A stretch of 37,254 nt of DNA from Candidatus Nanopelagicales bacterium (GTDB taxonomy: Bacteria > Actinomycetota > Actinomycetes > S36-B12 > UBA5976), in the NCBI GenBank assembly GCA_016463095.1, contig JAEMSA010000012.1, positions 2,566-39,819 of the forward strand, given 5' to 3'. Within the stretch, counting starts at the first letter, position 1. Each line of letters opens with the position of its first letter. Of the stretch, positions 1-37,254 are shown piece after piece. The notes beneath the pieces are model-generated. The model saw nothing but the letters and a program-made list of their open reading frames with translations. It was not told the DNA's origin and made no database searches. The position numbers and the translations under genes are program-made.

Positions 1-1859
1 AAAGTAAAAAATCTAAAAAAAAGAATAAATCTAGTACTAAAGAACAAGACGAACTGGTTGAGCAAGAATTAGAAGAGTTAATATTAAACCTAGATCTACT
101 TAAACCAGTTGATAAAAACTGGAAATATCATGCAAGCGAGTTTTACGGTCAAGTAATTGTTACCACTCTTGCGTTGGCATTTATAGGTTTTTATATATGG
201 ACTCTAATTGTGGTGCCACCCAATGCCAAACTGTTTGGAATAGAAATTGGGGGAGAAACTGCAGCAAGAGCATTTCAGTTACTAAACATTGAGGTTAATG
301 ACAAAGTTGATGATCCAATAATCATTAAAACTCCGCAAGGAGTCGTCACAGTTACCCCCAAACAGATTGGGATGGAGCTGGATTTACCAGGAACTGTAAA
401 TGGTATTAGAAAAAATTTGGTCACGTTTGTTAAATCTTCACTGGTGCCTACTGAATTGAAACCTAACATTTCCATAAATGAAAATACTTTAAAAATTGCC
501 TTAGCAGAGGTGGTGCAACGAAACACTAATTCGCCAATAAATGCAACATTGACCACGCAAAGTGGCAAAGTGGTATCCACTGAAGCTGTGAACGGAACTG
601 AGATTGATTGGAAAAAGACCCAGAAAAGTTTGCGTGATTCTTGGCTTTACCAAGGACGGCAAGCAGAAATTATAATTTCCTACATTCCACCCAAGGTCAG
701 CAATGAAGATGTTAACAAAGTTAGATCTAATTTAGCTGAGTTAGCAATCGCTGCACCTATCACCATAAAAATAGGTTCAAGAGAAGTTAAAATTAGTCCT
801 GAAGTAATTGGATCCGCATTAGAGTTTGTGCCCAATAAAGAGAAACTTGAATCAAAATTTGATGAACAGGTTATTATTTCTGAAATTTCACGACAGATTC
901 CAAACATTAAAACCACGGCAAGTGATGCTCAATTTGAATTCAGTGGTAACAAAATAACTCTTCTTCCGGCTCAAGAAGGAATAAAATTTATGCCCGGGCA
1001 ATTAGATGCTGCCTTTTCCTCAGTTTTTAGGCAAAAAAAGAACCGAGTAGTCAATTTGGATAGTGCCGTAATTAAACCGGTTATTACAACAGAGAGCATG
1101 GCAGCTTTAGGAATAAAAGAACAACTAAGTTCCTTCCGACAAGGTTTTGACTATATGCCTTATAGAGAAATAAATGTTGCTCAAGCATCAAAGTACTTAG
1201 ATGGAGTAATTCTTAAACCTGGTGAAATTTTTTCAATGAATCAAACGATTAAGGAAAGAACTTCACAAAACGGTTATATCAAAGGAATTTATATTGGGGA
1301 AGGGGGCAGATTTGCATACGGGTTAGGTGGTGGAGTTTCAATCATTACTTCAGCAACTTGGTCAGCTGCATTTTTTGCAGGTTTAGAAAGAATTGAACAA
1401 AGAGCCCATTCGGTTCATATTGCTAGATACACCCCAGGACTAGAAGCAACCGTCAGTTGGCCCAACTTAGATCTTAAATTTAGGAATAACACAACCGGGA
1501 ATATTTTAATTAAATCAAAACCTGCCAGAGACAGTATTACTATTTCGATGTATGGCACAAAAATGTTTGATGATGTTACTGCAAATTTTGGTGAACCGTA
1601 TAACTTAAATAACAATATTGACAGAGTAGTTTCTTATGATTCTAATTGTTTAGCTCAAGATCCCTCACCTGGTTATAAAATTGTGGTGACCAGACAATTC
1701 TGGAAAAGTAACTCAGTTGTGCAAAGTGAAAATCTGGTTACCAGCTACAGACCAAGTGATCAGATCATTTGCTTAAAAGAAGGCGAAGCTGCTCCGACTG
1801 AATTTGCCCCAGTAGTACCAGCGGCAAGTGGGGTACCGCAACCAACACCAGAAAGTTAA
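1..1859 (+). CDS. VanW/YoaR-type envelope protein (5' truncated)
   Basis: The reading frame is open from base 3 without a stop, so the true start lies upstream of the window; at least 618 residues are visible. The visible N-terminus is Lys/Ser- and then Glu-rich (cytoplasmic-looking), followed by one hydrophobic segment at about nt 150-215, so the rest is probably extracytoplasmic. Two weakly similar segments resemble the peptidoglycan-binding YoaR repeats (about nt 290-1060). A VanW domain follows at about nt 1180-1630, with the GEIFSMN, GLGGGVS and FRNNT motifs. The tail is Pro/Ala-rich. VanW proteins are linked to the cell wall and to glycopeptide-resistance clusters, but their biochemical role is unsettled, so a wall-associated role here is inference. 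The usual Cys-Gln after GGGV is Ser-Ile. The stop overlaps that of convergent cysS by 4 bp. Confidence 0.8.
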   Translation, partial: SKKSKKKNKSSTKEQDELVEQELEELILNLDLLKPVDKNWKYHASEFYGQVIVTTLALAFIGFYIWTLIVVPPNAKLFGIEIGGETAARAFQLLNIEVNDKVDDPIIIKTPQGVVTVTPKQIGMELDLPGTVNGIRKNLVTFVKSSLVPTELKPNISINENTLKIALAEVVQRNTNSPINATLTTQSGKVVSTEAVNGTEIDWKKTQKSLRDSWLYQGRQAEIIISYIPPKVSNEDVNKVRSNLAELAIAAPITIKIGSREVKISPEVIGSALEFVPNKEKLESKFDEQVIISEISRQIPNIKTTASDAQFEFSGNKITLLPAQEGIKFMPGQLDAAFSSVFRQKKNRVVNLDSAVIKPVITTESMAALGIKEQLSSFRQGFDYMPYREINVAQASKYLDGVILKPGEIFSMNQTIKERTSQNGYIKGIYIGEGGRFAYGLGGGVSIITSATWSAAFFAGLERIEQRAHSVHIARYTPGLEATVSWPNLDLKFRNNTTGNILIKSKPARDSITISMYGTKMFDDVTANFGEPYNLNNNIDRVVSYDSNCLAQDPSPGYKIVVTRQFWKSNSVVQSENLVTSYRPSDQIICLKEGEAAPTEFAPVVPAASGVPQPTPES

Positions 1860-3271
1860 AGTGGAAAAACTTCCGAACCTTTTTCACTATCTTTAAGACC
1901 AATTCCAAGATTGATTAATTTGTCTCGTATCTCATCACTTAATTTCCAATTTTTTTCACTTCTAGCTTTCAATCTTTCATCCAATAATGATTGAATTTCC
2001 TGAGTAATAACAATTTCGGGTTGTTTCATAGGTTCACTAGCTAAGTTGAGTCCCAAGACTTCATCAAACTTTAAAATTGTTTCATATTTGTTTCCAGCAG
2101 GAATTGACTCATCTTTTTCTAAAGTTCTTATTAATTGCAAGACTTTAAAAGTATCTAAATCTTCATTTAAAGCAGACTCAAATTGCTGCAAGTAATTACT
2201 ATCAACTGATCCTGGTGTTTGAGACCATAGTTGCATTTTTTCACGCAGTTTATTTAATGATTTATGGGAGGCATTAATGGAATTCCAGGTCAAATCCATT
2301 TGCGATCTATATCGATGTTCCATTAAAGATAATCGAATTGCTAGGGGATCAAGACCTTCAGCAATAACTTGTGAAACCAGTAAAACGTTACCGGAGGATT
2401 TACTCATTTTTTTACCTTCAAACAGAAGATGTTCACCATGAATCCAGTGATTAACAACCTCTGTTGCTACCGCTGAATTACTTTGTGCTCGCTCATCTTC
2501 ATGATGCGGAAATCTTAAATCAATACCACCAGTATGAATATCAATTTTGTTTCCTAAAAACTTTAAACTCATCGCGCTACATTCAATGTGCCAACCGGGA
2601 TAACCTTTTCCCCACGGAGTTTCCCAAATTAATTGAGTTCTATTAACACTGGCATGTTTCCATAAAGCCCAATCAGCATGAAATCTTTTTTGCGAATCCT
2701 CTTTGCTCTCAAATCTATAACTGGGTTTTAATTCATCCAGTTTGTTACCGCTGATCACTCCATAGCTTTCAAATGACTTGGCATCAAAAAATACACTTCC
2801 GTCTTGGCCAACATAGGCATGATTCTTTTCTATAAGTGTTTTAATCAGTTCAATCATTAACTCAATAGAGTCACTTGCTCTGGGATATTTTGTGGCAGGT
2901 TGAATATTTAACAATGCTAAATCATTATGAAAATTCTGTTCATATTTTCTAGCAATAGCTAAAGCATCACTTGATTCAGACTTTGCTTGTGCTAACACAC
3001 GATCTTCAGTGTCAGCTTGGCCTTCATCTATGCCACCTAATCCTGTGTCATCTGCCATATGCCCAACATCGGTGATGTTTTGAATTAGTTCAACTTTTAA
3101 TCCTTGATATTGCGCAAATCTTTTTATTAGATCGGTGAGTAAGAAAGTTCGCATATTTCCCACATGGGCATCCCGATAAACAGTTGGACCGCACGCATAA
3201 ATTTTTAACACACCAGAGGTGAGGGGAGTTATTTCAACAACTTCGCGTCTTTTGGTGTCGTATAACTTCAT
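1856..3271 (-). CDS. cysS: Cysteinyl-tRNA synthetase (atypical clade)
   Basis: A 471-residue class I aminoacyl-tRNA synthetase that charges tRNA-Cys in the cytoplasm. The N-terminal CGPTVYRDAHVGN segment carries a zinc-ligand Cys and the HIGH-equivalent HVGN. GWHIECSAM and FPHHEDE supply the remaining zinc/active-site residues, and KKMSKSSGN is the KMSKS loop. These motifs point to CysRS rather than the mycothiol ligase MshC, which normally has CGITPYDATHLGH. The segment after the first motif reads NITDVGHMADD instead of the NVTDIDDKI found in typical actinobacterial CysRS, so it seems to belong to a different CysRS clade. ATG start at 3271; it lies 46 bp downstream of the GNAT gene on the same strand and is probably co-transcribed. 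Whether it is the only CysRS of the genome cannot be seen here. Confidence 0.9.
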   Translation of the reverse strand: MKLYDTKRREVVEITPLTSGVLKIYACGPTVYRDAHVGNMRTFLLTDLIKRFAQYQGLKVELIQNITDVGHMADDTGLGGIDEGQADTEDRVLAQAKSESSDALAIARKYEQNFHNDLALLNIQPATKYPRASDSIELMIELIKTLIEKNHAYVGQDGSVFFDAKSFESYGVISGNKLDELKPSYRFESKEDSQKRFHADWALWKHASVNRTQLIWETPWGKGYPGWHIECSAMSLKFLGNKIDIHTGGIDLRFPHHEDERAQSNSAVATEVVNHWIHGEHLLFEGKKMSKSSGNVLLVSQVIAEGLDPLAIRLSLMEHRYRSQMDLTWNSINASHKSLNKLREKMQLWSQTPGSVDSNYLQQFESALNEDLDTFKVLQLIRTLEKDESIPAGNKYETILKFDEVLGLNLASEPMKQPEIVITQEIQSLLDERLKARSEKNWKLSDEIRDKLINLGIGLKDSEKGSEVFPL

Positions 3272-3317
3272 GAAGATAATCGTAGTTGAAAAAAACTATT
3301 TTGCATGAGCAAACAAC

Positions 3318-4265
3318 TTATTTTGATTGCTCTGTTCTGGTGTGGCGGTAATAGGCGTAATCATGATGAATTTCATAACCCAAAGATCGATAAAGACCTA
3401 CTGCTGCCTCATTTGACTTAAGTACTTGTAAAACAATCTGTTTATGCCCAATATTAAAAACTTCATTACTCAAAGCATGCATAATCTTTTTTGCTAAACC
3501 TGTGCCACGATAGTTCTCGGTAACCCAAACTGTGGTGACCATAGCTAAATCTTTTGAGGCAGAAACTCTGCCGGTGGCAATTATTTTATTTTCTTGATCA
3601 ATTATAGAAGCAAATCTGACAAAGCTGCCACTTACTAAAAGTTCCTTACTAAACCTAGGAGCTTTAGCATCCGAGGCCATTACTGCTTCAAACCAATTGG
3701 GGGTTAATTCCTTTTCGATAATTACGTCAGGATTTTCTGATGCACTGACAGGTGAGATCATGTATAAAGCATGAGCGACTTCTAAAAAATTGTTTCTTGC
3801 TAAAGCTTCATCGAAGGCACCAGGTTTGGGTGATTGCACAATTGCGGTTGCTTTTCTTGCCCTGTACCAATCAACGATTTTGGCAAGAGATTGGTCAACT
3901 GCCACTTGGGGTCTGCCATCTAGTCGACAAGAGTTTGCTCGAGCTGATTCATTTCCAGAAAATCTTAAAACCCAATCACCTAAGTTTTCTTTTTCCTGGG
4001 GAACCCAGGTACTTTCTGAATCACGTTCTAAATCAAGTGAGCCAATTTCTGGTTCGATAACCTTGGCCGCAAAGATTTTCCCGGTAACTATTTCTTGTAC
4101 CGAGTCATCTTTTTTACATATCTTGATAACCCCAGCTGGCCAATCACCGATCCAGGAAACTAAATTTCCCAGCACATCAGTTAAATCATCCCCAGCTAAA
4201 TGGCGCACACTTACACGCCTACCTATATCTGAAGGGCTAATTCTTAGCCTGCCGATTGCAGTCAT
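3318..4265 (-). CDS. GNAT-family N-acetyltransferase
   Basis: A 315-residue protein with a C-terminal GNAT fold (about residues 185-308). The acetyl-CoA loop region reads VTENYRGTGLAKKIM, and the terminal LQVLKSNEAAVGLYRSLGYE is the standard GNAT ending. The first ~90 residues resemble a small beta-barrel-like N-terminal domain (IGRRVSVRH) seen in actinobacterial homologues encoded near fdxA. The substrate is unknown; the family acetylates small molecules, peptides or protein N-termini. ATG start at 4265. It is divergent from fdxA across a 93-bp gap and lies upstream of cysS. Confidence 0.8.
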   Translation of the reverse strand: MTAIGRLRISPSDIGRRVSVRHLAGDDLTDVLGNLVSWIGDWPAGVIKICKKDDSVQEIVTGKIFAAKVIEPEIGSLDLERDSESTWVPQEKENLGDWVLRFSGNESARANSCRLDGRPQVAVDQSLAKIVDWYRARKATAIVQSPKPGAFDEALARNNFLEVAHALYMISPVSASENPDVIIEKELTPNWFEAVMASDAKAPRFSKELLVSGSFVRFASIIDQENKIIATGRVSASKDLAMVTTVWVTENYRGTGLAKKIMHALSNEVFNIGHKQIVLQVLKSNEAAVGLYRSLGYEIHHDYAYYRHTRTEQSK

Positions 4266-4358
4266 CCGAGAAAAGTTGTTCCTTTCATATACTCTTTACA
4301 TACAAATAGTAGAGATGAAGTAGTTTTGTCTTACTTTCCCGACTAAAGGAGTCCAAGC
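4266..4358. promoter_or_regulatory. Divergent promoter region GNAT/fdxA
   Basis: This 93-bp gap separates two divergently transcribed genes and must carry both promoters unless they lie inside the genes. It holds AT-rich stretches near 4287-4310, but no convincing -35/-10 pair could be assigned on either strand. The fdxA ribosome-binding site AAGGAG lies at 4346-4351. Confidence 0.4.
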
Positions 4359-4679
4359 GTGACCTACATTATCGCCGAGCCGTGCATCGACATTAAAGAC
4401 AAATCTTGCATAGAAGAGTGTCCTGTTGATTGCATCTATGAAGGCGAACGCATGCTTTATATCCAACCTGACGAATGTGTTGATTGCGGAGCTTGCGAAC
4501 CTGTTTGTCCAGTGGAAGCCATCTATTACGAAGATGATGTTCCTGAAAACTTTAAAGATTACTCAGCTTCAAATGCCGCATTCTTTGCTGAAATTGGATC
4601 TCCCGGCGGAGCAGCAAAATTAGGAATGACCTCAAATGATCCTGCAGTTATTAAATCCATTCCACCTAAGTCAAAATAA
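4359..4679 (+). CDS. fdxA: 7Fe-8S ferredoxin FdxA
   Basis: A 106-residue low-potential electron carrier of the actinobacterial 7Fe type. Eight cysteines are visible at residues 9, 17, 21, 25, 40, 43, 46 and 50, and the CVDCGACEPVCP motif forms the second cluster. In this family one cluster is [3Fe-4S] and the other [4Fe-4S]. The N-terminus (MTYIIAEPCID) is nearly identical to mycobacterial FdxA/FdxC. GTG start at 4359 is preceded by AAGGAG at 7-bp spacing. The redox partner is not evident from the neighbours; pheA follows 8 bp after the stop, so the two may be co-transcribed. Confidence 0.95.
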   Translation: MTYIIAEPCIDIKDKSCIEECPVDCIYEGERMLYIQPDECVDCGACEPVCPVEAIYYEDDVPENFKDYSASNAAFFAEIGSPGGAAKLGMTSNDPAVIKSIPPKSK

Positions 4680-4687
4680 ATAAACTG

Positions 4688-5632
4688 GTGAGTAATCAAA
4701 AGCTGGTCTATTTAGGACCTCCAGGAACTTTTACTCACGCAGCAATTGATTTGATGACAGTTCCCTGGTCGGGAGAAATAGTTGCCGAGAGGGAAGTTTC
4801 AGATGTGGTGTTTTCGGTTGAATCAGGAAATGCAGATGCCGGATTGGTTCCATTAGAAAATTCAGTTGAAGGCGATGTACTAAGTACCCTTGATGAATTA
4901 ATTTTTCGTGCCGCACAATGTTTTATTAATGAAGAAATAGTTGTTCCTATTTCATTTGTGCTCGCAGTTCCATCCTCAACAAAGAATGCACCTGTTACCA
5001 AAGTCTTAACTCATCCACACGCAGCAGCTCAATGTAAAGAATTCTTGAAAGCAAATAAAATTGAAGTTGAATTCACTGCTTCAACAGCTGATGCTTGTCG
5101 AATCGTTGCAGAAAGAAAAGAACCAGGTTTAGCCGCAATAGCTGCAACAAAAGGTGCTGACACATTTGGCTTGTTTGTTAAACAAACAAGGTTAGAAGAC
5201 TTTACTGGCGGAAAAACCAGAATGGCATTAATTTCTAGAAATCTTTCTTCACCAACTGGTCATGACAAAACTACATTTGTAATTACTCCTGTGGCAGATA
5301 GAAATGGTTTGTTATCAGACATTTTGATATGTTTTGCCAAAAGAGACATCGGTTTAACATCAATCAGTTCAAGACCTTTAAAAACACGTTTAGGCGAATA
5401 CACATTTATGATTTCTGTTCGAGGCCATATTGGTGAACCAACTTTACAAGCAGCAATTATGGATGTAAGTAATTTAGGTGCAGCAGTTAAAGTACTTGGT
5501 TCATACCCAATGAATCCAGAAATTAGTTCTGCTCGTGTTGGAGAGTCATTGCCTCCTGGAAGTGTTACTTCAGATGTATTAAAAGAATGGGTTGATCGTT
5601 TAGTTAAAGCGGCAACTGAAGTTCCACGTTAA
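4688..5632 (+). CDS. pheA: Prephenate dehydratase
   Basis: Converts prephenate to phenylpyruvate in phenylalanine synthesis. At 314 residues it matches stand-alone PheA. The catalytic domain (about 1-185) starts with YLGPPGTFTH and has PLENSVEG; the catalytic TRF motif reads T177-R178-M179. An ACT regulatory domain (about 195-275) follows, ending KVLGSYP. The Phe-binding ESRP motif of the ACT domain reads SSRP (S227-P230), and the GALV motif reads GLLS (207-210), so feedback control may be altered. GTG start at 4688 has no clear ribosome-binding site. tyrA follows 17 bp downstream, forming an aromatic amino-acid pair. Confidence 0.93.
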   Translation: MSNQKLVYLGPPGTFTHAAIDLMTVPWSGEIVAEREVSDVVFSVESGNADAGLVPLENSVEGDVLSTLDELIFRAAQCFINEEIVVPISFVLAVPSSTKNAPVTKVLTHPHAAAQCKEFLKANKIEVEFTASTADACRIVAERKEPGLAAIAATKGADTFGLFVKQTRLEDFTGGKTRMALISRNLSSPTGHDKTTFVITPVADRNGLLSDILICFAKRDIGLTSISSRPLKTRLGEYTFMISVRGHIGEPTLQAAIMDVSNLGAAVKVLGSYPMNPEISSARVGESLPPGSVTSDVLKEWVDRLVKAATEVPR

Positions 5633-5649
5633 TTAATTCTAATCAAAAT

Positions 5650-6618
5650 ATGAAGATTTCAATTATTGGCTTAGGCCTAATCGGTGGATCAATTGCTCAA
5701 GGCTTAAAAAGTAATCATCAAATAACAGGTTTCGATCCAGATAAAAAAACTCAAGAGCTAGCTAAGCAAGGTGGAATAAATATTGCACCGGATTTAACAA
5801 CTTGTGTTAAAGAAGCAGAACTAGTAATAATTGCAGCTCCCACCACCCAAAGTATTGAAACCTTAAAAGAATTGAAGAAAACAAATTACTCAGGATTTGT
5901 CACAGATATTTGTTCAGTAAAAGCACCACTGCTCACAGCAGCTCAAGGTTTAAACTACGTGGGCACCCATCCCATGGCTGGTTCAAATGAATCAGGTTTT
6001 GGCAGTGCTAACAAAGATTTATTTAAAGATGCACCTTGGGCAGTTTCTTTAAGTAGCGACACAAAACAGGATGCACTTGTTGCTGTCATCAAAATAATTT
6101 CAGAACTAGGTGGATTTGTAGTTCCAGTTGATCCCCATGACCATGATGAATCTGTGGTGTTAAGCAGTCATCTTGCTCACGTGGTTGCTTCTGCTTATGC
6201 CAAAAGTGTGGGCGAATCAGAATTTGCGCAACTAGCACAATTATTAGCTGGTGGAAGTTTCAGAGATTTAACTCGGGTGACAACTTCTCCACCTGAAAGA
6301 ACTGCTGAAATAGTTTGGCCTAATAGAAAATCGTTATCCAAAGTAGTGGAAAATTTGGGCGATAATTTAAGCAAGTTACAAAATCTACTTGAGCAAGGAA
6401 GTCAGGCAGACATTGAAAAATTCTTAGCTTCCGCAAGTTCCTTGCGAACTATTTCGGATGCCACAATGACAAAAGTTAAAAATCAGCAAGGAAATAAAGT
6501 TATTTCTAAGACTGATGACTTAGTCCAAGATTTTCTTAAACATTCAAAATCAAGAGTTATAGCAACAGGTTTTGAAATAACCAAAGAAAATATAAGTTAC
6601 TTAGTTAACGAAATCTAA
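5650..6618 (+). CDS. tyrA: Prephenate/arogenate dehydrogenase
   Basis: NAD(P)-dependent oxidative decarboxylation of prephenate (or arogenate) in tyrosine synthesis. The 322-residue protein opens with the Rossmann motif [12 protein letters not shown]. It then shows [11 protein letters not shown] (substrate-binding region, His and Ser) and [22 protein letters not shown] in two parts, the helical dimerisation domain with its catalytic His. No ACT domain is obvious at the C-terminus. ATG start at 5650 lacks a clear Shine-Dalgarno sequence, so it may be coupled to pheA. Its stop overlaps that of convergent dapD by 4 bp (CTAA). Confidence 0.93.
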
Positions 6619-7541
6619 TTATTGTGCAGGACTGAATTAAGTCCGCCCCAACTACCGGTTCTATTTTGTGCTTCAATTGCACCTGTTTGAGAATTTCTTC
6701 TGAAAAGTAAATTATTATCACCAGATAGTTCCTTAGCTTTAACTATTTTTGCATCCGGTAAAAGCACTTTTGATCCAGCTGTTAAATAAAGTCCTGCTTC
6801 AATCACACAGTTATCACCGAGGCTTATCCCTAAACCAGCATTGGCACCAATCAAACATTTTTTACCCACACTGATTACTTCTTGTCCGCCACCAGAAAGT
6901 GTTCCCATAATTGAGGCACCACCACCAATGTCAGAACCATCACCCACCACCACACCAGCTGAAATTCTGCCTTCCACCATTGAGGAACCTAAAGTTCCTG
7001 CATTGAAATTAACAAAACCTTCATGCATCACAGTTGTGCCCGAGGCAAGATGAGCTCCTAAGCGAACACGATCTGCATCTGCAATTCGCACTCCAGTGGG
7101 AACAACATAATCAAGCATGCGAGGAAATTTATCTACGGAAAATACTGTTAAATGTTGACCAGATTTTTTAGCTGTTGCTCTGACTTGTTCAACTTTTTCA
7201 GGTAAAACTGGTCCAATAGTTGTCCAGGCCACATTATTAAGAATTGCAAAAATTCCTTCAAGATTTATAGTTCTAGGTATAACTAATCGGTGTGAAAGTA
7301 AATGCAAACGCAAATATGCATCTTCCACACTTTCAGCAGGTTTTGATAAATCCTTGATAATCGTTTTTACAACTCTTAATTCACAACCTCTGACCGGATC
7401 TTTTCTTTCATAAGAGGAGGCATCAAGAATTTGAATTGGGGAAGAATTCAGAGCTGGGTTTGGATACCAAACATCAAGCGTTTTTTTACCATCGAATGTG
7501 CCTACACCTATTGCGCTAGCGGCTTCGGTTATAAAACTCAT
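6615..7541 (-). CDS. dapD: Tetrahydrodipicolinate N-succinyltransferase
   Basis: Succinylates tetrahydrodipicolinate using succinyl-CoA in the DAP/lysine pathway. The 308-residue length and sequence match the actinobacterial DapD type. The N-terminal half is an alpha/beta domain. The C-terminal half (about 150-280) is a left-handed beta-helix with hexapeptide-like periodicity ([31 protein letters not shown]). ATG start at 7541 has no obvious ribosome-binding site; an AT-rich TAGTTT lies just 6 nt upstream, so a leaderless transcript is conceivable. It is divergent from dapE, which encodes a later step of the same pathway. Confidence 0.94.
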
Positions 7542-7612
7542 GAGTCAAAACTATCTCTTAATTGGGGTTAATGGTCACATAAGGGTTGGCCTGTTGGCAG
7601 AATAGGAACGTG
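7542..7612. promoter_or_regulatory. Divergent dapD/dapE promoter region
   Basis: Seventy-one bases separate the starts of dapD and dapE. On the minus strand a TAGTTT hexamer ends about 6 nt before the dapD ATG, a spacing that would fit a leaderless mRNA. AGGAA at 7604-7608 serves dapE. No operator was recognised. Confidence 0.35.
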
Positions 7613-8665
7613 TTGAAAATAGATCAAGAAATTGGTGCTTTAACCCTGGATCTTGTCAACATTGCCAGTGTTTCCCAGGACGAGCAGGCGATTGCTGATT
7701 CAATCCAAGAGGCGTTAGTTGAAGTTAAACACTTAAAAGTTTCTCGAATTGGTAATTCAATAATTGCCCAAACAAATTTTGGAGCAAACCAACGAGTTGT
7801 TATCGCAGGTCATCTTGATACCGTTCCGGCCAATAATAATTTTCCTGGAAAAAAGACCTCCACCGAAGTTATTGGGCTTGGGTCAGTGGATATGAAAAGT
7901 GGGATAGCTGCAGCACTTAAACTGGCGGTAGCGGTAACCAATGCAAAATATGATGTTACTTATTTGTTTTATGAGTCTGAAGAAATTGAAACAAAATACA
8001 ACGGTTTAGAAATAATTACAAAGCAGGATAAAGATTTATTAAATTGTGATTTTGCTATTTTGATGGAACCTACTAATGGAATCATCGAAGTCGGTTGCCA
8101 AGGAACTTTACGCTTTCAAGTTAGTGCTATAGGCACAAGATCTCACTCGGCTCGTTGGTGGAATGGCGAAAATGCAATTCATGCCTTAACCCCAGTTTTA
8201 GAAATTCTAAATTCATACAAATCACGTGAACCAATTATTGATGGCCACAAATTCCGTGAAGGTTTACAAGCTGTGAAAATAAATGGCGGGGTAGCAGGAA
8301 ACGTTGTCCCAGATGAAGTCACAATGACAATCAATCATCGTTTTGCGCCAGATACCACACCAGCCCAAGCTGAAGAAAACATGAAAAAACTATTCAAAGA
8401 CTTTAATTTTCAATTAATGGACGCAGCAGCTGGTGCCCCAACTGGATTAAATAATGAACTAATTAAAGATTTTGTGTCAAAAATTGGCACAGATATTGCT
8501 CCAAAATTTGGGTGGACAGATGTGGCTCGATTTGCGGCAGCCGGTATTCCGGCCATAAACTTTGGTCCAGGAGATCCAAATTTGGCACATCATCCTGCTG
8601 AAGCAGTAAAAATTAAGCAAATTGAAGATGTTTTTGCATCCTTAAAAGATTGGTTAACAAAGTAA
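7613..8665 (+). CDS. dapE: Succinyl-diaminopimelate desuccinylase
   Basis: Zinc-dependent M20 hydrolase that removes succinate from N-succinyl-LL-DAP, giving LL-DAP for lysine and peptidoglycan. The metal-site motifs are visible in order: AGHLDTVP (His, Asp), GLGSVDMKSG (bridging Asp), YESEEIE (Glu-Glu) and the terminal AHHPAE (His). The central dimerisation domain contains GTRSHSARWWNG. The start is uncertain: in-frame TTG 7586, GTG 7610 and TTG 7613 all exist. TTG 7613 is preferred because AGGAA (7604-7608) lies 4 nt upstream and the protein then aligns with family N-termini. It abuts the next gene exactly (TAAATG). Confidence 0.9.
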   Translation: MKIDQEIGALTLDLVNIASVSQDEQAIADSIQEALVEVKHLKVSRIGNSIIAQTNFGANQRVVIAGHLDTVPANNNFPGKKTSTEVIGLGSVDMKSGIAAALKLAVAVTNAKYDVTYLFYESEEIETKYNGLEIITKQDKDLLNCDFAILMEPTNGIIEVGCQGTLRFQVSAIGTRSHSARWWNGENAIHALTPVLEILNSYKSREPIIDGHKFREGLQAVKINGGVAGNVVPDEVTMTINHRFAPDTTPAQAEENMKKLFKDFNFQLMDAAAGAPTGLNNELIKDFVSKIGTDIAPKFGWTDVARFAAAGIPAINFGPGDPNLAHHPAEAVKIKQIEDVFASLKDWLTK

Positions 8666-9121
8666 ATGTCACCGGTGGAATTATCGCTTTCCGTTGAAGT
8701 AAAAGCTAGTCAACAAAAAGTTTTTGACAAAATTGTTGATTGGGAAAGCCAAGGCCAATGGATGCTGGGGACTAAAGTTTCTGGAACCAAAAACAATGGT
8801 CAAGGTCTGGGTGGAGAGATAAATGCTTGGACCGGTTTTTGGAAGATAGGATTTAACGATCCCATGGTTATTACTCAATGGATTGAACCCAAAATTGTCG
8901 ATGTGAAACATATAGGTCGATTAGTAAAAGGAACAGGTTCAATGGTTGTTGAAAAAATTGATGAGAACAATTCAAGATTTATTTGGAGTGAATCAATTAA
9001 TTTACCTTTTGGATTCATTGGAAAAATTGGTTGGACAATTATTAAACCTTTTTTTGTGTCCGGAATTAAGTTTTCATTGAATAAATTTGCGCTCACTTTT
9101 GCACAAATAGACCCAAAGTAG
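8666..9121 (+). CDS. SRPBCC-family (polyketide cyclase-like) protein
   Basis: A 151-residue protein with the SRPBCC/START-like pattern: an N-terminal beta strand plus a helix (EVKASQQKVFDKIVDWESQ), antiparallel strands in the middle, and a long C-terminal helix. Actinobacterial homologues are small ligand-binding proteins with unknown ligand. The ATG follows the dapE stop directly (TAAATG), so translation is probably coupled. A role linked to cell-wall or lysine metabolism would be inference from context only. Confidence 0.75.
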   Translation: MSPVELSLSVEVKASQQKVFDKIVDWESQGQWMLGTKVSGTKNNGQGLGGEINAWTGFWKIGFNDPMVITQWIEPKIVDVKHIGRLVKGTGSMVVEKIDENNSRFIWSESINLPFGFIGKIGWTIIKPFFVSGIKFSLNKFALTFAQIDPK

Positions 9122-9184
9122 ACGAATCTTTAGGGTTACGAGATAATAGAGATATCAAATTTTAATTATTGAAAAGGTGTTTAA

Positions 9185-9349
9185 ATGGCCGCAATGAAAC
9201 CTCGTACCGGTGATGGTCCAATGGAGGTTACAAAAGAAGGACGCGGAGTTGTGATGCGTGTTCCTCTTGAAGGTGGCGGACGTTTAGTTGTGGAAATGAC
9301 TGTTGATGAAGCTAAAGAACTAGATGTGCAATTGGAAGTTCTTAAGTAA
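9185..9349 (+). CDS. DUF3117 small conserved actinobacterial protein
   Basis: A 54-residue protein beginning MAAMKPRTGDGPMEV and ending ELDVQLEVLK. It matches the DUF3117 family (Rv1211-like), which is almost invariant across Actinobacteria and of unknown function. ATG at 9185 is preceded by an AAAGG-type ribosome-binding site at about 9173-9177. It lies in the same relative place as in mycobacteria, between dapDE and the O-methyltransferase. The stop is only 5 bp from the stop of the convergent O-methyltransferase. Confidence 0.93.
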   Translation: MAAMKPRTGDGPMEVTKEGRGVVMRVPLEGGGRLVVEMTVDEAKELDVQLEVLK

Positions 9350-9354
9350 TACTT

Positions 9355-9975
9355 TTAGTGCGGACGGTAAGAAGCCGCAATAATTCCTGATCCACTTGGG
9401 ATCATTACAGAAACTAATCTAGAGTCATCCTTAATCTTTTCACTAACTTTTATAACTGCTAGATTATCTGCAGCATTTGAATCACTCAAAACATTATGGA
9501 ATACTAAAATTCCACCTGGCCGCAAGAGCCGTAACGATTGATCGAAAAGAGTTTCATACTCTAATTTGTCACCATTAATAAACATCAAGTCATAGGCATT
9601 ACTAGTTAATTTATCAACCACTTCAATTGCTCGACCAGCAATCAATCTAATTTTGTTTGAAGGAATTACTGCTGAGCTAAATATTTCTTTAGCGGCACGT
9701 TGCCTTTCGGCATCTGAATCAATGGAAGTTAACACACTTGCACTGTTCATGCCTCTTAATAACCACAGCCCAGAAACTCCAGTGCCCGTACCAATTTCAA
9801 CAACGTTAGAAGCATCAATGGTGGAAGCTAAGAATCTGAGTAGCGCACCTGCACCTTGACCGATCGGGTTTAACCCTAATTCTTTTGATTTATTTCGAGC
9901 GTTAGTTAAATGGGTATCTTCAGGAATAAAGTTTTGAGAAAGATTCCACTCATCACTGGTGGGAGATTGGGTCAT
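9355..9975 (-). CDS. SAM-dependent O-methyltransferase
   Basis: A 206-residue class I methyltransferase of the catechol-O-methyltransferase-like family (Rv1220c-like). The SAM-binding motif I is VVEIGTGTGVSGLWL. An acidic residue follows at SIDSD, and YDLMFINGDK matches the metal/substrate site region of the family, where Asp usually occupies the position of the Asn seen here. The physiological substrate is unknown. ATG start at 9975. The mycobacterial neighbour sigE is absent; the 171-bp gap to htrA carries no sigma-factor gene. Confidence 0.88.
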   Translation of the reverse strand: MTQSPTSDEWNLSQNFIPEDTHLTNARNKSKELGLNPIGQGAGALLRFLASTIDASNVVEIGTGTGVSGLWLLRGMNSASVLTSIDSDAERQRAAKEIFSSAVIPSNKIRLIAGRAIEVVDKLTSNAYDLMFINGDKLEYETLFDQSLRLLRPGGILVFHNVLSDSNAADNLAVIKVSEKIKDDSRLVSVMIPSGSGIIAASYRPH

Positions 9976-10146
9976 GTTTTTCTCTACCTTTCCTCTCTGT
10001 TTATCTTAACAATTTCTGGGTATTTGTTGGTAATTTCCTGGGTATTACCAGCAGGCTACTTCCTGAGACGCCAAAAATGTCGTTACGCACTAAACTAAAA
10101 ACATAAACATAAAGCATTCCTTGCAGAAAGCGTAGAAATATACAAA

Positions 10147-11274
10147 ATGGGTGAAGATTCAAATTCCTTAACTGTTCCGTCTTGGGAAAGAAAAAGAAAA
10201 CGTAAGAACACCCCAATTTCTGCAGTAGTAGTTATCTCACTTTTAGTAGGGGGAAGTGCCGGTGGAGCATTTGGCTATTTAGCCGCAGATTTTGCAAATG
10301 GGGTTTCTAATTCAACTTCGCAAGTTAAAGATGTTAGCAATACAAATTCAATTTCCATTAATCCAGCAACTGAGACCGTTTCCCAGATTGTACAAAATTT
10401 AATCCCCAGTGTGGTATCAATTCGAGCTGAAGGCAGTTCCGGTTCAGGAACTGGATCCGGATTTATTTTTAGACAAGATGGTTACATTGTGACTAATAAT
10501 CACGTAGTCGCACCTTCAGTAAACGGGGGAACACTAACTATTTATTTGGAAGACAAAACATCTTTCAAAGCAAAACTAGTAGGACGAAACGCATCTTATG
10601 ATTTAGCGGTGTTAAAAATTGATGCCACAGGTTTAAAGCCAGTTCAAATTGGTGACTCAAATGCCATAAATGTTGGAGATTTAACTGTTGCCTTTGGTTC
10701 CCCACTTGGATTATCAGGAACTGTAACTTCAGGAATTGTTAGTGCCATAAATCGTCCAGTTACAGCTGGTGGCAATGATGATCAATCATTTATTTCTGCC
10801 ATCCAAACTGATGCAGCAATTAATCCAGGAAATTCTGGTGGACCACTAGTTAATGGACAAGGTGAAGTGATTGGTGTTAATTCGGCAATTGCCACGCTTG
10901 GCAATGGTACACAAAGTGGAAGTATCGGTTTAGGTTTTGCTATCCCAATTAATCAAGCTCAAAGAATTGTCACAGAAATTATTAACACCGGTAAATCAAG
11001 CACACCAATTGCAGGCATAAGTATTGATTCCACATTTGGCGGAGAAGGCGCAAAAGTTTCCGAAGTTGTGGCAGATGGTCCTGCTTCATCAACTAACTTA
11101 AAAGTCGGCGAAATTGTTGTAAAAATAAATGGTGAAATAGTTGAAGACTCAACAGCATTGATTGTTTCAATCAGAAAAAATAATCCTGGTGACACTGTTG
11201 TGTTTACTGTTAAGGATTCAGCTGGAAAAGAAAGAGAAGTATCAGTGGTCTTAGGAAGTAGAGAAGAGGGCTAG
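10147..11274 (+). CDS. HtrA/DegP-type membrane-anchored serine protease
   Basis: A 375-residue quality-control protease. A Lys/Arg-rich N-terminus (to residue 21) is followed by one membrane segment (about 23-46), placing the protease domain outside the membrane. The trypsin-like domain (about 75-270) has an intact triad: His119 in TNNHVV, Asp152 in YDLAVLK and Ser230 in NPGNSGGPL. A single PDZ domain covers about 285-370. ATG start at 10147. The usual regulators sigE/rseA next to this gene in other Actinobacteria are missing, so its control may differ. The stop overlaps that of convergent mrp through CTAG (11271-11274). Confidence 0.93.
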   Translation: MGEDSNSLTVPSWERKRKRKNTPISAVVVISLLVGGSAGGAFGYLAADFANGVSNSTSQVKDVSNTNSISINPATETVSQIVQNLIPSVVSIRAEGSSGSGTGSGFIFRQDGYIVTNNHVVAPSVNGGTLTIYLEDKTSFKAKLVGRNASYDLAVLKIDATGLKPVQIGDSNAINVGDLTVAFGSPLGLSGTVTSGIVSAINRPVTAGGNDDQSFISAIQTDAAINPGNSGGPLVNGQGEVIGVNSAIATLGNGTQSGSIGLGFAIPINQAQRIVTEIINTGKSSTPIAGISIDSTFGGEGAKVSEVVADGPASSTNLKVGEIVVKINGEIVEDSTALIVSIRKNNPGDTVVFTVKDSAGKEREVSVVLGSREEG

Positions 11275-12395
11275 TTAGTTAATAGTCCTAGATTTTTTCC
11301 TACTAAACCTTTAGGGCTGTTCATTAAAGCTTTCGCCATATTGATGATTTCGATAGCTGCTGGTGAATCCGGATTTGAGATAACTAAAGGTTCACCACTA
11401 TCTCCTCCTTCACGCAAGCGCACGTCAAAGGGAACTTTTGCTAACACTTTTACTTCAGTTCCTAATTCATCACTAATTGCTTTAGCAACAGTTTCTCCGC
11501 CACCTTTACCAAAAAGTTCCATAACTTCACCACAGTGAGGACAAGGTACCCCTGTCATGTTTTCAATTACACCAATAACTTTTTGATGTGTTTGTTTAGC
11601 TAAAGTTCCTGCTCGTACAGCAACTTCAGCAGCACTTATTTGTGGTGTTGTGACAACAATGATTTCTGATTTTGGAACAAGTTGGGCCACACTAATTGCC
11701 ACATCACCTGTACCTGGTGGTAAATCTAGAAGTAAAATATCCAAATCTCCCCACCAAACATCTGTCATAAATTGTTCAACAGCTTTGTGCAACATTGGTC
11801 CGCGAAACGCAATTGGTTGGGTAACTCCACCTGGTTTAAATGCCAACATAGAAATTACTCTGACTCCATGTGCCATTTGGGGCATGATCATTCCTTCAAC
11901 AACAGTTGGTGCATTAGTAACACCCATAATTCGTGGAATTGAATGACCATAAATATCAGCGTCAAGAATTCCCACAGATAACCCAAGTTGAGAAAGAGCT
12001 ATTCCTAAATTTGCTGTTAAGGATGATTTACCAACGCCACCTTTACCTGAAGCTACGGCATAAATTCGAGTTAAATTCTTCTCCGCAGCAAAAGGATTTT
12101 CTTTTGTAGGTCCACGAAGGAGTTCTTTAAGTTTCTTTCTTTGCTCATCATTCATAACGTCCAAGACAACCTTGGTTTTAGCGGCATTATCAATTTCTTG
12201 CACAGCATTTGTGACACGTTTAATTATTTCTTCTTTTAAGGGACAGCCTGAAACTGTTAAAAAGATTTCTACCAACACATCTTGACCAGTTACTTCAACA
12301 TTTTTGACCATACCAATTTCAGTGATAGATCTTCTGATTTCTGGATCTTGCACAGTCGCAAGAGCGGTCATTACCGTGTCTTTAGTTAAAGCCAC
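11271..12395 (-). CDS. mrp: Mrp/ApbC-type Fe-S cluster carrier ATPase
   Basis: A 374-residue P-loop protein that carries iron-sulfur clusters to apo-targets. The N-terminal DUF59/MIP18 domain (about 1-90) has a Cys in SGCPL. The deviant Walker A motif SGKGGVGKS is at about 116-124, and DLPPGTGD is the switch II region. The CPHCG motif is the C-X-X-C that ligates the bridging cluster in the dimer. GTG start at 12395; no clear ribosome-binding site is present and the gene begins 8 bp after the DUF1003 stop, so it is likely translated from the three-gene minus-strand message. This gene order is typical for Actinobacteria. Confidence 0.93.
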   Translation of the reverse strand: MALTKDTVMTALATVQDPEIRRSITEIGMVKNVEVTGQDVLVEIFLTVSGCPLKEEIIKRVTNAVQEIDNAAKTKVVLDVMNDEQRKKLKELLRGPTKENPFAAEKNLTRIYAVASGKGGVGKSSLTANLGIALSQLGLSVGILDADIYGHSIPRIMGVTNAPTVVEGMIMPQMAHGVRVISMLAFKPGGVTQPIAFRGPMLHKAVEQFMTDVWWGDLDILLLDLPPGTGDVAISVAQLVPKSEIIVVTTPQISAAEVAVRAGTLAKQTHQKVIGVIENMTGVPCPHCGEVMELFGKGGGETVAKAISDELGTEVKVLAKVPFDVRLREGGDSGEPLVISNPDSPAAIEIINMAKALMNSPKGLVGKNLGLLTN

Positions 12396-12403
12396 AGGAT
12401 TAG

Positions 12404-12892
12404 TTAATTCTTTTTATCTTGATTAATTTGTAGTTCTTCAATTAGATCTCTCAATTCACTTTTGATGTAATCACGAGTTGCAACATCGTTTAACGCTATG
12501 CGCAAATCAGCTAGTTCGCGCGCTAAGAATTCGGTATCAGCCAATAGTCGATTGGCTTGATTACGATCTTGAGCACCTTGGACACGGTCACGATCTGTTT
12601 GTCTATTTTGGGCAAGCAAGATTAAAGGGGCGGCATAAGAAGCTTGTAGAGAAAGCATCAAAGTCAAAGCTAAGAATGGCCATGGATCGACACGGTATTG
12701 CAATGGACCAAGGGTGTTCCACGAAATCCAGGCAACAACAAAAACAGTCATTAAAGCAATGAAACGCCATGAACCAATTTGTCTAGCAACTCTTTCACTT
12801 ACTAAACCAAATCTTTCAGAATCGTAAACATTCTTAAATTGCAAACCTCTGCTTCTAGGTTGATCTAAACGTGATGATCTAATTTTTTTCAT
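12404..12892 (-). CDS. DUF1003 membrane protein
   Basis: A 162-residue protein of the DUF1003 family. Two membrane segments are visible at about residues 44-64 and 73-97, joined by a short loop, with a basic N-terminus. The C-terminal half is charged, coiled-coil-like and probably cytoplasmic (DRDRVQGAQDRNQAN). Function is unknown. ATG start at 12892 overlaps the stop of the upstream CBS-domain gene (ATGA), so the two are coupled. Conserved linkage with the MgtE_N/CBS protein suggests, but does not prove, a shared role in ion or magnesium homeostasis. Confidence 0.88.
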   Translation of the reverse strand: MKKIRSSRLDQPRSRGLQFKNVYDSERFGLVSERVARQIGSWRFIALMTVFVVAWISWNTLGPLQYRVDPWPFLALTLMLSLQASYAAPLILLAQNRQTDRDRVQGAQDRNQANRLLADTEFLARELADLRIALNDVATRDYIKSELRDLIEELQINQDKKN

Positions 12893-14136
12893 GGTCTTAC
12901 CTCAACATCATCTTGATCACGCCAGTCATCAGGAAGCATGTGATCGATAACGTCATCGACTGTTACTGCTCCTAGTAAACGATTTTCTGCATCAACTACT
13001 GGTAAAGCTACAAGGTTATATGTTGCAAAATATTTTGTTACTAAAGCCAAAGTGGTATTTGGTCCTACCGGTTTTAATTCAGAATCAATAACACTTGAAA
13101 CAAGTGTTCCTGGAGATTCTCTTAAAAGTCTTTGCATGTGTGCAACACCAAGATATTTTCCGGTTGGAGTATCAAGGGGAGGTCTAACAACATAAACCTG
13201 GCTTGCTAATGATGGTGGTAATTCAGGATTTCGAATACTTGCTAAAGCATCAGCAACAGTTGCATCAGGTGTTAAAACAACTGGTTCAGTTGTCATCATT
13301 CCACCTGCTGTGTAATCACCGTAAGTTAATAGTCGACGCAAGTCATCGGCTTCTTCTGGTTCCATTAAATCCAAATACTCTTCAGCTTTTTGTGGTGGTA
13401 ATTCTTTTAATAAATCTGCTGCATCATCTGGTGCCATTTCCTCAATAACATCTGCGGCACGTTCCATTTCAAGTTTACCTACAATTGCCACACGAGTTTC
13501 CTCACTCATTTCTTCCAAAACATCGGCAAGTCTTTCGTCATCAAGTTTAGAAATTACTTCAACTTGTTTATCAATTTCTAAATCAGCTAAATAAGTTGCA
13601 ATATCAGGTGCTCTCATATCGTTTAAGGAAGTTAATAAATTATCGAAAGGTTTACCTTGCACTTGTAAAGTTAAACCTTCAACTTCGCTCCAGTCAGCAA
13701 AGAATTTTTCACCACGTTTGGTAAAACCTGATCCAGCTCGACGTAAATACAATTTGGTGATGTGCCAATCAGCACCTGGTCTTGATTGCTCCATCGCAAT
13801 ATCAAGCAACGTAACTTCTTCACCAGTATTTTTCATTTTCATTTTGCGATCTAATAGTTCGCCCACGACTCTTGATTCAGACTCTCTTTGTTCAAAACGT
13901 CGCATGTTTACAACACCAGTTGAAATAATCTGTCGAGCATCAAAATCTGTAACCCTTGACATTGGTAAAAACACCAGACGACGTTGTGGAACTTCAACTA
14001 ATAAGCCAATAATTCTGGGTGGATTGTTACTGTGCCTTAAATGGACAACGGTGTCACGCACTTTGCCCAGCTGATCGCCTTGCGGATCGAATACAGCTGT
14101 GCCAGTGAGGCGGGAGATGAAGATACGGTCAGACAC
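12889..14136 (-). CDS. PRC-barrel / MgtE_N / CBS-pair protein
   Basis: A 415-residue soluble protein. A PRC-barrel-like region covers about 1-160 (FDPQGDQLGKVRD, then a second related segment). An MgtE N-terminal superhelical domain covers about 165-280 (repeated ADVLEEM, AADVIEEM and AADLLKELP). A pair of CBS domains covers about 285-405 (MMTTEPVVLTPDATVADAL and GAVTVDDVIDHML). No membrane domain follows, so unlike MgtE it cannot itself transport magnesium; it may sense Mg2+ or nucleotides. GTG start at 14136; AGGAG lies 12 nt upstream, longer than ideal. First gene of the three-gene minus-strand operon. Confidence 0.9.
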   Translation of the reverse strand: MSDRIFISRLTGTAVFDPQGDQLGKVRDTVVHLRHSNNPPRIIGLLVEVPQRRLVFLPMSRVTDFDARQIISTGVVNMRRFEQRESESRVVGELLDRKMKMKNTGEEVTLLDIAMEQSRPGADWHITKLYLRRAGSGFTKRGEKFFADWSEVEGLTLQVQGKPFDNLLTSLNDMRAPDIATYLADLEIDKQVEVISKLDDERLADVLEEMSEETRVAIVGKLEMERAADVIEEMAPDDAADLLKELPPQKAEEYLDLMEPEEADDLRRLLTYGDYTAGGMMTTEPVVLTPDATVADALASIRNPELPPSLASQVYVVRPPLDTPTGKYLGVAHMQRLLRESPGTLVSSVIDSELKPVGPNTTLALVTKYFATYNLVALPVVDAENRLLGAVTVDDVIDHMLPDDWRDQDDVEVRP

Positions 14137-14178
14137 ATGGAAATGTTACTCCTGGGACGTGATTGACTAACACCTCAT
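14137..14178. promoter_or_regulatory. Short divergent intergenic region
   Basis: Only 42 bp separate the starts of the CBS-domain operon and the EamA transporter. AGGAG for the minus-strand gene lies here. No promoter hexamers were convincingly recognised; promoters may extend into the coding regions. Confidence 0.3.
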
Positions 14179-15057
14179 ATGAAATTTACGACAGCAAATA
14201 GCAAATTTTCCATAGATTTTATAATTTTGGCTATCGCAATTGTGGCCATCTCAACTTCTGGTCCCCTAATAACAGTCACAGCAGCTCCGGCTATCGCGAT
14301 CGCATTTTGGAGATGTTTCCTAGGAGCAGTAGCTACTGCTCCATTTGCGTTTAAAGATGGGGTAGGAAACATAAACAAAAAAACTTTGACAACATCTATC
14401 AGTGCAGGTTTACTTTTAGGACTACATTTCGCGGTGTGGATTCCAAGTCTTAGATTCACAACAGTGGCAGCCTCAACTGCAATGGTTGCAACTCAACCGG
14501 CTTGGGCTGCTTTAATTGCAAAAATTAGGGGAGAAAGTTTTCCAAATAGAGTTTGGTTTGGAATCTTTGTGGCATTACTGGGAGCAATCCTTTTAACAGG
14601 AATTGATATTTCATTAGACAAAAGAGCTGTCATTGGTGATTTACTTGCTTTGGTGGGCGCAATTTTTGCAGCCCTTTATGTAACTGTTGGTTCTAGTGCT
14701 CGAAGCACTTTAACAACTGCTCAATACACAGTCATTGCATATGCTGCAGCAGCATTCGCATTAGTAATTTTAGCGATTGTTACCGGAATCAATTTAACTG
14801 GTTTTAGTAGACAAGCCTGGTTCTATATTTTCTTATTAACACTATTAGCACAAATTCTTGGTCATACTTTGTTTAATATCACTTTAAGATCTTTGTCTGC
14901 CACAGTTGTGAGTATGGGAATACTATTTGAAATGCCTGGTTCAACAATTATTGCTGCTTTAGCTATTGGTCAAGTTCCGCCTTGGCAAACAGTTCCTGCA
15001 ATTGTGTTATTGATGGTGGGAATGTTTTTTGTGGTAACAGGTTATAAAACTAAATAG
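14179..15057 (+). CDS. EamA-family (DMT) transporter
   Basis: A 292-residue integral membrane protein with about ten hydrophobic segments arranged as two EamA repeats (roughly 10-140 and 150-290). The family exports amino acids, nucleotide sugars or drugs; the substrate here cannot be told. ATG start at 14179. The stop region overlaps the convergent hydrolase gene by 8 bp. No accessory genes nearby suggest a substrate. Confidence 0.88.
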   Translation: MKFTTANSKFSIDFIILAIAIVAISTSGPLITVTAAPAIAIAFWRCFLGAVATAPFAFKDGVGNINKKTLTTSISAGLLLGLHFAVWIPSLRFTTVAASTAMVATQPAWAALIAKIRGESFPNRVWFGIFVALLGAILLTGIDISLDKRAVIGDLLALVGAIFAALYVTVGSSARSTLTTAQYTVIAYAAAAFALVILAIVTGINLTGFSRQAWFYIFLLTLLAQILGHTLFNITLRSLSATVVSMGILFEMPGSTIIAALAIGQVPPWQTVPAIVLLMVGMFFVVTGYKTK

Positions 15058-15910
15058 ATTTCAAAAACGTATCTAATTCAATCGCAGTTTTATCTGGCAA
15101 TTCGCGAGCAGGGGAGTGTGCTGCTCCAAGAATTTCAATGAAGGTTGCGTTCAAGGATTGAGCCATTTCCAGTTGTTCTTTCCTAGGCCAAGCATCATCA
15201 TTTTCCCCACGCATCACCAAAATTGGTAATTTATGTTTGCTTAGCGTTATTTTTAACTTCTCGGTAACGTTTTCTACTTTCATTAATAACTCTGACATCA
15301 CTTTTAAAGATAAAGGATTTGTGTTTAACCATCTTTCTTTACGCCATTTTCTTACTGGTTTAGAAAAACTTTGTTTTCTAAGAATTGTTAAGACGACAGT
15401 TTTAACAAACCAAATAAAAGCTAAACTCCTTCCACGTTCCACTGCTTGAACTAGAGCAGGTAATCCTCCCCAGTTTTCTTTAGGTAAGGGTCCTGATCCA
15501 CTGCACAACAAAGTCACTGAAGCAAAAGATTGAGGTGAGTTACTAGCTGCATATTGGGCAACTATTCCGCCAAAGGAATGCCCAATTACATGAATTGGTT
15601 CTGAAAAACTATTTGCTATATCTATTAAATCTTGAGCAAAAGATTCAAGTGTGAAATCTTCTAATTTGTTAGAGCCATAACTTGCTGGTTGACCATTTTG
15701 ATCAATAGAAAAACAATGCCAACCCAGGGAAGATAGTAAAGGTAGAACTGCGACAAAATCTTCACGACTACCACTCCATCCGGGAACAAAAACAATGGTT
15801 CCAGCATGAATTGATTCAGGTTCAGTGACTAAAGCACCAAACTCTTTATTCCCAGCTTTTAATTTTACTTCACTTACTCCAACTGGATTAACTAATAACT
15901 GCTCTTGCAT
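15050..15910 (-). CDS. Alpha/beta hydrolase
   Basis: An alpha/beta-hydrolase fold protein of about 286 residues. The nucleophile elbow is GHSFGG, the likely acid lies in GENDDAW and the catalytic His in GAAHSPA; FVPGWSGSR forms the oxyanion-hole region. Substrate unknown. The start is ambiguous: ATG at 15910 avoids overlap with the upstream DUF3107 gene, while an in-frame TTG at 15925 would overlap it by 11 bp; neither has a strong ribosome-binding site. Probably co-transcribed with the DUF3107 gene. Confidence 0.85.
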   Translation of the reverse strand: MQEQLLVNPVGVSEVKLKAGNKEFGALVTEPESIHAGTIVFVPGWSGSREDFVAVLPLLSSLGWHCFSIDQNGQPASYGSNKLEDFTLESFAQDLIDIANSFSEPIHVIGHSFGGIVAQYAASNSPQSFASVTLLCSGSGPLPKENWGGLPALVQAVERGRSLAFIWFVKTVVLTILRKQSFSKPVRKWRKERWLNTNPLSLKVMSELLMKVENVTEKLKITLSKHKLPILVMRGENDDAWPRKEQLEMAQSLNATFIEILGAAHSPARELPDKTAIELDTFLKSI

Positions 15911-15914
15911 TTTG

Positions 15915-16136
15915 TTAACCGGCAAAACCTACTCTTCGTTGCTCTGAAGCACCGATTTCTACGAAAGCCAGACTTTCACCTGGAACTAATATTTTCTTGC
16001 CCTTGTCATCGATCAGGGTCAAAAGAGTCTTATTTTTTACGGCTGCTTCAACTTCTTTGGTTATTTGATCAGCGGTTGCCGCTGTTTCGAAAATGATTTC
16101 ACGAGTGGTGTTTTGAACGCCTATACGAACTTCCAT
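15915..16136 (-). CDS. DUF3107 small conserved actinobacterial protein
   Basis: A 73-residue protein beginning MEVRIGVQNTTREI and ending EQRRVGFAG, matching the DUF3107 family (TB9.4-like) found across Actinobacteria. Function is unknown. The central KILVPGESLAFVEIG segment is characteristic. ATG start at 16136, upstream of the hydrolase on the minus strand; divergent from the glutamine-synthetase-like gene. Confidence 0.9.
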   Translation of the reverse strand: MEVRIGVQNTTREIIFETAATADQITKEVEAAVKNKTLLTLIDDKGKKILVPGESLAFVEIGASEQRRVGFAG

Positions 16137-16280
16137 TGCTTCAGGGCTCCTAATTGCAATCTTGTTTCCCTAAGACTATTCCCATAGTTAACCCTGCGCA
16201 TCCTGCCGTCCATTTCCAAGTCCTTGGCAATCGGAGTAATCTCTTGACTACTAAAAGCGTGGGAAAGGGATGTGCCTCAA
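16137..16280. promoter_or_regulatory. Divergent region DUF3107 / gamma-glutamyl cassette
   Basis: This 144-bp gap separates two divergent transcription units. On the plus strand a TTGGCA at 16224-16229 and a TACTAA at 16249-16254 make a weak promoter-like pair with a long 19-bp spacer. A ribosome-binding-like AAAGGGA is at 16264-16270. No clear operator or GlnR-type site was identified. Confidence 0.35.
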
Positions 16281-17663
16281 ATGAGCGGTTCAATCAAGCA
16301 ATCAGCTGATGCTCCATTAAAGGTTTCCCAATTAGAAGCAGATATCAAATCAGGAAAAATTGACACAGTAGTTGTAGGCGTAACAGATATGCAGGGACGT
16401 TTACAAGGTAAACGAGTTCATGCACCTTTCTTTTTAAAAGACACCATGAATCATGGCACTGAAGGATGTAACTATTTATTAGCTGTTGATGTTGATATGA
16501 ACACTGTTGGTGGATTTGCAATGTCATCTTGGGATTCTGGTTATGGCGACATGGTTATGGCACCAGACTTCGACACATTGAGATACATCCCGTGGCTTCC
16601 AGGAACTGCGATGGTTTTAGCTGATTTACAAAAACTTGATCACACTGATGTTTATGCTTCACCAAGACAAATATTGATTAAACAAATAAATAGATTAAAG
16701 GAATTAAAACTTGTTCCCCATGTTGGAACTGAATTAGAATTTATTGTTTTCAAAGACACATTTGAAGAAGCCTGGGATAAGGGTTACCAAAATTTAATAC
16801 CCGCAAACCAATACAACGTTGATTACTCACTGCTGGGAAGTTCTCGAGTTGAAGGATTAATAAGAGCCATTCGCTTAGGAATGGATGGGGCCGGTTTAGA
16901 AGTTGAATCAGCAAAAGGTGAATGTAACCTGGGCCAACATGAAATTGCATTTAGATTTAAGGATGCTTTAACAACGGCTGATAATCATGTTATTTACAAA
17001 CTTGGTTCAAAAGAAATTGCTTCAGCACAAGGTATGTCATTAACATTCATGGCCAAATTTAATGAACGTGAAGGAAACTCCTGCCATATTCATTTATCTG
17101 TGCGAAGTGAAAATGATGAACCAGTTATGGCTGATGCTAAAGATCCCCAAGGCTTAAGTGCGTTAGGTAAATCCTTTATCGCCGGACAATTGAAATACAT
17201 GCGTGAAATGACATTGTTCTTTGCGCCAAACATTAACTCTTATAAACGCTATGTGGAAGGTTCTTTTGCCCCAACTGCCATGAAGTGGGGTCGAGACAAC
17301 AGAACTTGTGCCATTCGTTTAGTTGGAGCTGGTCATTCACTTCGTTTTGAAAACAGAGTTCCAGGCGGGGATGTGAATCCTTATTTAGCAGAAGCAGCCA
17401 TGATTGCAGCAGGAATTGCAGGAATTGAAGAAAAACTAACTTTGGAACCAGCATTTGAAGGTAACGCCTATGTTTCAGATGCAATCAGAGTTCCCTCAAC
17501 TCTTGCTAAAGCAACAGAGCTTTGGGATAAGAGTGAATTTGTTACAAAAGTGTTTGGCAGTGAAGTGAAAGCACATTACTTAAACATGGCTAAAATAGAA
17601 CTAGCCTCATTTGATAAAAGCATTACTGATTGGGAAAGAATCCGCAGTTTCGAAAGAATGTAA
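16281..17663 (+). CDS. Glutamine synthetase-like gamma-glutamylamide synthetase
   Basis: An ATP-dependent ligase of about 460 residues in the glutamine synthetase superfamily. An N-terminal beta-grasp domain (about 20-115) precedes the catalytic domain with GTELEFIVF (metal-binding Glu), NSCHIHLS (His) and a KRYVEG...WGRDNR segment (ATP/phosphate Arg). Such divergent family members (PuuA; Streptomyces GlnA3/GlnA4; IpuC) ligate glutamate to amines rather than ammonia. Neighbouring aldehyde dehydrogenase, SDR and PuuD-like genes support that role. ATG 16281 is preferred over GTG 16272 because the AAAGGGA motif ends 10 nt before it but only 1 nt before the GTG. The exact amine is unknown. Confidence 0.85.
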   Translation: MSGSIKQSADAPLKVSQLEADIKSGKIDTVVVGVTDMQGRLQGKRVHAPFFLKDTMNHGTEGCNYLLAVDVDMNTVGGFAMSSWDSGYGDMVMAPDFDTLRYIPWLPGTAMVLADLQKLDHTDVYASPRQILIKQINRLKELKLVPHVGTELEFIVFKDTFEEAWDKGYQNLIPANQYNVDYSLLGSSRVEGLIRAIRLGMDGAGLEVESAKGECNLGQHEIAFRFKDALTTADNHVIYKLGSKEIASAQGMSLTFMAKFNEREGNSCHIHLSVRSENDEPVMADAKDPQGLSALGKSFIAGQLKYMREMTLFFAPNINSYKRYVEGSFAPTAMKWGRDNRTCAIRLVGAGHSLRFENRVPGGDVNPYLAEAAMIAAGIAGIEEKLTLEPAFEGNAYVSDAIRVPSTLAKATELWDKSEFVTKVFGSEVKAHYLNMAKIELASFDKSITDWERIRSFERM

Positions 17664-17697
17664 GACTCAAGTTTTACCTAAAAGGAGTTAATTTAAA

Positions 17698-19062
17698 TTG
17701 ACCGCGCTTCATGATGTAATTTCCCCAATCACTGAAAAGAAAATCGCTGCAGTTCCAGCACTTAGCGCTGAAGAAACAGTTGTGGCCATCACCAAATCAC
17801 AAAAAGCTTTTGAATCCTGGAAAAAAGTTTCTCCAGGAGATCGCGCAAAACTGTTAAGAAATTTTGCGTTAGTTGTGGAAAAAAATGTTGAAGTATTAGC
17901 AAAAATTGAAGTAGAAAACGCAGGTCACACCATCGGCAATGCACGCTGGGAAGCAAACAACGTTGTTAATGTTTTAAATTATTACGCAGGTGCTCCAGAA
18001 AGATTGTTTGGTAGACAAATTCCAGTTCCAGGTGGAGTTGATTTAACTTTTAGAGAAGCCATCGGTGTGGTGGGAATTATTGTGCCGTGGAATTTTCCTA
18101 TGCCAATTGCTGGTTGGGGATTTGCTCCAGCTTTAGCTGCTGGTTGCACAGTCGTTTTAAAACCAGCTGAAGTTACCCCTTTAAGTGCAATGAAATTAGC
18201 TGAGCTTGCATTAGAAGCTGGATTTCCTGAAAACGTTTTCCAAGTATTAACTGGCTCTGGTCGCATAGTGGGCGAAACAATTGTGCAAGATCCCCGAGTT
18301 AGAAAAATTGTTTTCACAGGTTCAACTGAAATTGGTACACAAATTATGGCTAAGTGTGCACCACAGGTAAAAAGAGTTACTTTGGAATTGGGTGGTAAAT
18401 CTGCCAACGTAATTTTTGCTGATTCTGATTTAGAAAAAGCAGCAGCAAGTGCCCCTGGTGCAGTTTTTGATAATGCGGGCCAAGACTGTTGTGCACGTTC
18501 TCGAATTCTGATTGAAAAGAAAGCTTTCGATAAATTTATGCCACTTTTAGAACAATCAGTTAAAGCTTTTAAATGCGCTGACCCAAATTTGGAAACAACC
18601 GAAATGGGTCCACTAATTACTGCTGCTCACCGTGACAAAGTTGCTTCATATGTTGAAGAATCATTAGTTGCCTTTCGTGGCAGTGCACCAACTGGTGCAG
18701 GTTTTTGGTTTCCGCCAACTGTTTTACAAATTACTGATCGAAAACATAAAAGCCTGGCAGAAGAAATCTTTGGCCCAGTTGTTTCAGTGGTAACTTTTGA
18801 AGACGAAGCAGATGCCATTGCTTTAGCCAATGATTCAGAATTTGGTTTGAGTGGATCTATTTGGACTAATAACGGTGGGAAAGCATTAAGGGTTGCTAGA
18901 GGAATTGAAAGTGGAAATCTTTCCGTTAACTCTCATTCCTCAGTTAGATATTGGACTCCATTTGGTGGATTCAAAAAATCAGGTTTGGGACGCGAATTAG
19001 GTCCAGATGCACTAAACGCGTTTACCGAAGAAAAGAACGTCTTTATTAACACAGAAATATAA
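17698..19062 (+). CDS. NAD(P)-dependent aldehyde dehydrogenase
   Basis: A 454-residue aldehyde dehydrogenase, slightly shorter than many members. VPWNFPMP lines the cofactor site, FTGSTEIG is the Rossmann glycine region, LELGGKSAN carries the general-base Glu and GQDCCARS carries the catalytic Cys. FGPVVSV and the terminal FGGFKKSGLGRE match the family. It likely oxidises a gamma-glutamylated aldehyde to the acid, between the ligase and the PuuD-like hydrolase; this is inferred from context. TTG start at 17698 is well supported by AGGAG at 17683-17687. It lies 34 bp after the ligase gene. Confidence 0.92.
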   Translation: MTALHDVISPITEKKIAAVPALSAEETVVAITKSQKAFESWKKVSPGDRAKLLRNFALVVEKNVEVLAKIEVENAGHTIGNARWEANNVVNVLNYYAGAPERLFGRQIPVPGGVDLTFREAIGVVGIIVPWNFPMPIAGWGFAPALAAGCTVVLKPAEVTPLSAMKLAELALEAGFPENVFQVLTGSGRIVGETIVQDPRVRKIVFTGSTEIGTQIMAKCAPQVKRVTLELGGKSANVIFADSDLEKAAASAPGAVFDNAGQDCCARSRILIEKKAFDKFMPLLEQSVKAFKCADPNLETTEMGPLITAAHRDKVASYVEESLVAFRGSAPTGAGFWFPPTVLQITDRKHKSLAEEIFGPVVSVVTFEDEADAIALANDSEFGLSGSIWTNNGGKALRVARGIESGNLSVNSHSSVRYWTPFGGFKKSGLGRELGPDALNAFTEEKNVFINTEI

Positions 19063-19073
19063 GGAGAAATATT

Positions 19074-19838
19074 TTGAAAAGATTAGAAGGCAGAGTTGCC
19101 ACTATTACCGGTGGAGGATCTGGTTTAGGAAAAGCAACCGCTATTCGTTTTGCATCCGAAGGTGCTCAGGTTGTTATTGCTGACATGGATGAAAAAAGTG
19201 GCCAAGCAGTGGCAAGTGAAGTTAATGGAACTTTCATTAAATGTAACGTGGCTGATAAAGTGAGTGTGGACAACCTGTTTGCCGAAACTTTCAAAAAGTT
19301 TGGCAAAATTGATATCGCATTTAATAACGCAGGTATTTCACCCCCTGATGATGATTCAATTTTGACTACCGAAATCGAAGCTTGGGACAAAGTTCAATTA
19401 GTTAATTTGACTTCTGTTTATCTTTGCTGCAAAGCAGTTTTGCCATACATGCTCAAAGCTAAAAAAGGTTCCATCATTAACACTGCTTCTTTTGTGGCAA
19501 CACTTGCTGCTGCTACTTCACAAATTGCTTACACCGCTTCAAAAGGTGGCGTACTGGCAATGACACGTGAGCTTGGTGTGCAATTTGCTCGTGAAGGAGT
19601 TCGAGTTAACGCTTTATCTCCAGGACCAGTAAACACTCCACTTTTGCAAGAACTATTTGCTAAAGATAAAGAAAGAGCACAAAGACGTCTTGTTCATATC
19701 CCAATGGGACGTTTTGGTGAAGCACACGAAATTGCTGCAGCAGTGGCATTTCTGGCCAGTGATGATTCTTCATTTATCACTGCTTCAAATTTCCTAGTTG
19801 ATGGTGGAATTACCGGAGCATACGTAACCCCACTGTAA
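19074..19838 (+). CDS. Short-chain dehydrogenase/reductase (NAD type)
   Basis: A 254-residue classical SDR. The cofactor motif TGGGSGLG is at 12-19, Asp37 at the end of the second strand favours NAD over NADP, NNAG is at 84-87, and the catalytic residues are Ser139, Tyr153 and Lys157 (YTASK). Annotators would often call it 3-oxoacyl-ACP reductase, but context argues for an alcohol dehydrogenase acting on a gamma-glutamylated amino alcohol. TTG start at 19074 follows AAGGAGA at about 19061-19067, 11 bp after the aldehyde dehydrogenase, so the three genes form an operon. Confidence 0.9.
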   Translation: MKRLEGRVATITGGGSGLGKATAIRFASEGAQVVIADMDEKSGQAVASEVNGTFIKCNVADKVSVDNLFAETFKKFGKIDIAFNNAGISPPDDDSILTTEIEAWDKVQLVNLTSVYLCCKAVLPYMLKAKKGSIINTASFVATLAAATSQIAYTASKGGVLAMTRELGVQFAREGVRVNALSPGPVNTPLLQELFAKDKERAQRRLVHIPMGRFGEAHEIAAAVAFLASDDSSFITASNFLVDGGITGAYVTPL

Positions 19839-19853
19839 AGAGAGTTTAAAAGT

Positions 19854-19890
19854 GCAAAAAAGTGCTTATCGATTATTTCGGTAAGCACTT
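19854..19890 (-). terminator. Hairpin with U-tract for the minus-strand hydrolase
   Basis: AAGTGCTTA (19860-19868) and TAAGCACTT (19882-19890) form a perfect 9-bp stem with a 13-nt loop. Read on the minus strand, the stem is followed by a run of T residues (the plus-strand A-tract at 19855-19861), as in an intrinsic terminator. The stem includes the stop codon of the hydrolase gene. It may also act weakly for the convergent SDR operon. Confidence 0.7.
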
Positions 19891-20567
19891 GCTGCTTTTA
19901 TAAGAGCTGCAAATAGTCTTTTATCTTCACTCATTTCAGGATGCCATTGCACACCTAAATGAAAATCTTTTGTGGGATCCTCTAAAACTTCAATAGTTTC
20001 ATCTTCAGCCCAACCAGTTATTGTCAAAGACCCAGGTTTATCAACTGCTTGGTGATGAGAAGAATTAACAACCATTGCTAAACCTAAAATTGATGAAACA
20101 AGTGAATCAGGTTTGAATCGTGCTTGATGTTGAGAAAACTTTGCAGGAGCTGGTCTGTGATCAAGTTTTGTGACATCAGGTAAATGTTGAATTAAAGAGC
20201 CACCTTCGGCAACTGCCATGATCTGGATTCCTCGACAGATTCCTAAAATTGGTAACCCAATTTCTGTGGCATGCTTATAAAGACTTACTTCGCCTGCATC
20301 ACGGTTTTCTCGAGGTTGATCTGCTGTTTCGTGTGGATTTTGTTTATATAAACGTGCATCAATATCTGCACCACCGGCAATTATTAATCCATCCAAATTA
20401 TTTACCACGTGACCACCATTTTGATCAGGAGGAAGAATCACAGCTCGCCCACCCGCATTGGTCACAGAACTTACATATTCAAACGGTAAAACTGCAGCAG
20501 TGATATCCCAAGCGCCCCATTTGGCAGGTTCGACGTAGCAAGAAATTCCGATCACAGGAGAGTTCAT
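19866..20567 (-). CDS. PuuD-like gamma-glutamyl amide hydrolase (C26)
   Basis: A 233-residue class I glutamine-amidotransferase-fold hydrolase of the peptidase C26 / PuuD family. The nucleophile Cys111 lies in LGICRGIQ, and the His-Glu pair in QWHPEMS. GLIIAGGADID is the family's substrate/oxyanion loop. PuuD cleaves gamma-glutamyl-GABA to glutamate and GABA; here the substrate would be the acid made by the neighbouring aldehyde dehydrogenase. It is convergent to the SDR and transcribed separately. ATG start at 20567 has no clear ribosome-binding site. Confidence 0.88.
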   Translation of the reverse strand: MNSPVIGISCYVEPAKWGAWDITAAVLPFEYVSSVTNAGGRAVILPPDQNGGHVVNNLDGLIIAGGADIDARLYKQNPHETADQPRENRDAGEVSLYKHATEIGLPILGICRGIQIMAVAEGGSLIQHLPDVTKLDHRPAPAKFSQHQARFKPDSLVSSILGLAMVVNSSHHQAVDKPGSLTITGWAEDETIEVLEDPTKDFHLGVQWHPEMSEDKRLFAALIKAASAYRNNR

Positions 20568-20707
20568 AGATAAGAGTCTGGCAGGTAGTTAACCAAGGGG
20601 GAGTTATTGGGGAAAAAGGCTATATATATGACCCAAGTGGTGAGCGTGAATTGTGAGGCTCATAGACTCGTGATTCGGTTATTCAAAAAGCTGACGTTAA
20701 GAGAGGT
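20568..20707. promoter_or_regulatory. Divergent region upstream of infA
   Basis: A 140-bp gap between the hydrolase and infA. A TATATATAT run at 20621-20629 could serve as a -10 element for infA, but no good -35 lies 16-18 bp upstream. A GAGAGG ribosome-binding site (20700-20705) lies just before the infA ATG. The usual actinobacterial upstream genes (secY-adk-map) are not here. Confidence 0.4.
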
Positions 20708-20926
20708 ATGGCAAAAGAAGGCGCCATTGAGCTTGAAGGCACCATTGCTGAAACTCTTCCCAATGCAATGTTTCGGGTAGAGCTAGACAATGGCCACAAA
20801 GTTCTCGCACACATCAGCGGCAAAATGAGAATGCATTACATCAGAATTTTGCCTGACGATCGCGTAATCGTGGAGTTATCTCCCTACGATTTAACCCGCG
20901 GTCGGATTGTTTACCGCTACAAATAA
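20708..20926 (+). CDS. infA: Translation initiation factor IF-1
   Basis: A 72-residue single OB-fold protein that binds the 30S A site during initiation. The full family length is present, from [13 protein letters not shown] to the terminal GRIVYRYK, with [13 protein letters not shown] in the middle. ATG start at 20708. rpmJ follows 24 bp later, the standard actinobacterial arrangement. Confidence 0.98.
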
Positions 20927-20950
20927 ACCGCTTACGAAAAAAAGGAATGT

Positions 20951-21064
20951 ATGAAAGTACAGCCAAGTGTTAAGAAGATTTGCGATAAGTGCAAAGTCAT
21001 TCGCAGACACAAACGCGTAATGGTTATTTGTGAAAACCCTAGACATAAACAACGTCAAGGATAA
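20951..21064 (+). CDS. rpmJ: 50S ribosomal protein L36
   Basis: A 37-residue protein starting [16 protein letters not shown] and ending RHKQRQG. The zinc-ribbon ligands are Cys11, Cys14, Cys27 and His32, the C+ type of L36. ATG at 20951 is preceded by AAAGGA at 20941-20946. It lies between infA and the structured rpsM leader. Confidence 0.97.
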
Positions 21065-21081
21065 CTTCACAAACAATTTGT

Positions 21082-21242
21082 AGTAACCAATTACGGTTAT
21101 CCGTCACCTCAAATTAAATCTTGCCGATTTAAATAGAGAACGACACCTTTGGTCATCAGAAGCCAAAGACTTACCCAGGGCGGGTAAGACCGATAACACG
21201 TAACAAGACTTCTGACTTAATAGAAAAGGAAAACCGCCCAAT
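21082..21242 (+). promoter_or_regulatory. Candidate structured rpsM leader with pseudoknot
   Basis: The 178-nt gap before rpsM is unusually rich in complementarity. Visible helices: AGTAACC-type 6-bp hairpin at 21083-21100; TTAAATC/GATTTAA at 21114-21132; CTTTGG/CCAAAG at 21147-21168; CTTACCC/GGGTAAG at 21170-21188. The loop of the third hairpin (TCAGAAG, 21156-21162) is exactly complementary to CTTCTGA at 21209-21215, forming an H-type pseudoknot that ends 11 nt before the AGGA ribosome-binding site (21227-21230). In E. coli S4 represses this operon through a pseudoknot at rpsM; an analogous role here is inference. A promoter may also lie in this stretch. Confidence 0.5.
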
Positions 21243-21620
21243 ATGGCACGTTTAGCTGGAGTTGATCTTCCTCGCGATAAGCGCGTTGAAGTTGCTCTTA
21301 CTTACATTTATGGAATTGGCAAAACCCGTTCCACTCAAATGCTGACCGCAGCAGGAGTTAATCCAAATACACGAGTAAAAGATTTAGATGAACCATCACT
21401 AAATAAACTTCGTGAATACATTGACCAAAACTTTAAAATCGAAGGTGATCTGCGTCGAGAAGTTTCGTCAGACATCAGAAGAAAAGTAGAAATTGGTTCA
21501 TACCAAGGTGTTCGTCATCGTCGTGGACTTCCAGTTCGTGGACAAAGAACACACACCAACGCAAGAACTCGTAAAGGTCCGCGCAAAACCGTTGCCGGCA
21601 AAAAGATTGCAGTGAAGTAG
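21243..21620 (+). CDS. rpsM: 30S ribosomal protein S13
   Basis: A 125-residue small-subunit head protein contacting the P-site tRNA and 50S bridge. [19 protein letters not shown] and the basic C-terminus ([19 protein letters not shown]) are diagnostic. ATG at 21243; AGGA lies 12 nt upstream. First gene of the alpha-operon block rpsM-rpsK-rpsD-rpoA-rplQ and preceded by the structured leader. Confidence 0.98.
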
Positions 21621-21632
21621 GGGATTTGAATA

Positions 21633-22052
21633 ATGGCTGAAAAAGATAAAGAAAAGAAAGCTAAACCTTCAGGTCCTAAGAAGGTTCGTAAAAAAGTTAA
21701 GAAGAATGTTGCCCATGGTCAAGCACACATCAAATCAACATTCAACAACACAATTGTTTCCATCACTGATTTAACTGGTGCAGTTATTTCATCATCTTCA
21801 AGTGGTCAAGTTGGATTTAAGGGTTCACGTAAATCAACACCATTTGCTGCTCAATTAGCTGCAGAAGACGCAGCCAAGAAAGCAATGGAACACGGACTTA
21901 AAAAAGTTGACGTGTTTGTGAAAGGCCCAGGATCAGGTCGAGAAACTGCAATCAGATCTTTACAAGCCTCTGGTCTTGAAGTTGGTCAAATTCAAGATGT
22001 CACCTCAGTTCCTTTCAACGGTGTGCGTTCCCGCAAACGCCGTCGCGTCTAA
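21633..22052 (+). CDS. rpsK: 30S ribosomal protein S11
   Basis: A 139-residue platform protein. The first ~28 residues are a Lys-rich actinobacterial-type extension, then the conserved core begins with [15 protein letters not shown] and ends [14 protein letters not shown] at 21633, 12 bp after rpsM. Confidence 0.98.
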
Positions 22053-22086
22053 TTAACTTTTAACAAACAAGGAGAAAAGAAAACTT

Positions 22087-22713
22087 ATGGCACGTTATAC
22101 AGGGGCAGATTGCAAGAGATGCCGTCGCGAAAAAGTAAAACTTTACTTAAAAGGTTCTAAATGTGATTCACCAAAGTGTCCAATGGAATCACGTCCATTT
22201 CCACCAGGACAACACGGTAGAAACCGCGGTAAAGAATCTGAATACTCATTACAGAAACGTGAAAAGCAAAAAGCTGCACGTATCTATGGAATTTTGGAAA
22301 GACAGTTCCGTAACTATTACGAAGAAGCATCAAGAAGAACAGGTAAAACTGGTGAGAACCTTCTTGAAATGTTGGAACGTCGTTTAGACAATGTTGTTTA
22401 TCGCGCAGGTTTTGCTAAGAGTCGTGACATGGCCAGACAAGTTGTTCGCCACGGTCACATCTTGGTTAATGGTAGGAAATTAAATATTCCTTCTTACCAA
22501 GTTTCACCAACAGACATCATCGAAGTTCGTCCCGAATCACGCGAATTAACACCATTCGTTGTGGCACGTGCCGAATCAGGTGAGAAGCCAATTCCAGCAT
22601 GGTTAGACGTAGCACCACACACCATGCGCATTTTGGTAACCGCAACACCGTTGCGATCACAAATCGACACAGCTGTTCAAGAACAGTTGATCGTTGAGTT
22701 GTACTCCAAGTAA
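22087..22713 (+). CDS. rpsD: 30S ribosomal protein S4
   Basis: A 208-residue primary 16S-rRNA-binding protein. The N-terminal zinc-finger cysteines are retained (CKRCRREKVKLYLKGSKC, then CP), and an S4 RNA-binding domain follows (RLDNVVYRAGFAKSRDMARQ). S4 is the autoregulator of this operon in other bacteria, relevant to the rpsM leader. ATG at 22087 with AAGGAG upstream at about 22070-22075. Confidence 0.98.
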   Translation: MARYTGADCKRCRREKVKLYLKGSKCDSPKCPMESRPFPPGQHGRNRGKESEYSLQKREKQKAARIYGILERQFRNYYEEASRRTGKTGENLLEMLERRLDNVVYRAGFAKSRDMARQVVRHGHILVNGRKLNIPSYQVSPTDIIEVRPESRELTPFVVARAESGEKPIPAWLDVAPHTMRILVTATPLRSQIDTAVQEQLIVELYSK

Positions 22714-22768
22714 TAAAGCACTTCCCCAACTAAGTCATCAAATATAGGTTGACTGAGAGGCAGTAAAA

Positions 22769-23785
22769 ATGTTAATTGCACAACGCCCGATCTTGGTTGA
22801 AGAACCAATTTCAGATACCAACGCTAGATATATTCTCGAGCCATTAGAACCAGGTTTTGGTTACACACTCGGAAACTCACTTCGTCGCACCCTTTTGTCA
22901 TCAATTCCCGGTGCAGCTGTAACCAGCATTCGCATCGAAGGTGCGCTCCACGAATTCACCACCCTTGATGGTGTGGCAGAAGACGTAACAGAAATTGTTT
23001 TAAACGTTAAAGAATTAGTTGTGTCATCAGATAACGATGAACCAACAGTTATGTACTTAAGAAAATCTGGCCCAGGTGAAGTAACTGCAGCCGATATCAC
23101 AGCTCCTGCAGGTGTGGAAGTACACAATCCAAAACTTCACATTGCCACTCTTAACGGAAAAGGCAAGATTGAAATGGAATTAGTTGTGGAACGCGGTCGT
23201 GGCTATGTCACAGCTGTGCAAAACAAAGCAACTGGTGCAGAAATTGGTCGTATCCCAGTTGATTCTATTTATTCACCTGTTGTCAAAGTTACTTACAAAG
23301 TTGAAGCAACACGTGTAGAACAAAGAACAGACTTTGATCGTTTGATCATCGATGTGGAAACCAAACCATCAATGAGACCAGCAGATGCCGTGGCATCAGC
23401 AGGTAGAACATTGGTTGAACTATTTGGTTTGGCACACGAACTAAACGTGAACGCAGAAGGTATTGAAATTGGGCCATCCCCAATCGATGCTTATGCCTTA
23501 GAGCAATTAAATATGCCAATCGAACAACTTGACTTAACTGTTCGTTCATACAACTGTCTCAAGCGCGAAGGCGTGCACACAGTTGGTGAATTGATCACCA
23601 GAAGTGAAGCAGATTTGATGGATGTTCGTAACTTCGGTCAAAAATCTATTGATGAAGTTCACGCCAAGTTAGTAATGCTTGGTTTGAAACTCAAAGATTC
23701 ACCAGCAGGTTATGACAGAACAAAAGCTGCCGGCTACATCGACGAATCAGATGATGATGTCGTTGCTGAAGACGAAAAGTTTTAA
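22769..23785 (+). CDS. rpoA: RNA polymerase alpha subunit
   Basis: A 338-residue core RNA polymerase subunit. The N-terminal assembly domain (about 1-230) contains [18 protein letters not shown], and the C-terminal DNA/activator-binding domain (about 250-320) includes [20 protein letters not shown] in its helix-hairpin-helix. A short acidic tail ends the protein. ATG at 22769. Confidence 0.98.
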
Positions 23786-23822
23786 GAACCCACCGAGTCA
23801 TAAGAACAAGTAGGAGATAAAA

Positions 23823-24347
23823 ATGGCATCACCAACCCAAGGTACTCGTCTTGGTGGTTCTGCAGCCCATCAAAAATTGATTCTGGCTAACTTAGCAACT
23901 TCACTTTTCGAAAACGGCAAAATCACCACCACTGAAGCCAAAGCAAGAAAGCTGCGCCCTTTCGCTGAAAAGTTAATAACTTTCGCAAAAAAAGGCGATC
24001 TTTCTTCACGCCGACGTGTACTAGGAATTATCAGAAACAAATCTGTGGTGCATTCTTTGTTCACCGAAATTGGACCAAGCTTTGCTAAAAGAGAAGGTGG
24101 CTACACCCGTATCACCAAACTTGGCACCCGAAAAGGCGACAATGCATCAATGGCAGTAATTGAATTAGTTGAAGCTTTAGCACAAAAAGTTGTGGCTGAA
24201 GCAGAAGGTGCAACCAAAAGAGCTGTGAAAGAAGAAACAGCCGCTCCTGCTAAAAAAGCAGCCGCACCTGCTAAAAAAGCAGCCGCACCTGCTAAAAAAG
24301 CAGCTAAGAAAACTGCAGCGAAAAAAACAGCTAAGGGCGCTAAATAG
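23823..24347 (+). CDS. rplQ: 50S ribosomal protein L17 with Lys/Ala tail
   Basis: The L17 core (about 1-120: [43 protein letters not shown]) is followed by a ~50-residue low-complexity Lys/Ala/Pro tail absent from the minimal L17. Part of the tail is encoded by a perfect 21-bp tandem repeat (PAKKAAA). Such tails are common on actinobacterial L17. ATG at 23823 with AGGAG upstream (23812-23816). A strong hairpin follows the stop. Confidence 0.97.
24246..24304 (+). repeat. 21-bp tandem repeat inside rplQ
   Basis: A 21-bp unit encoding PAKKAAA occurs twice perfectly (24246-24266, 24267-24287) and a third time nearly completely from 24288. Each unit also contains the small inverted repeat CTGC...GCAG. 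Copy number is likely to vary among strains through slippage. Confidence 0.9.
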
Positions 24348-24364
24348 TTACTAAAAGTAAACTT

Positions 24365-24397
24365 AACGAGCCCGCTTCTAAAAGAGGTGGGCTCGTT
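24365..24397 (+). terminator. Strong hairpin between rplQ and truA
   Basis: AACGAGCCC (24365-24373) pairs perfectly with GGGCTCGTT (24389-24397), and the interior CTTCT/AGAGG extends it, with G-U pairs, to about 15 bp. No U-tract follows, so termination would be of the tail-less type or the hairpin may instead block or process the transcript. It ends only 3 nt before the most plausible truA start region. Confidence 0.5.
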
Positions 24398-24400
24398 CGC

Positions 24401-25198
24401 ATTCGTCTAGATATTGCTTATGACGGAACAAATTTTTCTGGTTTCGGAATTCAACCTCACCTGCGTACGGTGCAAGGAGAATTGAACAAATCTTTAAAAA
24501 AATTTCTGGCCCTAGATAAAGTTAAAACTGTTGGAGCAGGCAGAACTGATACTGGGGTGCATGCTCGCGGACAAGTTGTGCACTTTGATGTGGCAGAAGA
24601 TTTATGGCAGAAAGTTAAAGATCCAACATATAAATTTAGAAGAATATTACCAAGTGATATTCAGGTTAGAAAAGTATCCATTGCTCACCCAGATTTTGAT
24701 GCCCGCTATTCAGCTCTAACTAGAAGATATTCCTACACAATTTGTGATGCCAAAGATGGAGTAGATCCACTTCATTCTCGTTACGTTTTAGATTACCGAA
24801 AACAACTTGATCATCATGCGATGAACAAAGCCAGCAAAGAACTAATCGGCTTAAATGATTTTTTTGCATTTTGTAAAACTCGTGAGGGTTCCACCACCAT
24901 TAGAAACCTAATCAAATTTAATTGGTCAAGAAAAAGTGATTACGTAATTTGTGAAGTAATTGCTGATGCATTTTGTTATTCCATGGTCCGAGGACTGGTA
25001 GCAGCAATTGTGCAAGTAGGAGATGGCAAAAGAGAAACATCATGGCCGAAAGACATTATGCTCAAACGCAAAAAAATCACCGATTTAAATGTGGTGGCCG
25101 CCAATGCCCTGGTTTTGGAAGAAGTTACTTACCCCCATCCCTCAAAGCTAAAAGACCAATATGAAATCACCAGACGATTAAGGAAACTCGAGGAGTAG
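24401..25198 (+). CDS. truA: tRNA pseudouridine synthase A (no standard start codon)
   Basis: Makes pseudouridine at positions 38-40 of the tRNA anticodon arm. The catalytic Asp lies in GAGRTDTGVHA; SALTRRYSYTI and the C-terminal YSMVRGLVAAIVQVG segment match TruA. The conserved N-terminus RLDIAYDGTNFSGFGIQP is in frame from about 24404 but no ATG, GTG or TTG occurs between the in-frame stop at 24341 and GTG 24470. Starting at GTG 24470 would remove the first beta strand and the YDGTxFxG motif. The boundary given here uses the ATT codon at 24401 as a non-standard start (266 codons), which is a hypothesis; GTG 24470 is the conventional fallback. Confidence 0.8.
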   Translation: MRLDIAYDGTNFSGFGIQPHLRTVQGELNKSLKKFLALDKVKTVGAGRTDTGVHARGQVVHFDVAEDLWQKVKDPTYKFRRILPSDIQVRKVSIAHPDFDARYSALTRRYSYTICDAKDGVDPLHSRYVLDYRKQLDHHAMNKASKELIGLNDFFAFCKTREGSTTIRNLIKFNWSRKSDYVICEVIADAFCYSMVRGLVAAIVQVGDGKRETSWPKDIMLKRKKITDLNVVAANALVLEEVTYPHPSKLKDQYEITRRLRKLEE

Positions 25199-25262
25199 TA
25201 ACAAAAACCTGTTGGGTATGGTTGGCCTTAAATTCCTACATATTTGAGAAAAGGAAATGTTA

Positions 25263-26096
25263 ATGAACTCCACCAAAGTTTGGTTAAACGATGAATTGGT
25301 GGATTCCGATAAGGCAACAGTGAGCATTTTTGATCACGGATTCACTGTGGGTGATGGTGCTTTTGAAACTTTAAAAGTAATAAATGGGCAACCTGTTGCA
25401 GTTACGCGACATATCAAAAGACTGATTTACTCCTTAAACACCATTGGTATTGAATTAAACAGCGAAGATATTTTAAAAAAAGCAATTAACGAAGTAATAC
25501 TTGCCAATAAAGCACTGGGTGATGTGATGAGAATGAGAATTACTTACACCAGTGGCGTTGGCCCCCTTGGTTCTGATCGAACCAAAGATAATTTCACATT
25601 GGTGGTGGCAGTTAGTCCTGAAGCTATTTGGCCAGAGACCGCAATTGTTGTTACCGTTGCTGATCCTCGAAATGATAAATCAATGTTGGCTGGAGCAAAA
25701 ACTACCTCTTATGCCCAAAATGCAGCACTGCTTTCAGTTGCCAGAAAACAAGGTGCTCACGAAGCAATCATGCCTAATACCAAAGGTGACTTATGTGAAG
25801 GAACAGGTTCAAACATTTTTGTAGTCAAAGATGGGCAAGTTTTGACCCCACCTTTAAGTGGAGGTTGTTTAGGTGGAATCACCCGAGCGCTAGTTATTAA
25901 ATGGTTTGATGTTAAAGAAGTAGATCTACCAATGTCAGCTTTGCGTGATGTTGATGAAGCATTTTTAACTTCCTCAACTAGAGATATTCAACCAATCTCT
26001 AAAATTGATGATCGAGTACTCAATGCTCCAGGACCAGTGGCATCACAAATGCGCACCGAATTCATCAAAAAACTAGCCCAAAACTACGACGCTTAA
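25263..26096 (+). CDS. Class IV aminotransferase / aminodeoxychorismate lyase
   Basis: A fold-type IV PLP enzyme of 277 residues. The Schiff-base lysine lies in GAKTTSYAQN, the phosphate-binding region includes LCEGTGSNIF, and GGITRALV matches the C-terminal cofactor loop. The family includes PabC (4-amino-4-deoxychorismate lyase for folate), branched-chain aminotransferase and D-amino-acid aminotransferase; a PabC-like role is most common for this size but is not decided by sequence here. ATG 25263 is preferred over ATG 25257 because AAAGGA (25250-25255) is 7 nt from the former and 1 nt from the latter. It sits between truA and rplM. Confidence 0.85.
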   Translation: MNSTKVWLNDELVDSDKATVSIFDHGFTVGDGAFETLKVINGQPVAVTRHIKRLIYSLNTIGIELNSEDILKKAINEVILANKALGDVMRMRITYTSGVGPLGSDRTKDNFTLVVAVSPEAIWPETAIVVTVADPRNDKSMLAGAKTTSYAQNAALLSVARKQGAHEAIMPNTKGDLCEGTGSNIFVVKDGQVLTPPLSGGCLGGITRALVIKWFDVKEVDLPMSALRDVDEAFLTSSTRDIQPISKIDDRVLNAPGPVASQMRTEFIKKLAQNYDA

Positions 26097-26221
26097 AAGG
26101 CATTTTTCCTCACAAACAGGGGCGATACCCTCGATGCCACGAAGCGATTAAGGGTTGGGTAATCTAGGACTTCGAGCAAGTTGAGAAACAAAAGCCCCAA
26201 AAGAGAAAAGAAAAGAAAACT
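26097..26221 (+). promoter_or_regulatory. rplM upstream region, possible L13 leader
   Basis: A 125-nt leader before rplM holds nested complementarities: GGGGC (26119-26123) with GCCCC (26194-26198), and CGAAG (26140-26144) with CTTCG (26170-26174) inside. These short helices could enclose a structured leader, but they are too short to be convincing alone. A purine-rich AAGAGAAAAG stretch precedes the GTG start. Confidence 0.35.
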
Positions 26222-26674
26222 GTGCGTACTTTCAGTCCCAAGGCCAACGAGATAACTCGCGCTTGGCACGTTATTGATGCTAACGACATTCCATTAGGAC
26301 GTATTGCATCAGTTGCAGCAACCATTCTTCGCGGTAAACACAAAGCAATTTTTGCACCCCACGTTGACACAGGCGATTTTGTAATCGTTATCAATGCTGG
26401 CAAGGTTTCACTTTCAGGATCAAAGCGTCAACAAAAGAAAGCTTTTACTTACTCAGGTTTTCCAGGTGGTTTAACCGCAATTGGTTATGACAAATTATTA
26501 GAAACAAATCCACAACGAGCAATCGAAATTGCAGTTAAGGGCATGCTGCCCCACAACAAACTTGGTCGACAACTAATCAAGAAACTTAAAGTTTATGCAG
26601 ACGCAAACCATCCACATGTTGCACAAGATCCACAGCCATATGAAATTAAACAAATCAAGCAGATTGCAAACTAA
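26222..26674 (+). CDS. rplM: 50S ribosomal protein L13
   Basis: A 150-residue early-assembly 50S protein. [31 protein letters not shown] and [13 protein letters not shown] are diagnostic. GTG start at 26222. rpsI follows 12 bp downstream, the universal L13-S9 pair. Confidence 0.97.
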
Positions 26675-26686
26675 GAGGAAACTATC

Positions 26687-27145
26687 TTGAGCGAATCAGA
26701 AAACTACGTAACCAGCGAATCATCAAAAACTTTTGCCCCACTTAAGACTGGCGTGCAAGCACCAAGTGCAGGAACTGGTCGAAGAAAAGAAGCTATTGCT
26801 CGCGTTCGTATCGTGCCAGGTAACGGCAAATTTGTTGTTAACGGTAAAGAATTAGCAGTTTATTTCCCAAACAAATTGCACCAACAATTAGTTAATGATC
26901 CATTTAAAGTTTTGGGAATCGAAAAGAACTATGACGTTATTGCTCACATTGTGGGTGGCGGTTCAAGTGGTCAAGCAGGTGCACTTCGTTTAGGAATTGC
27001 TAGAGCATTAAACGCTGTTGACAGAGATGTTAACCGTCCAGTTTTGAAAAAAGCAGGATTCTTAACTCGTGATCCAAGAGTTATCGAACGTAAAAAAGCT
27101 GGCTTAAAGAAAGCTCGTAAGCGCTCTCAATACAGCAAACGCTAA
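26687..27145 (+). CDS. rpsI: 30S ribosomal protein S9
   Basis: A 152-residue protein whose C-terminal tail reaches the P-site tRNA ([14 protein letters not shown]). A ~28-residue N-terminal extension precedes the core beginning [17 protein letters not shown] start at 26687 is supported by GAGGAAA about 6 nt upstream. glmM begins 4 bp after the stop. Confidence 0.97.
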
Positions 27146-27149
27146 TCAG

Positions 27150-28484
27150 ATGGGCCGATTATTCGGCACCGATGGTGTGCGAGGAAGTGCCAACAAAGAT
27201 CTCACTCCTGAATTAGTTTTTTCCCTTGGTAAATCTGCATCATTAGTTATTGCTCAGCGTCATGGCAAAGGTAAAGCCAAAGCAGTTGTGGGCAGAGATC
27301 CAAGAGCATCTGGTGAAATGTTGGAAGCAGCTTTAATCGCAGGTTTAGCAACAGTTGGTGTTGATGTTTTAAAAGTTGGAATATTGCCTACTCCTGCAAT
27401 TGCATATTTAACTCAATATTATGGTGCCGATTTAGGTATAGTTTTATCTGCTTCACATAACGTGTTTTCTGATAACGGTGTCAAATTCTTTTCTAAAGAT
27501 GGTAAAAAATTACCTAATGAGGTTGAAGACGAAATTGAAAAAAACTTAGAAACAAAAGTACCTCATCCAACCGGTAGTGAAGTTGGTCGAGTAAAAGACA
27601 TGGCAGATGCCTACGAAGCATATTTGGCTCACCTTTTAGAAACAGTAAAAATAGGTTCATTAAAAGGATTAAAAATAGCTGTTGATTGCGCTAATGGTGC
27701 GGCAAGTGAAGCTGCCCCCGATCTTTATTCCAGAGCAGGAGCCGAAGTTATTGCTATTCACAACACCCCAAATGGAATTAACATAAATGATAATTGTGGA
27801 TCAACTCATTTAGAATCTTTAATTGAAACAGTAAAGAAAAACAATTGTGATTTAGGAATTGCTCACGACGGTGATGCTGATAGATGTTTAGCAATTGATG
27901 CTCAAGGAAATGTGATTGACGGTGATCATATTTTGGCCTTACTTGCTCATGATTTTAAACAAACAGGAAAATTAACTTCTGACACAGTTGTTTCCACTGT
28001 GATGGCAAATCTTGGTTTTAAAATTGCCATGAAAACAGCTGCAATTAATGTGATTGAGACAGCGGTGGGTGACAGATATGTTTTGGAAGCCATGGAAGCA
28101 AAGAATTACGTTTTAGGTGGCGAACAATCTGGTCATATTATCATGAGAAATCACTCCACAACTGGAGATGGTTTGTTAACAGCACTGCATCTAATGAACG
28201 CAGTTGCAACAACGCAGAAATCTTTGCAAGAATTAGCTGGAATTGTAAACAAGTTTCCCCAAGTATTAATCAACATTCCAGATGTTGATAAAACAAAAAT
28301 TGGTAACACTCAATTAGTTGAAGCGGTAAAGAAAGCTGAAGAGTCTTTAGGTGACAAGGGCAGAGTCTTACTTCGCTCCAGTGGTACCGAAGCATTAATA
28401 CGTGTCATGGTTGAAGCAGAAACAATGAAACAAGCCCAAGATGTGGCCGAATCATTAGCAAGTGTTGTTAAGAAAACTTGCTAG
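27150..28484 (+). CDS. glmM: Phosphoglucosamine mutase
   Basis: Interconverts glucosamine-6-phosphate and glucosamine-1-phosphate on the way to UDP-GlcNAc. The 444-residue protein has the full family length: GTDGVRG at the start, the phosphoserine loop LSASHN, the Mg-binding DGDADR, the sugar loop GGEQSGH and the phosphate-binding RSSGTEALIRVM. ATG at 27150. The stop overlaps that of convergent yaaA through CTAG. glmS, the preceding step, lies just beyond. Confidence 0.97.
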   Translation: MGRLFGTDGVRGSANKDLTPELVFSLGKSASLVIAQRHGKGKAKAVVGRDPRASGEMLEAALIAGLATVGVDVLKVGILPTPAIAYLTQYYGADLGIVLSASHNVFSDNGVKFFSKDGKKLPNEVEDEIEKNLETKVPHPTGSEVGRVKDMADAYEAYLAHLLETVKIGSLKGLKIAVDCANGAASEAAPDLYSRAGAEVIAIHNTPNGININDNCGSTHLESLIETVKKNNCDLGIAHDGDADRCLAIDAQGNVIDGDHILALLAHDFKQTGKLTSDTVVSTVMANLGFKIAMKTAAINVIETAVGDRYVLEAMEAKNYVLGGEQSGHIIMRNHSTTGDGLLTALHLMNAVATTQKSLQELAGIVNKFPQVLINIPDVDKTKIGNTQLVEAVKKAEESLGDKGRVLLRSSGTEALIRVMVEAETMKQAQDVAESLASVVKKTC

Positions 28485-29167
28485 CTTTTCACAATCACAT
28501 CTAGCAACCAACTTTTTTTACCTTCAGGTTTAACTAATTCACATTTGAATGCTTTAGCAACAAGTTTTTGTAATTCTTGAGCAGTCTTAGGATTTTTGGT
28601 TTGCATAACTAAGAACTTTGTTACATCTCCTCTGGTTTTTTTGGACATGTGTGTCACCACAGTTCGTTTACCAGCTTTCTCAGCAAACACCCTGATCGCT
28701 ACTGTTTTCTTTAAATCAGGAGTCCACACACCTTGATATGTTGAAGATCTACAATCAACAATTAAATCTGTTTTGATGTTTTCTAATGCTTTGGTGACAA
28801 TTGGTTTCCACAGCGCATTTAATGATCCAAGTTTGGGTAATGATTTGGCCATATCAAGTTTGTAAGTTGGAATTGAATCAGTTAATTTAAGTGCCCCAAA
28901 TAATGCTGAAATAATTATTATAGATTTTTGTGCCCGTTTCTGGGCCGCGGAATTTAAATTATGGTAATCCAAGGCTTGATATAAAACCCCAGAATAAACA
29001 TCAATAGCTTTTGCACTGGGGGCTTTGACAAGTGCAAGACCCAGTGCAGCAAGTGTTTTCTTTCTGGTGGGATTGAGTTCCTTGCCAAATGAAAGTGAAG
29101 TTAACGAGACCGGTTTACCCTTGTGCACAGTGTTCTTGCCTTCACTGGGCGGTAAGAGGATGAGCAC
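28481..29167 (-). CDS. yaaA: YaaA-family peroxide stress protein
   Basis: A 228-residue member of the YaaA/DUF328 family: MLILLPPSEGKN at the start, ALFGALKLTDSIPTYKLDM in the centre and DVTKFLVM near the end. In E. coli YaaA lowers intracellular free iron during peroxide stress and has a DNA-binding fold. GTG start at 29167, 47 bp from the divergent glmS start. It is inserted between glmM and glmS. Confidence 0.88.
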   Translation of the reverse strand: MLILLPPSEGKNTVHKGKPVSLTSLSFGKELNPTRKKTLAALGLALVKAPSAKAIDVYSGVLYQALDYHNLNSAAQKRAQKSIIIISALFGALKLTDSIPTYKLDMAKSLPKLGSLNALWKPIVTKALENIKTDLIVDCRSSTYQGVWTPDLKKTVAIRVFAEKAGKRTVVTHMSKKTRGDVTKFLVMQTKNPKTAQELQKLVAKAFKCELVKPEGKKSWLLDVIVKS

Positions 29168-29214
29168 AAGTTGAACACTACGCCAAATACTCTTTCGCGT
29201 AGGCTGTTAACACA
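29168..29214. promoter_or_regulatory. Divergent yaaA/glmS region with inverted repeat
   Basis: A 47-bp gap between divergent starts. CTACGC (29178-29183) and GCGTAG (29197-29202) form a 6-bp inverted repeat with a 13-bp spacer, possibly an operator or chance. No glmS ribozyme-like structure could fit here. Confidence 0.3.
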
Positions 29215-31065
29215 ATGTGTGGAATTGTTGGCTACGTAGGAAACAAGCAAGCCCTTACCGTGGTGGTGGACGGATTGCGTCGACTTGAATATCGCGGATA
29301 TGACTCAGCAGGTGTGGCTGTTGTTAATAACCACAAATTAGATATTAGAAAAAAAGCTGGCAAATTAGTTAATCTGGAAACACTTTTAGGAAATGATCCA
29401 CTGCCAGAATCCACTACCGCTATTGGTCATACTCGATGGGCAACTCATGGAATTCCCAATGATGCCAATGCGCATCCGCACACAGATGTTGCAAATGAAA
29501 TTGCAGTTATTCATAACGGAATTATTGAAAACTTTTCAGAATTAAGAGCAGAATTACAAAAAGCTGGTGTGAAATTAAGTAGTGATACAGACACCGAAGT
29601 AGTGGCACATTTACTTAACTTTGAATACCCAAAATCAAATAATGATTTAGCTGAAACTATGCGAAGAGTTGTGCGCAGATTAAGGGGTGCATTCACCCTT
29701 GTCGCAGTTCATGCTCATCAACCAGATGTTGTGATTGGGGCAAGAAGAAATTCACCACTAGTGGTGGGTCGAGGTGTGGGAGAAAACTTTTTAGCATCAG
29801 ATGTAGCAGCTTTTATTTCTCATACAAAAAATGCTATTGAACTTGGTCAAGATCAAGTAGTTGAACTTCGCCACGACAAAATAACGATCACTGATTTTGA
29901 TGGCAAACCTGCGGTAACAAAAGAATTCGTTGTTGATTGGGACGCCCAAGCTGCCGAAAAAGGTGGATTTGATTTGTTCATGCTCAAAGAAATATTTGAA
30001 CAACCAAAAGCGGTAGCAGAAACACTTGTTGGTCGAATTGGTGAAGATGGCAAATTGATTTTAGAAGAAATGAAACTTTCGATTGGCGAAATAGCAAATA
30101 TAGAAAAAATTATTTTTGTTGCCTGTGGAACTGCCTTTCATTCAGGAATGATTGGTAAATATGCGATGGAGCGTTGGACCAGAATTCCTTGCGAGGTTGA
30201 GCTTGCCAGTGAATTTAGATACCGTGATCCAATTTTAAATAACCGCACACTTGTTGTGGCAATTTCTCAGAGTGGTGAAACTATGGACACCCTGATGGCA
30301 ATTCGCCATGCTAAATCGCAAGGTGCCCGAGTGTTGGCGATTTGCAATACTCAAGGTGCCACAATTCCTAGAGAATCAGATGCAGTTTTATATACCCGGG
30401 GTGGACCAGAAATTGCGGTTGCTTCCACTAAAGCATTCTTAACCCAAGTGGTGGCAGTTGAATTATTATCTTTGTATTTTGCAGAGCTACGTCTTGATAA
30501 ACCAACAGCAGAAATTAAGCAAGTAATGAATGAATTAGCAAACATTTCTCACCAAATAGATGTGGTTTTAGATACAACAGATGCGGTTAATGAATTAGCT
30601 AAAAAATATGTCAACGCCCAAAGCGTGCTATTCATTGGCAGACATGTGGGTTTCCCGATCGCACTTGAAGGTGCTTTGAAATTAAAGGAACTGGCTTACA
30701 TGCACGCGGAAGGATTTGCTGCTGGAGAGCTAAAACATGGTCCCATTGCGTTAATTGAAGATGGTATTCCAGTAGTAGTTATTGTGCCAAGTTTAAGAGA
30801 AGAAAAAGAATTACACGAAAAAGTAGTTTCAAATATTCAAGAAGTAAGGGCAAGGGGTGCAAAAACTATTTTAATTGTGGAGGAAGGTGACGACTCAGTC
30901 TTAGATATCGCTGATCACATCATCAGAATTCCACAAACAAGTAGTTTGCTCCAACCATTGGTTGCCACTGTTCCATTACAAGTATTTGCCTGCGCACTGG
31001 CCACACTGAAAGGTCATGATGTTGACCAACCCCGTAATCTGGCTAAATCGGTAACTGTTGAATAG
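29215..31065 (+). CDS. glmS: Glutamine-fructose-6-phosphate aminotransferase
   Basis: Makes glucosamine-6-phosphate from fructose-6-phosphate and glutamine, the first step to UDP-GlcNAc. The 616-residue protein starts MCGIVGYVG with the nucleophile Cys2 of the class II amidotransferase domain (about 1-240). Two SIS sugar-isomerase domains follow (about 290-600), with CGTAFHSG, SQSGETMDT and the terminal DQPRNLAKSVTVE. ATG at 29215. acpS follows 16 bp downstream. Confidence 0.98.
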   Translation: MCGIVGYVGNKQALTVVVDGLRRLEYRGYDSAGVAVVNNHKLDIRKKAGKLVNLETLLGNDPLPESTTAIGHTRWATHGIPNDANAHPHTDVANEIAVIHNGIIENFSELRAELQKAGVKLSSDTDTEVVAHLLNFEYPKSNNDLAETMRRVVRRLRGAFTLVAVHAHQPDVVIGARRNSPLVVGRGVGENFLASDVAAFISHTKNAIELGQDQVVELRHDKITITDFDGKPAVTKEFVVDWDAQAAEKGGFDLFMLKEIFEQPKAVAETLVGRIGEDGKLILEEMKLSIGEIANIEKIIFVACGTAFHSGMIGKYAMERWTRIPCEVELASEFRYRDPILNNRTLVVAISQSGETMDTLMAIRHAKSQGARVLAICNTQGATIPRESDAVLYTRGGPEIAVASTKAFLTQVVAVELLSLYFAELRLDKPTAEIKQVMNELANISHQIDVVLDTTDAVNELAKKYVNAQSVLFIGRHVGFPIALEGALKLKELAYMHAEGFAAGELKHGPIALIEDGIPVVVIVPSLREEKELHEKVVSNIQEVRARGAKTILIVEEGDDSVLDIADHIIRIPQTSSLLQPLVATVPLQVFACALATLKGHDVDQPRNLAKSVTVE

Positions 31066-31081
31066 AAGGAATTAATTTCTC

Positions 31082-31453
31082 ATGATTCTGGGCATAGGAA
31101 TAGATGTTGTTGATACCCCACGTTTTCAAGGATCATTGGTTAGAACCCCAGGATTAAATACCAGGTTGTTTACTGAAAAAGAAATAAATTCACCCGGTGG
31201 CAAAGGCGAAAACGCTGTTTCATTAGCTGCCCGTTTTGCTGCAAAAGAAGCAGTAGCAAAAGCTTTAGGTGCTCCGGCAGGTTTGAGTTGGCAGGATTGT
31301 GAAATTTTAATTGGTGAACGCGGTAAACCTTATTTGGAATTAAGTGGAACTGTGGCACAAGAATCTAAACGCCAAGGAATAACTCATTGGCATTTGTCGC
31401 TATCTCATGATGGAAATATTGCAACAGCTTTTGTTATTGCTGAAAAACAATAA
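31082..31453 (+). CDS. acpS: Holo-[acyl-carrier-protein] synthase
   Basis: Transfers the 4'-phosphopantetheine arm from CoA to acyl carrier protein. The 123-residue protein has both signatures: [12 protein letters not shown] (Mg-binding Asp) and [12 protein letters not shown] (Glu/Lys), plus [13 protein letters not shown] at the end. ATG at 31082. In most Actinobacteria an NAD(P)HX epimerase gene (nnr) follows; here alr is next. Confidence 0.96.
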
Positions 31454-31480
31454 CTTAGATTTATTTGAAATGATTAAATA

Positions 31481-32611
31481 ATGAGCAATTTACGTGGCGC
31501 ATATATTGATCTGGCGGTAATAAGAGAAAACGTTAAAGTACTACATAATTTGGCAAAAAATTCTGAAGTTATGGCAGTAGTTAAAGCTGATGCTTATGGG
31601 CACGGATTAATTCCGGTAGCCAAAGCTGCCAGACAAGGTGGCGCTTCTTGGTTGGGTACAGCACTTTTAGAAGAAGCAATACTTTTAAGAAAATCTGGTG
31701 ATAAAGGAAGAATATTAACTTGGTTGGGTGCCCCACAAGATAATTGGCAAGAGTGCATTGATTTAGATATTGATGTTTCAGTTTCCTCAATAGATATTGC
31801 TTCTGAAATAATTGCTGCGGCCAAAAAAATTGGCAAAACTGCCAAAGTGCACATCAAAGTTGATACAGGTTTGGGACGAAATGGTGTGATGCCTCAAGAT
31901 TTGGCTGACTTAACAAAGGTATTAGAAGAAGCCACAGCGACTGGTTTGGTAGAAGTTGTTGCGGTGTGGACCCATTTTGCATTGGCTGATGCTCCAAGTA
32001 GTCAAACCATTGTCAAACAATTAGAAGTGTTAGATGAAAGTTTCAAATTTGTTCAATCTCGTGGTTTTAAAAACCTAATGAAACATGCAGCTAATAGTGC
32101 CGCCACTTTAACTGCGCCACACACACATTTTGATTTAGTTCGACCTGGGATCGCAGTTTATGGAATAACTCCGGGTGGTGAAGTTGGCAAAGCTAGTCAA
32201 TACGGTTTAGCACCAGCCATGTCATTGAAAGCCACTGCAACTTTAGTCAAAGAAGTTCCCGCAGGTCACGGAATTTCTTATGGTGCTGAATATGTCACAA
32301 CTGCTGATACCAAGATTGCATTAATTCCACTTGGTTATGCAGATGGAATTCCTCGCATTGCCGGGAACAAAGGACCAGTGGTAGCTAATGGTAAAAAGTT
32401 CAAAGTTGCTGGCAGAGTGTGCATGGATCAATTTGTGATAGATATTGGAAAACTAGATTTTTCAACAGGAGATGAAGTTATTTTGTTTGGGGATCCTGCC
32501 AAAAATGAACCAGATGTTGAAGAATGGGCTCAAGCTTCACAAAGTATTGGTTATGAAATAGTTACTAGACTTGGACCAAGAGTTCCTCGCATATATCTAA
32601 ACGAAATTTAA
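31481..32611 (+). CDS. alr: Alanine racemase
   Basis: PLP enzyme supplying D-alanine for peptidoglycan. The 376-residue protein shows the PLP lysine in VKADAYGHG, the second catalytic base Tyr in GISYGAEY, LGYADGIPR and the C-terminal GRVCMDQF. ATG at 31481; no strong ribosome-binding site is visible. It lies 13 bp upstream of tsaE. Confidence 0.97.
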   Translation: MSNLRGAYIDLAVIRENVKVLHNLAKNSEVMAVVKADAYGHGLIPVAKAARQGGASWLGTALLEEAILLRKSGDKGRILTWLGAPQDNWQECIDLDIDVSVSSIDIASEIIAAAKKIGKTAKVHIKVDTGLGRNGVMPQDLADLTKVLEEATATGLVEVVAVWTHFALADAPSSQTIVKQLEVLDESFKFVQSRGFKNLMKHAANSAATLTAPHTHFDLVRPGIAVYGITPGGEVGKASQYGLAPAMSLKATATLVKEVPAGHGISYGAEYVTTADTKIALIPLGYADGIPRIAGNKGPVVANGKKFKVAGRVCMDQFVIDIGKLDFSTGDEVILFGDPAKNEPDVEEWAQASQSIGYEIVTRLGPRVPRIYLNEI

Positions 32612-32624
32612 TACTTAACTCATC

Positions 32625-33080
32625 ATGACTTTAAATATCATCACCTCTAATGCTGCGGAAACTAAAGCCTTAGGAAAAAAACTAGGCGCTTTACTTAAAG
32701 CTGGTGATTGTGTCTTATTAGCAGGCGAACTGGGAGCAGGTAAAACTACTTTCACCCAAGGTTTAGCAAGTGCCTTAAAAATTAAAGGTGATGTCACCAG
32801 CCCAACTTTCGTGATTGCCCGAGAACATAAATCTTTAACTGATGGCCCAAATCTTGTTCATGTTGATGCCTATAGATTGAGTACCTTGGCAGAAATTTCA
32901 CAGCTTGATCTAGTCACAGATATCGAAACAGCAATTTTAGTTGTGGAATGGGGTAAAGGTTTAGTGAACGATTTAGTTGCTGAGCCAATCCAGATAACAA
33001 TTGATCATAATGATGAAGATGAAAATAAAAGAGAATTCACCATCAACGCAACTACTGCAATTCTTGAAGGACTTTCATGA
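32625..33080 (+). CDS. tsaE: tRNA t6A synthesis ATPase TsaE
   Basis: P-loop ATPase that supports TsaB-TsaD in making threonylcarbamoyladenosine-37 on ANN-decoding tRNAs. The 151-residue protein has Walker A GELGAGKTTFTQG, switch-like SPTFVIAREH and the Walker-B-region VHVDAYRL, then VVEWGKG. ATG at 32625. The stop overlaps the tsaB start (ATGA), starting a chain of three such overlaps. Confidence 0.96.
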   Translation: MTLNIITSNAAETKALGKKLGALLKAGDCVLLAGELGAGKTTFTQGLASALKIKGDVTSPTFVIAREHKSLTDGPNLVHVDAYRLSTLAEISQLDLVTDIETAILVVEWGKGLVNDLVAEPIQITIDHNDEDENKREFTINATTAILEGLS

Positions 33081-33754
33081 AAGGTCCAACTAATTTATTA
33101 GCAATTGATACTTCCACAAACAGAATTGCTGTTGCACTATTGCAATTTGGAAAACCACCAGTTGTGGCAATGAAAGAAGACGGACTTGGTCATGCTGAGT
33201 TTGCTGCAGCTTTAATCAATCAGGTAGTAAAAGATTCAGGTTTAATGTTACAAGAATTAGGTGGAATTGTTTGTGGCATCGGCCCAGGCCCATTCACAGG
33301 TTTGCGAGTGGGAATAGTAAGTGCCCAAAGTATTGGATTTGCATTAAATATTCCAGTATTTGGTGTATGCAGTCATGACGCTATAGCTTTTGAATATGCA
33401 CAACAAAATCCCAACAAAGATGTAACTGTGATAACAGATGCTCGTCGTAAAGAAGTTTATTGGACAAAATATCAAGGTATAAAAAGAACTAGTACGCCAC
33501 GAGTTTCTAAATTAGAAGAAGTCACAAACACAGGGGTGCAACTACTTCATCAACCCCTTAATCCAGTTTCACTTGCCAATGCAGCCATTGAGGCGATGAA
33601 CAGAACAGAAAAAGGGATTGAAATTAAATCTTTTGCCACAGATTCAGCTAAAGGTGATGGATCAACGGTGGCCTTACCTAACCAAGTATTACTGCCTCCC
33701 ATTCCACTGTATTTAAGAAAACCAGATGCTTTAACTTTGGCTGAACGCTCATGA
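33077..33754 (+). CDS. tsaB: t6A synthesis protein TsaB
   Basis: A 225-residue ASKHA-fold partner that heterodimerises with TsaD in t6A synthesis. LLAIDTSTNRIAVAL and GIGPGPFTGLRVGI are the conserved phosphate-type loops. Start ATG at 33077 overlaps tsaE by 4 bp, and the stop overlaps rimI by 4 bp, so translation is coupled. Confidence 0.95.
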   Translation: MKGPTNLLAIDTSTNRIAVALLQFGKPPVVAMKEDGLGHAEFAAALINQVVKDSGLMLQELGGIVCGIGPGPFTGLRVGIVSAQSIGFALNIPVFGVCSHDAIAFEYAQQNPNKDVTVITDARRKEVYWTKYQGIKRTSTPRVSKLEEVTNTGVQLLHQPLNPVSLANAAIEAMNRTEKGIEIKSFATDSAKGDGSTVALPNQVLLPPIPLYLRKPDALTLAERS

Positions 33755-34203
33755 AATTAAACTTGGTGGAATTTTCTTGGTGGCATGTGGCCAAAGCTCA
33801 TGAAATTGATAAAACAGCTTTCAATGCCACTGCCTGGACATTGCCAACTTTTTGGTCAGAGTTAACGCAACGAAATCGTTACTATTTAGCTTTGGTTGAT
33901 GAGAAAAAGGAAATTGTGGGATTTGGGGGAGTGGCCTTCAACGGGGTCGATGCCGATATTCAAACCATGGTGATTAAACCTGAATATCAGAAAAAAGGTT
34001 ACGGCAAGAAATTACTGGACGCACTCCTAGAAAAAATTAAAGAAAACAAAGTAAACCGAGTATTTCTGGAAGTGGTGGCTGATAATAAACCTGCTATTTC
34101 ACTTTATTTATCCCGAAGATTTGAACAAATTGCCAAGAGAACTAATTATTATCCCAATGGCACTGATGCGGTAATTATGCAACTTGATTTGAGAACCAAA
34201 TGA
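33751..34203 (+). CDS. rimI: RimI-type N-terminal acetyltransferase
   Basis: A 150-residue GNAT protein. The acetyl-CoA loop is [18 protein letters not shown] and the terminal ASNxxA-equivalent segment is [18 protein letters not shown]. RimI acetylates the N-terminal Ala of S18 in E. coli, and actinobacterial homologues can act on other N-termini. It is encoded between tsaB and tsaD with 4-bp overlaps on each side, the standard arrangement. Confidence 0.93.
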
Positions 34204-35246
34204 CAAATCCTTTAGTTCTTGGCATTGAAACATCTTGTGATGAAACAGGAATAGGAATCGTTAGAGGCACAGAATTACTTGCTGACACTTTGGCCTCCTC
34301 TGTAGAAGAGCAAGCAAGATTTGGTGGAGTAGTTCCCGAAGTTGCTTCCCGGGCACATGTTGAAGCAATGTTGCCAACCTTAAAAAAATCTATTTTGGCC
34401 GCAGGAATTAATTTAAATCAACTCGATGCAATCGCTGTTACCAGTGGACCCGGATTAACAGGAGCATTAGTGGTTGGTGTTGCAACTGCTAAAGCATTAG
34501 GTGTGGCCTTAAATAAACCTGTTTATGGAGTAAATCATTTAGCTTCACATGTGGCAGTAGACACTTTAGAAAACGGCAAACTTCCTGAACCAGTATTAGC
34601 TTTACTAGTAAGTGGTGGACATTCTTCTTTATTGAAAGTAAATAATATTACTTACCAAATCGAATCATTAGGAAAAACTCTTGATGATGCAGCTGGAGAA
34701 GCATTTGACAAAGTAGCCAGAGTTTTAGGTTTACCATTTCCTGGTGGACCCTGGATTGATAAAGCAGCCAAAGACGGTGATCCTTTAAAAATTGATTTCC
34801 CCAAAGGTTTAATGAGTAAAGAAGATCTGGTCGATCACACTTTTGATTTTTCATTCTCAGGATTAAAAACTGCTGTTGCTAGATGGGTGCAGGCGTGGGA
34901 AAAAACTGGGGTAGCAATTCCGGTAGCCGATGTAGCCGCATCTTTTCAAGAAGCAGTTGTTGAAGTGTTGGTAAAGAAAACTTTGTTAGCAGCTAAACAA
35001 ACAGGTATAAACACTGTGGTGATTGGTGGTGGAGTTGCCGCTAATTCAAGATTGCGAAGCCTGGCAGTAAGTGAAGCAGAAAAAGTTGGCATCACCGTGC
35101 GAATTCCTCGACCAGGACTTTGTACAGATAACGGAGCCATGGTGGCAGCTTTAGGCTCACATTTATTTAGTGCAGGAATTGAACCCAGTGAACTCAGCTT
35201 CGAAGTTGATCCGATCCTGCCCGTCACCCAGGTCAAAGCCTCCTAA
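34200..35246 (+). CDS. tsaD: tRNA t6A transferase TsaD
   Basis: Catalytic ASKHA subunit that transfers threonylcarbamoyl to A37 of tRNA. The 348-residue protein opens with [13 protein letters not shown], has the metal-binding HxxxH (NHLASHVA) and the LVSGGHSS phosphate loop, and ends near [15 protein letters not shown] at 34200 overlaps rimI by 4 bp. Last gene before the groES regulatory region. Confidence 0.97.
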
Positions 35247-35269
35247 TTTCCCCAATAAATAAGCAGTTG

Positions 35270-35296
35270 CTGGCACTCAACTTGAGAGAGTGCTAA
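35270..35296 (+). promoter_or_regulatory. CIRCE operator (HrcA site) upstream of groES
   Basis: CTGGCACTC (35270-35278), a 9-nt spacer and GAGTGCTAA (35288-35296) match the CIRCE inverted repeat; the right arm is perfect and the left differs from consensus TTAGCACTC at two positions. This is the binding site of the heat-shock repressor HrcA. Confidence 0.88.
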
Positions 35297-35310
35297 GGCC
35301 TTGGTAAGTT
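35282..35310 (+). promoter_or_regulatory. Candidate groES promoter overlapping CIRCE
   Basis: TTGAGA at 35282-35287 and TAAGTT at 35305-35310 make a housekeeping-sigma-like -35/-10 pair with exactly 17-bp spacing. The -35 lies inside the CIRCE spacer, so HrcA binding would block RNA polymerase. Confidence 0.5.
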
Positions 35311-35325
35311 AGGGCTTAAGTCTTT

Positions 35326-35348
35326 CCCTACTTTTTCAAAAAGTTGGG
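35326..35348 (+). repeat. Palindrome in the groES leader
   Basis: CCC-T-ACTTTTT, a central C, then AAAAAGT-T-GGG form near-perfect 11-bp arms with a single T-T mismatch, in the expected 5' leader between the promoter and the AAGGGGAG ribosome-binding site. In RNA it would be a hairpin; in DNA it could be a second operator. Confidence 0.6.
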
Positions 35349-35394
35349 TGAGAAAAACATTCCGATAAAAAAATCCCATGAAGGGGAGTAGACC

Positions 35395-35694
35395 GTGGCG
35401 GTCCAAATTAAACCACTCGAGGATCGAATCCTTGTTGAAGTAATAGACGCTGAAACAAAAACTGCGTCAGGCCTAGTAATTCCTGACACTGCAAAAGAAA
35501 AACCCCAAGAAGGAAAAGTTTTGGCAGTTGGTCCAGGTCGTTTTGATGAAGACGGCGAAAAGCGTATTCCAATGGATATTAAAACTGGCGACACCGTAAT
35601 TTTTTCCAAATACGGCGGAACTGAAGTTAACTACGACGGCAAAGACTATTTGCTGTTGTCAGCACGCGATGTGCTTGCAATCGTTTCCAAATAA
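35395..35694 (+). CDS. groES: Co-chaperonin GroES
   Basis: A 99-residue Hsp10 that caps Gro[16 protein letters not shown], the mobile-loop region [12 protein letters not shown] and [14 protein letters not shown] are diagnostic. GTG start at 35395 has a strong AAGGGGAG site at 35381-35388. Under CIRCE control and followed by groEL after a strong hairpin. Confidence 0.98.
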
Positions 35695-35712
35695 GAAACA
35701 CTAAATATTAAG

Positions 35713-35738
35713 GCTCCGGAAAAGAACTTTTCCGGAGC
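35713..35738 (+). other. Perfect hairpin between groES and groEL
   Basis: GCTCCGGAAAAG (35713-35724) and CTTTTCCGGAGC (35727-35738) are perfect inverted repeats separated by 2 nt; a realistic fold has an 11-bp stem and a GAAC tetraloop. No U-tract follows, so it is unlikely to be a full terminator and may be an attenuator or an mRNA processing or stability element between the two cistrons. Confidence 0.75.
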
Positions 35739-35770
35739 AAATAAAAGTTAAATAGCTGAAGAGGAAATAA

Positions 35771-37254
<1,484 letters not shown>

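Follow-up and report, generated by a model that had tools for sequence, protein, structure and literature searches.

A Pseudoknotted Four-Way Junction before rpsM in Actinomycetes: A Very Likely and Apparently Undescribed Ribosomal Protein Leader

Known Leaders at rpsM and rpsD

In E. coli, ribosomal protein S4 represses rpsM via a pseudoknot (PMC10931766). This alpha-operon site (Rfam RF00140, Alpha_RBS) is located before rpsM in the gene order rpsM–rpsK–rpsD–rpoA–rplQ, and its pseudoknot reaches the ribosome binding site while 30S binding is still possible. S4 is also the proposed ligand of leaders in the rpsM operons of Clostridia and Fusobacteriales, which belong to phyla other than that considered here (Eckert and Weinberg 2020, PMC7247131), and the leader survey in that work lists S4 leaders in Clostridia, Fusobacteriales, Bacteroidia, and Flavobacteria, with none for Actinobacteria. 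The B. subtilis S4 leader is likewise an untranslated leader, but it precedes a stand-alone rpsD and contains no pseudoknot, unlike the element described below (PMC10931766).

Among actinomycetes, the rpsM 5' UTR of M. tuberculosis is long (216 nt) and abundant, with a proposed role in coordinate regulation with rpoA (Arnvig et al. 2011, PMC3207917); the text consulted describes neither a structure or pseudoknot nor covariation or a family spanning the class. Moreover, the L17-Actino-Proteobacteria leader (RF03132) is a ribosomal protein leader of the same actinobacterial gene cluster, with matches in Streptomyces-like loci, but it is an unrelated 56-nt element at another gene. Two other motif searches leave rpsM unmentioned in their main text (PMC11109978, PMC6429828), and no description of the present leader was found in the open-licence literature, so that an earlier account elsewhere is possible.

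The Leader Preceding rpsM in the Window

The stretch of DNA analysed, termed here the window, comprises 37,254 nucleotides from a Candidatus Nanopelagicales bacterium and carries the genes infA–rpmJ–rpsM–rpsK–rpsD–rpoA in this order. The leader lies in the 178 nt that separate the rpmJ stop (21064) from the rpsM ATG (21243) and, like Alpha_RBS, is placed at the ribosome binding site of rpsM in the alpha operon. Compared with 200 dinucleotide shuffles, this intergenic gap has a better fold (z −3.0). The components are as follows, all on the + strand:

21091 to 21101, +, 5' strand of stem P1, TTACGGTTATC, closing the four-way junction (MFE fold, RNAalifold, pair counts with compensatory changes)
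21108 to 21138, +, hairpin region P2, CTC..TTAAATC-TTGCC-GATTTAA..GAG (MFE fold; covaries in the order alignment)
21139 to 21146, +, strand joining P2 and P3, where the ACGACACC motif starts (its ACG is invariant in the 27-sequence alignment)
21147 to 21168, +, hairpin P3, CTTTGG-TCATCAGAAG-CCAAAG (98.8–100% of cells paired, compensatory changes)
21156 to 21162, +, 5' strand of pseudoknot PK1, TCAGAAG, in the P3 loop and directly adjoining the 3' strand of P3
21170 to 21188, +, hairpin P4, CTTACCC-AGGGC-GGGTAAG (99.4% of cells paired in 57 distinct sequences)
21178 to 21183, +, 5' strand of pseudoknot PK2, GGGCGG, in the P4 loop and stem top (z −5.3 by permutation within the order; three pairs with changes on both sides)
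21192 to 21203, +, 3' strand of P1, GATAAC-A-CGTAA (MFE fold, RNAalifold, 57-sequence pair counts)
21209 to 21215, +, 3' strand of PK1, CTTCTGA (direct reading, own-versus-foreign pairing, locus count)
21222 to 21230, +, Shine–Dalgarno-like AGAAAAGGA, flanked by the 3' strands of PK1 and PK2 (direct reading; anti-Shine–Dalgarno duplex scan of relatives)
21234 to 21239, +, 3' strand of PK2, CCGCCC, in the spacer between Shine–Dalgarno and AUG
21243 to 21620, +, rpsM (S13), the first gene after the leader
21633 to 22052, +, rpsK (S11), an ORF found in the same order in relatives when used as tblastn query
22087 to 22713, +, rpsD (S4), of the cysteine-containing type, the candidate repressor

The initial annotation had proposed here an H-type pseudoknot formed by P3, with a further hairpin enclosed. 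Direct reading bears out its parts, namely the P3 strands CTTTGG (21147–21152) and CCAAAG (21163–21168), a P3 loop of TCA followed by TCAGAAG, the perfect complement of the latter in CTTCTGA, and the hairpin now called P4. PK1 is also of the H-type, as a hairpin loop pairs outside its own stem and the 5' strand abuts the 3' strand of P3 without a spacer, so that the stems can stack coaxially, and it is real, conserved, and covarying. However, it does not stand isolated: the closing stem P1, the hairpin P2, and the second pseudoknot had been missed, and in the best fold, to which P1 and P2 are added, P3 and P4 become arms of a four-way junction. This architecture, with PK1 in the P3 loop and PK2 in the P4 loop, differs from that of the E. 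coli site.

The proposed database search gave no Rfam 15 family at gathering score, whether across the window or for the rpsM leaders of 16 loci from the class; the rpsM leaders of 16 further loci gave no match at E ≤ 1 save one sub-threshold istR (28 bits versus 45). For the window's leader, a search of Rfam 15 at E ≤ 10 returned nothing but a weak Alpha_RBS match and two chance matches to lncRNA models. Membership of Alpha_RBS was rejected, the match scoring 10.4 bits against a cut-off of 38, with E 7.6 over all families and an alignment lying partly on the rpsM coding start; the leader is at best a functional counterpart of that element. Likewise, ZEB2_AS1_2 and SMAD5-AS1_3 were discarded as human lncRNA models without base pairs and far under their cut-off.

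Conservation and Covariation of the Junction

The rpsM loci were taken from 35 genomes of the window's order, one of them being the genome that holds the window, and were supplemented with 80 named loci from the class and phylum. When 27 members of the order were aligned with MAFFT without structural guidance, RNAalifold recovered P1–P4 with compensatory changes in 21 of 22 pairs, and the covariation of the whole structure with both pseudoknots amounted to 0.485, compared with 0.221 for shuffled and at most 0.176 for slid versions. With an alignment of 57 distinct sequences guided by the nested model alone, the structure with both pseudoknots reached 0.504 versus 0.193 shuffled and at most 0.142 slid. 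Compensatory change in both P3 and PK1, the check that the initial annotation had proposed for an alignment of relatives, was found already within the window's genus, where one locus (L007) carries PK1 as CTCAGAGG/CCTCTGA and P3 as CTTCGG/CTGAAG, versus TCAGAAG/CTTCTGA and CTTTGG/CCAAAG in the window. The element is thus a covarying structure in the 5' UTR of a ribosomal protein operon, as is characteristic of ribosomal protein leaders, and on this comparative evidence it very likely functions as one.

Two Pseudoknots of Different Reach

Since a covariance model cannot hold pseudoknots, these were tested apart from it, each P3 loop being paired with the downstream region of either its own locus or another species. 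Own pairing in PK1 averaged −9.9 kcal/mol versus −4.7 kcal/mol for foreign pairing (31 distinct loops, z −13.6, 0 of 20000 permutations), and in PK2, where the partner of the P4 loop was the 16 nt immediately preceding the start codon, −10.2 versus −8.3 kcal/mol (25 distinct loops, z −5.3, 0 of 20000), the permutations leaving phylogeny unmodelled in both cases. Cross-controls were null, with z 0.1 for the P4 loop on the PK1 target and z 0.5 for the P3 loop on the PK2 target. Direct evidence comes from changes on both sides of each helix, which in PK1 yield TCAGAAG/CTTCTGA, GTAAAGG/CCTTTAC, GAAGATG/CATCTTC, CACGGGG/CCCCGTG, and also CTCCAGG/CCTGGAG, and in PK2 GGGCG/CGCCC, AGGCG/CGCCT, TGGCG/CGCCA, GGGTG/CACCC, and GACG/CGTC. 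In the window, PK2 requires the top of P4 to open.

Beyond the window's order, PK1 is also supported (z −6.6), whereas the same pairing test gives no support for PK2 there (z +2.8). PK2 is therefore an addition of that order, and a step in which the AUG is masked cannot be general. Outside the order, PK1 is mostly GGAGG/CCTCC, the core of the Shine–Dalgarno/anti-Shine–Dalgarno pairing; a loop GGAGG was rejected as the conserved element, many lineages holding the pairing with other sequences.

The prevalence of GGAGG/CCTCC, together with the abundance of the M. tuberculosis rpsM UTR (PMC3207917), could be accommodated by a structure that acts without a protein ligand, setting the efficiency of rpsM translation, 30S standby binding, or the processing or stability of the infA–rpmJ–rpsM mRNA, with the frequent GGAGG of the P3 loop as a decoy Shine–Dalgarno sequence masked by CCTCC. 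We regard this explanation, including its decoy variant, as clearly improbable: the varied PK1 strands indicate that the pairing rather than the Shine–Dalgarno sequence has been kept, in the window's order and elsewhere, and a four-way junction with conserved joining strands resembles a protein-binding fold.

Distribution across the Actinomycetes

Of 107 rpsM loci, 88 combine P3 and PK1 at 15–33 nt from the start, compared with 9 of 535 dinucleotide shuffles, and the distance of the two to the rpsM AUG is fixed. They are missing where the gap consists of a few bases, as in Acidimicrobiales, Coriobacteriales, Nitriliruptorales, and one Blastococcus. In the latter (L053), the rpmJ–rpsM gap is 14 nt and rpsD is still in the operon, the leader having apparently been lost.

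A covariance model of the order (R1) matches 120 of its 148 genomes, and 73 of the 80 near-complete ones, with a single match per genome save in G052 and G112. The additional matches in these two lie at contig ends and were set aside as probable assembly duplicates rather than extra copies. Of the 60 Actinomycetes genomes in a sample drawn from across the phylum, the broader class model (R2) matches 48, and it has no match in about 336 genomes from the phylum's other classes; because few candidates per genome were scored, some misses are probably limits of sensitivity. The element is consistently associated with one operon, as it occurs nearly always once per genome and, in the loci examined, at the rpsM start.

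Each helix, taken alone, is short, as chance complementarity would also have it. However, this reading was rejected on the covariation, permutation, and shuffle tests, and its probability is practically negligible. As judged from sequence comparison, the region before rpsM encodes a genuine and conserved RNA fold, in which one or two pseudoknots lock a junction of four helices and which is common to most Actinomycetes tested; this comparison underlies the fold, PK1, PK2 within the order, the position, and the distribution. Thus, the independent or divergent leader that the initial annotation had ascribed to the window's lineage does exist as a pseudoknot leader at the position of the E. coli alpha-operon S4 site, but it is wider than proposed, spanning the class.

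S4 or Another Ligand

S4 is the sole primary 16S rRNA binder among the products of this operon, while S13 and S11 are late 16S binders for which, to our knowledge, no leader activity has been described. This primary binding favours S4 as the ligand, and so does its role, known or proposed, at rpsM leaders elsewhere; operon content and precedent make it a plausible one.

The leader is kept, however, in Micrococcales, Bifidobacterium, and some Streptomyces with rpsD outside the operon, and the rpsD found elsewhere in these genomes encodes a different S4 type, 38–46% identical to the window's S4. With the leader persisting there, S4 would have to act in trans. A copy of the rpsM leader before the relocated stand-alone rpsD would have pointed to S4, and none was found. 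These observations leave room for a translational leader whose ligand is S13, S11, or a complex: the leader directly precedes rpsM and remains there after rpsD has moved, and the relocated rpsD bears an unrelated-looking leader of its own. Such a ligand is possible but rather unlikely, given the late binding of S13 and S11, their lack of any leader activity known to us, and the three other groups in which S4 is the ligand, known or proposed, at rpsM (PMC10931766, PMC7247131).

Among Streptomyces-like genomes, high R1 scores were obtained in five of seven with rpsD in the operon versus one of nine without it. This link between a full-strength leader and rpsD in the operon is suggestive and confounded by descent; a clean link of leader integrity to the presence of rpsD was rejected as not general.

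The relocated genes themselves (loci L178–L201) form a separate observation. The 38–46% identity of their S4 to that encoded at 22087–22713 of the window suggests displacement by another S4 type, not simple transposition. Moreover, conserved-looking leaders of their own precede these stand-alone rpsD genes in Micrococcales and Bifidobacterium, with CTCTCC-N5-GGAGGCCAG in Micrococcaceae and CCCATCARTGGGTCGGCG in Bifidobacterium, with no Rfam match at gathering level in these loci.

Proposed Mechanism

No terminator-like and no promoter-like site was found on the + strand in 20540–21700. Some ribosomal protein leaders do use transcription attenuation, and the region could in principle act in that way or as an internal promoter region; with neither kind of site present and the structure adjoining the rpsM Shine–Dalgarno sequence, either role is very improbable. 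The lack of a terminator-like site on the + strand and the position of the element, abutting the rpsM start, therefore argue for translational control rather than attenuation.

The element is most likely a switch that lets a ribosomal protein, probably S4, turn off the translation of its own operon. The rpmJ–rpsM intergenic RNA folds into the P1–P4 junction, the P3 loop pairing downstream as PK1, and in the window's order the P4 loop also pairs between the Shine–Dalgarno sequence and the AUG as PK2. An operon protein, most likely S4, when in excess over 16S rRNA, would then bind and stabilise the pseudoknotted form, so that the Shine–Dalgarno sequence, flanked by the two pseudoknots, stays exposed and PK2 holds the spacer that leads to the start codon. 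Initiation at rpsM would thereby be blocked, and that of rpsK and rpsD too, by coupling. An open Shine–Dalgarno sequence combined with a held start site would resemble the entrapment described in E. coli (PMC10931766). The translational action, this entrapment-like step, and, from operon content and precedent, S4 as ligand are inferred. A four-way-junction leader through whose pseudoknotted form an operon protein, most likely S4, blocks rpsM translation is the best explanation available and a reasonably probable one.

A further element was noted downstream. Class loci (e.g., L038, L051, and L087) contain a small conserved hairpin, mostly 21–30 nt upstream of the rpoA start, with the loop CAWATRGYGG and a covarying stem (GGACGT/ACGTCC, CACGTGT/GCACGTG, GGCGT/GCGCC). 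The motif is present in 82 of 106 loci, irrespective of whether rpsD precedes it, has a weak counterpart near 22736–22756 in the window, and gave no Rfam match in the loci tested. Arnvig et al. 2011 (PMC3207917) reported the M. tuberculosis rpoA and rpsM 5' UTRs as homologous.

Implications for Actinobacterial Ribosomal Protein Control

The class-wide ribosomal protein leader is real and strongly supported, and apparently undescribed. That it represents, in full, an undescribed Actinomycetes-wide family that combines a four-way junction with one or two pseudoknots and has no structural relation to any known S4 leader, and in which the extra pseudoknot of one order clamps the spacer between Shine–Dalgarno and AUG as an independent solution to E. 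coli-type entrapment, lies in our judgement just on the probable side.

The control of ribosomal protein synthesis in Actinobacteria, a group including Streptomyces, Mycobacterium, and Bifidobacterium, is nearly unexplored, and a 2021 paper on mycobacterial rpsO found hardly any information available (PMC8470358). With a strongly covarying leader on an operon whose products also include RNA polymerase alpha, this control becomes directly testable. Moreover, the leader adds another independent case at rpsM, and its retention after the loss of S4 from the operon raises a clear-cut question of evolution.
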